DNA of 54,054 nt. It comes from Candidatus Gastranaerophilales bacterium. Its GTDB lineage: Bacteria; Cyanobacteriota; Vampirovibrionia; Gastranaerophilales; Gastranaerophilaceae. Position numbers and translations under genes: made by a program. The notes under the pieces are model-generated. The model searched no databases. It worked only from the letters and a program-made list of their open reading frames with translations, and was not told the origin of the DNA. This document shows positions 1 through 54,054 of this stretch, piece by piece (the stretch's first letter is position 1; each line of letters begins with the position of its first letter). Location: positions 1 to 54,054 of the forward strand of contig CANPZB010000004.1 in the NCBI GenBank assembly GCA_947588755.1. Direction: 5' to 3'.

Positions 1-46
1 ATTGCTAAATTGATTAAGTAAATTATATAAACCCGAAACTTACTTT

Positions 47-73
47 AGGATGGTACTATGTACCATCCTTTTT
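47..73 (+). terminator. Rho-independent terminator of a gene left of the window
   Basis: A perfect 10-bp stem (AGGATGGTAC / GTACCATCCT) with a three-base loop TAT is followed by a run of T. The T-run is only on the plus-strand side, so it ends a plus-strand transcript entering from the left edge. No coding sequence for that gene is visible in the first 46 bases. Confidence 0.7.
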
Positions 74-123
74 AAATGCTTAATAAAACTTAAATAAATT
101 CTGCGTTATAAAAACGCTTTTTA

Positions 124-474
124 CTAAGCTGATTTTAATTGTATTTTATAACCCAAGCCATTTATAAGTTTCAGTGTTGTACTGATTTTAGGTTGAACTT
201 TACCGTTTAAAATATCCGATAAATTACCTCTATCCATTTTCAATTCTCTTGCAAGTGAAGAAATTGCCCCGCGTCCGCGAGCTTTTACGACATATTGTAA
301 AGAACGAATAAAAGCATTAATATTACCGTCTTTTGCAAATTCTTCCAATGATGTTTCTAAGTAAACTCTTTGATAATCTTTATCCTGTAAGTGTTTTTGC
401 ATCAAATCATCATGACTGACAGTATTAGCCATAACTTTATCCATATCTAAATTTAATTTTTCCGTATTTTTCAT
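124..474 (-). CDS. HTH antitoxin of a HigBA/RelE-type toxin-antitoxin module
   Basis: The 116-residue protein has a C-terminal helix-turn-helix at about residues 68-112 (ARELKMDRGNLSDILNG is the HTH core). An N-terminal segment (LEEFAKDGNINAFIRSLQYVVKARG) is typical of the 'addiction module antidote' family paired with Gp49-like toxins. Its ATG overlaps the toxin TGA as ATGA, so the two are translationally coupled with the toxin gene first, as in HigBA. The antitoxin is expected to bind the toxin and repress the shared promoter upstream of the toxin. The family call rests on motif recognition and the paired layout; the exact subfamily was not tested. Confidence 0.85.
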   Translation of the reverse strand: MKNTEKLNLDMDKVMANTVSHDDLMQKHLQDKDYQRVYLETSLEEFAKDGNINAFIRSLQYVVKARGRGAISSLARELKMDRGNLSDILNGKVQPKISTTLKLINGLGYKIQLKSA

Positions 475-815
475 TTTTTATTCCTTTCAATAAAATCTTT
501 GAAATATTCGTCTGCTTGTTTTATTACTCGTTTTTGGTCACTTTTATCACCACCTGCAATAATGATTAATACAATGTTGTTAAGGTCTTTATAATAAACT
601 CTGTAACCTTTACCGATATCAAATCTCAATTCTGATAACATACTGTTTTTTAGTTTTTTATGGTCACCATACAGCCCGTCTTGCAAGCGTTCTATGCGAT
701 TTTCAATTATGGATTTGATTTTATTGTCTAAAGAATTAAGCCATTCATCATAAGGACAGCGGCCATTTTCGGTTTTGTAATATATTATTTGTTTTAAGCG
801 TTCATTTTCTGACAT
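471..815 (-). CDS. RelE/HigB-like mRNA interferase toxin (Gp49 family)
   Basis: The 114-residue protein matches the RelE/ParE superfamily 'addiction module killer protein' pattern: YDEWLNSLDNKIKSIIENRIERLQDGLYGDHK, then ELRFDIGKGYRVYYKDLNNIVLII and GGDKSDQKR near the C-terminus. Members cleave mRNA on the ribosome and are neutralised by the co-encoded HTH antitoxin. It is the first gene of the pair and overlaps the antitoxin by 4 nt. A promoter-like TTGACT-N17-TACAAT lies just upstream. The protein is intact with no visible truncation, so the module is probably functional. Confidence 0.87.
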   Translation of the reverse strand: MSENERLKQIIYYKTENGRCPYDEWLNSLDNKIKSIIENRIERLQDGLYGDHKKLKNSMLSELRFDIGKGYRVYYKDLNNIVLIIIAGGDKSDQKRVIKQADEYFKDFIERNKK

Positions 816-832
816 AAATATTACCTAATTAT

Positions 833-861
833 ATTGTAGGGCATAACCGACAAAAAGTCAA
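833..861 (-). promoter_or_regulatory. Probable sigma-70 promoter of the toxin-antitoxin pair
   Basis: On the minus strand TTGACT (861-856) and TACAAT (838-833) are separated by 17 bp, ending 18 bp before the toxin ATG. An AATAT/ATATT half-site pair between the -10 box and the ATG could be the antitoxin operator, but it is short and uncertain. Confidence 0.5.
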
Positions 862-960
862 GATGTTTTGAATTTTTATTCTTAAAATTTTACATTCGAT
901 AAATATCATATAAAGATTTTATTTAACATGATAATTATTTACACGCAGTGCCGTAACGAA

Positions 961-1239
961 CTGCTTGGTTGCTCGCATTTAACGGCATTCCGTATTTTGC
1001 TCTTGTGATTACATCACAATCGCAAAACAACTCCGGCCTCGGCTCGCAATCCGCTGCTTGGTTGCTCGCATTTAACGGCATTACGTATTTTGCTCTTGTG
1101 ATTACATCACAATCGCAAAACAACTCCAGCCTCAGCTCGCAATCCGCTGCTTGGTTGCTCGCATTTAACGGCATTACGTATTTTGCTCTTGTGATTACAT
1201 CACAATCGCAAAACAACTCCAGCCTCAGCTCGCAATCCG
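961..1239. repeat. Three tandem copies of a 93-bp repeat
   Basis: Copies start at 961, 1054 and 1147. The second and third are identical and the first differs from them at three positions. Each copy carries a perfect interrupted palindrome TTGTGAT-TAC-ATCACAA (1003-1019 in copy 1). The period is a multiple of three, so both strands stay open. Near identity points to recent tandem expansion. Confidence 0.95.
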
Positions 1240-1302
1240 CTTTTCACCTTTCACTTTCCCTTCCCTATCCTAAGGGATGGGCTAGGGATTTCAATTATCT
1301 CA

Positions 1303-2037
1303 TTAAAACTTAAACGGGTAATCTTTTGGTATCTTCCAGCCGTTGCGTTGTATCAAAAGTGTACACAAAGCCCGTTCATTTGATACATTTTCCTTACAAC
1401 CCAAATCATTGTCATTTCTCAGCCTTTCATCCGTAAGTAATTCTTCTGAATATCCGTATAAAGGTAATATTCCACCTCTATCAGGATAAAATTGAAAATC
1501 AAAATACTTTATTCCGCAAACATTTCTGTCTCTGTCTACTCCATAATTTTCTTTTTCTTGCGTTATAAAATCTTTTGCATTGGGATAAAATATGATACTG
1601 TTTATTGAAAAAATCATCAGACTTCCGTCCGTAAAATATACTTCAACTCCTTTTTCGTATGTTTTACTCTCTTTTGCATCAACTATTTTCAGATAAGGTC
1701 TTAAATATTTGTTAAACCAGAGTATTGCATCTTTATTAATTCTATTATTGCCGTCATTAATATAGTCTTCCTGCATAGCTTCCCAATAAATAACGGGACC
1801 GTTATCAATTGTTGAACGTTGAATGGCTTGATTAATTACACTGTAAAATCTGGCAAGCCGTGTTTCTACAACAGATTTTTTGTAATTTTGTATAAGTGCG
1901 GGAATTGTCAATGCCGCCACTACACCGATTATACCGAGAGTTATTAAAACTTCCGCCAAGGTAAATGCTTTATTTGTGCTTATAAAACCTGCTTTTTTTA
2001 TACTTCCGCCCGAATTTGTAAAAGTTTTCTTATCCAT
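1303..2037 (-). CDS. Prepilin-type (type IV pilin-like) protein, copy 1
   Basis: This 244-residue protein has a 24-residue positively charged leader, a class III cleavage/methylation motif A-FTLAEVLITLGIIGVVAALTIP (cleavage after Ala24, Glu at mature position +5) and a hydrophobic helix. Its polar C-terminal domain ends in NGWKIPKDYPF. The protein should be cut and N-methylated by a prepilin peptidase and assembled into, or associated with, a type IV pilus or pseudopilus. The start at 2037 is preferred over in-frame ATGs at 2052 and 2049 because GAGGAA lies 8 nt upstream of it. Its promoter overlaps a palindrome next to a divergent XRE regulator, which suggests dedicated control. Cysteines near the C-terminus may form a disulfide loop. 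Confidence 0.88.
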   Translation of the reverse strand: MDKKTFTNSGGSIKKAGFISTNKAFTLAEVLITLGIIGVVAALTIPALIQNYKKSVVETRLARFYSVINQAIQRSTIDNGPVIYWEAMQEDYINDGNNRINKDAILWFNKYLRPYLKIVDAKESKTYEKGVEVYFTDGSLMIFSINSIIFYPNAKDFITQEKENYGVDRDRNVCGIKYFDFQFYPDRGGILPLYGYSEELLTDERLRNDNDLGCKENVSNERALCTLLIQRNGWKIPKDYPFKF

Positions 2038-2074
2038 TCTATTCCTCATCATATTAATTTATACAACATATTAT

Positions 2075-2108
2075 TACTGTATATAATATTATTATACTAT
2101 ATACAGTA
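2075..2108. promoter_or_regulatory. Operator-like inverted repeat between prepilin and XRE genes
   Basis: Perfect 11-bp arms TACTGTATATA (2075-2085) and TATATACAGTA (2098-2108) are separated by 12 bp. The element covers the minus-strand -10 box and part of the spacer. It also covers a plus-strand TATAAT (2082-2087) that could serve the XRE gene. A regulator bound here would occlude both promoters. The site and its position are seen directly; binding by the adjacent XRE protein is inferred. Confidence 0.75.
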
Positions 2109-2119
2109 TGATTTGTCAA
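2091..2119 (-). promoter_or_regulatory. Consensus sigma-70 promoter of prepilin copy 1
   Basis: On the minus strand TTGACA (2119-2114) and TATAAT (2096-2091) are separated by exactly 17 bp, so both hexamers are perfect consensus. This is among the strongest promoter-like sequences in the window, and its -35/-10 spacer is invaded by the right arm of the operator-like palindrome. Confidence 0.85.
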
Positions 2120-2149
2120 CCCCAAAGCAAAAATTACTATAATAAATTT

Positions 2150-2359
2150 ATGATTAAGATTAGATTACGTGAAATAATGTGGGATAAATTTATTACGGCA
2201 AAAAGACTCAGCAAAGACACAGGTATAAGTACATCAACCATATCGGAAATTATTCACGGAAAACGTAAAAATATTGAACTTGATACGATAAATACTTTGT
2301 GTAATTACCTTAATTGCATGCCTTGTGATTTATTACAATATATTCCTGATATTAATTAA
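2150..2359 (+). CDS. Small XRE-family transcriptional regulator
   Basis: The 69-residue single-domain Cro/CI-type HTH protein reads MIKIRLREIMWDKFITAKRL followed by TGISTSTISEIIHGKRK and a C-terminal LDTINTLCNYLNCMPCDLLQY, typical of small XRE repressors. An in-frame ATG at 2108 lies inside the palindrome and would add 14 unlike residues, so the start at 2150 is preferred. Divergent transcription from the prepilin gene, with an 11-bp-arm palindrome between them, suggests it represses itself and the prepilin gene. Confidence 0.85.
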   Translation: MIKIRLREIMWDKFITAKRLSKDTGISTSTISEIIHGKRKNIELDTINTLCNYLNCMPCDLLQYIPDIN

Positions 2360-2369
2360 ATTTATATAT

Positions 2370-2894
2370 TTATTTTTTATCATCTGTAACAAAACCTATT
2401 TTAGTCGGTTTTGTTCTGTCCATAAGTAATCCTATTGCTTGATAAAGTTTTTCCATGTCTTGTTTATTATCTTTGCAATGTTCAATAAAATAATGTTCAA
2501 GTTCCGTAAGCCTTTGAGCCATTTCTTTATTTTCTATTGCCCATTTTCGCATAGCTACAAATGTGTCTATTATCTGAATATTTATCTGTATTGCTTTTTC
2601 AGAATTTAATACCGTTGCAAGCATGGCAACACCTTGTTCGGTGAAAGCATAAGGATTAAACCGTCTGCCGCCGCGACCTTTTTTTGATATCGCAAATTGC
2701 GATATCAAAATTTCCCATTCTTCATCTGATATCTGAAACATATAGTGTGGCGGAAATCTTTTTATATTTCTTTTAACTGCTTCATTTAATCTATGGGTTG
2801 CAACTCCATATAACATGGCAAGGTCTGAGTCCAACATAACTCTATGACCTCTTATTGTATATATCAAATTTTGAATTTGCAAGACTTCATTCAT
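2370..2894 (-). CDS. ORF6N-domain DNA-binding protein
   Basis: The 174-residue protein has an N-terminal ORF6N domain at about residues 5-95: IRGHRVMLDSDLAMLYGVAT, NEAVKRNIKRFPPHYMFQIS, then GGRRFNPYAFTEQGVAMLAT. A helical C-terminal tail follows. ORF6N is a KilA-N-related domain of phage origin, common in bacterial genomes as lone genes, and its role outside phages is unknown. AAGG lies 10 nt upstream of the ATG. A 29-bp perfect palindrome lies inside the coding region at the codons for ILISQFAISK. It fits the accessory character of this end of the window. Confidence 0.85.
   Translation of the reverse strand: MNEVLQIQNLIYTIRGHRVMLDSDLAMLYGVATHRLNEAVKRNIKRFPPHYMFQISDEEWEILISQFAISKKGRGGRRFNPYAFTEQGVAMLATVLNSEKAIQINIQIIDTFVAMRKWAIENKEMAQRLTELEHYFIEHCKDNKQDMEKLYQAIGLLMDRTKPTKIGFVTDDKK
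2682..2710. repeat. 29-bp perfect palindrome inside the ORF6N gene
   Basis: Arms TTTTGATATCGCAA (2682-2695) and TTGCGATATCAAAA (2697-2710) flank a single central A. It encodes residues of the ORF6N domain, so it could be an intragenic binding site, a hairpin in the mRNA, or chance. Confidence 0.9.
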
Positions 2895-3006
2895 ACATTT
2901 ATTACCTTAAAAGATTTTTTTCAAGTCAAATCTTGTTTAAATAGCGATGTCGGGAAAACTTTACATGCCTGACGCACCAAGTTGAAAGGTAAGTAATTAC
3001 CCGTTA

Positions 3007-4233
3007 CTACAAAGCACTGACTTGCTCTTGCACGTATTTATCAGACGGCATTAAAGCCTGAGCCTTTTCGGCAGCTGATTTTGCCGCCTTTAAATATTTC
3101 TCGTCGTGTGTTTGTTTATACAAATATTCGTTCGCATACGATATATATAAACAATTTATATAATCGTCATCTCCGAGTTTATTAAAATACTTAATCGCAT
3201 TTTTCATATTACGATTTTCGTAACTTGCATAAGCTATCCTTTTGAGTTTTGTTTGCATATCTTCCGGTCGGTAATATTGATGTGCGGCAGCATTCTGACT
3301 GATTACAATAGAAACTCTGTCGGATGACTTTTTAACATCCAAAACATTTGAATGCATTATGTTATATTTACCATCATTTACCCAAACGGAAGGTATAGCC
3401 GAACGAATTTCCATTATGCTATTAATACGTTTTTCGGGCATAGGATGTGTATTTGAAAGCGTTTTTACGTTCGGAAGTGCATTCATAAACGACAAAGCCT
3501 GCATACCGTTATTCATATCAAAACCCGCACGGGTCATAAGTTCTACGCCCATAGCATCCGCCGCATATTCCATATCTCTAAGTTCAAAGATATATTTTTC
3601 TTTCATTATAACCGGTGCTATGCCGTCAACTTTTTTCAAATTTTTTAATTTAATACTTATCTCTGCTGTTCTTTGTTCATGCCCTAAAATCTGATGTCCC
3701 ATTTCATGTCCGATTACAAAAGCCAGTGCATCAGGATTAGTATATAAACTGTCATAAAGTGCGGTATTTATATAAATGTAATTGGCTGATGCGGTTGCGG
3801 CATTAAAGTCATCTGAGGATTTTCTGATGGCAATTCTCCAATTCATATAATCAAGATTATTTGCCCTGATTAAGCGTTCTGCAATTCTGTAGACATCATA
3901 AAAATCAACTGCGGCGGGTTGAACATTTATGCTTTGAATATTTTTGTTTAAAGCCTTTTTTATTTTGGAATTATAAATTTCGTTATCTTTCGCGATTTTC
4001 GCCTGATACTCTTTTTCATTGACTTTCGGAATATCGGAAAGCGATATCAGATGCGGGTCTTTAAGTTCTATATCAGTATTAATAGCCGGCGTAACGTATT
4101 TTGCTGTATGCTTTTTAACGGATTCGTATTTAACATTTTTCTTTGTCGTTTTTAACTGTCTGTCAAGATACGAACCTGCAAATGCCGGCGTATTAATAGC
4201 CAAGGCAAGTAAAATAACAAAAATCTTTTTCAT
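3007..4233 (-). CDS. Secreted M48-family zinc metalloprotease with TPR-like tail
   Basis: The 408-residue protein starts with a signal peptide (MKKIFVILLALAINTPAFA). The catalytic HEMGH is at 176-180 and the third zinc ligand is Glu222 in MEYAADAMG. The conserved THPMPEKRI is at 262-270, as in BepA/LoiP-like M48C proteases. Residues ~310-408 are helical and TPR-like (AAKSAAEKAQALMP at the end). Such periplasmic proteases take part in quality control of outer-membrane or envelope proteins. AGGAG sits 7 nt before the ATG. The gene stands alone between the ORF6N and DciA-like genes. The exact substrate cannot be read from sequence. Confidence 0.9.
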   Translation of the reverse strand: MKKIFVILLALAINTPAFAGSYLDRQLKTTKKNVKYESVKKHTAKYVTPAINTDIELKDPHLISLSDIPKVNEKEYQAKIAKDNEIYNSKIKKALNKNIQSINVQPAAVDFYDVYRIAERLIRANNLDYMNWRIAIRKSSDDFNAATASANYIYINTALYDSLYTNPDALAFVIGHEMGHQILGHEQRTAEISIKLKNLKKVDGIAPVIMKEKYIFELRDMEYAADAMGVELMTRAGFDMNNGMQALSFMNALPNVKTLSNTHPMPEKRINSIMEIRSAIPSVWVNDGKYNIMHSNVLDVKKSSDRVSIVISQNAAAHQYYRPEDMQTKLKRIAYASYENRNMKNAIKYFNKLGDDDYINCLYISYANEYLYKQTHDEKYLKAAKSAAEKAQALMPSDKYVQEQVSAL

Positions 4234-4353
4234 AATAACTCCTGTTTTATGTTATTTTACTACAAATTAAATCATTTTGCAATCCGAAACATTGTGAACC
4301 TATCTTTGACGGTTTTTATTTCAGACGGAAGGGGTTTTGGCTCACTTGCAAAC

Positions 4354-4683
4354 TTATTCGTTAATCCATTTTTTTGCATCAAATCGTAAATCTTTTACAT
4401 TTATTTTTAAAGATTTTAAATACGGCTGCATTGAGGTAAGAATTTGCAGTTTTCTTAAAGTTAATTCCTGAGCAACAATTGCATTTTTGCAGGCAACAAC
4501 CATCACTTTGTCGTAAGTTATCGAATAAGGTTTTGATTTGTCTGCGAATTTTTCGCCAGCGACTTTTTTCCAAAACTTATATAAATTACTCCGCGTAATC
4601 GCTTTTTTGAATTCCTTGTTCTTTAACAGTTCTTCAATAAGTGATTCTGTTGTAACAAAATCTGTGTAAGGTACTTTTTCCAA
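4354..4683 (-). CDS. DciA-like (DUF721) protein
   Basis: The C-terminal ~90 residues (LYKFWKKVAGEKFADKSKPY, TYDKVMVVACKNAIVAQELT, LRKLQILTSMQPYLKSLKIN, VKDLRF) match the DUF721/DciA pattern. DciA assists loading of the replicative helicase DnaB in bacteria lacking DnaC/DnaI. The open frame runs to an ATG at 4782, but that would overlap the divergent nrnA gene and its promoter. I chose the TTG at 4683, which follows GGGA by 8 nt and gives 109 residues. The start is uncertain; the family call is moderately secure because the domain is small and divergent. Confidence 0.7.
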   Translation of the reverse strand: MEKVPYTDFVTTESLIEELLKNKEFKKAITRSNLYKFWKKVAGEKFADKSKPYSITYDKVMVVACKNAIVAQELTLRKLQILTSMQPYLKSLKINVKDLRFDAKKWINE

Positions 4684-4685
4684 TT

Positions 4686-4713
4686 TTGAATTCCCGTAAT
4701 TTTGTGCTAAAGT
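4686..4713 (+). promoter_or_regulatory. Promoter of nrnA, probably leaderless
   Basis: TTGAAT (4686-4691), a 16-bp spacer and an extended -10 TGC-TAAAGT (4705-4713) lie exactly 6 nt before the nrnA ATG at 4720. No Shine-Dalgarno fits in the gap. Transcription would start at or next to the A of ATG. Confidence 0.5.
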
Positions 4714-4719
4714 TAAAAA

Positions 4720-5685
4720 ATGGATTGTGGCGAAATATATAATATCATAAATTCGGCAAAAAATATACTCATAATATCGCACATAAACCCTGACGGAGAT
4801 ACATTAGGTTCAATGTGCGGTGTTTATTCCGTAATCAAAGATAATTTCAAAAAAAAGTGCGACATGCTTGCACTGTCTAAAATTCCGGCAGTATATGAAT
4901 TTATGCCGTTTATTTCGGAAATTAAACACATTGAAGATATTGATTTGTCCCGTGAATATGATTTGGTAATTAATGTAGATGTGGCAGCTTTGGATAGGAT
5001 TTGCGATGCAAAAATACTCTTTGAAAAAGCTAAAAACTCAATTAACTTTGACCATCACAAAACTAACAACAATTACGGTAAAATCAATTTTGTTAACCCT
5101 GATTTAAGTTCTACGGGCGAAAATTTATATTATATTTTTAAAAACATCGGTTTTAGAATAAGTCTTGAAACCGCTATATGCCTTTATACCGCAATATTAA
5201 CGGATACAGGCTCTTTCAGATACGACAATACCAAGCCTTCCACATTTTTGGCAGCGGCTGAATTAACGGAAAAAGGGGTTAACCCCGCAGAAATATACAG
5301 AAATGTTTATGAATCCGACGGAAAAACCCTTATAATGTTTCAGGCACACTGTATTAACAAAGCCGAATTTCTTGATAACGATAAAATAGCCTTCACAAGG
5401 GTTTACCAAAAAGATATGGAAAAATTCGGTGCCAATGAAGAATGCATGGAAGGCTTGACGGAAAAACTACGTACAATAGTAACAACCCGAATAGCTTTTG
5501 TCGCAAAGGAAATGAAATCCGGTGCAACAAAAATTTCCATGCGGAGCAAAAAAGCCGATGCTGCGGAAATTTGTGCAAAATTCGGCGGCGGCGGACATAA
5601 ATATGCGGCAGGCTGCACAATAAAAGCTCCTGTTGATACCGCAGTAAAAAAAGTTCTTGAAGAAATACAAAAATATGAAGTATAA
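4720..5685 (+). CDS. nrnA: DHH/DHHA1 phosphoesterase, NrnA-type nanoRNase/pAp phosphatase
   Basis: The 321-residue protein carries the full DHH set: HINPDGDTLGS (21-31), NVDVAALDR, FDHHKTN with DHH at 111-113, and TDTGSFRYDNT (161-171). The DHHA1 motif FGGGGHKYAAG is near the C-terminus. The length and motif order match NrnA, which degrades 2-5-nt RNAs and dephosphorylates pAp using Mn2+. There is no Shine-Dalgarno, and an extended -10 lies 6 nt upstream. The next gene, BrkB-like, overlaps the 3' end by 11 nt, so the two form an operon. All metal-ligand motifs are intact. Confidence 0.9.
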   Translation: MDCGEIYNIINSAKNILIISHINPDGDTLGSMCGVYSVIKDNFKKKCDMLALSKIPAVYEFMPFISEIKHIEDIDLSREYDLVINVDVAALDRICDAKILFEKAKNSINFDHHKTNNNYGKINFVNPDLSSTGENLYYIFKNIGFRISLETAICLYTAILTDTGSFRYDNTKPSTFLAAAELTEKGVNPAEIYRNVYESDGKTLIMFQAHCINKAEFLDNDKIAFTRVYQKDMEKFGANEECMEGLTEKLRTIVTTRIAFVAKEMKSGATKISMRSKKADAAEICAKFGGGGHKYAAGCTIKAPVDTAVKKVLEEIQKYEV

Positions 5686-6601
5686 AAAAAGATTTAAATT
5701 TAACGGATTTATAAAAGCGATTAAACGATTGGTAATTTCCGTAATACAAAATGATTTTTACGGAATGGCAGCCGAAATGGGATTTATGATGGTAATCGGC
5801 ATATTTCCGTTTATGTTATTTTTGACATCGGTATTCGGCTGGATGGGAAATAAGGATTTAATATCACCTTTAATGCGTTTTCTTGCAACCTTTATGCCCC
5901 AGCAGGCAATGGACTTAATAGTAACCGTTCTTTCGGAGGCGATGATATTCTCGCATGGCAGGTTAGTGGCGGTAATAGGTTTTTTAGTAACCGTAATATT
6001 ATCGACAAATGCAATTGCCGTTGTATTAAAGGGATTAAACAGAGCATATAAAGTTACGGAAACCAGAAATATAGTTTACACAAGGATTTTGTCACTGATA
6101 ATGGTTTTTGTTGACACAATGGTAATGTTTTTAAGTATTAACTTAATTATATTCGGTAAGGCAATTATTAATCTTATGGTCAATCATTTTCACATGTCAA
6201 AAGGAATTGCTATAACATTACTCACTACACGCTGGCCTATAGCGTTTGCGGCTCTGTATTTAATGGCTTTTTTAAGTTACTACATACTGCCCGATCTGAA
6301 AGGGAACGAAAAATTTAAAAGAGAAAGTGCAATACCCGGCACATGGTTTTTCTGTACATTCTGGCTGGTTGGCTCATGGGGGTTTTCAATATACGTAAAT
6401 AACCTCAAAACCTATAATATGGTTTACGGAACAATAGGAGCATTTGCCGTTCTTATGGTATGGCTTTATTACACTTCCATACTGATACTTATCGGCGGTG
6501 AAATTAATTCGCAGGTGTACAATAAACTTGAACGTAAAGCAAACGAAATTAAAGCCGGTTTTGAAGCGTTGGAAAAATTTAATGTGGATATAGAAGATTA
6601 A
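5675..6601 (+). CDS. YihY/BrkB-family inner-membrane protein
   Basis: The 308-residue polytopic protein has about six hydrophobic segments and family features: DFYGMAAEMGFMMVIGIFPF near the N-terminus, LKGLNRAYKV in the middle, SYYILPD, and YGTIGAFAVLMVWLYYTSILILIGGEIN at the C-terminus. The family is widespread (formerly annotated as RNase BN) and its transport or envelope function is not established. The ATG at 5675 overlaps nrnA by 11 nt. An earlier TTG at 5657 is possible. It ends 4 nt inside the convergent HAD gene. Confidence 0.88.
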   Translation: MKYKKRFKFNGFIKAIKRLVISVIQNDFYGMAAEMGFMMVIGIFPFMLFLTSVFGWMGNKDLISPLMRFLATFMPQQAMDLIVTVLSEAMIFSHGRLVAVIGFLVTVILSTNAIAVVLKGLNRAYKVTETRNIVYTRILSLIMVFVDTMVMFLSINLIIFGKAIINLMVNHFHMSKGIAITLLTTRWPIAFAALYLMAFLSYYILPDLKGNEKFKRESAIPGTWFFCTFWLVGSWGFSIYVNNLKTYNMVYGTIGAFAVLMVWLYYTSILILIGGEINSQVYNKLERKANEIKAGFEALEKFNVDIED

Positions 6602-6945
6602 TCTTTGTACCAAACTTTAAAATCGGATATTTGCTTATAAATATTATCGTAATCACCTTCAAATTTCAGACATCTGTCATCAATTTGCAAAAATGCAGGT
6701 TCTTTTGTATTGGTTACACCCTCAATATATTGGATAAGATTGTGTTTTTTTAGCCATTCATTTACCTGCCGCAAATTTCTTGATGTAAAAATTTTTATCA
6801 AATAATCATCTGATAATTTTTCAAGAAACTCTTTTGCTCCGCATTTTAACGGCGGAATTACATTTTCATTAAACTCTCCGCAATATTCATTCAATACGCC
6901 GTCAAAATCAATAAGTAATGTTTTTTTATACTTATAAACCACCAT
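6598..6945 (-). CDS. Small HAD-superfamily hydrolase
   Basis: The 115-residue protein contains HAD motif I LLIDFDGVLNEY, a motif II-like IKIFTSR and a C-terminal QIDDRCLKFEGDYDNI, which resembles the IDDRAIRFEGDW motif of small phage-type HAD phosphatases. The nucleophile Asp and the acid Asp two residues later are present. There is no large cap domain. ATG 6945 is preferred over the TTG at 6960. No clear Shine-Dalgarno is visible. It overlaps the convergent BrkB-like gene by 4 nt. The substrate is unknown. Confidence 0.75.
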   Translation of the reverse strand: MVVYKYKKTLLIDFDGVLNEYCGEFNENVIPPLKCGAKEFLEKLSDDYLIKIFTSRNLRQVNEWLKKHNLIQYIEGVTNTKEPAFLQIDDRCLKFEGDYDNIYKQISDFKVWYKD

Positions 6946-7011
6946 AACATTAGACAGCAAAATGAAATCGGTAACAATTACCGCTTTGGCTAAAAATTTT
7001 ATAAAAAAACA

Positions 7012-8385
7012 TTAAAACTTATGAGTAATAAGTCCGTAAACATCATTAAATACAATTAATATCATCAAAACTATTAATAATGTAAAGAATATATTACCTA
7101 TGATATTCAAGGTTTCTTCTTCAATTGGTCTGCCCCTGAGTTTTTCTATTATCAGGAACATAAAATGACCGCCGTCCAATGCGGGTATAGGAAGGAAATT
7201 TATAATAGCCAAATCCATTGAAATAATTGCAGTCAGCAAAAGTCCGTAAAAAATACCGTCATGACCTTGTTTAATGGTATCTCCGCCTATTTTTGTAACT
7301 GCAACTATGCCGTGCAAATCTTTAAAAGGAATTTGTCCCGTAAATATTTGTTTTAAACCGTAAAGAAGATAATAAGTCTGGTCGGTAAGGTATTTTGCAC
7401 TCAAACTGACTGCCGATTTCGGGCCTTTAACTTTTTCCAAAACTTCTTTTGTGTTAAATTCGACTCCTATTTTACCGTTTTTGTCCGCATAAACAGGTTT
7501 TAATGCGACTTTTTTTCCGTTTCTTTCGACAGTTATGTGTAAAGGTCTTATATTATCCGAAAGTGCATACGCTAAGTCATGAAGTGATGTTTCACCGTCA
7601 GATTCATAGTATTTTTTGCCGTAAATCTTTTTTGTTAAAGTTTTTTGCCTTTCGTTAAGCACCTGCTGGTTATCTTTAATTTTTTCCAAACCCATAATTT
7701 GATTTTTAGTTATATTCAAGGGTTTTTCGTATGTTGTTGCAGGCAATTTTACCAGAACCCCCGCGGGAATATTTTCATTTTCGGTAAAAGCCGGATTAAT
7801 TTTTTTCAAATTTTGATAGTTTTTATTGATTAGTGTTATATCAGCTTTGCCATCAAATTGTTTACCTGACTGTGCAAACACCAAAAGTGCGGCGGGAGTA
7901 TCAGCCGGAGTTCCGTTAATATCAATAATCCTGTCGCCCGCCTGAAGTCCCGAATTCCATACGGGAGCATTCTTTTCCGCAGTAATTTTATTTATATATA
8001 AATCGTATTTTCCAGCGGGAATGTTTCCCCATAAAAATGCCGTAAGCAAAACCAGCACAAATGCACAAATCACATTTGAAATTACACCTGCGGATATTAC
8101 AACCATCCGTTGATAAATCGGTCTGTTAGAAAACCTTTCCATAGAATTTTTTGGCAAGTCGGACTCTTTTTCATCGTCAGGAAAAGATACATAACCGCCA
8201 AGCAAAAAAGCATGGACGAGAATTGTTAAATCACCTACTTTTTTTTCAAATAAAGTCGGGCCTATCGGCATACCGAAACCGAACTTGTCAACTCTTATCC
8301 CGAACATTCTTGCGGCGAAATAATGCCCCGCTTCATGAACAAGAATAAGTATGCTTAACAGAACTATCATTATAAGTATTGACAT
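7012..8385 (-). CDS. Site-2 protease (M50, RseP/RasP-like) with PDZ domain
   Basis: The 457-residue membrane protease has HEAGH at 17-21 in the first transmembrane helix. The second active-site motif NFLPIPALDGGH is near the C-terminus, and a PDZ segment lies between (NSGLQAGDRIIDINGTPAD). It should cleave membrane-anchored regulators such as anti-sigma factors or remnant signal peptides. A long insertion (about 190-300) after the PDZ core is Lys-rich and not recognised. The start at 8385 has AGAGGA 6 nt upstream; an ATG two codons earlier lies too close to it. It follows speE by 69 nt on the same strand. Confidence 0.9.
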   Translation of the reverse strand: MSILIMIVLLSILILVHEAGHYFAARMFGIRVDKFGFGMPIGPTLFEKKVGDLTILVHAFLLGGYVSFPDDEKESDLPKNSMERFSNRPIYQRMVVISAGVISNVICAFVLVLLTAFLWGNIPAGKYDLYINKITAEKNAPVWNSGLQAGDRIIDINGTPADTPAALLVFAQSGKQFDGKADITLINKNYQNLKKINPAFTENENIPAGVLVKLPATTYEKPLNITKNQIMGLEKIKDNQQVLNERQKTLTKKIYGKKYYESDGETSLHDLAYALSDNIRPLHITVERNGKKVALKPVYADKNGKIGVEFNTKEVLEKVKGPKSAVSLSAKYLTDQTYYLLYGLKQIFTGQIPFKDLHGIVAVTKIGGDTIKQGHDGIFYGLLLTAIISMDLAIINFLPIPALDGGHFMFLIIEKLRGRPIEEETLNIIGNIFFTLLIVLMILIVFNDVYGLITHKF

Positions 8386-8454
8386 TAACATTCCTCTCTC
8401 AAATGCCTGACAAGATTACTTTAGCAAAAAAAAATCTGTTTTTAAAGCCTGAAA

Positions 8455-9306
8455 TTATAATAATTCTTTCAGGTAGTTCGGCAACGCAAAACGTGCATTA
8501 TGATAATCTTTGTTATAAATCTTGCAGGTTTTAACTATATCTTCATATCTATTATCCGCAAAATAAGATAGCGGTTTAACCGTTTTTGAACAAAAAGCCC
8601 ATGCCCAGTATCCGCCGGGATATGTAGGTATATTTGATGTATAAGTCGAACATATCGGAAAAACTTTCTTCAAAAGATTATACATTTTTTTAATTTCGTT
8701 TTTATTAACGAAAGGACTTTCCGACTGTGCCGCTACAATACCGCCTTCTCTGAGTGAATTCTTTACGTTTGTATAGAAATCTTCCGTAAAAAGTCCTTCT
8801 CCCGGTCCCATCGGGTCGGTTGAATCGATTAAAATTATATCATATTCGTTTTTCTTATCTTTTATAAATTGAATAGCATCTTCAACTTTTATTTGAACAC
8901 GTTCATCAGACAAGCCGCAAGAAATCGACGGTAAAAATTCTTTGCAAGCTTCAATAACCATTCTGTCAATTTCGCACAAAACAACTTTTTTAACGGTATT
9001 ATGCTTCAAAACTTCCCTTACGGTACCTCCATCACCTCCGCCTATAACAAGAACATTTTCGGGATTTTTATGGTGCATCATGGGTACATGTGCTATCATT
9101 TCGTGATAATGATATTCATCACCCTCTGTTGTCATCATCAAATCGTCAAGAGTTAAAACTCTGCCCAGTTCGGACTCGGTTTCAAAAATTTCAACCTTCT
9201 GAAAATCAGACTGTTTTGAATATAAAACATTACCCGCTTTTATGGCAATACCAAATCCCGAAGGGGTAATTTCGTGATAAAATCCGTTTTCTATACCGTT
9301 ATTCAT
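8455..9306 (-). CDS. speE: Spermidine synthase (polyamine aminopropyltransferase)
   Basis: The 283-residue protein has the N-terminal strand domain and the decarboxylated-AdoMet binding motif VIGGGDGGTVREVL (GGGDGG at 89-94). The catalytic region DSTDPMGPGEGLF and ESPFVN and TYPGGYWAWAFCS follow, all as in SpeE. It transfers aminopropyl groups to putrescine to form spermidine. No speD is next to it in this window. It lies 16 nt after the HIT gene and has GGAG upstream of the ATG, so the two are cotranscribed. Confidence 0.95.
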   Translation of the reverse strand: MNNGIENGFYHEITPSGFGIAIKAGNVLYSKQSDFQKVEIFETESELGRVLTLDDLMMTTEGDEYHYHEMIAHVPMMHHKNPENVLVIGGGDGGTVREVLKHNTVKKVVLCEIDRMVIEACKEFLPSISCGLSDERVQIKVEDAIQFIKDKKNEYDIILIDSTDPMGPGEGLFTEDFYTNVKNSLREGGIVAAQSESPFVNKNEIKKMYNLLKKVFPICSTYTSNIPTYPGGYWAWAFCSKTVKPLSYFADNRYEDIVKTCKIYNKDYHNARFALPNYLKELL

Positions 9307-9322
9307 GTCAATTCTCCGTTTC

Positions 9323-9637
9323 TTATTTATTACCTAAAATATGAAGATGCAAATGAAAAACTTCCTGTCCCGCATCTTTTCCCGTATTTATGAGTGTTTT
9401 GTAAGATTTTAATCCGATTTTTTTTGTTGTATCTTTAACCGCTTGAAGCAATTCACCCATAAGATTTTTGTCCTCAAGTTCATTCAACGACGAAACATGA
9501 ACCCTCGGTACAACAAGAAGATGAACGGGTGCTTTTGGATTTATATCTTTGAAAACCACAACATAATCGTTTTGATAAACAAATTCCGTATTGAAATCCC
9601 CGTTAATTATCTTACAAAATATACATTCTTCAGTCAT
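9323..9637 (-). CDS. HIT-family (HinT-like) nucleotide hydrolase
   Basis: The 104-residue protein has the histidine triad HLHLH (95, 97, 99), an N-terminal CIFCKI with a Cys pair, and PKAPVHLLVVPRVHVSSLNE. This is standard for HinT-type purine nucleoside phosphoramidases. It is slightly short at the C-terminus compared with the usual 110-115 residues but retains the active site. GAGGTG precedes the ATG. It is the first gene of the minus-strand unit HIT-speE-site-2 protease. Confidence 0.93.
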   Translation of the reverse strand: MTEECIFCKIINGDFNTEFVYQNDYVVVFKDINPKAPVHLLVVPRVHVSSLNELEDKNLMGELLQAVKDTTKKIGLKSYKTLINTGKDAGQEVFHLHLHILGNK

Positions 9638-9695
9638 ATTTACACCTCATATAATTTTCACAATTATTATTATAACTTAAAAAAATGTAACCGAG

Positions 9696-9724
9696 TTGCC
9701 ACAATTAATTTTGTTTTGTATGAT
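9696..9724 (+). promoter_or_regulatory. Probable promoter of the beta-lactamase-fold hydrolase/ldpA unit
   Basis: TTGCCA (9696-9701), a 17-bp spacer and TATGAT (9719-9724) lie about 38 bp before the ATG at 9762, which has AGGA as Shine-Dalgarno. Confidence 0.55.
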
Positions 9725-9761
9725 AATAGTAACAGATTTCATGGGAGTAAGGATAGTTTAA

Positions 9762-10961
9762 ATGCCGGAAGCAGCACGGAAATATAATTCTAACACGTAT
9801 AATTACTACGAAAATACGGTTTACACTAACAGGCAGCCCCGCAGTTTAAGACCTGAGTATACGAATATTCAAGCGGTGCCTCATAAAACACAACCGCTCA
9901 AAAGGGCTGCCGATAATAAAAAAATCCAAAGAAATTACTTAATTCATAGGATTATTTCAGTATGCTTTATTCTTCTGTTTGGTATTTTTGTCATGCCAAA
10001 AGGATTTCAGAAATTTACCGTACCTGTTTTTATCGGAAATCCCTATAAAAATATAAAAACAGATTTTCAAAACCTCAGGTATCCTACGGAAAATTATCTT
10101 GCCAATGACTGGTTTTTGGGCAAAAACTTTTTGACGGGTGCCGAATTAAAAAAGCCTAAAATGGAAAATTTGAAAGAAAATCAAAGACTTACGGGTCTTG
10201 AAAATGAAATAAAACAGTTAATGTCACAATATCCTTCAATAGAGCCTTCCGTCTATGTATGGAGTTATGACGACGGCAGTTATGCCGATATAAACGCGGA
10301 TACTCTGTACTCAGCCGCAAGTATAATAAAACTTCCGGTTTTGGCAGAACTCTTTCGTGCCATAGAAAAAGGAGAAGTTAGTCTGTCCGATAAAATGTCA
10401 TTGACCGAATATTACAGAAGTGAAGGTTCAGGCAGTCTGCAATTTAAGGCGGCAAATTCAAATTATACGATAGATAAACTGGCTCGCATGATGATAACGG
10501 AGTCTGACAATTCCGCAACTAATATGCTTGTCGCCAAACTCGGTTCAATGACCCGTATCAACAATGCACTGAGAAGCTGGGGGTTAACTGACACTGCTAT
10601 CGCAACATGGCTCCCTGATTTGAGGGGTAATAACCATACTACGGCACGTGATATGGCAAAGATACTTTACAATATTGATAATCCCGACTTTTTGAATATA
10701 AATTCCCGCGAAAAAATATTCGATTATATGTCGCATGTTCACAATAACAGATTAATACAGGCAGGGCTGCCGAGTTCAACGGTATTTTTGCATAAAACAG
10801 GTGACATCGGTAAAATGCTCGGCGATGCCGGTATTGTATTTGCACCCTACGGTAAAAAATATATTGTCGTAATTTTGGCAAACCGCCCTCACAATTCTCC
10901 GCAAGGCAGAGATTTTATCGTAAAAGCTTCGGAAGTTATATACAATTTCATGGTGAAATAA
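9762..10961 (+). CDS. Membrane-anchored class A beta-lactamase-fold serine hydrolase
   Basis: The 399-residue protein has a ~60-residue polar cytoplasmic N-terminus and one transmembrane helix (about 63-79). The extracytoplasmic serine-hydrolase domain carries SIIK (187-190), SDN (248-250) and KTG (345-347), so the Ser/Lys nucleophile pair is intact. The omega-loop region reads PDLRGNNHTTARDMA and lacks an obvious ExxLN glutamate. The enzyme may therefore be a peptidoglycan-interacting hydrolase rather than an efficient beta-lactamase. ldpA begins directly after the stop codon, so the two are cotranscribed. Resistance cannot be inferred from this. Confidence 0.8.
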   Translation: MPEAARKYNSNTYNYYENTVYTNRQPRSLRPEYTNIQAVPHKTQPLKRAADNKKIQRNYLIHRIISVCFILLFGIFVMPKGFQKFTVPVFIGNPYKNIKTDFQNLRYPTENYLANDWFLGKNFLTGAELKKPKMENLKENQRLTGLENEIKQLMSQYPSIEPSVYVWSYDDGSYADINADTLYSAASIIKLPVLAELFRAIEKGEVSLSDKMSLTEYYRSEGSGSLQFKAANSNYTIDKLARMMITESDNSATNMLVAKLGSMTRINNALRSWGLTDTAIATWLPDLRGNNHTTARDMAKILYNIDNPDFLNINSREKIFDYMSHVHNNRLIQAGLPSSTVFLHKTGDIGKMLGDAGIVFAPYGKKYIVVILANRPHNSPQGRDFIVKASEVIYNFMVK

Positions 10962-11909
10962 ATGCCTTTAAAGGATTTGCTTGAAAACGGAAATTGTTTT
11001 AAACTCGTCTGCGGTGCGGGAAACGAAGATACGGATGAAGCGGAAAAATTAACCGCATTATACTCGGCTGCAGGCTGCAAGTTTTTTGACGTATCAGCCG
11101 ACAAAGATGTAATTAATGCCGCAAAAAAAGGGTTAAGAAACAATGAAGGTTATCTGTGTGTGAGTATCGGTATTCAAGGAGACCCGCATACAAGAAAAGC
11201 AAACATTGATTATGAAAAATGTAAAAAATGCGGCAAGTGTGCCGAAATTTGTCCTCAAAAAACCATCTGCGGCTTTAAAGTAAAACATTACCGATGTATT
11301 GGCTGCGGAAAATGTAATTCGGTTTGCAAACATAACGCCGTATATTTCACTTATCCGAACAAAAATATCGAAGAAATTTTAACCCCTGAGATACTACGGA
11401 GTATTGACTGTGTGGAATTACATGTAATCGCAGGTGATAAAGACAAAATTTTGCAAAGTGTTCGGTATATAAATGAAGTTTACGGCGGGATTTTGAGTAT
11501 TTCCGCATCTTTAGAAAGCCTACGCAATAAAGATTTAATATCCTGCATAAAAACAATAATTGCAAACAGACAGCCATACAGCACAATAATACAGTCGGAC
11601 GGAAAGCCAATGTCCGGCGGTAAAAACGATTATTTTACAACACTCGAAACCGTTTGTGCTGCCGATATTATTCTTAAGGAAAAACTTCCCGCTTACCTGT
11701 TTTTATCGGGTGGAACAAACTCCAAAACACCTGAATTGGCAAAGATGTGCGGTATAAATTATACCGGCATAGCTGTCGGAACTTATGCAAGAAAAATTGT
11801 TCAAAATTACCTGCAAGAGAAAAACTTTCTCAGTAACGAAAAAATATTCAATGAAGCTTTATCGGTTGCAAAAAATTTTGTAAATCAAATAACAAATTTT
11901 CCGTCCTGA
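10962..11909 (+). CDS. ldpA: LdpA-like iron-sulfur protein (two 4Fe-4S clusters)
   Basis: The 315-residue protein opens with LENGNCFKLVCGAGNED and a Rossmann-like first domain. A double ferredoxin domain follows, with Cys87, 90, 93, 97 and Cys112, 115, 118, 122. The C-terminal domain resembles LdpA_C (FLSGGTNSKTPELAKMCGI, GIAVGTYARKIV). In Synechococcus, LdpA senses cellular redox state and adjusts the circadian clock through KaiA/CikA. No kai gene is present in this window, so an ancestral redox-related role is more likely. It starts immediately at the previous stop codon (zero gap). Its 3' end overlaps the convergent aminopeptidase by 25 nt. The homologue call is from memory of the family pattern. 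Confidence 0.75.
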   Translation: MPLKDLLENGNCFKLVCGAGNEDTDEAEKLTALYSAAGCKFFDVSADKDVINAAKKGLRNNEGYLCVSIGIQGDPHTRKANIDYEKCKKCGKCAEICPQKTICGFKVKHYRCIGCGKCNSVCKHNAVYFTYPNKNIEEILTPEILRSIDCVELHVIAGDKDKILQSVRYINEVYGGILSISASLESLRNKDLISCIKTIIANRQPYSTIIQSDGKPMSGGKNDYFTTLETVCAADIILKEKLPAYLFLSGGTNSKTPELAKMCGINYTGIAVGTYARKIVQNYLQEKNFLSNEKIFNEALSVAKNFVNQITNFPS

Positions 11910-13015
11910 TAAATTAATACATCATCGGCAAATATTTTTCCACCTTGATTAATTTTATTCGCTTCCGAATAAGGTTTCATATTTTTTATCATGTCCCAAT
12001 GTAATCCTGAAACATTTTTTCCGCCGGTTTCAGGATAAGAAGCCCCAACTGCCATGTGAATTGAACCGCCTATTTTTTCGTCAAAAAGTATATTGCCGGT
12101 GACTTCTTTTATCTCATCATTTGTACCTATTGCAATTTCACCGATATATTTTGAACCTTCGTCCATATTAAACATAGCATCCAAATAATCTTTACCTGAA
12201 GAAGCATCAAATTCAATAATTTTACCGTTTTCTATTTTTAAACGAACATCAGCAGCACTGTTTCCTCTGTAGTTTTGAGGGAAATCAAAATAAATTTCAC
12301 CGTTCACACCGTCCTCAACCGGAGAAGTAAATATTTCCCCGTCGGGATAATTGTTTATACCCGAACAGCTAATCCACTTTCTGCCTTCGACATTAAATGT
12401 TATATCCGTTTTTTCTCCCGTAATACGAATTTTTTTGACATTGTTCAGATAATTTACCAAACGGTTTTGCTTTTCATCTAATTCTTTTAACTTTTCAACA
12501 GGATTTTCCAAATCCAAATAACATGCCTTGAACAAAAATTCGCAATACTCATCAAAAGACATTTTAGCTTCCTGAGCAAGAGCATGTGTCGGCACATCCG
12601 CTACCACCCATGAAGCATCACCGTTTGCGGAACGCTCCAAAAGCATTTTCGAAAGCCTTTGAGTCGCTTTTGAACGACGGCTCAGTTTTGCTAAATCCGA
12701 ACGGGTCATATTTTTAGTGTTCATCGGAGCACCGATTGATATAAATTTATTAACAATTTCATACTCTTTTTCAACAATAGGGTCAATGTAATCAAGCTGC
12801 TCATCATCAGCATACTTAATAAAAATATCTGACATATCATCATAAGAAGTTCTTAAAAGAGGATATGCACCTTTTTGTATAATTCTTTTATATAAAGCTT
12901 TAACCAAATCTGCAGCGTATACACTTGCCGCCCTGATTTGAACCAAATCACCTTTTTGTACGTTTACCGAGTAATCCGCAAGCACTTTTGCGTATTTGTC
13001 CCATATTGTTTCCAT
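11885..13015 (-). CDS. M29-family aminopeptidase (AmpS/PepS type)
   Basis: The 376-residue protein matches the thermophilic metalloprotease M29 family. Matching segments are the N-terminal VNVQKGDLVQIRA, WVVADVPTHALAQEA, the C-terminal metal-binding area with DEKIGGSIHMAVGASYPETG and GLHWDMI, and an acidic cluster SSGKDYLDAMFNMDEGSKYIGEIAIGTN around the co-catalytic metals. The enzyme removes N-terminal residues from peptides in the cytosol. The ATG at 13015 is preferred because GAGAGG lies 8 nt upstream; a TTG at 13030 precedes that signal. It converges on ldpA with a 25-nt overlap, which may give antisense interference. Confidence 0.9.
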   Translation of the reverse strand: METIWDKYAKVLADYSVNVQKGDLVQIRAASVYAADLVKALYKRIIQKGAYPLLRTSYDDMSDIFIKYADDEQLDYIDPIVEKEYEIVNKFISIGAPMNTKNMTRSDLAKLSRRSKATQRLSKMLLERSANGDASWVVADVPTHALAQEAKMSFDEYCEFLFKACYLDLENPVEKLKELDEKQNRLVNYLNNVKKIRITGEKTDITFNVEGRKWISCSGINNYPDGEIFTSPVEDGVNGEIYFDFPQNYRGNSAADVRLKIENGKIIEFDASSGKDYLDAMFNMDEGSKYIGEIAIGTNDEIKEVTGNILFDEKIGGSIHMAVGASYPETGGKNVSGLHWDMIKNMKPYSEANKINQGGKIFADDVLIYQDGKFVI

Positions 13016-13216
13016 TTTAACACCTCTCAAATTCGAAAATTATTCTATCAAAAAAATAAGACAAATCCAAGCCCAATTTGTTTAATATCCGAAAACGCAA
13101 AAAAATATTTAAAATTTTATTAACATTTTTTAACAAACGACGGGTTTTTATTAAAGTTTTTATAAAAAAAAACCGATAAATATTAAGTAATAACAAAACT
13201 AAGGAGTAAACGAATT

Positions 13217-13372
13217 ATGATAAAAAAGATTATAACACCTTCGTGTAATGTATGCGATAGTGTGGAATTAATATTAAGAGGAGCAAAAAAACGCCGTTCC
13301 ATGGCGTTAACATCCGCAGGAATGATTAATGCGGATGCGGGTATTCAAGGCAGATTGCAGGCTGTAAAATAA
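13217..13372 (+). CDS. 51-residue basic protein with a CxxC motif
   Basis: A strong Shine-Dalgarno AAGGAG is 10 nt before the ATG, and a rho-independent terminator follows 50 nt after the stop, so this is a complete monocistronic unit despite its size. The protein has CNVC at 10-13, a helix ELILRGAKKRRS and a Gly/Ala-rich tail. I do not recognise it. A single CxxC could bind a metal only as a dimer. Its pI is clearly basic. No homologue is present in the window. Confidence 0.65.
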   Translation: MIKKIITPSCNVCDSVELILRGAKKRRSMALTSAGMINADAGIQGRLQAVK

Positions 13373-13423
13373 ACTGCATATCTGCTGTTTAAATAAGATT
13401 GGAGAGATATAAATTTTAAAAAA

Positions 13424-13448
13424 ACCGCTCACAGCGGTCTTTTTTTTT
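13424..13448 (+). terminator. Rho-independent terminator of the 51-residue protein gene
   Basis: Stem ACCGCT/AGCGGT with loop CAC is followed by a run of T (13440-13448). A run of A on the left side would also let it act on the minus strand behind hup. Confidence 0.9.
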
Positions 13449-13466
13449 GAAATATTAAGCATAAAA

Positions 13467-13492
13467 AAACCGAACGGCATGCCGTTCGGTTT
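13467..13492 (-). terminator. Terminator of hup
   Basis: A 26-nt perfect palindrome (half-site AAACCGAACGGCA) sits 16 nt after the hup stop on the minus strand and is followed there by a T-run. As a perfect palindrome it may form a minimal-loop hairpin. Confidence 0.9.
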
Positions 13493-13508
13493 AAAATCTT
13501 TCAAGAAA

Positions 13509-13784
13509 CTATTTGTTAACAGCTTCTTTGAATTTTTTACCTGCAGAGAAAGCAGGAACTGTTCTTGCAGGGATTTTGAGTTCTTTACCGGTTTGAGGAT
13601 TTCTTCCGATTCTTGCAGATCTCTTGCGAGCTTCAAAAGTTCCGAAACCAACCAATGTTACTTTTTTACCTTTAGAAACTGTCTTTTGAATAGTTTCAAC
13701 CAAAGCACTTAAAACTTCAGTTGCTTCTTTTCTGGTAACATTTGTCTTTTTTGAAATTTCTTGTACTAATTCTACTTTGTTCAT
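13509..13784 (-). CDS. hup: HU family nucleoid protein
   Basis: The 91-residue protein MNKVELVQEISKKTNVTRKE has the HU signature GFGTFEARKRSARIGRNPQT (the beta-arm region) and the proline of PARTVPAF. It is the histone-like dimer that bends and compacts DNA. AAGGAG lies 8 nt before ATG 13784; the upstream ATG at 13811 is disfavoured. It has its own promoter (TTGCAT-N16-TATAAT) and terminator, so it is monocistronic. Confidence 0.97.
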   Translation of the reverse strand: MNKVELVQEISKKTNVTRKEATEVLSALVETIQKTVSKGKKVTLVGFGTFEARKRSARIGRNPQTGKELKIPARTVPAFSAGKKFKEAVNK

Positions 13785-13815
13785 AATAAAACTCCTTCTT
13801 AAAATGTACACTTAA

Positions 13816-13843
13816 ATTATATCTAAAGTTTTAAATAATGCAA
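13816..13843 (-). promoter_or_regulatory. Promoter of hup
   Basis: On the minus strand TTGCAT (13843-13838), a 16-bp spacer and a perfect TATAAT (13821-13816) lie about 31 bp before the hup ATG, ahead of AAGGAG. Confidence 0.65.
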
Positions 13844-13943
13844 GTTTTGTAACATATTTTAATCAAAAAAACATCCAAATGATGTATTATTTTGTAAAAA
13901 AAATTAAAATAAGTAAAAAATTAGTATTACTTTTTTTTGATTT

Positions 13944-13973
13944 TTGGAAATTTATCCGAATTTTTGATACTAT
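13944..13973 (+). promoter_or_regulatory. Probable promoter of the GT2/apt operon
   Basis: TTGGAA (13944-13949) and an extended -10 TGA-TACTAT (13965-13973) are separated by 18 bp, about 29 bp upstream of the glycosyltransferase ATG. Confidence 0.45.
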
Positions 13974-14002
13974 AGAAATACACTAAGGAAAAGCTTGAAG
14001 AT

Positions 14003-15412
14003 ATGAAAGAAAGAATAATATTATTTACAATAGTTTTTGGATTGGGAATATTTTTGTATATATTTCAAAGCTATTTTAATACCGTTTGGGGATTGGCGTT
14101 ACTTTGCTTATTTATGTTTATATACGCAGTATTTTCTAATCTTTCTTATAAGCTGAAAAGTCGTAAACTTCAAAAATATCCGCCCGTAATAAATAAAGAT
14201 TACAAGCCGTTTGTTTCGGTAATGATACCGGGACATAACGAAGAAGGGGTTATAACAACCACGGTCGAAAATATTCTTAAAATGGATTATGAAAATTTTG
14301 AAGTAATTGTTATTGACGACAGAAGTACTGATAATACAGCTTCGGTTATTAAAGACCTTGAAAAAAAATACGATAAAGTAACTGCATTAATAAGAGATAA
14401 AGAGGCATTTCCTGGAAAGTCTGCAGTTTTAAACGATGCAATGAAGCTTGCCAAAGGTGAAGCGTTTTTAATATTTGATGCCGATGCATCGGTGGAACCC
14501 GATTTTTTGAAAAAGCTTATACCTCATCTTGAACCGAAAGATGTCGGTGCGGTACAGGCAAGAAAAGTTATTCGTAACAAGAATGTTAATCTTTTGACCA
14601 GATGCCAGAATAATGAATACACCATGGATACATATTTTCAGGTCGGACGGGATTCCGTAAAAGGAGCCGTTGAACTGAGAGGAAACGGAGAATTGTTAAA
14701 AAGAGAAGCCGTTGAAGATATTGGCGGTTGGAACAATTACACAATAGTTGATGATTTGGATATGTCCACAAGACTTCATATAAAAGGCTGGGACGTCAGA
14801 TTTTGTGCGGATACTATAGTTTATGAAGAAGGAATTATATATCTGCGTCCGCTTTACAGACAAAGGAGACGCTGGCTTGAAGGCACAATAAGAAGATATC
14901 TTGAACATTCCGGAGCCGCTTTATGTTCCAGACAAATGTCATTAAGAGCCAGCCTTGATATGATGGCTTATATTTCGGAATTTATTATGCCATTGTGGCT
15001 TTTAATGGAAATTTTTATAAGAGGGTTTAAAATTCTGGCAAAAGATGCCCCGACTCACACTCTTTATTCATCAATAATTATAGGATGTGCAGTCGGTATA
15101 GGATTTTTTATCGCGGCAAGATGTGCATTGAGAAAATATGATTACATTCCGAGGCTTGATGCTTACTTTGAAGCCGTTATTACTACAATATATCTGTTAA
15201 TAATCTGGTTTCCTCTGGTGCTTTTTATCTGTTTCAAAATTTTGTTTATGAAAAAAGATATGAATTGGGGTAAAACGGCACACGGACTTGTAATGGAAGA
15301 AGAAGCAAGTATAAAAGATTTTATTAAAAAAGAATTACAAAAAACAAAAGAATATACAAAAGAATACACGGATAAAATTATACAAATGGTAGCCGAAAAA
15401 GGAGATAAATAA
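14003..15412 (+). CDS. Processive family 2 glycosyltransferase (membrane)
   Basis: The 469-residue protein has two N-terminal transmembrane helices and a GT-A domain. Motifs are VIVIDDRSTDNT (DD 105-106), FDADA (159-161), GNGELLKREA, the acid IVDDLDMSTRL (~250) and QRRRW (287-291), followed by three C-terminal helices. The D,D,D,QxxRW set marks processive synthases of beta-linked polysaccharides such as poly-N-acetylglucosamine or cellulose-like polymers. The C-terminal tail is Lys/Glu-rich and cytoplasmic. It is coupled to apt by a 1-nt overlap (TAATG). No deacetylase or BcsB-type partner is adjacent, so the product is unknown. Confidence 0.88.
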   Translation: MKERIILFTIVFGLGIFLYIFQSYFNTVWGLALLCLFMFIYAVFSNLSYKLKSRKLQKYPPVINKDYKPFVSVMIPGHNEEGVITTTVENILKMDYENFEVIVIDDRSTDNTASVIKDLEKKYDKVTALIRDKEAFPGKSAVLNDAMKLAKGEAFLIFDADASVEPDFLKKLIPHLEPKDVGAVQARKVIRNKNVNLLTRCQNNEYTMDTYFQVGRDSVKGAVELRGNGELLKREAVEDIGGWNNYTIVDDLDMSTRLHIKGWDVRFCADTIVYEEGIIYLRPLYRQRRRWLEGTIRRYLEHSGAALCSRQMSLRASLDMMAYISEFIMPLWLLMEIFIRGFKILAKDAPTHTLYSSIIIGCAVGIGFFIAARCALRKYDYIPRLDAYFEAVITTIYLLIIWFPLVLFICFKILFMKKDMNWGKTAHGLVMEEEASIKDFIKKELQKTKEYTKEYTDKIIQMVAEKGDK

Positions 15413-15939
15413 TGACACAAACTATTATAGACGTTAAAAGTAAAATCAGAGCCGTAAAAGATTTTCCGAAAGCGGGAATAATATTTAGGGACATAACAAC
15501 CGCACTCAAAGATTATGAAACATTACAGGTAATGATAGATTACCTTTGCGAACAATTTAAAGATACCAAAATTGACTATATAGCAGGAATAGAAAGCCGC
15601 GGATTTATATTCGGCATGCCCATGGCATACAAACTGAAAGCCGGTTTTGTACCAATCAGAAAACCTAACAAACTGCCTGCCGAAACATATTCTCAAGAGT
15701 ATCAGCTTGAATACGGAACCGATAAAATAGAAGTACATAAAGATGCATTTGTACAAGGTGCAAACGTACTTATAGTAGACGATTTACTGGCTACGGGCGG
15801 AACTGCCGAAGCTGCTTGCAAACTCGTTAAAAAAGCGGGGGCAAATCTGGTTGGAATTGCTTTTCTTATTGAACTTGAAGCACTTAAAGGCAGACAAAAA
15901 CTTGATGCTCCCAAAATTGTTTCAATGTTAAAATATTAG
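15412..15939 (+). CDS. apt: Adenine phosphoribosyltransferase
   Basis: The 175-residue protein has the PRPP-binding loop VDDLLATGGTA (122-132), FRDITTAL, GIESRGFIFGMPMAY and RKPNKLPAETYSQEYQLEYG, all typical of Apt. It salvages adenine to AMP with PRPP in the cytosol. AAAGGAG from the end of the preceding gene serves as Shine-Dalgarno. Confidence 0.96.
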   Translation: MTQTIIDVKSKIRAVKDFPKAGIIFRDITTALKDYETLQVMIDYLCEQFKDTKIDYIAGIESRGFIFGMPMAYKLKAGFVPIRKPNKLPAETYSQEYQLEYGTDKIEVHKDAFVQGANVLIVDDLLATGGTAEAACKLVKKAGANLVGIAFLIELEALKGRQKLDAPKIVSMLKY

Positions 15940-15940
15940 A

Positions 15941-16531
15941 TTACAATTTTTTATATACATCAATTTTATTTATCGCTAAATCTTGCGGCACATAGTTCAA
16001 AAGATAATTAACGGCATCTTCCGGATTTTGTGCTATATAATAAATTTCGCGGCTTTTTTGCTTTGCAAAATTCTTTGATATAATTGTTTCAAAAAACTCA
16101 TTTAACTTGTCATAAAACCCGTTTGTGTTAAGCATAATAATCGGTTTATTGTTATAGCCGAGCTGTTTTTGAACAATCATTTCCGACAGTTCTTCCAGAG
16201 TTCCGAAGCCTCCCGCAAGAGCAATTACGCCGTCCGAAAGTTCGTCCATTTTTGCTTTGCGTTCACGCATACCTTTTGTGACAATAAGTTTCACACAGAC
16301 ATCCGTAGAAATACCCATATTATAAAGTCTTTCGGGCATAACACCGTAAATTTTTCCGCCTTGATTTTTGAATTGTTCGGCACATGCCCACATCATTCCC
16401 AATGAACTTCCGCCGTAAACCATTTCGAAACCCGAATTGACAAGCAGACTGCCTAACTCGGCTGCCGCTTCGTAATAACTTTTGTCCAGATAATTACAAG
16501 AAGATGCAAAAATACAAACTCTTTTACTCAT
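15941..16531 (-). CDS. LOG-family nucleotide 5'-monophosphate phosphoribohydrolase
   Basis: The 196-residue Rossmann-fold protein has the LOG/lysine-decarboxylase-like motifs MRERK (88-92) and GGFGTLEE (107-114), plus MVYGGSSLGMM for nucleotide binding. LOG enzymes release the base from nucleoside monophosphates (cytokinin activation in plants, nucleotide recycling in bacteria). The ATG at 16531 overlaps the upstream pilin-like gene by 8 nt. It is the last gene of the rny operon and meets apt tail to tail with a 1-nt gap. Confidence 0.9.
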   Translation of the reverse strand: MSKRVCIFASSCNYLDKSYYEAAAELGSLLVNSGFEMVYGGSSLGMMWACAEQFKNQGGKIYGVMPERLYNMGISTDVCVKLIVTKGMRERKAKMDELSDGVIALAGGFGTLEELSEMIVQKQLGYNNKPIIMLNTNGFYDKLNEFFETIISKNFAKQKSREIYYIAQNPEDAVNYLLNYVPQDLAINKIDVYKKL

Positions 16532-17165
16532 CAAAACCGCCGCCAATTTTATAATAATAAGAACAATAAACTCCGGTACCCATGTCGGAACAATCTGATT
16601 TTAAATGTTCCAAATCGACATCTTCCCCGAAGGCTTTTATCTTTCCGCCCTCATAGATATTGACTCCGTAAATATCTTTTCCCCAGACATTCGGAGGTAA
16701 AAGTCCGTTAATGTCAAACATCATTCTGAAAAATATATCAGAATTTTTTTGAGTATTAATATCTTTAATGCCTACTATTGAATTGTTTTCAGCGTAATAT
16801 AATTCGTCAAAATAATAATCCTGCCCCTTAATAACCCTTGTACCGTTCTTGTAACGCGGTCTGTAATGCCTTTTATAAGGATATCTGTCGGTGTTTAATC
16901 TCAGGTAAGGTTTTACAAGCAGCGTTAAAATTTTCTCTCTGCTTTCGGAGTCTTTTGCATGATGATAACTTTTTATTATGTCGTCCGTGATATGTGCGTT
17001 AATTACGCTAAACATGTATTCCACACGGTTGTATTTTTCATTCCATTTCGCAATAAAATTTGCCTGACGTGTATTTGTAAAAGATATAGGTACCAGCAAA
17101 ATTACAACCGTAAATATAACAAATGCCAAAATCGAATATTCAAGTTTCCATTGAAAATTTTTCAT
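16524..17165 (-). CDS. Membrane-anchored pilin-like protein without a canonical cleavage motif
   Basis: The 213-residue protein has a short basic N-terminus, one hydrophobic helix (about 10-28, with a Glu at 9) and a soluble domain. Segments such as RMMFDINGLLPPNVWGKDIYGVNIY, GKIKAFGED and GTGVYCSYYYKIGGGFDE resemble the C-terminal domains of this lineage's prepilins. The FTLAEV cleavage signature is absent; the region reads LEYSILAFVIFTVV, so it may be an uncleaved or divergent pseudopilin. It is embedded in the rny operon between the PHP and LOG genes. The function is unknown. Confidence 0.7.
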   Translation of the reverse strand: MKNFQWKLEYSILAFVIFTVVILLVPISFTNTRQANFIAKWNEKYNRVEYMFSVINAHITDDIIKSYHHAKDSESREKILTLLVKPYLRLNTDRYPYKRHYRPRYKNGTRVIKGQDYYFDELYYAENNSIVGIKDINTQKNSDIFFRMMFDINGLLPPNVWGKDIYGVNIYEGGKIKAFGEDVDLEHLKSDCSDMGTGVYCSYYYKIGGGFDE

Positions 17166-17178
17166 TGTTACCTCAGAA

Positions 17179-18033
17179 TTAAGCCATATCTATCAGTTTT
17201 TTTTCTTTCAAAAGTTTATCATAAATCCATTCGGGAATAAAATTCTTACCGAGGATAATCTGACCGTTAATAATATTCGGAGCATGAAAATCAGAGCCGC
17301 CCGTAACTATAAGTCCCAATTCTTCCGCCATTGATGAAAAATACTCGACACATGCCGGTGAATGCTTTCTGTGATAAGCTTCTATTCCGCGTAAACCGTA
17401 ATTCATAAGCTCTTTTATCAGTTCGGCGGCAATATCCAAATCGTGCGGATGTGCTATTACGGGAACACCCCCCGCATCGTAAATTACTTCTACGGCATCA
17501 TGCGGTGAAACAGTTTTTCTCGGTACATAAACCGAAGAATAATCATGGATATATTTTGTATAAGCTTCCATTACACTGGACGTACCACCCGCATTAGTTA
17601 TTGCTTTAGCAATGTGGGGACGTCCGATACTTCCGCCTTCGGCTACCTGCTTGATAATATCCTCAAATTTTATTTTTATGCCTTCTTTTTTTGCCAGAAG
17701 TGTAATTATTTCTTTGGTTTGTTTTATTCTGGCATTCTGTTGATTTTTTAATAATGCTTTAAAATCACTGTTAGTATCATCCATCATATATCCGAGAATA
17801 TGTACTTCGTAATTCTTATAAAGCGTATTAATCTCAACACCTTTTATTATTTCAAGCTTATCCTCAATTCCGTTTTCAATTAAGTATTTTTTCGCGATAT
17901 CATAGGATAAAATATTATCGTGATCGGTAAGAGCTATTGCACCTAATCCGACGTCAATAGCCGTATCAACAATTTTTTCCGGAGAAAAAACACCGTCCGA
18001 ATAATATGTATGAATATGTAAATCACATTTCAT
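17179..18033 (-). CDS. PHP-domain phosphoesterase (RNase AM-like)
   Basis: The 284-residue protein has PHP motifs DLHIHTYYSDG (His6, His8), LTDHDN (DHD 37-39), GVEINT, HILGY, GGVPVIAHPHD and TGGSDFHA, so all four metal-binding motifs are intact. Related proteins hydrolyse 3',5'-nucleoside bisphosphates and act as 5'-3' exonucleases trimming RNA (YciV/RNase AM). ATG 18033 is preferred over 18042, which abuts AAGG. It overlaps ymdB by 11 nt. The position in an operon with RNase Y supports a role in RNA or nucleotide turnover. Confidence 0.88.
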   Translation of the reverse strand: MKCDLHIHTYYSDGVFSPEKIVDTAIDVGLGAIALTDHDNILSYDIAKKYLIENGIEDKLEIIKGVEINTLYKNYEVHILGYMMDDTNSDFKALLKNQQNARIKQTKEIITLLAKKEGIKIKFEDIIKQVAEGGSIGRPHIAKAITNAGGTSSVMEAYTKYIHDYSSVYVPRKTVSPHDAVEVIYDAGGVPVIAHPHDLDIAAELIKELMNYGLRGIEAYHRKHSPACVEYFSSMAEELGLIVTGGSDFHAPNIINGQIILGKNFIPEWIYDKLLKEKKLIDMA

Positions 18034-18868
18034 GTTTTTCATCCTTTTCTAACACATTTCTACTACAAAAAACTCTTTTTATACCGACAGTATATCCCGT
18101 TTTTACATCGATTTCAGCTTCAACGGCATTAATTTGATTTACATCGCCCTGAGCAACCTCAAACCTTTCGGGAACAACGGTTGTAAAACGCGAAAGAGAG
18201 GTGCCGTAATCCATGCCGATAACACTTTCTGATGCCCCGCAAAAACCGGCATCGGTAATATATCCCATATTATTCATAATTTGTTCATCGGCAGTCTGAA
18301 CATGTGTATGAGTACCGAAAAATGCACTTACGCCAAGTTCTGAACAAAATCTTGCAAAACAAATTTTTTCTGCCGTTGCTTCCGCATGAAAATCGACTAT
18401 AACAACAGGCGTAATTTCTTTTAAGCGTTTTATTTCATTTGCAGCCATAGTCCAAGGAGATTCCGCCGAACCCATAAAGACTCGCCCGAGAATATTAATT
18501 ACCGCAACTTGCACTCCGTTTTGAAGGGTGTATACTCTGCTTCCGCCCCCTTGAGTACCTTCGGGATAATTGAAGGGTCTGATAAGCTTTTGAGCCGTAT
18601 CTATATAGCCGAATATTTCTTTTTTATCCCAAATATGGTTGCCTGATGTCATGCAGTCAATACCGTATTGGGAAAGCTCATTGTAATTTTTTTCGGTAAG
18701 CCCGAAGCCATGAGAAGCATTTTCGACATTGGCAATTACAAAGTCATAACAGTCCCTTTTGTCATTGCAAAATTCACCTGACAAAAAATCACGCACCGAA
18801 AACCTGCCGGGTTTTCCGACCAGGTCTCCGAAAAATATTATTTTTATTGTTTGTTTTTTCTTCGGCAT
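18023..18868 (-). CDS. ymdB: YmdB-family metallophosphoesterase
   Basis: The 281-residue protein (TIGR00282 type) has KIIFFGDLVGKPGR (Asp15), NVENASHGFG, TSGNHIWDKKE, VDFHAEATAEK and GTHTHVQTAD, the full binuclear-metal set. In Bacillus, YmdB is a 2',3'-cyclic nucleotide phosphodiesterase encoded downstream of rny that affects biofilm/motility choice. The same rny-ymdB order occurs here with a 22-nt gap. A TTG 15 nt upstream is an alternative start. Confidence 0.93.
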   Translation of the reverse strand: MPKKKQTIKIIFFGDLVGKPGRFSVRDFLSGEFCNDKRDCYDFVIANVENASHGFGLTEKNYNELSQYGIDCMTSGNHIWDKKEIFGYIDTAQKLIRPFNYPEGTQGGGSRVYTLQNGVQVAVINILGRVFMGSAESPWTMAANEIKRLKEITPVVIVDFHAEATAEKICFARFCSELGVSAFFGTHTHVQTADEQIMNNMGYITDAGFCGASESVIGMDYGTSLSRFTTVVPERFEVAQGDVNQINAVEAEIDVKTGYTVGIKRVFCSRNVLEKDEKHEM

Positions 18869-18890
18869 ATCTTTGTTAAACAATTACAAC

Positions 18891-20411
18891 TTACTTTGCT
18901 ATTTCCGTAGTTCTGAACTCTCTGACTACCGTAACTCTTATTTGCCCCGGATAATCAAGTTCATCTTCGATACGTTTAGCAACATCTCTGGCTAATTTTT
19001 GAGAAGCTAAATCATCAAATTTTTCGGCTTCAACAATAATTCTGACTTCACGTCCTGCCTGAACTGCAAATGACTGTTTAATACCCTCGTAACTGTTTAC
19101 TATTTCTTCTATTTTTTGAAGACGTTTAATATAAATTTCGAGAGTATCACGTCTTGCTCCCGGTCTGCCTGCGGAAATTGCGTCAGCAACTTTTACAAGC
19201 ACCGCCTCAATTGTATTGGCAACAACATCATCATGGTGAGCCTCAATAGCATGAATAACTTCGGAACTTTCACCGTATCTTGAAGCAATATCAACACCGA
19301 GTTGAATATGCGTACCTTCTTGTGTTTGGTCAACGGCTTTGCCAATATCGTGCAAAAGTCCTGCACGTTTTGCAATAGCTTCATTTGCACCGAGTTCAGC
19401 GGCAAGCATACCTGCTATATGTCCCACTTCAAGTGAATGTTTCAATACATTCTGCCCGTAACTTGTTCTGAAATACAGACGTCCGAGCATTTTGATTAAC
19501 TCTTTATTAAGTCCCATAACACCCATTTCGAGTGCGGCATTTTCACCTTCGTGCCATATTTTTTTATCGGTTTCTTCTTTAGCTTTTTCCACCATTTCTT
19601 CAATTCTGACAGGGTGAATACGTCCGTCGACAATAAGTTTTTCAAGTGCAAGTTTTGCTATCTCACGTCGTACGGGGTCAAAGCTTGAAAGGACAACGGC
19701 CTCGGGAGTATCATCAATAATTAAATCAACGCCTGTTAGTGTTTCCAGGGCTCTGATGTTACGACCTTCACGACCGATTATACGACCTTTCATTTCGTCA
19801 TTCGGAAGCCCGACAACGGAAACCGTTGTTTCGACAACCTGTTCTATCATACAACGCTGCATAACGGTTGAAAGTATTTCTTTGGATTTTTCGAGTGAAA
19901 TTTCTCTGATTTTGGCTTCATTTTCTCTTATAAGCTGCATTTGTTCCTGAGCCAAATCGTGTTTTAATTGCTCAAGCAGCATATTTTTTGCATCTTCCGC
20001 AGACATTCCCGAAATCCTTTCAAGTTCGGTTGTTTGTTTTTGCACGATTTCTGCAAGATAATCTTCTTTTTCCAAAAGTTCATCAAGCTTTTTTTGAACC
20101 TGAATATCTTTCTCCGTAAATTCCTGAATTTTATCTTCAAGCATATCTTCGCGTTTAGCGAGTTTTTGTTCTTGTCTTGAAAGTTCCTGTCTACGTTCTC
20201 TTTCTTCTTCGTTTAATTTTTCTCTGTCATCTTGAAGTTCTTCTAAAGCACGAATTTTTGCTTCTTTTTGAAGAATTTTTTCCTTTTCTTCCAACGCTTT
20301 CTTGTCTTTTTCAACGGACAAAAGCATTGTTTTTGTTTTGCTTTGCTGGACAAACAGCACAGCGACTAATGCTATTACCGCAATAATCGCAATAATCAAT
20401 AAAAAGTCCAT
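18891..20411 (-). CDS. rny: Ribonuclease Y
   Basis: The 506-residue protein has an N-terminal membrane helix (3-20), a long Glu/Lys/Gln-rich coiled coil (~25-185), and a KH domain with [12 protein letters not shown] (209-220). The HD domain has His354-Asp355 ([10 protein letters not shown]) and AHHDD at 391-395. It is the membrane-bound endoribonuclease that starts mRNA decay in many bacteria. It leads a five-gene minus-strand operon (rny, ymdB, PHP, pilin-like, LOG). AAGG precedes the ATG. Confidence 0.97.
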
Positions 20412-20622
20412 AAAGTTTTATACCTTATCCTTTTCTATTTTTTAATAATACATACAATGCCCGATACATATAACCTATCGGGTTTCGGTTTATTAAATTA
20501 TTTAAACGTCAATCATTGCATATATTTCCAAAAAATATTTATGTACTACATCTGAAAATATATTAACATAGTTTTTATGATTTGTATACTAAATGTATAT
20601 TTTTTGAAACATAATTTTAAAA

Positions 20623-21396
20623 TTATATGTTTAAGCTTTTATCAACCATATTTACCTGATATAAGTAGCGTAAACCTTCCAATGTTAAGGTAGGATTTAT
20701 AAAGTCGAAAGGTCGTTTCATATAATTTGAAATCAACCCCGAATAACCGCCCGTTGCAACAATTACGGCTTTTTGTCCCAATTCTTTTTCACATTGCTCA
20801 ACCAAACCGTCAACCATACATGCAACACCTCTTATAACTCCCGATAATATAGCTTCCGTAGTATTTGAGCCTATAGCTTTGTGAGAAATAGCTACTTCCG
20901 TTCTAGGCAGTTTGGATGTAAATTTGTTCAAAACCTTCATTTGCAGGCTAATTCCCGGTGCAATTACGCCACCGATAAATTCTCCTTTTTCGTTCACTAT
21001 ATCAAAAGAAGTTGCCGTGCCGAAATCGACAGCTATAACGGGGGCTTTGTATAAAATATAAGCACCTGCGGCATTTGCAATTCTGTCGGCACCTGCCTCG
21101 TCAGGATTATCAATGGCAAGTTTTATGCCGGTATCAATTTTATTTGTTAACATCAGCGATTTTATTTGGAACACATTATCGACTGCTTGTTTAAATTTTT
21201 TGTCCAATTCTTCAACAACCGAAGCAATAATACAACCGTCAACTTTAAAATCTTTACAAAGGGATTTTAACAGGACTTCATATTCGCTTGCGGATAAATC
21301 TTTGTCTGACGCGAGTCTGAATTCTTCAACAAGTGCTTCATTATCAAAAATACCGAGTGTAATACTTGTATTACCTATATCAGCAGTTAATAACAT
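20623..21396 (-). CDS. coaX: Type III pantothenate kinase
   Basis: The 257-residue protein has ADIGNTSITLGIFDN (Asp6), NPDEAGADRIANAAGAYILY, VIAVDFGTATSFDIV and GGVIAPGISLQM, as in CoaX of the ASKHA fold. It phosphorylates pantothenate, the first step of CoA synthesis, and needs a monovalent cation. The ATG at 21396 follows GAGGA. An upstream TTG at 21417 is rejected because it lies inside a hairpin. That terminator-like hairpin ends directly at the ATG and contains the Shine-Dalgarno. Confidence 0.95.
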   Translation of the reverse strand: MLLTADIGNTSITLGIFDNEALVEEFRLASDKDLSASEYEVLLKSLCKDFKVDGCIIASVVEELDKKFKQAVDNVFQIKSLMLTNKIDTGIKLAIDNPDEAGADRIANAAGAYILYKAPVIAVDFGTATSFDIVNEKGEFIGGVIAPGISLQMKVLNKFTSKLPRTEVAISHKAIGSNTTEAILSGVIRGVACMVDGLVEQCEKELGQKAVIVATGGYSGLISNYMKRPFDFINPTLTLEGLRYLYQVNMVDKSLNI

Positions 21397-21427
21397 AAAA
21401 AATAGTCCTCTTTTCAAGGACTATTTT
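21397..21427 (-). promoter_or_regulatory. Terminator-like hairpin covering the coaX ribosome-binding site
   Basis: Arms of 11 nt (21427-21417 and 21409-21399 on the minus strand) with a 7-nt loop are followed by T residues running into the coaX ATG. The GAGGA Shine-Dalgarno lies at the loop/3'-arm junction. It can act as the terminator of the upstream 66-residue-protein gene, as a block on coaX translation, or both. Confidence 0.75.
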
Positions 21428-21457
21428 ATATCAAAAATGTGTTATTAACAAATCATA

Positions 21458-21658
21458 TTACGTAAATACCGAATTACCGTTATCTGCAACGAAAGCTGCA
21501 GCACCACCTGAACCTCCGCGTTCTGTGAATACGGAATTAATCATTTGTGAAAAATTCTGTACCACACCTTCGTTAAATCGTTCTTTATATTTTTTTATAT
21601 AATCCACTGGATTAGATGAACTTTTTTTGGAATCAATTGCTTCAACATAGTCTGCCAT
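21458..21658 (-). CDS. 66-residue protein of unknown function
   Basis: GAGGAG sits 9 nt before the ATG, and a terminator-like hairpin follows 30 nt after the stop. The protein has a charged helical first half (YIKKYKERFNEGVVQNFSQM) and a Gly/Ala-rich tail GGSGGAAAFVADNGNSVFT. It has no signal peptide or recognised domain. It lies upstream of coaX on the same strand, but the hairpin separates them. Confidence 0.7.
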   Translation of the reverse strand: MADYVEAIDSKKSSSNPVDYIKKYKERFNEGVVQNFSQMINSVFTERGGSGGAAAFVADNGNSVFT

Positions 21659-21893
21659 AATTATATCTCCTCATGATTACATACTCATATCTCTTATATA
21701 TATATAAAGTATTTCATTTCCATATAATTGCCTTAAAAAATTATAAATGTTACAAAACTTAATAACTTAATCAAAAAGTCTTTATTTCACAGGGTTACAA
21801 AATGTAAATATTTTTAACTTAAACGGCAATTTTTTACGCAAACGATTTTTTATAAATATAGTGAAGGTATATTTAGTGTAAAAAGGTGTTATT

Positions 21894-22028
21894 ATGTTTA
21901 GCAATGAATTTATGAGATTTTTAATCAATTATCAAAAGTCCGATTTTGAGCCTGTGAAAACGAAGAAAGAAATCAAGTTTAAAAACGGCAAAGGCAAGCG
22001 TGCCGAAGTTTATGTTTTGAATAAATAA
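21894..22028 (+). CDS. 44-residue basic protein of unknown function
   Basis: AAGGTG lies 7 nt before the ATG. The sequence MFSNEFMRFLINYQ continues into a Lys-rich segment (KTKKEIKFKNGKGKRAEVYV). A weak promoter (TTTACG-N18-TATAGT, 21833-21862) precedes it. No domain is recognised. The gene is supported only by its translation signals, so it may be a chance open frame. Confidence 0.5.
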   Translation: MFSNEFMRFLINYQKSDFEPVKTKKEIKFKNGKGKRAEVYVLNK

Positions 22029-22092
22029 CTGCGATTTTAAATAATAATTTCAATAATTTATAGTGTTGTTATACATCACATTATTTAAGCCC

Positions 22093-22120
22093 TTTACGGG
22101 AAATATTTGCGTGATATAAT
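22093..22120 (+). promoter_or_regulatory. Promoter of the P-loop kinase gene
   Basis: TTTACG (22093-22098), a 16-bp spacer and an extended -10 TGA-TATAAT (22112-22120) lie 23 bp before an ATG that has GAGGAG as Shine-Dalgarno. Confidence 0.6.
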
Positions 22121-22143
22121 AAATATTTAAGCAGAGGAGAGAA

Positions 22144-22665
22144 ATGGCTGACAAAATTATTATTTTTTCAGGGAAACAGTATTCGGGCAAAGACACGGCG
22201 GCAAAAATCATGTTGGAGGAGTTACCCGAATTTAAAAGATGTGCTATAGGCGACATAATAAAGTTTACGTACGGCGAAAAGAAAAATCTTACTTACGAAG
22301 AAATCGAAAAGAACAAACACCTTTACCGTCAGGATTTAATTGACCTTGGCAATTCGGGAAGGGCTATTGATGCGGATTACTGGCTGAAAAAAATCATTAA
22401 CTTGAGCGGAAACATAATCGTAACGGACGTAAGAGTACTGCATGAATATGAAGTTTTCAAAAATGCGGGAGCAATAACCGTCAGAGTGGAAGCCCCGCGT
22501 GAAATAAGAATGCAAAGGGGGACACTGGTCGGAGAAAACGATGTTACCGAGACGGATTTGGACAATATTAAAGACTGGGATTTTGTAATACATAATAATT
22601 CGGATTATGAAACGTTAAAAAAACAGGTTAAAGACGTAATACGCAAAATAAAAGAGGTCATATAA
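22144..22665 (+). CDS. P-loop nucleotide/phosphomevalonate-type kinase
   Basis: The 173-residue protein has a Walker A FSGKQYSGKDTA (GKQYSGKDT at 10-18) of the SGKxxSGKD type. The lid-like ITVRVEAPREIRMQRGT then TDLDNIKDWDFVIHN resembles animal-type phosphomevalonate kinase (RQRGW...GLD...D-VI-N) and dNMP kinases. The substrate is therefore a nucleoside monophosphate or phosphomevalonate; sequence alone does not decide. It is monocistronic, with its own promoter and a terminator whose stem starts inside the last codons. Confidence 0.7.
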   Translation: MADKIIIFSGKQYSGKDTAAKIMLEELPEFKRCAIGDIIKFTYGEKKNLTYEEIEKNKHLYRQDLIDLGNSGRAIDADYWLKKIINLSGNIIVTDVRVLHEYEVFKNAGAITVRVEAPREIRMQRGTLVGENDVTETDLDNIKDWDFVIHNNSDYETLKKQVKDVIRKIKEVI

Positions 22666-22677
22666 GACCTCTTTTAT
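22648..22677. terminator. Bidirectional terminator between the kinase and response-regulator genes
   Basis: A perfect 12-bp stem (ATAAAAGAGGTC / GACCTCTTTTAT) with loop ATATAA includes the kinase stop codon. T-rich tails exist in both directions, so it can end the plus-strand kinase gene and the minus-strand regulator gene. Confidence 0.9.
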
Positions 22678-22700
22678 TTGAATATGTCTTTTTATTTTTA

Positions 22701-23390
22701 TTAAACCATACCTTCTTTAACGGCTTTAACCGCAGCCTGAACTCGGTCATTTACGCACATTTTTTGCAAAATCGAGCAAACGTGAGCTTTAGCGGTATGA
22801 ACGCTGACAATAAGTTCTTTTGCGATTTCGGTATTGCTTTTGCCTGAAACAAGATGTTTAAGGACTTCAAATTCTCTTTCGGTCAGGGGAACTCTGCCTT
22901 CACTCTGAGACTTTCCGGGTAAAAAGCCGATATTTTCAACTTTTGGTAATGAATTAAGTGCAAGTTGTGCGACAAGAGGGTCAATCCAACAAACACCTAT
23001 CGATACATCCCTGACGACATCCGCAAGTTTTTGCGGATCAATATCTTTCAGACAGTAAGCATTCGCCCCTGATGTCAAAGCTGCAATAACTTCTTCATTT
23101 CTGTCATGAGAAGTTAAAGCAATTATTTTAATATCGGGGGAAATCTCTTTTACTTTTATCATTGCTTCAATGCCGTTCATGCCCGGCAAACCGAGGTCCA
23201 TAAGTACTACATCGGGTTTGTAACGCTCGATAAGTTTCAAGCCTTCAATGGCATCTTCGGATTCGGCTACAACGTTCATGTCGGCATTTGAATTTAAAGC
23301 ACACCTCAAACCGACTCTGGTAAGTTTAAAGTCCTCTACAATTGCAATTTTAATACATTTTTGGGCTTTTGGTTCTGTTTTTTCTGTCAT
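22701..23390 (-). CDS. NarL/FixJ-family response regulator
   Basis: The 229-residue protein has an N-terminal receiver domain with the acidic pair ED (19-20), phospho-acceptor Asp65 in VVLMDLGLPG, Thr/Ser in ALTSHD and Lys in CLKD. The C-terminal LuxR-type HTH is LTEREFEVLKHLVSGKSNTE through SVHTAKAHVCSILQKM. No kinase gene is adjacent, so it is an orphan. The only kinase-like gene in the window (30.7 kb) lacks its phosphorylatable His. GAGGAG precedes the ATG. Confidence 0.95.
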   Translation of the reverse strand: MTEKTEPKAQKCIKIAIVEDFKLTRVGLRCALNSNADMNVVAESEDAIEGLKLIERYKPDVVLMDLGLPGMNGIEAMIKVKEISPDIKIIALTSHDRNEEVIAALTSGANAYCLKDIDPQKLADVVRDVSIGVCWIDPLVAQLALNSLPKVENIGFLPGKSQSEGRVPLTEREFEVLKHLVSGKSNTEIAKELIVSVHTAKAHVCSILQKMCVNDRVQAAVKAVKEGMV

Positions 23391-23594
23391 TTCGCTCCTC
23401 GCTTTTTTTCTTTAAATACTAATGTAAAATCCTCTGATAATATTTTTGTTAACAGACTCTCTATTATTGTTTACAATTTTATTACTCCATATTTTATAAT
23501 CTATTACCGTATCGGGTAATATTGTTAAACGGTTATAAATATATTTATATATATAAATTTGTGTGTTATTATTAAATTTATTAAAGGAGTAAAC

Positions 23595-25886
23595 ATGTTT
23601 AATTTTTTATTCGGGAAAAGGGATAACAGCAGGCAAAAAGAACAAATTCTTAATGAAATTTTTTCAAAACTTACGTCTGAGTACGATTTTGATAGTATAG
23701 AAAAAAATAAGAAGGAATTTATAAAGGACAGTGTATTAAAATATGGATATTTGCCTTATCCGCATATAAAAGCACTTGAAGAACTCAGTCCCGAAGAAGT
23801 TTTATACGGGCTTCAATTCAAATGGGAGTTAAACGGGATATTTAAAGAAGGAAAATTCAGTTTTCCCGATGACAAAATCAGTGTACTTGCGAGAAATAAC
23901 GTAAAAGATGCCGACTGGATAAAAAAAGAAGGGCATGACATCAAACTCATAAATTTGGCGGCTTTGGGTGACGGGAACAAGTCAAACGCAACAGGGAAGT
24001 TTTTTGACTGGCTCAGACAGCTTTTAATACTGCCTTCGGGGTGTCTTGAAAATAATATATTCGGTACAACGATATATTTGATACCTTTTCATCCCAGAGA
24101 ATTCGGTTGTGCTTATCTTCCGAAAAGTTCACAGGTAAGCGAAGAACTTTTTGATAAAGAGGTTTTTGAACTTACGGGACTTGATGTTAAAGAGCAGGTA
24201 AAAACTTTTATAACTCTGGCACAACTTGCGGGGCATCCCGTAATTTACGATGTACTGCCGCAAACGGGCAGATTTTCAAAAGCCGTTATTGCTAACCCTG
24301 AAATTGCCAGATGGTACGATATTAAAGAATTAAACAAGCATATTTCTCAAAGTGTGGATATCGCTGCCGAAAAGCTTTCAAAAGACAACGATGCCGATGA
24401 TGTTCAGGTAATAAAAGATATTTATAAACAGTCTTCACAAAACGGCGGAGGGAATTTCAGCCCGCATTATAATGAGTTGTACAACAAGCTTGAAAATGAA
24501 ATTAATGAAATCAAAAAACAACTTTCAAACAAAATGATGCTGAAAAGCAGTCAGGGCAAAATTCATAAACGGGTAAGAAAAATTGTTGCCGATATTTTGG
24601 GAGTAAAACCCGACAAAAAATTAAAAGAAGATGATATTACAACGCAGATAAAAATAATTCAGGAGCTTATAAAAGAGGAATTATGGCCCGCACCGGGCGG
24701 AGCATGGTGTTCGGCAGGAGTTCCGGTATATGACAGAATGAGCGAATGCGGCGGATATCCGACTTTCAAGCACTATGATTATAAAGGAGAAGATGTAACC
24801 GAATTTGCAAACCTTGACTGTCAAACTCCTTACTACTTCTGCTTTTTGGAAAACGGAGAATTAAATGAACCTGTAGTTAAGTATTTTATAGATTATATGA
24901 AAGCATTACAGAAAGAATATAATTTTGACGGATACAGAATTGACCATATTGACCACATTGTGGACAAAGTATCCGAGGCAGACGGCAAACCGATAAGTTA
25001 CAGAGCTCCGAAAGAAGTTCTTAACAGACTGAATAAAACAATGAAAGAACAGCTTCCTTACTTTGCTTCTCTAGCCGAATACATGTTATGGGACGATTAT
25101 CTCAAAGAATATCATCGCAGCATGAATTTTGATATTTTATGGGGCAATGACATTGTATGCCAGTCCGATAAAAATCCTGAAAAAATCATTGACGATAATG
25201 CTCATCTGGCGAATTATAACATTAATTATAAACAGGGGAGCATGCTTTCGATACTTAAAACATATAATAATCAGGACGGCGAATTTCGTTGTATAGACCA
25301 ATATCCGGGACAACTGGGCGAAAACGGTGCATTGTATAAATGGTTTAAATACAAATTTCTCCCCGGCGGGAAATTTGCTCAGCGTCCGATAATGTACGCA
25401 GACGGCGATGAAAGCTTTACACGGGGAGGTTTGGAAAATGTAATAGGGGAAGAAATTTCACTTGCCCGCGAAAATCATGAGGAATTTTACAAAAAATTCG
25501 ACGCAATAGATAGATTTGTAAAGCATGAAAGCATTATTAATCAGGGCGAAGCACAAATTATAAACTTTGACGGGGACGGTTTTGCGGCATGGATTATATC
25601 AAAAGAGCCAATGAAAAAAGCATTTCTTATCGTTTCAAATTACAATTATCCGACTGAAAAAATCAATACTCAGGATGAAAACGGGCAAAGCATAAAAGAA
25701 ATTGTTGAAGGTAAAGTTGTCATGAATAAAAAAGTTCAACTTTCGGGAGACTATAAAATAATCAGCGAATTTGTGTTTAATGAAAACGATTTCTGTCCCG
25801 AAAAAGTTGAAAATGCTGAATTAATCTTGAATTTTGATATTCTGGAACCCGGAGAATTCAGGATTTATGAACTGAACAAACAATAA
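23595..25886 (+). CDS. GH13-like alpha-glucan enzyme (divergent alpha-amylase superfamily)
   Basis: The 763-residue protein has a central alpha-amylase-like barrel. FDGYRIDHIDH carries the expected nucleophile Asp450, SLAEYMLWDD the acid/base Glu495, and PVIYDVLPQTGRF resembles region I. Residues 1-130 and the ~100-residue beta-rich C-terminus (FDGDGFAAWIISKEPMKKAF onward) are consistent with an N-extension and domain C. No signal peptide is seen, so a cytosolic role in glycogen or maltodextrin metabolism is inferred. The start has AAGGAG 5 nt upstream; an earlier TTG/GTG start is not needed. The subfamily is not recognised. Confidence 0.72.
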   Translation: MFNFLFGKRDNSRQKEQILNEIFSKLTSEYDFDSIEKNKKEFIKDSVLKYGYLPYPHIKALEELSPEEVLYGLQFKWELNGIFKEGKFSFPDDKISVLARNNVKDADWIKKEGHDIKLINLAALGDGNKSNATGKFFDWLRQLLILPSGCLENNIFGTTIYLIPFHPREFGCAYLPKSSQVSEELFDKEVFELTGLDVKEQVKTFITLAQLAGHPVIYDVLPQTGRFSKAVIANPEIARWYDIKELNKHISQSVDIAAEKLSKDNDADDVQVIKDIYKQSSQNGGGNFSPHYNELYNKLENEINEIKKQLSNKMMLKSSQGKIHKRVRKIVADILGVKPDKKLKEDDITTQIKIIQELIKEELWPAPGGAWCSAGVPVYDRMSECGGYPTFKHYDYKGEDVTEFANLDCQTPYYFCFLENGELNEPVVKYFIDYMKALQKEYNFDGYRIDHIDHIVDKVSEADGKPISYRAPKEVLNRLNKTMKEQLPYFASLAEYMLWDDYLKEYHRSMNFDILWGNDIVCQSDKNPEKIIDDNAHLANYNINYKQGSMLSILKTYNNQDGEFRCIDQYPGQLGENGALYKWFKYKFLPGGKFAQRPIMYADGDESFTRGGLENVIGEEISLARENHEEFYKKFDAIDRFVKHESIINQGEAQIINFDGDGFAAWIISKEPMKKAFLIVSNYNYPTEKINTQDENGQSIKEIVEGKVVMNKKVQLSGDYKIISEFVFNENDFCPEKVENAELILNFDILEPGEFRIYELNKQ

Positions 25887-25908
25887 TAATTAAAATTTAA
25901 AAAAGTAC

Positions 25909-25937
25909 TTGACACAATATAAAAAAATTGATATATT
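25909..25937 (+). promoter_or_regulatory. Promoter of prepilin copy 2
   Basis: TTGACA (25909-25914), a 17-bp spacer and TATATT (25932-25937) lie about 60 bp before the ATG at 25999. Confidence 0.8.
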
Positions 25938-25998
25938 AACGAATATGAAGTTTAAGAACTCATAGATTCGTAAAAAGAAAAAGAAAGGTGAAAAGATT

Positions 25999-26583
25999 AT
26001 GACTAAGAGATTCGGTTTTACACTTGCGGAAGTGTTGATTACTTTAGGTATTATCGGGGTTGTTGCAGCTATGACAATGCCGACATTGTTGAACTCTACT
26101 CAAGGTGCTCAATACAAGACCGCTTACAAAAAAGCATTATCAGTTTTATCACAGGCAGTTGTTCTTAACATTGCTTTGGATGATTACGGTTTGGCTGATA
26201 CAACAGTAACATCTACAGACGGCACATCTCCAAGTATGTACAATTTGTTTAAAAATCGTATGAATGTCGTTAAAACTACTACAAGTACATACAGTATTTC
26301 AGGATTTACACCCAGTTCAAGCAACTATAACTTCTTCTTTAATGACGGTATTTCGTTATCATTCCCGAATACTGCACAAGGATGTACGGAAGCTAAGCCT
26401 TGTGAAGGTTTCATTGACGTAAACGGTGAAAAAGCTCCTAACAAAAAAGTCACATGTGATTCAGGAACAGAAGGCGACAATTGCGTAGTAAGCAATCCTA
26501 CAGACGTTTATCCGGTTATTATGTATGACCAATCTATTCTTCCTAACTCTGATCCTGCAAGAGCAGTATTGTTCGGAAAATAA
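25999..26583 (+). CDS. Prepilin-type (type IV pilin-like) protein, copy 2
   Basis: The 194-residue protein has a 6-residue leader MTKRFG and the motif FTLAEVLITLGIIGVVAAMTMP, so cleavage after Gly6 is canonical. The soluble domain is Thr/Ser/Asn-rich with a pair of Cys motifs (CTEAKPCEG, CDSGTEGDNC). Unlike copies 1 and 3 it lacks the NGWxIxxDYP C-terminus, and its codons look optimised for high expression. With a strong promoter, AAAGG and a strong terminator it is a highly expressed single-gene unit, likely a major pilin. Confidence 0.92.
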   Translation: MTKRFGFTLAEVLITLGIIGVVAAMTMPTLLNSTQGAQYKTAYKKALSVLSQAVVLNIALDDYGLADTTVTSTDGTSPSMYNLFKNRMNVVKTTTSTYSISGFTPSSSNYNFFFNDGISLSFPNTAQGCTEAKPCEGFIDVNGEKAPNKKVTCDSGTEGDNCVVSNPTDVYPVIMYDQSILPNSDPARAVLFGK

Positions 26584-26610
26584 GAGTGTTAATATGATAA
26601 ACAATTTGAA

Positions 26611-26640
26611 AGACAGGATTTATTCCTGTCTTTTTTTTTT
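26611..26640 (+). terminator. Terminator of prepilin copy 2
   Basis: An 8-bp stem AGACAGGA/TCCTGTCT with loop TTTAT is followed by about ten T residues. Confidence 0.95.
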
Positions 26641-26668
26641 TACACAAAATATTAAAGTTATTACAAAT

Positions 26669-26697
26669 TTGCACTGCATAACATTTTAGGCTATTCT
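26669..26697 (+). promoter_or_regulatory. Possible leaderless promoter of recN
   Basis: TTGCAC (26669-26674), a 17-bp spacer and TATTCT (26692-26697) end exactly 6 nt before the recN ATG. There is no Shine-Dalgarno. The hexamers are weak, so this is tentative. Confidence 0.35.
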
Positions 26698-26703
26698 GAA
26701 AGT

Positions 26704-28356
26704 ATGATAAAACAACTCAGAATTAAAGATTATATACTTATTGATGAATTAACGGCAAACTTCCACGAGGGGCTGAATGTCATTACCGGCGAAACAGGAG
26801 CAGGTAAAAGCATACTTATTAACGCAATAGATTTGGCTTTTGCTCCGCGAATTTCTAAAGAAGTCATTAAATCAGGTAAAGATAAGGCTGTTATTGAACT
26901 GGTTATCGAAAATAATAATCACGATTTGAATAAGTTGTTTGACGAAAACGGAATTGATAATCAGGGAAATGAAATAGTTTTGAGCAAAGAAATCGGTTCA
27001 AATTATGTACGTTCAAGGGTTAACGGTACTCTTGTAAGTCAGGAGTTTATTAAACAGCTTAAAAATTATTTCCTTGATATCCACTCTCAGCACCAGACTT
27101 ATTTTTTCTTACAGCCTAAGTATCACATAACTCTCCTTGACAATTACGCTAAAGAAACTTACGGCAATAAGCTGAAAGAATACAAAGAAATCTACAAACA
27201 TTATATATCAATGCAAAACCAACTTCAGGAGCTCTATAACGCTTCCAAAACCGCAAATTCTCAAATTGACTTTCTGAAATTTCAAATTAATGAAATTGAA
27301 AGTGCCGAAATAAAAAGTCCCGAAGAAGATGAAAACCTGACAAAAGAACTTGAAGTTTTGGAAAATGCCGAAAAATTAAAAGAATTAACCGGTTGCTCAT
27401 ACTGGGCGTTAAACGGTGATGAAGGCTCAATACTCGAAAGTTTGGGAAAAATAAAACAAAGTATATCAAAAGCTGCCGATTATGACGATAATTTAACTCA
27501 GGCTGCTCAAAATATAACCGACGCAATAGAAAATCTTCATGATATTTCTTCCGAACTTCGCAATTACAGCCAGAACCTTGATAACGACACGGAAAGGCTC
27601 AATATTATTCAGGAACGCCTGTTTTTGCTGGATAAACTTAAAAGAAAGTACGGAAACACTCTTGCGGATGTTTTGACTTCTTATCAAAAAATGTGTGACG
27701 AACTCTCATCCTTTGAATTTTCCTCACAAAATATTGATGAACTTGAACAAAAAATAAAACAAACCAAAGAGAATTTGACCGAAATTGCCGAATATCTGAG
27801 TGAGCAAAGACATAACTTTGCACAGGTGCTTTCCGTTCTTATTCAGGAAAAACTGGAACATCTTGAACTGCCTAAAGTGCGTTTTGATATACGTATAACG
27901 GAAAAACCCGCGGGAGATGACGGAATTGATAATGTTGAATTTATGATATCAACAAATGTTTCCGAGGACTTAAAACCTCTTGCCAAAGTCGCATCAGGCG
28001 GCGAAATTTCACGGGTTATGCTCGCCATAAAATCAATATTTGCCCAAAGCGATAATATTAACACCGTTATATTTGATGAAATTGATACCGGAATATCAGG
28101 TAAAGCTTCTCAGAGTGTAGCTGATGAGATTTTGGAGCTGTCTAAATTCCATCAGATTATTCTTATTACACATCAGGCAATTATTGCTTCAAAAGCTGAT
28201 AAGCACTTCTACGTTAAAAAGTCGCAAAATGACGAAACTAAAGTAGACATATATGTTTTAAACGGTGAAAACAGAGTAAAAGCATTGGCAGAACTTGCCG
28301 GCGGAGAAATAAATCAACAGTCTGTTGAGTTTGCAAAATCTCTTATCGCAGGATAA
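26704..28356 (+). CDS. recN: DNA repair protein RecN
   Basis: The 550-residue SMC-like ATPase has an N-terminal LRIKDYILIDELTANFHEG and Walker A GETGAGKS (29-36). A central coiled coil runs over about 150-380. The C-terminal ABC half has ASGGEISRVMLAIKS (signature) and VIFDEIDTGISGKAS (Walker B). RecN gathers broken DNA ends for recombination repair. Length and motif order are normal. It is unlinked to other repair genes here. Confidence 0.96.
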   Translation: MIKQLRIKDYILIDELTANFHEGLNVITGETGAGKSILINAIDLAFAPRISKEVIKSGKDKAVIELVIENNNHDLNKLFDENGIDNQGNEIVLSKEIGSNYVRSRVNGTLVSQEFIKQLKNYFLDIHSQHQTYFFLQPKYHITLLDNYAKETYGNKLKEYKEIYKHYISMQNQLQELYNASKTANSQIDFLKFQINEIESAEIKSPEEDENLTKELEVLENAEKLKELTGCSYWALNGDEGSILESLGKIKQSISKAADYDDNLTQAAQNITDAIENLHDISSELRNYSQNLDNDTERLNIIQERLFLLDKLKRKYGNTLADVLTSYQKMCDELSSFEFSSQNIDELEQKIKQTKENLTEIAEYLSEQRHNFAQVLSVLIQEKLEHLELPKVRFDIRITEKPAGDDGIDNVEFMISTNVSEDLKPLAKVASGGEISRVMLAIKSIFAQSDNINTVIFDEIDTGISGKASQSVADEILELSKFHQIILITHQAIIASKADKHFYVKKSQNDETKVDIYVLNGENRVKALAELAGGEINQQSVEFAKSLIAG

Positions 28357-28538
28357 TTATAAAAAACTTTTATTATTTGAATGCCTGAAAATACAGCTGT
28401 TTGTGTATTCAAATTTGTAAAGAAAAAAAATATAATCTTTACATAAAAGCATGTTTATTATTTCATGAAACCATAAGGTAAATTTATCCGTTTTGTGCTT
28501 GCAACACAGCCGAAACCCTATCATAAAAGGCGGTATAA

Positions 28539-29183
28539 TTGTTAAATAATTATGAAAATTTTGATAATTCGGAAACTTCAGCCAGAAAGTCGGCTCTTAT
28601 ACAAGAACGCGTCGGACTTGTCTCTACCCACATGTATAAGCAATTTTTGGATTATCAGCATGCAAACGTAAATACCAACGAAATTTTTGTCAGAATGATT
28701 GACAATTTACATGTTGTTGTTGAAACTCTGAAAGAAGCTTTTTCTTCAAGAGGAATTACGACTCAAAATATTTATCTTGACACCGACCCGCAAAATTCCG
28801 TTGTAATAGTTAATATTTTATGGCATAAAATAAGTTTTACCACACGCTGCAACTATCAGCCGCAAGCTTTGTACAGGGAAGACGGACATCACATGTTTTC
28901 CAGCAGAATAATGGCTGTAAAAGGCAACTATTACGAATTAATGAAAGATGTTACCAACCACGACGAAGAAATGGTTAAATTACTGGATAATGAAGTCGCT
29001 TCCTTATTTATACCGCCGGAATCAAATCAAAATTCAATTATGAAAATAAAACACCTTCCAAACCGCGAATTTTATCTTAATCAGGCGGATGCACCAAGAG
29101 AATTTGTATTGAAAGTTATTGAAACTATTTGCGGTGGCGGTTTCTACCACGAAGAAGGTGCAAGAAAAAGTTTTAATATATAA
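28539..29183 (+). CDS. Conserved-looking protein of unknown function (214 aa)
   Basis: I do not recognise a family. The protein is soluble with mixed alpha/beta character, has no signal peptide, and contains KISFTTRCNYQPQALYREDG and an ending ICGGGFYHEEGARKSF with His and Gly residues that could be functional. The only start giving the whole frame is TTG 28539, with AAAGG 8 nt upstream. A TATAAT overlaps that TTG and conflicts with it if it is a promoter. An ATG at 28632 is the first alternative. Codon use matches its neighbours. Confidence 0.65.
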   Translation: MLNNYENFDNSETSARKSALIQERVGLVSTHMYKQFLDYQHANVNTNEIFVRMIDNLHVVVETLKEAFSSRGITTQNIYLDTDPQNSVVIVNILWHKISFTTRCNYQPQALYREDGHHMFSSRIMAVKGNYYELMKDVTNHDEEMVKLLDNEVASLFIPPESNQNSIMKIKHLPNREFYLNQADAPREFVLKVIETICGGGFYHEEGARKSFNI

Positions 29184-29283
29184 CATTTTATTTTAAAATT
29201 GACTTATTACAAAAAAGAACTAAAATAAAAGTATATATACAATGCTTTTATAGGTTTATATTCACAGGACACAGGTTATTTTT

Positions 29284-29535
29284 ATGAGATTAGCGGAAAA
29301 ATTAAAAGAATATGAAAATCAATACATGTTTATAAAATGGGTAACGGGCGGAGAATACGGTAAACTTATTTACTCAGGCGACGATTTTATTGAGTTTAAC
29401 GTAATTAATATTGATTCAATGGAATACTCCGAAACTTTACTTATCCAAAGTTCTCTGATTTTGGAGGTTGCAATCGGCGGAAGCGATATACAAAGAATTA
29501 TCGCCGAAGTGTCGTCTAAAATAACCTCCGAATAA
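29284..29535 (+). CDS. Small protein of unknown function, possibly Sm-like fold
   Basis: The 83-residue protein has an N-terminal helix (LAEKLKEYENQY), then alternating strands FIKWVTGGEYGKLIYSGDDF, IEFNVIN, ETLLIQSSLILEVAIGG and a C-terminal helix. The pattern resembles a small beta-barrel such as Sm/LSM, but no diagnostic residues are present, so this is only a structural guess. The Shine-Dalgarno is weak (CACAGG further upstream). Confidence 0.6.
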   Translation: MRLAEKLKEYENQYMFIKWVTGGEYGKLIYSGDDFIEFNVINIDSMEYSETLLIQSSLILEVAIGGSDIQRIIAEVSSKITSE

Positions 29536-29662
29536 AAAAAAAGTCACACTTTTGTGCGACTTTGAACAATAATCTTGGGAGGAGATTTGGGGATAGTTGT
29601 ACATGCATGATATGTCAAGCATGCTTTTTTGGTTACATTTTAAATCAAAAACTTAATAAAAA

Positions 29663-29691
29663 TTTACAATTCCTTGATTTTGTATTATAAT
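29663..29691 (+). promoter_or_regulatory. Promoter of aroQ
   Basis: TTTACA (29663-29668), a 17-bp spacer and a perfect TATAAT (29686-29691) lie 17 bp before the ATG. The short leader still holds TTGGAG as Shine-Dalgarno. Confidence 0.75.
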
Positions 29692-29708
29692 AGTGTTTGG
29701 AGAAATAT

Positions 29709-30152
29709 ATGAAAATACTGGTAATTAACGGCGTAAATATGAATATGTTAGGCTTTCGGGAAGTTGAAAAATACGGAACCATGACATTGAAAGATTTGGA
29801 AAAAGAATTATATGAATATTCTTTCAAACTCGGAATTGATATTGAGACTTTTCAAAGTAACCATGAGGGCGAAATTGTTGAAAAAATTCATGCCTGCCGT
29901 AACAATTTTGACGGTATTCTTATAAACGCAGGTGCATACACTCACACAAGCATTGCAATACGTGACGCTCTGGCAGCCGTGAATATTCCTGCGGCAGAAG
30001 TTCACATGACAAACATATACAACCGCGAAGACTTTAGAAACAAGTCTTTTATAGCACCTGTATGCATAGGGCAAATATCAGGTTTTGGAGTTGAAAGTTA
30101 TAAACTCGGATTAAAGGGGTTAGTCAGCTTTCTGTCAACGGAAAAGAATTAA
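29709..30152 (+). CDS. aroQ: Type II 3-dehydroquinate dehydratase
   Basis: The 147-residue protein has ILVINGVNMNMLGFREVEKYG (family: NGPNLNxLGxREPxxYG, with catalytic Tyr22 and Arg17), SNHEGEIVEKIH, NAGAYTHTSIAIRDAL and EVHMTNIYNREDFRNKS. It catalyses the third step of the shikimate pathway as a dodecamer. P-to-V, L-to-M and P-to-V changes in the first motif and H-to-N in the REDFRHKS motif are departures from most family members; the catalytic residues remain. No other aro gene is adjacent. Confidence 0.93.
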   Translation: MKILVINGVNMNMLGFREVEKYGTMTLKDLEKELYEYSFKLGIDIETFQSNHEGEIVEKIHACRNNFDGILINAGAYTHTSIAIRDALAAVNIPAAEVHMTNIYNREDFRNKSFIAPVCIGQISGFGVESYKLGLKGLVSFLSTEKN

Positions 30153-30184
30153 CAGAAAACTAAATTTTTAAAATATAAACGGAT

Positions 30185-30523
30185 TTAGAATTTGCTGCAA
30201 GTTCCCATTTGTTTGCATGCCTCTTCATAAGGATTTTGATGTCCGTTTTCCTTTAAAATATTATAAGCGGCATCAAAATATTTCATTGCAAGAGCTGCAG
30301 CTTTCGGATTTTCCTGAAGGAATTTCAAATCACTTTCAAGATTATCGGGATTAACAAGTGAACGTCCCAAAGTGTCAACATTGGATATGTCTTTTGTTTC
30401 AGGCTGAACAGGTTGAGCAACAGGAGTTTCTGTCGGATTTTCCTGTATTTTTGTGTTTTCAATTTTTTGTGTTTGTGCCGGTATATTTGAACCGGGGCCT
30501 TTGTTAGGAATATCATTCATCAT
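30185..30523 (-). CDS. Pro/Gln-rich protein of unknown function (112 aa)
   Basis: The first half is low complexity and disordered, rich in Pro, Gln, Thr and Asn (NKGPGSNIPAQTQ to PVAQPVQPETK). The second half is helical (PDNLESDLKFLQENPKAAAL, AMKYFDAAYNILKENG) and ends EEACKQMGTCSKF with two Cys. The start at 30523 has GAGG 8 nt upstream. No domain is recognised; it has no signal peptide. Confidence 0.65.
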   Translation of the reverse strand: MMNDIPNKGPGSNIPAQTQKIENTKIQENPTETPVAQPVQPETKDISNVDTLGRSLVNPDNLESDLKFLQENPKAAALAMKYFDAAYNILKENGHQNPYEEACKQMGTCSKF

Positions 30524-30739
30524 AATAACATCCTCTTTCTTTTCGGGGTTACAGATTATCTGCAACTTTTATTTTTACACTCGTTTTTTGTTTTAAAACA
30601 CATGAATATTTTTTTTTGCTAGTTTGTTAAAAAAAAATTACAAAAATTAATATAATTTTTTTTTATTCAGCTGTTTATGATATACTCATAGTAAGGGTAT
30701 GGCTTATAAATTTATATATTATATAAATTATATAACATA

Positions 30740-31897
30740 ATGAGAAGTTTTGCAACTATGAATTTTACTAATTTTTTCAACAACATAAATCCTAAAGAAG
30801 TCTTAAATAATCTGCCTGACAGCGTTCTGGTGGCAGATAATACGGGTAAAATCGTATGGGTAAATGACAAATCCTGCATTATTTTTGAAGATGACAAAAA
30901 TAATCTTACAAGTCTGTATCTTGACGATATAATATCTGACGGTTTTGCTTTGGCTGGCAAGTCATCTTACCGGAAAACTTCGGTTGTAACCGGTGCGTTC
31001 ACACCTTCGGGTAAAGAATTTTTTATTGAAATGAATGCAAAAAGATATGCGGACGAATATTACATAACGGTCAGAGATGTTACAGCCATGACAAACATAT
31101 TAGCAGCCGCAGAACAAACAGGAAAACTAAATAAAGAAAAAAATTCCATGCTTGCAAAATTATCCAACAACTTTAAATCGCCTCTGCAATCCGTTATAGG
31201 ATTTTCTCAGGCACTAATTGACGGTCTCGGCGGCGATATAACAGATAAACAAGCAAAATACGTTAAAATTATTCATAAAAATTCAAAAGGTTTACTTCAT
31301 TTTTTGGATAAATTCCTTGAATTTTCTCACACCGAATCATCTTTGTTCAAAAAAGATTTTCGCGTTTTTGACTTGGTTAACACCATACAAAACGTAATTA
31401 AAGAGCATGAAAGTGTTCTTTGCGAGAAAAATATCAGTTTGGAATTTAACAGCGAAGAATTGGAAAAGAAAACAATAAACAGCGATGAAAATTCAATAAA
31501 AATAATATTGAATAACATATTGGAAACATCAATAAACTTAACCGATATGGGCAACATTACGGTAATTGTAAAAAATCCTGCTGCGGAAGATTTGGTTCAA
31601 AGAGGTTTGAGCAACAACACTCACGACAAAAATATCACTAAATCCTTTATTCAAATAACCGTAAAAGATACGGGAATAGGCTTTAGCGAGACCGAAAAGT
31701 CAACTATATTCGACCCCTATGCCGCAGTTGAAACCAATAATAAAAAAGCAATACTTAACGCATTTATTTTGGGAACCGCTTATGCCGTTACAAATAAACT
31801 GAACGGCAGTTTGTGGATTAATACCGAGGTAATGAAAGGCTCGGAATATAATATCATATTACCTGTAGAAAAGGAAAATTCAGCGGAAAATGAGTAA
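30740..31897 (+). CDS. Degenerate PAS-histidine kinase lacking the phospho-acceptor His
   Basis: The 385-residue soluble protein has a PAS domain (~20-118, LPDSVLVADNTGKIVWVNDK). The HisKA-like helix pair (~132-205) contains LSNNFKSPLQSVIGFSQA in place of the usual SHELRTPL...IGFS, so Asn143 replaces the His. A HATPase domain follows with KDTGIGF (310-315). The N box is degraded (LNNILETSINLTD instead of NLLSNAIKFT). It may be a pseudokinase sensor or scaffold. The stop overlaps the ABC ATPase ATG by 8 nt, so the two are co-translated. An ATG at 30758 is an alternative start. Confidence 0.8.
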   Translation: MRSFATMNFTNFFNNINPKEVLNNLPDSVLVADNTGKIVWVNDKSCIIFEDDKNNLTSLYLDDIISDGFALAGKSSYRKTSVVTGAFTPSGKEFFIEMNAKRYADEYYITVRDVTAMTNILAAAEQTGKLNKEKNSMLAKLSNNFKSPLQSVIGFSQALIDGLGGDITDKQAKYVKIIHKNSKGLLHFLDKFLEFSHTESSLFKKDFRVFDLVNTIQNVIKEHESVLCEKNISLEFNSEELEKKTINSDENSIKIILNNILETSINLTDMGNITVIVKNPAAEDLVQRGLSNNTHDKNITKSFIQITVKDTGIGFSETEKSTIFDPYAAVETNNKKAILNAFILGTAYAVTNKLNGSLWINTEVMKGSEYNIILPVEKENSAENE

Positions 31898-32885
31898 TGT
31901 TGTTTTAAATAATGTCACCAAGATATACGAAAACAAGAACAAAGTCATAGATAACGTAAGTCTTGAAATAAAGGATAAAGAATTTATAGTTCTTGTAGGG
32001 GCATCAGGATGCGGTAAATCGACTCTTTTAAGAATGATAGCGGGACTTGAAGATATTTCGGGCGGAGAAATATACATTGACGATAAAATAGTGAACAATA
32101 TCCATCCCAAAGACAGAGATATTGCATTTGTTTTTCAAAGTTATGCCTTGTACCCTCACATGACCGTTCGTGAAAACATATCTTTCGGTTTAAAAATGCG
32201 AAAGGTTGATAAAAAAATTATTGAAGAAAAAGTTAAAGTTGCGGCAGAAATTTTGAACCTAACCCCCTACCTTGATCGCAAACCGAAACAACTTTCGGGA
32301 GGTCAGCGGCAGCGTGTTGCACTGGGGCGTGCCATAGTCAGAAATCCGAAAGTTTTTCTAATGGACGAACCCTTATCTAATTTAGATGCGAAGTTACGTG
32401 TACAAATGCGTTCCGAGATTAAAAAACTTCATGAAAAACTACAGACCACATTTATTTACGTAACACATGACCAAACCGAAGCATTAACAATGGGGGACAG
32501 AATTGTAGTACTCGACAAAGGCATAATACAACAATGCGGAACTCCCGAGGATATATATAATAATCCTGCCAATATGTTTGTTGCTGGTTTTGTCGGTTCT
32601 CCGCAGATGAATTTTATAGAAGGTTCAGATATTCCGTCACCCGAAAATTCCATAGTCGGAATTCGTCCCGAAAAAATGGTTTGCGGCGGTTCTATAAAAA
32701 TGACTGTTGACATTACGCTCACAGAACTTCTCGGAAGCGAAAAAATAGTTTATTTCAACATCCAAAACAGCAAATGCTGTGCCAAACTGCCCGCAGATTA
32801 CGATACATCGGGAAAGCTTGAATTAAGTATCAGCCCTGACGACTTATACTTTTTTGATAAAGAAACAGGAAAAAGAATTTACTAA
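31890..32885 (+). CDS. ABC transporter ATPase, UgpC/MalK/MsmX type
   Basis: The 331-residue protein has Walker A GASGCGKST (37-45), Q-loop Gln83, signature LSGGQ (135-139), Walker B FLMDE (156-160) and the His switch VTHDQ. A C-terminal TOBE domain with VGIRPEKM follows. This type serves carbohydrate importers and is often shared between several permeases. No permease or binding-protein gene is in the window, which fits such a multitask ATPase. It overlaps the pseudokinase gene upstream, which is an unusual pairing. Confidence 0.93.
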   Translation: MSNVVLNNVTKIYENKNKVIDNVSLEIKDKEFIVLVGASGCGKSTLLRMIAGLEDISGGEIYIDDKIVNNIHPKDRDIAFVFQSYALYPHMTVRENISFGLKMRKVDKKIIEEKVKVAAEILNLTPYLDRKPKQLSGGQRQRVALGRAIVRNPKVFLMDEPLSNLDAKLRVQMRSEIKKLHEKLQTTFIYVTHDQTEALTMGDRIVVLDKGIIQQCGTPEDIYNNPANMFVAGFVGSPQMNFIEGSDIPSPENSIVGIRPEKMVCGGSIKMTVDITLTELLGSEKIVYFNIQNSKCCAKLPADYDTSGKLELSISPDDLYFFDKETGKRIY

Positions 32886-33055
32886 TCTTCTTTATCATTA
32901 TCATCTACCCAGATTACAGTTAAATTAATCGGCTTATAAAAATCTTTCATAAACGGGTTTATCATACTTATGCCGGAAAATTTATTTTTAGATACGCTAT
33001 CATAAAAATTTATTTTTTCGGCTAATTTTTTTGCAAAACTTTGTATACTCACCAT
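32882..33055 (-). CDS. 57-residue protein of unknown function
   Basis: AAAAGGAA lies just upstream of ATG 33055. The sequence reads MVSIQSFAKKLAEKINFYDS and ends LTVIWVDDNDKED. It meets the ABC ATPase tail to tail with a 4-nt overlap. No domain is recognised. Support is the Shine-Dalgarno and the intact frame; it could still be spurious. Confidence 0.5.
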   Translation of the reverse strand: MVSIQSFAKKLAEKINFYDSVSKNKFSGISMINPFMKDFYKPINLTVIWVDDNDKED

Positions 33056-33291
33056 ATCAATTCCTTTTAATACCACATAATTTATTATTAAAAATTTTTT
33101 CGGCTCTCTAATCCCGAAAAAGTATAATATTTTGCGGCTTAAATAGTTAATAAGGCTAATCCCCTGTACTTATTGCATAATTTTAACAATACAAATAAAA
33201 TCTGAAATATAAAGAGATATCCGTAACTGTTTAGGGGGAAAGTTTTATCAAGAAAATTTGTTAAAAAATTTTTCAAACAAAAAACATATAC

Positions 33292-33320
33292 TTGGCTAAA
33301 AAGTTCATCGGTTATATAAT
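33292..33320 (+). promoter_or_regulatory. Promoter of the AsmA/TamB-like gene
   Basis: TTGGCT (33292-33297), a 17-bp spacer and a perfect TATAAT (33315-33320) lie 12 bp before the ATG at 33333; AGGG is close to the start codon. Confidence 0.65.
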
Positions 33321-33332
33321 TTAGTTAGGGAT

Positions 33333-36300
33333 ATGAGTAAAAATAATCTGCTTGATGAGGATAACAAATTAAAAAACGGAAATACGAATTCTGTTGACGA
33401 CAAAAAATGCCGTGATGTTTCAGAATTTTATAAAAAATTTTTGTCACGCAAAGCGGTTATACCCATCTTTTTTTTAATTGTATTGTATTTATTTTATCTT
33501 TTTGTAATTCCTTTTGTATTTAATAAATTTTATGGCAAGCAATTTGTTGAAAATAAGATATTTGAAGCTTCGGGATACAGAATTAATCTTACATCACCGC
33601 AGTTGAAAACGGGGCTTACACCGTCCGTGATTTTAAAAGATAATCTTGTACAACTTTTAAACACTGACGGTTCGCAAGCATTACGGCTTGAAAATCCTTA
33701 CATAAAGATTAAATTATTACCTTTGCTGTTTAAAAAGCTTGATATTACGGGACTGTCTGCTCAAAATATTTCCGCATTTATGATTTACGACAAGAACAAA
33801 AAACTTAAACTGGGCGATTACCCGATTGTAAAACCCGATAAAGATTTGCCTTTTACCCCCTATAAATTAAAAATAAATACACAAAATATTAATGTATCAT
33901 TTTCGGATGAAATTAAAAATGAAACAATTAAACTCAACTGCAAATACTTCATTGTAAATAAATATCTGCACAACAAAGAGCTTTCGCTTTCCGCCGATAC
34001 AAAAATTTCTAAGAATAACAAAGTTTCATCCTTAAAAATTGATACCGATATAAAACTGCCGTTAATTAAGGCTTTTGACAACGACATTAAAATTAACGGA
34101 AATATTGATAATTTAGACCTTTCCGATTTTTCCGTATATGCGGCATCATTTTTCCCCGATATAAAATCCTTAACAGGTATTATAAACTTTACTTCAAGCA
34201 CCGTAAAAAACGGGAAATACAAACAGCTTAACTCTGAATTAAGTATTGATAATTTGGGGATTATAAAAAACGATGAACCGGCTTCCGTAAAATGTTCGGA
34301 CAATTTAACCCTGAAAAGTAATATCAGGATATTGAAAAACGAAGCCGAAATCCAAAAAATAACTTTAAAAGCCGGCGATATTCTGCTTGATGCTTTTGGC
34401 TGCATAAAAAATATCAATTCAGGTCAGCCTGATACAGACATTAAATTAAATATTCACCCTTCACGTTTTGAAAAAATTCTGCAAATCTTACCCGGCAGCG
34501 AAACGCTTGTCCCTGACATAAATTTGTACCTTCTCAAAAAAACAGGTTTTTGGGGAAATATTTCGGGCAGTCTTAACATAAAAGGTAAAACCTTAAAACC
34601 TGATATTACGGGAAATATTACCGTTGATGACGCTTATTTATTAAAACCGATACCTAATGCCGAAAAAGCTTTAATCAAACTGAAATTCATCGGTCAGAAA
34701 ACCGATATCGACGTTAAAGTACCCACGGATAAAACACAGGCGGTTTATGTAAAAGGTCCTGTTGACCTATACAATGATAAATACGGCGACTTAATAATAA
34801 CAAGTACCGATAGCGTGGATTTAAAAACAGCTCAAATAGTGTTAAATCCCCTGCACGACATTTTGTATTTTGATATAGGTCCGGTTCCTGGGATGGACAT
34901 AAAAGGCAAAGGCGGTATTAATCTCCACGTAAAAGGAACCCGTAAAGACCCGCATGGCTGGGGTAAATTTTATTTTCATAATGCAAGTGTTTCATTTTTG
35001 GGCATAAATAACATGCTGATTACTAACGGCAAAGGCACATTAATTTTCGATGACCAAAATACGAAATTCAAATCCGAAACGGCTAATTTGAACGGGAAAC
35101 CGATTTCCGTTGAAGGAAGCTGCACTTTGCTCGGGGAACTTGATTTTGACGTTTCATCAAAATCTCAAGAGCTTGGAAAGCTTTTGAAAATAATCAAAAC
35201 ATCCCCAATGCTGGCGGATATTCAGAATATGACAAAGATGATTAAGGATGCGAAAGGCCCTGTAGACATACAGATAAATCTTACGGGAAAAGTTAAAGAT
35301 ATAAATGATGCCGTAATTAACAAAAATTTATTTGCAAAAGGCAAAATAAAACTCAATTCAGCCGTCATTATTCCCGATAATTTCCCTGACTTATCGCTTC
35401 GCACTTCGGGGATAATAGATTTTGACAACACCGATGCCGACTTAAATTTAATCTCAAATATAAATAAATCAACAATAAAAATTGCGGGAAAAATCAGGAA
35501 CAACATTTGCGATATTAAAGCGTATACCGGAGATTTCCATATTTCGGACGGCTTTAGCCTGCTTCCAGCAAAAGTGAAAATCCCTTATAAAAGCGATTTG
35601 AGCAAAATTACGACGGAATTTACCGCTCATTACACGGGCAAATCGGATGAACCTGACCTGGATAAACTCACTTTGAAAGGGGTTTTGAAAGGCAACAAAA
35701 CATTATATAAAAATATTTTTATCAACAGCGGTAAATATGAAATAAGCAATTCGGTATTCAATACGGGTAAATTATCAGGTTCTTTAAACGGCAGTCCGTA
35801 TAAACTGTCTTTGCGGATAAACAATTTTTACGATGAAAAAAAACGTGTTGTTAACGGAGAGTTCAATATATACAAATTTAATCTCAAAGAGTTAAACAGT
35901 GATGAAGTCCGCAGTATATTGAGTTATTCCGGGGTATCAACACTTCGTGATTTCAGGAATTTTTCCGGTGTAAGCGATATTGCCGCAAGAGCCGTAAATA
36001 ACAAATTAAATATTTACACGGTAATCGATAACATAAAATTTTTACATGTTCCATCAAATCTTGATATAAGGTTAAACAGCGGGAGTGTGCTTTTGAACGG
36101 AAACACTCTGAACCTCAATAAATTAAATGCACGTATCGGAGCCATGCCTGTATTTTTAAACGGGAAAATCTTTGATATAAGGAAAAATCCGAATTTGCAT
36201 TTATATATAAATGCTAAGCCTACACAGGAATTTTTGGACCAATTTTTTAACAACAAGTCAGTATATCCGATAAAAATGAAGGGTGATATTATATTAAGTT

Positions 36301-37883
36301 CCGAAATTAACGGCAGAACTAATAATATCAACACTAATTCACAAATCAGCCTTAGCGAGAATTCAAGCATATATTATATGGGAGCATCTCTCGGCGACAG
36401 TGAAAACCCAGTAAAGATATTAGTTAACAGTAATCACATGCCCGAAAGGATAAAAATTAACAATTTCAAATATGACAAAATCATATTATCTCAGAATAAC
36501 AAGCCTTTTTCGAATAATCAGTTAACCGCATCGGGGGTAATTAATTTTATATCAGGCAAAACGGCAGGTTTTAATAATCTCCGCATAAAGACACAAAATC
36601 CGACGGATGCAAAGATATTCAATATAATATTTACCAAACCGCTGATAAAGCAAGGTGTATTCAGTTCTGATTTAGTATTAAACGGAACTGTAAAAAATCC
36701 GAAAATCCGCGGGACTCTTGACGTTACGAGTATAGATATGCCGTTTTACGATTCTACGATAAAAGACATTAACCTCAATTTTAAAAACGATATAATCCAA
36801 ATCAAATCACGGGCGAACGTATTAACAAATGATGTTATATTGAACGCAGTAATGAAGAACAAGTTAACCCCTCCTTACATTGTGGAAAATATAATACTTA
36901 ATTTAAAATCTTTAGACATAAACAAAATTACGGATACTTTACGCGAAATAGATTTGGCACGTCCCGTTTATCCCAACGAAACTCAACAGACACAGCCTAT
37001 AGACATTACGCAGGTTATAATTAAAAATGCCGATATCTCTGCGGACAATGTAAGCATAAAAAACATCAGAGCGGAAAATTTCAAAGCTAAGATGAGCATT
37101 AATGAAAAAATGCTTGCGGACATCAGCGATTTCAAATTCAATATAGCGGAAGGCAGTGTAAACGGCAGAATGCAATATAACTTGCTTAACAACGCAGCGA
37201 AATTAAAAATTCATTTAAACAAAGCAAATTCCGCGGTAATGTCAGAGGCATTATTTGATTTAAAAAATCAAATACAGGGAGAAGCGAGCGGGGACATAAA
37301 TTTAAGTTGTGACGGCACATCACATGACACATGTTTCAGAACGATAACGGGTGACGGGAGTTTTAACGTAGAGAACGGGAAAATGCCCAAACTCGGTTCA
37401 CTGGAATATCTTTTAAAAGCAGGTAATCTTTTAAAAGGCGGTTTTACGAGTTTGTCAATAAACGGTTTAATAGACCTTATCACACCGTTAAAAACGGGAG
37501 ATTTCAAGAGTATATCGGGAGATTTTAAGATAACCGACGGTACGGCTCACACAATAAACATTTATTCCAAAGGCAAAGATTTGAACTTATACATCACGGG
37601 TTCATACAATTTAATCAGTTCAACGGCTGATATGGAGATATTCGGCAGTCTGTCCAAAAACATAACGGGTGTATTCGGAAAGGTAAAAAATGCATCATTA
37701 AACACTTTATTTAATACTATTCCGGGGCTGAGCGGTAATAACGAGCCGTCGGAATACGAACAGCAGAAGCGAAAAATCCCGCAGATTTCAGACGAAGCGA
37801 GTATTTATCGTATATTCAAAGCCGATGTAAACGGAGATATCAACGGTGATAATTACGTCAAGAGTTTCAAATGGATAAAATAG
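33333..37883 (+). CDS. AsmA/TamB-like giant membrane-anchored repeat-beta protein
   Basis: The 1516-residue protein has a cytoplasmic N-terminus (1-40), one transmembrane helix (41-63) and a long extracytoplasmic stretch of repeated beta elements. Its AsmA-like C-terminal region has GEASGDINLSCDG, ITGDGSFNVENGKMPKLGSL, GDFKSISGDFKITDGTA and GKDLNLYITGSYNLISSTAD. AsmA-clan proteins bridge the inner and outer membranes and are implicated in lipid transport and outer-membrane biogenesis. This supports a diderm envelope. It stands alone, converging on prfB with a 1-nt gap. Confidence 0.85.
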   Translation: MSKNNLLDEDNKLKNGNTNSVDDKKCRDVSEFYKKFLSRKAVIPIFFLIVLYLFYLFVIPFVFNKFYGKQFVENKIFEASGYRINLTSPQLKTGLTPSVILKDNLVQLLNTDGSQALRLENPYIKIKLLPLLFKKLDITGLSAQNISAFMIYDKNKKLKLGDYPIVKPDKDLPFTPYKLKINTQNINVSFSDEIKNETIKLNCKYFIVNKYLHNKELSLSADTKISKNNKVSSLKIDTDIKLPLIKAFDNDIKINGNIDNLDLSDFSVYAASFFPDIKSLTGIINFTSSTVKNGKYKQLNSELSIDNLGIIKNDEPASVKCSDNLTLKSNIRILKNEAEIQKITLKAGDILLDAFGCIKNINSGQPDTDIKLNIHPSRFEKILQILPGSETLVPDINLYLLKKTGFWGNISGSLNIKGKTLKPDITGNITVDDAYLLKPIPNAEKALIKLKFIGQKTDIDVKVPTDKTQAVYVKGPVDLYNDKYGDLIITSTDSVDLKTAQIVLNPLHDILYFDIGPVPGMDIKGKGGINLHVKGTRKDPHGWGKFYFHNASVSFLGINNMLITNGKGTLIFDDQNTKFKSETANLNGKPISVEGSCTLLGELDFDVSSKSQELGKLLKIIKTSPMLADIQNMTKMIKDAKGPVDIQINLTGKVKDINDAVINKNLFAKGKIKLNSAVIIPDNFPDLSLRTSGIIDFDNTDADLNLISNINKSTIKIAGKIRNNICDIKAYTGDFHISDGFSLLPAKVKIPYKSDLSKITTEFTAHYTGKSDEPDLDKLTLKGVLKGNKTLYKNIFINSGKYEISNSVFNTGKLSGSLNGSPYKLSLRINNFYDEKKRVVNGEFNIYKFNLKELNSDEVRSILSYSGVSTLRDFRNFSGVSDIAARAVNNKLNIYTVIDNIKFLHVPSNLDIRLNSGSVLLNGNTLNLNKLNARIGAMPVFLNGKIFDIRKNPNLHLYINAKPTQEFLDQFFNNKSVYPIKMKGDIILSSEINGRTNNINTNSQISLSENSSIYYMGASLGDSENPVKILVNSNHMPERIKINNFKYDKIILSQNNKPFSNNQLTASGVINFISGKTAGFNNLRIKTQNPTDAKIFNIIFTKPLIKQGVFSSDLVLNGTVKNPKIRGTLDVTSIDMPFYDSTIKDINLNFKNDIIQIKSRANVLTNDVILNAVMKNKLTPPYIVENIILNLKSLDINKITDTLREIDLARPVYPNETQQTQPIDITQVIIKNADISADNVSIKNIRAENFKAKMSINEKMLADISDFKFNIAEGSVNGRMQYNLLNNAAKLKIHLNKANSAVMSEALFDLKNQIQGEASGDINLSCDGTSHDTCFRTITGDGSFNVENGKMPKLGSLEYLLKAGNLLKGGFTSLSINGLIDLITPLKTGDFKSISGDFKITDGTAHTINIYSKGKDLNLYITGSYNLISSTADMEIFGSLSKNITGVFGKVKNASLNTLFNTIPGLSGNNEPSEYEQQKRKIPQISDEASIYRIFKADVNGDINGDNYVKSFKWIK

Positions 37884-37884
37884 A

Positions 37885-38974
37885 TTACTGAGCCGATTTC
37901 CGCAAATATTCATCAATAAACATATCGATATCGCCGTCCATAACTGCATCTACATTAGCGGTTTCACAGCCCGTTCTGTGGTCTTTAACCATTTTATACG
38001 GATGAAAAACGTATGAGCGAATTTGCGAACCGAAATTAATATCGACATTTTCGCCTTTTAATTCCGCCAGTTTTTTTTCATATTCAGCCTGCTTAATTGC
38101 GAGTAATTTAGAAGCCAAAATTTGCATGGCATTAGCTTTATTTTGGGTTTGCGACCTTTCCTGCTGGCATTTAACAACAATTCCCGTCGGTTTATGTAAA
38201 ATTCTCACGGCGGTTTCGACTTTGTTAACATTTTGCCCGCCAGCCCCGCCTGAACGCATGGTATCGACTTCCAAATCTTCTGGCGGAATAACAATATTTT
38301 TTTCAAAATCTTCAATAATGGGAGAAACTTCAAGCGAAGCGAAACTTGTTTGTCGTTTGCCGTTAGCGTTAAACGGCGAAATCCTCACGAGCCTGTGAAC
38401 TCCTTTTTCTGCCTTGGCGTAACCGAAAGCGAATTTACCCGAAATTTTAAAAGTTGCGGACTTAATTCCCGCTTCGTCACCGTCGTACTTATCGAGTAAA
38501 GTAATTTTCCAGTTTTTATTTTCCGCCCACCGTACGTACATTCTCAACAGCATGGAAGCCCAGTCCTGAGCGTCAGTGCCGCCTGCACCTGCATTAACTG
38601 TCAAAATAGCGTCAGACTCATCATATTCACCGCTGAGCATTTGTTTTATTTCAAACTGATTAAGTTCATTTTCCGCTTTATTGAGCAATTCAACACTTTC
38701 GCAAATAAGTTCGTTATCCTGAATGTCTAAAGCGGTTTGAGTATCTTGAATTACCGTGTTGCAGCGATTAAGGAAATCGAGATTATTTTTTAATTCTCTA
38801 ACCCTTGCCCCTATTTTGGAAGCCTTATCGGAATCAGCCCAAACCTCTTGTTTTTGTAAATCATTTTCAAGATTAATGAGTTCGGAGTTTAGTTTTATCG
38901 GGTCAAAGACACTCCTTAATTTTGTTAAATTTTTCAATAAATGAATTTAATTTTTGCTTAATATCCGTATCCAT
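37885..38974 (-). CDS. prfB: Peptide chain release factor 2 with programmed +1 frameshift
   Basis: The first frame starts at ATG 38974 and encodes 23 residues ([20 protein letters not shown] then ECL) before an in-frame TGA at 38905-38903. A +1 shift at CTT-TGA-C continues into the main frame (DPIKLNSE...), giving a 362-residue protein, close to E. coli RF2. The SPF codon-reading tripeptide ([11 protein letters not shown]) and the GGQ motif ([17 protein letters not shown]) are present. RF2 terminates at UGA/UAA, and UGA read-through by shifting is its autoregulation. An annotation of only the downstream frame from a TTG at 38937 would miss the true N-terminus. Confidence 0.95.
38902..38916 (-). 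promoter_or_regulatory. prfB: Programmed frameshift signal of prfB
   Basis: An internal Shine-Dalgarno-like AGGAG (38916-38912) stands 3 nt before the slippery CTT-TGA-C. This is the same order and spacing as in E. coli (AGGGGG-UAU-CUU-UGA-C). Confidence 0.95.
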
Positions 38975-38980
38975 AAGAGT

Positions 38981-38989
38981 ATTATATCA
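38981..38989 (-). promoter_or_regulatory. Extended -10 promoter of prfB, probably leaderless
   Basis: TGA-TATAAT on the minus strand ends 6 nt before the prfB ATG at 38974. No Shine-Dalgarno precedes the ATG and no good -35 is seen. Confidence 0.6.
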
Positions 38990-39047
38990 TGAAAATTTCT
39001 TCCATGCTCCCCATGAACCAATGTCACGAAAATTTACCCCTCTCCCC

Positions 39048-39108
39048 ATGTCATCCTGAACTTGTTTCAGGATCTTACCCTCGTGGCATTCGTTCAGTAT
39101 CTTAAATC
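39048..39108 (+). repeat. Isolated copy of the ATCCTGAA palindromic repeat
   Basis: The core ATCCTGAA-CTTGT-TTCAGGAT occupies 39053-39073. It is preceded by CATGTC and followed by the unit's tail (CTTACCCTCGTGGC..., then CAGTATCTTAAATCA). It lies between prfB and the 723-residue-protein gene. Confidence 0.95.
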
Positions 39109-39275
39109 ATTTTAGTCGCTGAGATGAACTCCGCAATTGCACTTGTTATTCGTGACGTATTTAACATTTCTTTACAAATCAGACAAAAAAATTAAAGTTT
39201 AACGTCAAGAATGCCGATATAACGAATAAGAATAAAAATATAAAGGAATAACAAGAAAGGATACGGTAAAACTCT

Positions 39276-41447
39276 ATGGGAATGGCAGCAGGACAAGCAA
39301 GATTATTATCAATAACATCACGCATGTCTGATAATGAGTTGAGAGCACAGCTAATTAACAACTCAAAAATGCGTCTTGCTACCGAAAGTTCCAAGGTAAG
39401 CGAAAACTACGTGGCGGCATTGAATAATGCTCAACTGATGTTTACCAACTACGGACCTGAAAATGCAATGAGCTATCAACAATTGACTTTCAATTCGCTT
39501 ACTAATTACTGTCAATATAACAACCAGTACGCGTTAACAAATGCTGCAGGACAAGTTCTCGTATCAGAAGCCGATGCGGCTAACTTTTTGGCCTCTGACA
39601 AAGATTTGAACAAATTCCTTGAATGCTACAGACTGTCATTAGACACAACATACTTTGACCAATTTAAAGATAATGCATTTGTAAGCAAATTCGGTACATC
39701 CTATACAGGTGAACAACTTAAAGCCATGTATTTGGGTGGTGAGTATGAAGGTAAAAAATATAACGATTATCTGTCTATACTTCAATCCGACGAATATTTC
39801 AATTTTGAGGACAATTTGAATACCGTCCAAACATTGTACGAAACTATTTATAACAATGAGGACTATATAAGTACTGTTCAGAAATTAATTAATTATAATT
39901 CAATTAGTTATGATTCAGATGGTAATGTTTTAGGCAGCACCATAAATAAAACAGATTATACATCCTGGAAAGCAGATGTTAAACATCCTGAAAATGACTA
40001 TTGGGATAATGGTAATAATAACCCTGTCACATGGATTGGAGTATTCTCTGCTTATCTAAGCGGTTTGAGTGAAGATAATGTTATTGAACCAGCTTTTGTA
40101 GATAAAGTTCTTAACATTATACGTGAAGCATATTTAGAAGTTGGAGGATATTATGGTATTCCAAAAACTTCCGATTTTACTGTCAATAATTTTACTGCGT
40201 CAAATAATAAAACGTATGAATATGATCCAGCCAGTAAATGTTTAACACTTGCTAATGGTGACAAATATAAGATTAGTTATGAAAAAACTATAGATCCATT
40301 AACAGGTGATGTCACTACAAATAAATATACCATATCTGCACTTGATAACAAAGGTAACATTATAACAGATGATGCCGGCAATAAATGCGAAACCGTGATT
40401 GACCTTAACGCAGGACAGACTTATAGCTCAATAGACAATGGCGATATTATTATTGAAGCAAGTGAGAATCAATTGAATTTTATTTATACAAGTGGTGCTC
40501 CTGGTCCTGCAACAGGCGGTGTAGCACATAATCATCCAAACGCAAACTATATTGAAAGATATGAGTTTACATTTAACAGTTCTTCTGGTGTAACGGGATG
40601 TAAGAACCACTACTATGGTTTGACAGGACGTAATGATATTTTATTCAATGCGTTACAAAGTGCCATGAATTTATTTGAACAAAACTTTGTTGCAAATAGT
40701 AAGATTGATACAGTTATGAGTAAAGCTATAGAGAGTAAGACATCATATGATTTTATGGATGAAGCAAAAAGCTTACAAGATGCTGTAAAAGCTCTTTCTG
40801 AGATATTTTACGGGCAAGGCACAACAAAAAGTATGTCATATACTAATTTCTTGAGTGAAGCCGCATTAATAGAAGCCTTGACAGATGGAACAACAGATGA
40901 AAAAGGTTATACTCCAAAAGGATTTAAAGATGGTGTACTGGCTGACAGTAATATTATGCAAATACTTATTCTTGAAAACTTATTTGATATATACGGCGAA
41001 CCTAACATTACATGGATTGATGAAAAGGATAATGAAAATCATACAGGTAATGCTTCTCACAAAGCACAATGGTATAAAAACCTGTTTAACAGAATGATGA
41101 ACGGGTTCAAAGTCCTCGGTAACGGGCTTGCTTCAAGCCCCGAATGGATTGAATTCGCTCTCGAAAGCGGACTCGTTACTATGGAACAGGTTACGGATAC
41201 TGATAAATGGAATTCGATTAGTTACACAAACGTCAGCGATATTACCGAACAAACTAACCAAAATACAGTTACTATCGCAGAAGCTGAATATCAAAAAGCC
41301 ATGAACCAAATTGAAGCTAAAGATAAACAATATGATATTGAATTGAAAAATATTGATACGGAACACAATTCATTACAAACCGAATACGATTCCATTAAAA
41401 CTGCCATAGACAAAAACGTCGAAAGAATGTTTAAAATGTATTCGTAA
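39276..41447 (+). CDS. Large protein of unknown function with coiled-coil C-terminus (723 aa)
   Basis: The N-terminus (MGMAAGQARLLSITSRMSDN, then NELRAQLINNSKMRLATESS) is helical and resembles a recurring N-terminal signature of large proteins in this lineage. The C-terminal ~70 residues form a coiled coil (EYQKAMNQIEAKDKQYDIEL to TAIDKNVERMFKMYS). The centre is Asn/Thr/Asp/Tyr-rich. Base composition changes within the gene: the ends use GC-richer codons, while about 39.9-41.1 kb is AT-rich with different codon choice, as if the middle were exchanged. There is no classical signal peptide. It may be a secreted or filament-associated protein, but this is a guess. Confidence 0.7.
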   Translation: MGMAAGQARLLSITSRMSDNELRAQLINNSKMRLATESSKVSENYVAALNNAQLMFTNYGPENAMSYQQLTFNSLTNYCQYNNQYALTNAAGQVLVSEADAANFLASDKDLNKFLECYRLSLDTTYFDQFKDNAFVSKFGTSYTGEQLKAMYLGGEYEGKKYNDYLSILQSDEYFNFEDNLNTVQTLYETIYNNEDYISTVQKLINYNSISYDSDGNVLGSTINKTDYTSWKADVKHPENDYWDNGNNNPVTWIGVFSAYLSGLSEDNVIEPAFVDKVLNIIREAYLEVGGYYGIPKTSDFTVNNFTASNNKTYEYDPASKCLTLANGDKYKISYEKTIDPLTGDVTTNKYTISALDNKGNIITDDAGNKCETVIDLNAGQTYSSIDNGDIIIEASENQLNFIYTSGAPGPATGGVAHNHPNANYIERYEFTFNSSSGVTGCKNHYYGLTGRNDILFNALQSAMNLFEQNFVANSKIDTVMSKAIESKTSYDFMDEAKSLQDAVKALSEIFYGQGTTKSMSYTNFLSEAALIEALTDGTTDEKGYTPKGFKDGVLADSNIMQILILENLFDIYGEPNITWIDEKDNENHTGNASHKAQWYKNLFNRMMNGFKVLGNGLASSPEWIEFALESGLVTMEQVTDTDKWNSISYTNVSDITEQTNQNTVTIAEAEYQKAMNQIEAKDKQYDIELKNIDTEHNSLQTEYDSIKTAIDKNVERMFKMYS

Positions 41448-41510
41448 TATGTCATGCTAAAACAATGCCGCGAAAATTGTGTATGTCCCTCCCCCATGCC
41501 ATGGTGACCA

Positions 41511-42160
41511 CCACCATGTCATCCTGAACTTGTTTCAGGATCTTACCGCCGTCACCTAGTTCAGCATCTTAAATCAACATTAGCCACGAAAATTGTGTAT
41601 GTCTCCCACCATGTCATCCTGCCATCCCTACCATGTCATCCTGAACTTGTTTCAGGATCTTACCGCCGTCACCTAGTTTCAGTATCTTTTGTATTAAGCC
41701 CCCTGAACACCAACATGTCATCCTGAACTTGTTTCAGGATCTTACCCCCGTCGCATAGTTTCAGTGTCTTTTACATACAGCATTGATACGGGCAGGTTTT
41801 AAGCCATGTAAGACTTGATAAGGCTAAGATGCTGAAATAAATTCAGCATGACATGGCGGGGGGAAGACATGGAAAGACATGACAGAATTTTCGTGTTCTT
41901 GTTATCATTTTTGTCAGAATAAAACCATAACATGTCATCCTGAACTCGTTTCAGGATCTTATCCCCGTCACATAGTATCAGTATTTTAAATCAACATTAG
42001 CCACGAAAATTCTAAGATACTGAAATAAATTCAGCATGACAGAATTTTCGTGGCATTCTCGTCTGTTTGTGACAAACAATACACTACCCCATGCCATCCT
42101 GAACACCCACCATGTCATCCTGAACTTGTTTCAGGATCTTGTTTCGTGACCTAGTTTCAG
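41511..42160 (+). repeat. Left arm of the palindromic repeat array
   Basis: The unit of about 90-110 bp is CATGTC, then the core ATCCTGAA-N5-TTCAGGAT, then a CTTACC...GTCACCTAGTTTC stretch, then AGTATCTTAAATCAACATTAG and a CACGAAAATT motif. Loops are CTTGT or CTCGT. The variant ATGCTGAA-N5-TTCAGCAT keeps pairing by changes on both arms. Confidence 0.9.
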
Positions 42161-42189
42161 TATCTTAAATCGTGATTTATGAACTTCTA

Positions 42190-42198
42190 TGATAAAAT
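42190..42198 (+). promoter_or_regulatory. Extended -10 promoter of the GIY-YIG gene, probably leaderless
   Basis: TGA-TAAAAT ends 6 nt before the ATG at 42205; no Shine-Dalgarno is present. Confidence 0.5.
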
Positions 42199-42204
42199 AC
42201 ATAT

Positions 42205-42492
42205 ATGAACAAAGATTATGCAGTTTACATATTGACTAATTACCAACAAACAACTTTTTATATAGGTGTCACAAGCGATTTACAGAAAAGAATTTGGGAA
42301 CATAAAAACAAAGTAGTAGAAGGATTTACCCAAAAATATAACGTTGACAGACTTGTATATTATGAAATAACAGGTGATATAGAAGCTGCGTTAAACAGAG
42401 AAAAACAATTAAAACGCTGGCACAGAGATTGGAAAATTAATTTAATAAAAGAAACAAATCCGGAATTTAACGACTTATCTCTTGAGTGGTGA
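42205..42492 (+). CDS. Solo GIY-YIG endonuclease at the centre of a repeat array
   Basis: The 95-residue single-domain protein has DYAVYILTN (GIY-like strand), FYIGVTSDLQKRIWEHKN (YIG at 19-21, Arg29, His33) and NREKQLKRW with Glu66 as the likely catalytic metal ligand. This is the UPF0213-type solo GIY-YIG family. The frame is intact with the expected catalytic residues. Palindromic repeats on its left mostly face one way and those on its right face the other. This recalls RAYT transposase genes flanked by REP sequences, and suggests that the nuclease acts on, or was carried with, these repeats. The association is seen; the mechanism is inferred. Confidence 0.9.
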   Translation: MNKDYAVYILTNYQQTTFYIGVTSDLQKRIWEHKNKVVEGFTQKYNVDRLVYYEITGDIEAALNREKQLKRWHRDWKINLIKETNPEFNDLSLEW

Positions 42493-42499
42493 ACAAGAT

Positions 42500-43090
42500 A
42501 CTGAACGAATGCAACGGGGGTAAGATCCTGAAACAAGTTCAGGATGACATGGTGGGGAGTTCAGGGGTGGCATGGGACGAGGGCATTGTTTGTCATAGAG
42601 GAACAAAATGCCGCGAAAATTCTGTCATGCTGAATTTATTTCAGTATCTTAGAATTTTCGCGGCTAATGTTGATTTAAGATACTAAACGAATGCAACGAG
42701 GGTAAGATCCTGAAACAAGTTCAGGATGACATGGGGAGAGTTCAGGGGTGACATGGGGAGAGTTCAGGGGTGACATGGTGGTGGAACATACAGAATTTTC
42801 GCGGCTAATGTTGATTTAAGATACTGAACGAATGCAACGAGGGTAAGATCCTGAAACAAGTTCAGGATGACATGGGGGTGGGACATACACAATTTTCGCG
42901 GCTAATGTTGATTTAAGGTACTGATGCTAGGCAACGGGGGTAAGATCCTGAAACGAGTTCAGGATGACATGAGGGGTGATATATGAATTTTCGCGGCTAA
43001 TGTTGATTTAAAATACTGAAACTAGGTGACGGGGGTAAGATCCTGAAACGAGTTCAGGATGACATGGGGGAGGTTCAGCATGACATGGGG
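42500..43090 (-). repeat. Right arm of the palindromic repeat array (inverted relative to left arm)
   Basis: Cores start at 42525, 42707, 42848, 42945 and 43040 as ATCCTGAA-ACAAG or ACGAG-TTCAGGAT, followed by GACATG. These are reverse complements of the left-arm units, including the TAATGTTGATTTAAG and AATTTTCGCGGC parts. A variant copy at 42627 mirrors the one at 42017 on the other side. Confidence 0.92.
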
Positions 43091-43393
43091 AGAGGGGCAG
43101 GGTGGCATGGTGGGGCGAAAGTAAACAGACAAACAATTTTCACTTAATATTACAAAAATAACGTCTGCTTTACAAAAATTTACAAAAAAAATTACTTTTT
43201 TTATCACAAATTTTACCCGTTTTTATTAATTTTTTATCATTATTTATTGTATTTTTTACAATTTTTGTTAATTTTGGTTTTAATTTTGTTTATTTTTAGA
43301 AAAAAAATCAAAATCGCCCCTTAATATTAACTTTACATTTCTGTTTATGATAGCAATTTTTAATTTGCTCATGTTTTAAATCTAATATGCGGC

Positions 43394-43402
43394 TGGTATA
43401 AT
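43394..43402 (+). promoter_or_regulatory. Extended -10 promoter of the paralogue pair
   Basis: TGG-TATAAT lies 32 bp before ATG 43435; the -35 region is weak. Confidence 0.5.
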
Positions 43403-43434
43403 CGTAGTGTAGTGAACCGGACTTGATAAATAGT

Positions 43435-45129
43435 ATGATTGATAAAATCAGTTTAAGTGATGTAAAAAGTAATAATACCCCCCAAAAAGGTTATGCAAAT
43501 GGCGACAAACCCGTATTCCGCGGATTTGTTGACGGTGTTATACGCACTACGCAAATGTGCGAAAAACAACCTATGCTTAACGTCACTGTTCTTGATTTGG
43601 TTACTGCAATTGTTCCGCGTACCGTTATCGAAACCTGTGCAGGTGCTAAGAAAAAAGATGAAAACGGTAATACAAAATACGAACCGAATATATTCGCAGG
43701 TTTTGAAGCCCTGAGACGTGAAGGTTCGGGACTGCTGATTAACTGCATTATTCCGAGTTTCGTTGTTATGGCTGCCGCTAAAGTCTTACAAAAACCGATA
43801 ATGGGTAAAGATTTTAATAAATCCAAGCTGGCTAACGTGTGGGCAAACACTGACACTTTGGATAAAATAAATCACTTCCTGACAAATGCCGAAGGAAAAA
43901 CTAAAAATGAAAAGGTATACAACGCTCTTAAAAATATGTTCTCATCACTTGAGGGTGTGGACGGTAATGCCGAAAAAGGCGGGTTGAAACAGTTTAAAGA
44001 TATATATCCGCAATTCGACGACACAATTAAAAAACTCGCTGATAACATTTGCAGCGAAAATCTTGACAAAAAAGCGGTTAAAAATGCTTATCTGGATATA
44101 GTCGGGAAAACTCATATTGCCGAAAATATCAGATTTAAAGGCGACAAAAATTACTTCGCAAGCAATTTGGAATCTCTTACCATGGATGGAAGTAAAATTA
44201 TTAATAATATTTTGAAGGAAAATATTGACCTAAACAATTCCGACAGCATGGCAAAAGCTTTCAAAAAATATTTTTCAGCTTCCAAACGTCTGGTTAACGC
44301 AAAAAGTATTGCAGGGTTGGGAATAATTATTCCGCTGGCGATTTCCGCTCAACCCATAAACAGATGGATTACAAGAAAAATATCAGGCAAAAAAGGTGCT
44401 CCCATTTACAACGACTTTAAAGACAGAAAAGAGGACATTGAACTTTCAAAAAAAGAAAAAAATGATTTACTCAGACAAAAATTCATTTCAGTAGGTTCAA
44501 TGATAGGTGTTGCCGCACTTTCCATGCTGCTTGATAAACCTACATTTAAAAATATATTCCAGTTTAAAGGAATATTCCCGACTATGGATCAGGCAAGATT
44601 AATTTCAACGGCAACTTTCGCGAGCAGAATGGCTTCCTCTGAAGATAAAAACGAACTTAGAGAAGCTACTTTCCGCGATATAGCTACGTTCTCAAGCTTC
44701 TACTTCCTTGGTGATTACGTTGCCAAAGGCATCGCTTCTCTTATTGAAAAATACAAACCCGATGTAAAACTTATTAACAGAATGAAAAATTCACCAAAAG
44801 ATGCAAATATATTTAAAAAATTCTGGAACTGGGCTAAACATACATCAATTAAGTCGACGGATGAATTAACCGACATCAGGGATAAAAAATTCCGAACGAT
44901 TTGCCAAATCGGAAATATTGTATTCTCATTGATTTCACTAAGTTCTATCCTGCTTTATGCAAGAAATAAAACCAACAGAAAACATAAAGAAGAAATTGTC
45001 CGACAAAATACGGATAACTCTAAAACCTCAGATACAGGCATACAAAATGACAAAAATGAAAACAATTACCGTGCCGAATACTCTCATATAAAAGATAACA
45101 CGGCATTTAAAGCCTTTTTTAATTCGTAA
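43435..45129 (+). CDS. Membrane protein of unknown function, first of a paralogue pair
   Basis: The 564-residue protein has an N-terminal PVFRGF motif, then IVPRTVIETC, LRREGSGLL and about four hydrophobic segments (INCIIPSFVVMAAAKVL, GLGIIIPLAISAQPI, VGSMIGVAALSML, GNIVFSLISLSSILLYA). The most conserved block is FKGIFPTMDQARL...FASRMASSEDKNELREATFRD...LGDYVAKG, which is shared with the next gene. It has no signal peptide and no known domain. It follows the repeat array. ATG 43435 is chosen; a TTG at 43423 is possible. Confidence 0.75.
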   Translation: MIDKISLSDVKSNNTPQKGYANGDKPVFRGFVDGVIRTTQMCEKQPMLNVTVLDLVTAIVPRTVIETCAGAKKKDENGNTKYEPNIFAGFEALRREGSGLLINCIIPSFVVMAAAKVLQKPIMGKDFNKSKLANVWANTDTLDKINHFLTNAEGKTKNEKVYNALKNMFSSLEGVDGNAEKGGLKQFKDIYPQFDDTIKKLADNICSENLDKKAVKNAYLDIVGKTHIAENIRFKGDKNYFASNLESLTMDGSKIINNILKENIDLNNSDSMAKAFKKYFSASKRLVNAKSIAGLGIIIPLAISAQPINRWITRKISGKKGAPIYNDFKDRKEDIELSKKEKNDLLRQKFISVGSMIGVAALSMLLDKPTFKNIFQFKGIFPTMDQARLISTATFASRMASSEDKNELREATFRDIATFSSFYFLGDYVAKGIASLIEKYKPDVKLINRMKNSPKDANIFKKFWNWAKHTSIKSTDELTDIRDKKFRTICQIGNIVFSLISLSSILLYARNKTNRKHKEEIVRQNTDNSKTSDTGIQNDKNENNYRAEYSHIKDNTAFKAFFNS

Positions 45130-45141
45130 GGAGTAAAACAA

Positions 45142-46776
45142 ATGCAAATCCAAAATATACATTCCCAAAAAATTGATAACAACAACAAAAACGTGAACTT
45201 CAAAGGCATATTTGAAGCCGGCAGCAGCGTTTTAAGATTTTTGGATACAAATCAGGCGTGGGGAGCAAACTCCGTTGACTTATGCTCTATGGTAATTCCC
45301 AGAACCACTATTGATTTTTGCGAAAGAGGTCCGCAGGCAGGTGCAGAAACTGCAAGACGTGAATCCTGCGGAACTTTAAACCACACTCTGGTCGGAACTT
45401 ACGGAACTCTGGCAGGACTCGCTCTCGCAGCTATGGTTAACAGCAATTACGGTATCAGAGCCGATAAAATATTCGCAGACAACAATACTATTGAAATCCT
45501 CGCGGATTACTGGCACAATGCTCGGAAAATGAGCAATGACAAAAATGTTTATGTCAAAAACTTTACCGATAAAATTGCCGAAAATCTTAAATTCTTTAAT
45601 ACCGATTTTAACAAAGTCGACGGAATGGTTTCGATGTCGAAAGATGCACAAAAACAGTTCTCTGATGCTCTTGCCGAACATCTGATTAACTCCAATGACA
45701 ATATAATTAAAAAAGATTTCAGACAATTCCTGCAAAACATTATGACTTCGGATACAGGTGCAGAAACTAAAGTTATTCTCTCTAATGCTTCAAAATCTTC
45801 CGAATTGACTTCAAAAACTCTGGTTTCAAACATTTACAATGTTACAAAAGCTTTTATGAAAGATAAAATTGACAAAGTATTTGTTGAATCCGAAAGTATT
45901 AATAAAAATTCAGTAGTAAAAATGCTGAAACGACTTAACATACAGCGTTCGGTTGCAGGTCTAGGTATTGCAGCAGGTATTGGTATGTCTATACAACCGC
46001 TTAATACATACCTGAGCAAAAAGAAAACCGGAAGCGACGGATTTGTCGGTGTACCGGGACGTAAAAAAGATAAATCAACAAACTTTAAAATCCTTAAAAC
46101 TCTCGTAGGAACAATTTTTGCGGCAGGTGCATTATCTACAATTACTACAAAACCGCAAAAATTCCTGAGCAAAATACAGTTTCAGGGTATGACTCCCACA
46201 ATTAACCAGTTGAAATTCGTTTACGGCATGACAATATTCTCCAGACTGCTTTCCGCAAGAGATAAAGACGAACTTAGAGAATCCGCCGTTAAAGATACTC
46301 TCGGGTTCCTCAACCTGCTGGTTCTCGGAAGCCTCGTTACTAAAGGTGCGGCAAGAGCATTTGATAAAACCTTAATTAACTCAACAAAAGAAACTTCCAA
46401 AAACTTCTTTAAATGGCTTGTCGACTCCTCTCTTAAAACCAGAGATGAAGTACTTTACGAATCCTTAAAGCAAAAGGGAATTCTCACCGTTCGCGACGGA
46501 AAAGCCATTCCGTTCAAAGAATTGATAAAACTCGCAGACAGTGACGTTAAAACAAAACTGAGAAAATTAAACTTCTGTCAAATTATAGGTTACGTATACT
46601 CGGCACTTGTTCTCGGGTTAGGTATTACCAAACTTAACATCTACATGACTAATAAATCCGAAGCAAGAAGAAAAGCTAAACTCGCTAAAGATAATTCACA
46701 GCAAATAAATAAAAGCCAGGATTACAACAAAATGCTTAATCCTCAAAATATAGCTTTCTTAAGCAGATACATGTAG
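45142..46776 (+). CDS. Membrane protein of unknown function, second of a paralogue pair
   Basis: The 544-residue protein begins with a polar stretch and VNFKGIF, then VIPRTTIDFC, ARRESCGTL, GLGIAAGIGMSIQPLN and FQGMTPTINQLKF. It continues with FSRLLSARDKDELRESAVKD and LGSLVTKGAARAF. The same motifs occur in the same order as in the preceding gene, so the two arose by tandem duplication. Four matching hydrophobic segments suggest an integral membrane protein. AAGGAG precedes the ATG and the gap between the genes is 12 nt, so they are cotranscribed and end at a terminator. A heteromeric complex is plausible but inferred. Confidence 0.75.
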   Translation: MQIQNIHSQKIDNNNKNVNFKGIFEAGSSVLRFLDTNQAWGANSVDLCSMVIPRTTIDFCERGPQAGAETARRESCGTLNHTLVGTYGTLAGLALAAMVNSNYGIRADKIFADNNTIEILADYWHNARKMSNDKNVYVKNFTDKIAENLKFFNTDFNKVDGMVSMSKDAQKQFSDALAEHLINSNDNIIKKDFRQFLQNIMTSDTGAETKVILSNASKSSELTSKTLVSNIYNVTKAFMKDKIDKVFVESESINKNSVVKMLKRLNIQRSVAGLGIAAGIGMSIQPLNTYLSKKKTGSDGFVGVPGRKKDKSTNFKILKTLVGTIFAAGALSTITTKPQKFLSKIQFQGMTPTINQLKFVYGMTIFSRLLSARDKDELRESAVKDTLGFLNLLVLGSLVTKGAARAFDKTLINSTKETSKNFFKWLVDSSLKTRDEVLYESLKQKGILTVRDGKAIPFKELIKLADSDVKTKLRKLNFCQIIGYVYSALVLGLGITKLNIYMTNKSEARRKAKLAKDNSQQINKSQDYNKMLNPQNIAFLSRYM

Positions 46777-46800
46777 AAATTTTTTACATCACAAAATAAC

Positions 46801-46827
46801 GTCCCCGTAAAAAGGGACTTTTTTTTA
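46801..46827 (+). terminator. Terminator of the paralogue-pair operon
   Basis: Stem GTCCC/GGGAC (46801-46805, 46814-46818), loop CGTAAAAA, then an eight-base T-run. Confidence 0.88.
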
Positions 46828-46857
46828 TCTTATAAACAGGGAAAACTTCCGAAATTA

Positions 46858-46866
46858 TGCTATAAT
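46858..46866 (+). promoter_or_regulatory. Extended -10 promoter of the acyltransferase operon, probably leaderless
   Basis: TGC-TATAAT ends 6 nt before the ATG at 46873; no Shine-Dalgarno is present. Confidence 0.6.
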
Positions 46867-46872
46867 ATAAGC

Positions 46873-47553
46873 ATGGTTAGGCTGATTAATCAAAATAATG
46901 TTGATATATTCGCAAATGTCGCATACAGAATACTGAGATTACAGGAAATCTTTACGCACATAGAAGAATACAATAATCCCGAATATAGTCCATGTATTTA
47001 TGCCATGTGGCATGAAAATCAGTTTTTAATCCATGGTATAAAAGATAAAGCTCACTTGAATGTTCTTATCAGCAATTCAATAGACGGCGAAATCATAGCA
47101 CGAACGGTTGAAAAATGGGGATTTAAAGTGGCAAGAGGTTCATCAAACAGAAAAGGGGCAGTAACCGCTACAATTCATCTGGTTGAAAATCTTAAAAAAG
47201 GTGAAAGTGTAGCAATTATGGTTGACGGGCCAAACGGGCCGAAACATACGGTAAAAAACGGTATAATTAAAGTGGCACAAATGACGGGAGCTCCAATAAT
47301 TCCCGTTCACTGGTACTCCCCGCAAAAAACATTTGTCAGTCTGCCTTCATGGGACAAAATGAAAACCCCGTTTGGTTATTGCAGAATTTTAAATACTTAC
47401 GGTGAACCGATATATGTAAAATCCGATTTGAAAGACGAAGAAATATCCGAAGTAAAAGAAAAAATTAAAAATTCACTTTTTGAGTTAAAAGCCAAAGAAA
47501 AAGAAAATTATAAAGAAGCAGTAAAACTAAAATTATGGGACAAAAAAAATTAA
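46873..47553 (+). CDS. DUF374-type lysophospholipid acyltransferase-like protein
   Basis: The 226-residue protein contains AMWHENQFLI (the catalytic-His motif region), SNSIDGEIIARTVEKWGF, VARGSSNRKGAV, MVDGPNGPKHTVKNG and TGAPIIPVHWYS. This is the pattern of the DUF374/LPLAT group related to lipid A and glycerolipid acyltransferases. It probably acylates a lipid at the inner membrane, with no transmembrane helix of its own. It leads an operon, overlapping the nitrilase gene by 19 nt. Confidence 0.85.
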   Translation: MVRLINQNNVDIFANVAYRILRLQEIFTHIEEYNNPEYSPCIYAMWHENQFLIHGIKDKAHLNVLISNSIDGEIIARTVEKWGFKVARGSSNRKGAVTATIHLVENLKKGESVAIMVDGPNGPKHTVKNGIIKVAQMTGAPIIPVHWYSPQKTFVSLPSWDKMKTPFGYCRILNTYGEPIYVKSDLKDEEISEVKEKIKNSLFELKAKEKENYKEAVKLKLWDKKN

Positions 47554-48356
47554 AAATATCCGCAATTCAAATGTGTTCTAAAATAGGGGATATTAATTAC
47601 AATCATGAAAAAATAAAATTTTTGACAAACAGGGATGTTGAGGGCGATACAGACTTAATTGTACTGCCCGAGGTTTGGACATGCGGCTGGTCAACGGAAC
47701 ATTTTCAAAGCTGCGGCGAATATATTGAAAACAGTAAAACCATAAAATTACTTTCCCAAATTGCCGTAAAATTTAATTCCTTTGTTATAGGCGGAAGCTT
47801 TATTGAAAAAGTAAACGAAAACTTATATTACAACACCTGTCCCGTAATCGACAGAAAAGGAAATTTAATAGCGAAATATTCAAAAAACCATCTTTTCTCT
47901 TATTACGGCTGTAATGAAGGTAAATATATAACTCGCGGTGACAGCCCCGTTATGGTAAATATTGACGGGGTAAAAGCAGGTTTGACAATATGTTACGATA
48001 TCAGGTTTCCGGAAATTTACCGTGCGTACAGAAAGGCGGAAGCCGATATATTTATAAACGCAGCGGCATGGGGGCTTAAAAAGCCTGTTCCATGGGAATG
48101 CATGACCCGAAGCCGTGCCGTTGAAAATCAAACATATATGGTTGCACTTACACAATGCGGCCCTATTGATGAAAACGAATGGAATATAGGACATTCCAGA
48201 ATTATTGACTATAAAGGTGAAAGTATCGCTGAAATTAAAAATCAAAAAGAAGGGGCTATGACTGCCGTAATTAATTTTGATGATATGTACGAATTTAGAG
48301 AAAAATGTACTATACTTAACGATATAAAAGAAAATTACGAGGTGAAAATATTATGA
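47535..48356 (+). CDS. Carbon-nitrogen hydrolase (Nit2/omega-amidase-like)
   Basis: The 273-residue protein has the full catalytic triad: Glu46 (VLPEVW), Lys117 (YSKNHLF) and Cys153 (ICYDIRFPE). The closest pattern is the Nit/omega-amidase branch, which hydrolyses alpha-ketoglutaramate or deaminated glutathione. It overlaps the acyltransferase upstream by 19 nt and dacB downstream by 4 nt (ATGA). An N-acyl role cannot be excluded from family alone. Confidence 0.9.
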   Translation: MGQKKLKISAIQMCSKIGDINYNHEKIKFLTNRDVEGDTDLIVLPEVWTCGWSTEHFQSCGEYIENSKTIKLLSQIAVKFNSFVIGGSFIEKVNENLYYNTCPVIDRKGNLIAKYSKNHLFSYYGCNEGKYITRGDSPVMVNIDGVKAGLTICYDIRFPEIYRAYRKAEADIFINAAAWGLKKPVPWECMTRSRAVENQTYMVALTQCGPIDENEWNIGHSRIIDYKGESIAEIKNQKEGAMTAVINFDDMYEFREKCTILNDIKENYEVKIL

Positions 48357-49705
48357 AAAAAGTTCTGAATATATTTTTTTCATGTCTTCTGGCTATATGC
48401 ACACAAACTTGCTCGTTAGCGGAGTCAACAGACAAAGTTATAACTAAGTCGGGGATAAACAAAAGTTCAATAGCCGTATCCGTTAGAGACATAAAAACAG
48501 GCAAAACATTGTTTGCACTAAATCAAAATCAGCCTATGATACCTGCTTCAACTTTGAAGCTTGTAACGCTTTATGTTTCGCTTGATACTCTGGGAAAAGA
48601 TTATGAGTTTGTTTCAGGACTTTACAAAACTGCCGATAACGATTTGTATTTAAAAACCGGTGCCGATCCGCATTTTTCTTCAAGCGGATTAAAAGACATG
48701 ATAAAAACGGCAATGGCGAAAAAAATTGTTTCACCGAAGAACTTTTATATAGATGACTTCATCACGGACGGACAGGAATGGGGAGAAGGATGGCAATGGG
48801 ATGATGATTTAAATCCTCTTATGCCGAAATTCAGTTCTTACAATATAGACAGAAACCTTCTCGGAGTAGTAGTTACGCCGACGGGCGAAAACTCACCTGC
48901 AAATATCACCACCTCAAAATTTTATCCGATAACATTTATGAATCTTGTTATTACAGGAAAAACAAACGATATTAAAATCAGCAGAAACAATCATATATCA
49001 CCCGATATTATAACGGCACAGGGAACGGTAAATAAACAAACGGTTATACCCATACCCGTTAATAATCCCAAAAGATACTATATGATTAGACTGGAAGAAG
49101 CCGTAAGAGATGCTAAAATGGACTTTTACGGCGATTTCAAACGCAAAAAAACGCCAAAAAATGTATACACGGTTTACGAATACAAAACACCCGTAAGTGA
49201 TATTATTCCCGATATTTTATTGGAAAGCAGCAACCTTTCGGCGGAATCCGTTTTTAAAGTAGCGGGGGCAAAATACGCCAATAATACGGGTTCTCTGGCT
49301 AATTCACAAGAAATGTTCAATGCCTACTGCAAAAAAGCCGGTATCAACAATTCCGATATAAAAATCACCGACGGCAGCGGAGTATCAAAAAACAATATTA
49401 TGACCGCTGATTTTATGACGAATTTTCTTGTAAATATCGCAAAAAAAGAAGATTTTAAAGACTTTAAAAATCAAATGGCTACATCATCACAAGGCACTTT
49501 GAGTAATCGTATGCTTTATTTTAAAGATAACATTCGTGCCAAAACGGGGACTCTGTCTGATGTAAGTGCCATTGCGGGATATATAACCACAAGAAACGGT
49601 AAAGAAGTCGCTTTTGATATTATGATTAACAATCCTAAAGTAAAAAATCAGGATAAAAAAATCCTTGAAGAACACATTCTAAGAACCATATATTCACAAT
49701 ACTAA
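48353..49705 (+). CDS. dacB: D-alanyl-D-alanine carboxypeptidase/endopeptidase (PBP4, S13)
   Basis: The 450-residue protein has a signal peptide (about 1-23), SxxK at Ser66-Lys69 (ASTLK), SxN at 292-294 (SSNLSAES) and KTG at 397-399 (AKTGTLSDVSAIAGY). A ~150-residue insertion between the first two motifs is as in PBP4. It trims or cleaves peptidoglycan cross-links in the periplasm. It is the last gene of the acyltransferase-nitrilase-dacB operon. Confidence 0.93.
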   Translation: MKKVLNIFFSCLLAICTQTCSLAESTDKVITKSGINKSSIAVSVRDIKTGKTLFALNQNQPMIPASTLKLVTLYVSLDTLGKDYEFVSGLYKTADNDLYLKTGADPHFSSSGLKDMIKTAMAKKIVSPKNFYIDDFITDGQEWGEGWQWDDDLNPLMPKFSSYNIDRNLLGVVVTPTGENSPANITTSKFYPITFMNLVITGKTNDIKISRNNHISPDIITAQGTVNKQTVIPIPVNNPKRYYMIRLEEAVRDAKMDFYGDFKRKKTPKNVYTVYEYKTPVSDIIPDILLESSNLSAESVFKVAGAKYANNTGSLANSQEMFNAYCKKAGINNSDIKITDGSGVSKNNIMTADFMTNFLVNIAKKEDFKDFKNQMATSSQGTLSNRMLYFKDNIRAKTGTLSDVSAIAGYITTRNGKEVAFDIMINNPKVKNQDKKILEEHILRTIYSQY

Positions 49706-49773
49706 GAATATTTACAAATTTAGTTTAAATACAACAAATATGATATCATTATATAAATACATGAGGGATTTTG

Positions 49774-50670
49774 ATGGAACCTGTCATAACAGTAATAACA
49801 ACGACGAATAATATCATTGAGAACGGAAAAGCCGATGCTTTTAATCTTCTGGTAACTCTTTTGGACTTACAAACATATCCCGAAGTAGAGCATTTAATAA
49901 TAGATAATATGTCCTCTGACGGTACGGTTGAAATGTTAAAAGATTACAAAAACAAAGGTTACATAAGTTTTTATTCGGAAAAAGACACAGGGAAATTTGA
50001 AGCCTTTAATAAGGGAGTTATGCATGCGAAGGGGAAATACGTAACTTTTTTGAGTTGTGATGACTTTATCCATGATATAACTTCTCTTTCCGAAATAGTA
50101 AGCCTTTTGGAAGATAATAACGGGGATTTTACTTATGCACCGTCATATTGCAGGCATCCCGAGGGGTTTACCTTTTTGTTTGTACCGGCTATTTACAATG
50201 TGTTTCAGGTAATGCCATGTGCAAGACAGGCAATGGTATTTAAAAAATCCATGCTTGAAGCTGAAAATTATTTTGATGAAAAATTCAAAACTCTTTCTGA
50301 TTATGACTTGATTATAAGAATAATGCTTAAAAAATATAAGGGATTATTTTACAACAAAAATTACGTTACATATAAATTGAGTCAAAATAATATCGAAAAT
50401 GAAAAACGTGCCGAAGAAGAAATCAAATCAATTTATTACAAAAATTACAAAAACCTTGTACCGCTTGATGAAGTTACGCTTCAGCGAATGGTTTCTTTGT
50501 CGGATTTTCCCGAAAATTTGTTGGAAAAATTATCCCAATATTTTCCGCCTGCCGATAAACAGCTATTTTTGGACAGATGTGAAGAAATGCATCAACTCAG
50601 AATTAATGTCAACAATTCGGAAGAAGAATTACAAACCGAAGATGAAATTGTACCCGAACCGGAAAATTAG
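49774..50670 (+). CDS. Family 2 glycosyltransferase
   Basis: The 298-residue protein has a GT-A fold: VITVITTTNN at the N-terminus, LIIDNMSSDGT (Asp44), GKFEAFNKGVMHAKGKYVTFLSCDDF (DD 96-97) and LSDYDLIIRIML. There is no transmembrane segment, so it is a soluble glycosyltransferase for cell-surface glycan. The tail (about 250-298) is acidic. The ATG at 49774 has GAGGG upstream; a TTG one codon earlier is disregarded. Confidence 0.88.
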   Translation: MEPVITVITTTNNIIENGKADAFNLLVTLLDLQTYPEVEHLIIDNMSSDGTVEMLKDYKNKGYISFYSEKDTGKFEAFNKGVMHAKGKYVTFLSCDDFIHDITSLSEIVSLLEDNNGDFTYAPSYCRHPEGFTFLFVPAIYNVFQVMPCARQAMVFKKSMLEAENYFDEKFKTLSDYDLIIRIMLKKYKGLFYNKNYVTYKLSQNNIENEKRAEEEIKSIYYKNYKNLVPLDEVTLQRMVSLSDFPENLLEKLSQYFPPADKQLFLDRCEEMHQLRINVNNSEEELQTEDEIVPEPEN

Positions 50671-50759
50671 TTTTTTTTATTGTTAAAAGTTGGTTAAGTA
50701 TTTGCAAAAAAAGATTTTGGACAGTATTATATAAATAAAAGATTTAAAAGGAAGAAAAA

Positions 50760-51758
50760 ATGGGGCAGCAAAAAATAGCTATTATAGGTTGCGGAGTATG
50801 GGGAAGAAATATTGTCCGTAATTTTTATAACCTGAACGTACTTGACACAGTGTGCGATATTGACGAAGATAATTTAAAAAAAGTTACCGAACAATATCCC
50901 GGAGTAAAAGTTACCAGAGATTTTCACGACATTATAAATAACGCTGAAATTACGGGTGTATGCGTTGTAACACCGAGCCATACCCATTACAAAATGGTTA
51001 AAGCAATGCTTGAAGCCGGAAAAAATGTTTATGTTGAAAAACCGATTTCCACCGTTGCACAAGAAGCCAGAGATTTGTCCGAACTTGCTCACGAAAAAGG
51101 GCTTGTTCTTATGGTGGGACACTTACTTTTGTATCATCCTGCGGTTAACAGGCTAAAAATGCTTATAGAAGAAGGTGTACTCGGAGATATAGTATACGCA
51201 CAGAGCGACAGGCTAAATGTCAATTATTTCAAAAACGACAGAAGCGTTATGTGGGATTTGGCACCGCATGATGTATCAATGATTAGTTACGTAACGGGGA
51301 AAACTCCCGTAAGAGTGATATCGGCAACAGGATGTTCATCGGATAAAAACGACATAATGGATATTACTCATATAGGAATAGAGTTTGAAGGCGGTGTAAT
51401 AGGTCAAATTTCCGACAGCTGGATTACTCCGAAAAAACATGTTACCTTACTTGTCAGGGGTACAAAAGCAACTGCCATTCTTGACGATACCGTAAGCGAA
51501 AATAAACTTGTTATATACGACAATTTTGTAAAAGATAATTCGCAAAATATCAAACTTGATTACCTTGAAATTGAACCGCTTAAACTTGAATGTCAACACT
51601 TTATCAGCTGTTGCAGTTCAGGCAAAAAGGCACGTTCTGACGGTGATAACGGATTTATGGTTACACAGATTTTGGAAGAAGCGGAAAAGTTAATGCTCGG
51701 TGACAGAGTTAAAAAATTGGATGAAGTTAATTTCGCACTATCCAGAACAAAAAAATAA
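50760..51758 (+). CDS. Gfo/Idh/MocA-family NAD(P)-dependent oxidoreductase
   Basis: The 332-residue protein has the Rossmann motif GCGVWG (10-15), TPSHTHYKM, EKP (93-95) and APHDVSMISY with the likely catalytic His. It resembles enzymes that oxidise UDP-linked N-acetyl sugars (WbpB type) in surface glycan synthesis, consistent with the glycosyltransferase upstream. The precise substrate is unknown. AAGGAAG precedes the ATG. Confidence 0.88.
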   Translation: MGQQKIAIIGCGVWGRNIVRNFYNLNVLDTVCDIDEDNLKKVTEQYPGVKVTRDFHDIINNAEITGVCVVTPSHTHYKMVKAMLEAGKNVYVEKPISTVAQEARDLSELAHEKGLVLMVGHLLLYHPAVNRLKMLIEEGVLGDIVYAQSDRLNVNYFKNDRSVMWDLAPHDVSMISYVTGKTPVRVISATGCSSDKNDIMDITHIGIEFEGGVIGQISDSWITPKKHVTLLVRGTKATAILDDTVSENKLVIYDNFVKDNSQNIKLDYLEIEPLKLECQHFISCCSSGKKARSDGDNGFMVTQILEEAEKLMLGDRVKKLDEVNFALSRTKK

Positions 51759-51779
51759 ACCTGAGTATGAGGAGACATC

Positions 51780-52394
51780 ATGAATATAAAAAATAATATT
51801 GCCAATTTAATATCGATTGTGAGAGTATTTTTCGCTTTCGGTGCGGTGGCTATGTTATATTTGAACACGACATGGGCATATATTATAGCTCTCGGGCTTA
51901 CGGTCATAACTTTTTCGCTGGATGGTGTCGACGGTTATCTGGCAAGAAAATTTAACCAGTCATCAGATTTAGGTGCCGTGCTTGATATTATGGGCGACAG
52001 GATTGTAGAATCCTCATATTGGATTACTTTTGCAGTCTTAGGTTGGATAAGTATAATTTTTCCGCTGATATGTGTAGTAAGAGCATTTATAACGGACGGA
52101 ATTAGAAGTGTGGCACTATCACAAGGTTTTACACCGTTCGGCAGTAAAAGTATGCAAACTTCTAAAATAGGAAGTTTTATTTGCTCATCAAAAATTATGA
52201 GAATAACTTATGCGGTAGCCAAAACAGCCGCATTCTTCCTGCTTATTATTGTTTATACTCCGGGAATGGAATTGTGGAGCCACATAGAAGAACTTTATAC
52301 CGTTGCAATGATATTGGCTTGGACTGCAATTGTTCTTTGCGTTGTACGTGCCATACCCGTAGTTGCCGAAAGCGGAAAACTTTTCAATAAATAA
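51780..52394 (+). CDS. CDP-alcohol phosphatidyltransferase (PgsA-like)
   Basis: The 204-residue polytopic protein carries the full family signature D-x2-DG-x2-AR-x8-G-x3-D-x3-D at Asp48, Asp51-Gly52, Ala55-Arg56, Gly65, Asp69 and Asp73. The closest overall pattern is phosphatidylglycerophosphate synthase, so it probably makes PGP from CDP-diacylglycerol and glycerol-3-phosphate. It lies 21 nt after the oxidoreductase and has GAGGAG, so the two are cotranscribed. Inositol or other alcohols cannot be excluded. Confidence 0.88.
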   Translation: MNIKNNIANLISIVRVFFAFGAVAMLYLNTTWAYIIALGLTVITFSLDGVDGYLARKFNQSSDLGAVLDIMGDRIVESSYWITFAVLGWISIIFPLICVVRAFITDGIRSVALSQGFTPFGSKSMQTSKIGSFICSSKIMRITYAVAKTAAFFLLIIVYTPGMELWSHIEELYTVAMILAWTAIVLCVVRAIPVVAESGKLFNK

Positions 52395-52412
52395 TCACTT
52401 AATGAATAGTTA

Positions 52413-52442
52413 CTACCACGGGTAATCGTCTTTAATTTCCCA
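52413..52442 (-). pseudogene. Remnant of a duplicated prepilin 3' end
   Basis: On the minus strand these bases encode WEIKDDYPW and a TAG stop, identical to the last nine residues of the prepilin that ends at 52547. The coding context is lost further upstream. A hairpin CCGGAC-GAA-GTCCGG (52443-52457) adjoins it. Confidence 0.8.
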
Positions 52443-52546
52443 CCGGACGAAGTCCGGCCCTTGACTCTCTGACGGCTTTAATGTGACTTTATGCAAACTG
52501 ATTTCTGCGACGGCTGAAAAATTTTTGTTTTTACTATACTCGACAC

Positions 52547-53476
52547 CTACCAAGGATAATCGTCTTTTATTTCCCAGCCGTCATTCATTATTAATGCTCC
52601 GCAGTTATACCTATCATTTTTGGCTATATTTTTATTACACCCGTAAGAATTGTCATTTTTAATATCATCACGTTTTACATCTTCACTGCATCTCCAACAA
52701 AATAAATTCAAAAATTTATGATGGTCTTTATAAATAGTATAAAAAATGTCATGCTGAGAATAATCACGTGAAGCATCCCAGTAAACTTTTGTATTTTTAT
52801 TGTTACTTGCAAGTATGTAAATAGTTGTAGGTGTATAAATACCATTCGTTGAATCGCCATCAGTGAAAAAAGATAAAGTTGTCCCGTTACTTAACACTAT
52901 ATGATAACCTAGACTTTTATAACCAATATCTTCAGCCACTTTTAAATACGGTTTAAAATAGGTATTAACAATATACGTTAAATCTTCTTTTGAACCCGTA
53001 GAAACTTCATCACTGGTTGCACCGTAACTCCATTCCGCAGGTGTACCGTTGGCAGCTATGGATGAAGTCAATGCATTGGATAAAATTGCATAAGTTTGCT
53101 TAACTTTGGTCGCAAAAACTTTCTTTTGATATTTAGCAATTAATGTTGGCATAGTCATTGCTGCGACAACGCCAATAATCCCGAGGGTGATTAGAACCTC
53201 TGCCAGAGTGAAGGCGGATTTACGTGAAAAGTGGGAAGGTGAAAGGTGAGAAGTGAGGGTATCTTTGGGTGAAAGGTGAAAAGTGAAAGGTGAAAAGACC
53301 TTATCGGCACTTCGTGCAAGATAATTGGCTGGATTGCTTCGCATTCGCTCGCAATGACCGTACACCTCCATGTCACCCTGAACGACCATGTCATCCTGAA
53401 CTTGTTTCAGGATCTTGGCATTTTTGCGTCTCACTATATTTTTAAAAATCGTCACGTTTTTAATTTCTTTTTTCAT
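52547..53476 (-). CDS. Prepilin-type protein, copy 3, with repeat-derived 88-residue leader
   Basis: The 309-residue protein has the motif A-FTLAEVLITLGIIGVVAAMTMP after Ala88. Prepilin leaders are usually 6-25 residues; this one is extended by translated repeats. Residues 21-30 (KILKQVQDDM) come from the ATCCTGAA palindrome. CERMRSNPANYLARSADK comes from a TGCTTCGCATTCGCTCGCAATGA-type repeat. SPFTFHLSPKDTLTSHLSPSHFS comes from GTGAAAGG-type sequence. AAGGA lies 7 nt before the ATG, so the long leader is probably translated. The C-terminal NDGWEIKDDYPW matches copy 1. Whether the long leader still permits export is unknown. Confidence 0.85.
   Translation of the reverse strand: MKKEIKNVTIFKNIVRRKNAKILKQVQDDMVVQGDMEVYGHCERMRSNPANYLARSADKVFSPFTFHLSPKDTLTSHLSPSHFSRKSAFTLAEVLITLGIIGVVAAMTMPTLIAKYQKKVFATKVKQTYAILSNALTSSIAANGTPAEWSYGATSDEVSTGSKEDLTYIVNTYFKPYLKVAEDIGYKSLGYHIVLSNGTTLSFFTDGDSTNGIYTPTTIYILASNNKNTKVYWDASRDYSQHDIFYTIYKDHHKFLNLFCWRCSEDVKRDDIKNDNSYGCNKNIAKNDRYNCGALIMNDGWEIKDDYPW
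53212..53300 (-). repeat. GTGAAAGG-type degenerate simple repeat inside prepilin copy 3
   Basis: Irregular short repeats of GTGAAAGGTGAAAA type (plus-strand reading) encode a Ser/Pro/His/Phe-rich part of the leader. A similar sequence lies just downstream of prepilin copy 1 at about 1240-1258. Confidence 0.75.
53393..53413 (+). repeat. ATCCTGAA palindromic repeat inside the prepilin leader
   Basis: The core ATCCTGAA-CTTGT-TTCAGGAT lies within the coding sequence of prepilin copy 3 and is read as ILKQVQD on the minus strand. Confidence 0.95.
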
Positions 53477-54054
53477 TTTTAGTTCCTTTCTTTTTTTTTA
53501 TTTATTACTGTTTATTGTTATTCTAAATAATTCCATGTCTCCCTGAATTCATTTCAGGGTCTTATTTATTCGGTATTGGTACATAATCCTGAAACGTCTT
53601 GGATTTGCATCAATGCGTGCAGGAGTTTGTTATTCACAATAGTTGTGGACATTGACTTTGGTTTACTTTCTTTACTATTTAAAGACTTTATAAGGCTAAG
53701 ATCCTGAAACAAGTTCAGGATGACATGATTTTTCAGGATGACATGGGCGTTCAGGGGATTTCGTGCAATTAAGATACTGAACCAATGCCACGAAATAAGA
53801 TGCTGAAACGAGTTCAGCATGACATCATGGTTCAGGATGACAGAACGAAAATCCAAATTTTCGGGGCTTGTCAAAAAATAAAAAAATAGCCAGAGCCTTT
53901 GGTATGAGCGGTTTACCCCCCCCCGTTTGTGTGACTTTATACATCACATGTAAGTTTTTCCCGCTATTTTCCGTTATCATATAATATTCTTATACCCTAT
54001 TTTTTCGTTTTATAAACATGATTATATACTTTTCTTAACTTTTGTCAAGAAATT
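53477..54054. other. Repeat-bearing right end without a supported gene
   Basis: Copies of the palindromic family lie at 53541 (CCCTGAA-N5-TTCAGGG), 53701 (ATCCTGAA-ACAAG) and 53800 (ATGCTGAA-ACGAG-TTCAGCAT), plus truncated pieces. A nine-base C run (53916-53924) follows. The last 35 bases contain a strong minus-strand promoter. A 102-residue open frame at 53566-53874 only reads through repeats. Confidence 0.8.
54021..54048 (-). promoter_or_regulatory. Strong minus-strand promoter at the right edge
   Basis: TTGACA (54048-54043) and TATAAT (54026-54021), both perfect, are separated by 16 bp. The transcript would run leftward through the poly-C/G tract and the repeats toward prepilin copy 3, giving a long repeat-containing leader. 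Confidence 0.7.

Follow-up and report, generated by a model that had tools for sequence, protein, structure and literature searches.

The prepilin genes of Candidatus Gastranaerophilales appear to form a phase-variable repertoire, in which the cleaved leader bears the switch and accepts any in-frame sequence. We give this reading, in which the switching itself is deduced from the DNA, a probability of about 0.7. The Gastranaerophilales are common gut bacteria, mostly uncultured, and non-photosynthetic relatives of the cyanobacteria. Slippage in a G or C homopolymer, situated just 3' of a promoter and a start codon, would gate many of their prepilin genes; G/C runs of such length slip. Where a gene consists of a single open reading frame (ORF), tract length would gate the pilin directly. 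Prepilin peptidase, which removes leaders at the cytoplasmic side (PMC4471445), is expected to cut off everything 5' of the phenylalanine (F) at the mature N-terminus. Because everything before F would be removed, the sequence from tract to F need only be open, and may thus become a mosaic of repeats. The split genes of the genome studied here consist of promoter, tract, repeat-built upstream frame, second start, repeat-built leader and pilin. In these the tract would gate translation of the upstream frame, and hence the pilin, by coupling or by relief of transcriptional polarity.

The stretch of DNA analysed (the window; 54,054 nucleotides) is contig C4, one of the 89 contigs of a 1.83-Mb genome, G000, whose contigs are designated by C-numbers below. 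A profile search of this genome (89 contigs, 1.83 Mb) returned 104 matches to PF07963 (N_methyl), and whole-genome searches found prepilin peptidase (PF06750) encoded once, at C2:70115, and a single gene for a PF00482 (PilC/GspF-type) membrane protein, at C45. Long mosaic leaders are present in most of the 99 parsed prepilin copies. In at least 71 of the approximately 104 prepilin genes the leader measures 28-174+ residues and contains shared repeat modules, and the longest leader, in the tract-to-F ORF of C35, reaches 277 residues. The residue before F (position -1) is Ala in 71, Gly in 27 and Ser in 1 of the 99 copies. Bacterial type IV prepilin leaders are described as 6-26 residues long with Gly invariably last (PMC4471445), a description from which the window prepilin, with 88 residues and Ala at -1, departs. 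Short-leader prepilins are also present, one in the window (26017) and others elsewhere in the genome.

The features of the window gene are as follows, in the order in which they are read.

54021..54048, minus strand: sigma-70 consensus promoter TTGACA-N16-TATAAT, 12/12 consensus positions
53916..53924, minus strand: G9 homopolymer (sense strand), candidate contingency (slippage) tract
53566..53913, minus strand: repeat-built upstream open frame of 115 codons after the tract, stop 89 nt 5' of the prepilin ATG
53703..53720, minus strand: palindrome P (CCTGAAAC..GTTCAGG) within the upstream open frame
53542..53559, minus strand: palindrome P in the untranslated spacer 5' of the prepilin ribosome-binding site
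53484..53488, minus strand: Shine-Dalgarno core AAGGA of the prepilin ORF
53476..52547, minus strand: prepilin ORF, start ATG 53476, Shine-Dalgarno core AAGGA at 7-nt spacing
53213..53476, minus strand: composite prepilin leader, 88 residues
53417..53476, minus strand: start module MKKEIKNVTIFKNIVRRKNA, common to >50 prepilins
53387..53416, minus strand: palindrome P module, KILKQVQDDM (ATCCTGAA palindrome)
53369-53386, minus strand: VVQGDM, between the P module and the B1 module
53300..53368, minus strand: B1 module EVYGHCERMRSNPANYLARSADK (GCTTCGCATTCGCTCGCAATGA element, GCTTCGC-type)
53213..53299, minus strand: C module VFSPFTFHLSPKDTLTSHLSPSHFSRKSA (GTGAAAGG-type repeat)
52547..53212, minus strand: predicted mature prepilin with FTLAEV start; PF07963 above cut-off, DUF6613 below

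The mature part opens with FTLAEVLITLGIIG, F being at 53212, and combines an N_methyl motif with Glu5 (PF07963 above cut-off) and a hydrophobic helix. An earlier note on this DNA had described an 88-residue leader at 53212-53476, behind a good Shine-Dalgarno, and had regarded it as a composite of repeats which all stay in frame into FTLAEV. That observation is correct, coordinates included, and is much more general than described. The note overlooked two features that change the meaning of the leader, the G9 run and the open frame upstream of the prepilin. After the G9 tract the other two frames shut after 0 and 29 codons. The tract is not in frame with the prepilin; the frame that follows it is a separate one and has its stop 89 nt 5' of the prepilin ATG. 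The start preceding the tract has a weak Shine-Dalgarno, while the prepilin ORF has a good one of its own behind an AT-rich spacer, so that pilin could be made at any tract length; the weakest step of our proposal is the action of the tract on this particular gene. A stable RNA structure masking the prepilin start was considered and rejected, as the spacer folds weakly apart from one palindrome hairpin and folding of the upstream region does not exceed that of shuffled sequences (z = -0.9). A phosphatidyltransferase gene is a neighbour in the window; its closest named sequences, at 77-79% identity, include MAGs of Candidatus Gastranaerophilales.

The simplest form of the putative switch occurs in relatives. 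All 26 runs of at least eight G or C in three family-level relatives (293 kb) are located shortly 5' of a prepilin F. There an ATG and about 10 codons are followed by G8-14 or C8-11, and then by 7-173 leader residues and FTLAEV, and only one tract length in three puts start codon and pilin in one frame. Pooling the relatives and named loci gave 63 prepilins with a tract in an open leader; in 60 of them an ATG with a Shine-Dalgarno lies 18-48 nt 5' of the tract and reads into it stop-free. Eleven of these 60 are ON and 49 OFF, the ON fraction lying below the expected one third, if the tract lengths of the assemblies are taken at face value; metagenome assemblies do not give homopolymer lengths reliably, a warning likewise found in PMC9187656. 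One relative has two prepilins 870 bp apart with G12 and G10, respectively, and identical sequence after the tract. In one relative the leader is built of different interspersed repeats. Across wider sampling, a G8+ tract 12-42 nt before FTLAEVLIT was found in 36/117 genomes of the order and 37/244 of the phylum, all of them belonging to the window's family, and a reversed-pattern control gave 0 matches.

The genome of the window contains 31 prepilins with a tract. Three of these (C23, C35, C43) have a single ORF from tract to F, so the homopolymer is seen directly between start codon and gene body, and the 277-residue leader of C35 is currently in frame. In 24 of the other 28 an upstream frame of 52-173 codons stops 35-122 nt before the second ATG, and three of the four remaining genes have an orphan leader ORF intervening. 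Tracts accompany long leaders (29/45 long-leader vs 0/11 short-leader genes, p = 9e-5), and paralogues with equal flanks but unequal tracts were seen. A promoter matching at least 10/12 positions is located 71-115 nt before the tract in 21/21 testable tracts, against 4/21 in the shuffled control, and altogether a promoter precedes the tract in 23/29 tract genes. Two other modes of action were rejected. For a further promoter, downstream of the tract and ahead of the prepilin ATG, there is no candidate, with none at ≥10/12 in the 29 genes scanned; and a tract acting as a promoter-spacing switch is rejected because the -10 box ends 71-115 nt before it. Further tracts were observed outside the prepilins, namely a G13 in frame inside the ORF of a 581-residue membrane protein (G000 C1:16751, L124), which is possibly another contingency locus, and a G10 inside a Pro/Glu-rich ORF of 450 residues (G000 C3:11179, L133).

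For the split genes we also have to consider that tract and upstream frame are relics, left behind when a start module that brought a ribosome-binding site along spread and released the genes from phase variation. The good Shine-Dalgarno at the second start and the unstructured AT-rich spacer are what this explanation predicts, and orphan leader pieces upstream of some genes and stops in the C18 leader agree with it. Against it, the upstream frame of 24/28 genes is still free of stops, over very different lengths (52-173 codons), and comes as close as 35-122 nt to the second start; reversed 114-bp elements within the upstream frames lack stops in the frame used; and the sole promoter precedes the tract. 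We consider the relic explanation rather unlikely. Pilin-less orphan leaders which stop after about 80 residues are present at G000 C68:4619, C20:30418 and C11:34000.

The distribution of the repeat modules provides insight into their origin. Besides those of the window gene, the leaders contain GWFRCGFGALAPDK, SRIIRVVAGVTSRSTSRVGFAIAHTAPYRKFG (D) and FTLAEGATHVARQHNKRRAA (E, with a second FTLAE word), as well as QRICTRTERSEFVQVSKTTLLRTVHNPRH within E. In a 432-kb sample of the genome, B1, D, E, C and the start modules are nearly restricted to prepilin leaders and occur in a single orientation, whereas P is found in leaders and also in upstream and intergenic DNA. The loop of P harbours a 114-bp element. 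A genome-wide query, with 40 of 128 candidates scored, agrees on the confinement of the modules and shows that this element also occurs elsewhere than in leaders, in either orientation; within leaders it always has the stop-free orientation, in two phases. The comparison used paralogues within the genome in place of orthologues from sister strains. Since most modules are almost leader-only and keep one orientation, they are shared by descent or recombination among the approximately 100 paralogues, and probably spread in the main along with the gene family, as its members duplicated or recombined. The P palindrome and the 114-bp element alone look like interspersed elements.

This bears on the proposal of the earlier note that the leader is a tolerant landing site. 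In its full form, independent mobile palindromes inserted into the cleaved leader and only in-frame insertions survived. The part that stands concerns P and the 114-bp element, which are interspersed: P also forms intergenic arrays (window 41.5-43.1 kb) and lies in upstream regions, and the element within its loop takes both orientations outside leaders but the stop-free orientation, in two phases, inside. It does not extend to B1, D, E, C and the start modules, which keep one phase and one orientation and are almost absent outside leaders, though insertions there should be better tolerated. An IS200/Y1 (RAYT-type) transposase (PF01797) was not found in a profile search of the genome, and such a transposase as the source of the palindromes was therefore rejected. 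As a general account of the mosaic, independent insertion is unlikely. Ten P palindromes occur at 41515-43066 of the window, in two inverted arrays around a 95-residue GIY-YIG ORF (42205-42489; PF01541 above cut-off), which is a candidate mobiliser of P; the genome has three GIY-YIG genes, and the palindrome array surrounds only that of the window (0 and 1 palindromes near the others).

Coming back to the phase-variable reading, the leaders are kept open while their peptide drifts. The 71 leaders with 28 residues or more (5,628 codons) have 0 stops in the pilin frame, and 376 and 423 in the other sense frames, both of which contain stops in every leader; the copies are related by descent, so that these stop counts, like the frame and tract counts, are not independent draws. 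When start modules were sought in any frame, 55 of the 57 nearest ones were in frame and open to FTLAE. The two exceptions are C18, with stops in its leader, and the frame-shifted copy C42:362, in which the shift lies between leader and FTLAEV and the mature pilin is likewise broken. This sole shifted copy, on a pilin that is itself broken, is consistent with a translated leader. The leaders are relaxed as protein, as a removed sequence should be: three repeat modules gave pN/pS values of 0.94, 1.48 and 0.90, and the 20 residues at the mature N-terminus gave 0.06. The start module is not diagnostic as proof of translation, its pN/pS being 0.37 in frame 0 and 0.37 in frame +1 too. At 94-99% DNA identity the 114-bp element is translated as PSWICSTLTEF... 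or RLGFAPRSQSF... depending on the gene, and an extra base at its left junction is compensated by one fewer at the right junction. We interpret this combination of a kept frame with a relaxed protein sequence as that expected for a stretch which is translated and then removed.

An untranslated long leader, with the true start beside FTLAEV and the open frame incidental, is by contrast very improbable. Some relatives do retain a Shine-Dalgarno ATG six codons before F (MKKIFG), and short-leader prepilins occur in the window and the genome. Most long leaders, that of the window included, nevertheless lack a Shine-Dalgarno ATG within about 25 codons of F, and an incidental frame would be difficult to reconcile with the stop counts and with a sole frameshifted leader that belongs to a broken pilin. 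The leader of the window gene is very probably translated from ATG 53476. Variants at the leader-pilin boundary were also observed. About ten genes (e.g. G000 C16:32907) have a second FTLAE word directly 5' of the real cleavage motif, possibly a decoy or a duplicated signal. Four prepilin-like genes (G000 C35:19402, C23:2714, C13:293, C57:260) have a divergent mature start, FTLAEMMVVMLILSIVMAAFAPVM, with leaders of about 97 to 277 residues, and two of them read from the G tract directly into F.

That collapsed or chimeric repeats of a short-read metagenome and poly-G sequencing error produced the pattern is scarcely credible, for although the assembly breaks at prepilin genes and many copies lie at contig ends, the layout is identical in many other assemblies, including named ones of other studies, the tracts keep a constant position after a start codon and are G or C on the sense strand, and the frames are coherent.

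If the phase-variable reading is true, around 100 prepilins served by one secretion machine, many of them apparently switchable, would give each population a very large set of surface filaments. It would also account for annotations of these genes as fragmented or mis-started, and would provide a natural case of sequence which is obligatorily translated but free of meaning, with a frame open for up to 277 codons in which the amino acids drift. The chances seem to us even that this is one of the largest known phase-variable pilin repertoires, with prepilin genes numbering in the tens in a 2-Mb genome, each with its own G/C tract, mostly OFF and with a cleaved leader carrying the switch, and that in the window's genome the switch has shifted to a separate, repeat-built upstream frame, acting through coupling or polarity, with leaders exchanged as modules. 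A literature search, which covered a minority of the subscription journals, found no paper joining Gastranaerophilales or Melainabacteria to phase variation.

The closest parallel is with the sortase-dependent pili of Bifidobacterium (PMC9187656), likewise of a gut commensal, where an intragenic G10-G12 lies near the start of the pilus gene and decides by its length whether a short first ORF is joined with the pilus protein; a polar effect on what lies downstream was proposed for this tract (PMC9187656). Bifidobacterium, however, has 1-2 sortase pilus clusters per genome, without prepilin leader or repeat mosaic, and the group studied here has dozens of type IV prepilins with a tract each. Neisseria pilC (G/C run) and opa (CTTCT repeats) similarly have the tract inside the frame of multi-copy pilus or surface genes (PMC5953494). 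Neisseria differs in its Sec signal peptides of normal length, in having 2 pilC and about 4-12 opa genes, and in that the pilin itself varies mainly through recombination with silent pilS copies.

The pilC and opa tracts lie in the signal-peptide region, and there too a removed leader carries the switch. Rickettsia palindromic elements (PMC10969869), to which the earlier note had likened the repeats, are also read in frame within coding sequence. The parallel is one of form only, since those elements measure about 150 bp and entered many unrelated genes, whereas the Gastranaerophilales modules are limited to the removable leader of one family and its upstream frame; in the 432 kb sampled they were seen in leaders, upstream frames or intergenic DNA, and in none of the unrelated genes. 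REP elements with RAYT transposases share the short palindromes in intergenic arrays, but here a GIY-YIG ORF lies between inverted palindrome arrays and no Y1 transposase is present. With other type IV prepilins (PMC4471445) the genes have in common the FTLAEV motif with Glu5, the hydrophobic helix and a prepilin peptidase in the genome, and they depart from the typical Gly-ending leaders of 6-26 residues in their length, which reaches 277 residues, and in the Ala that most often precedes F. In principle, switching by slippage is known both for pilus genes and for leaders that are removed, and palindromic elements read in frame are known as well. What is new is the scale, a prepilin leader that carries the putative switch, the construction of leaders as long as 277 residues from repeats, and the split form, in which the upstream frame is open.
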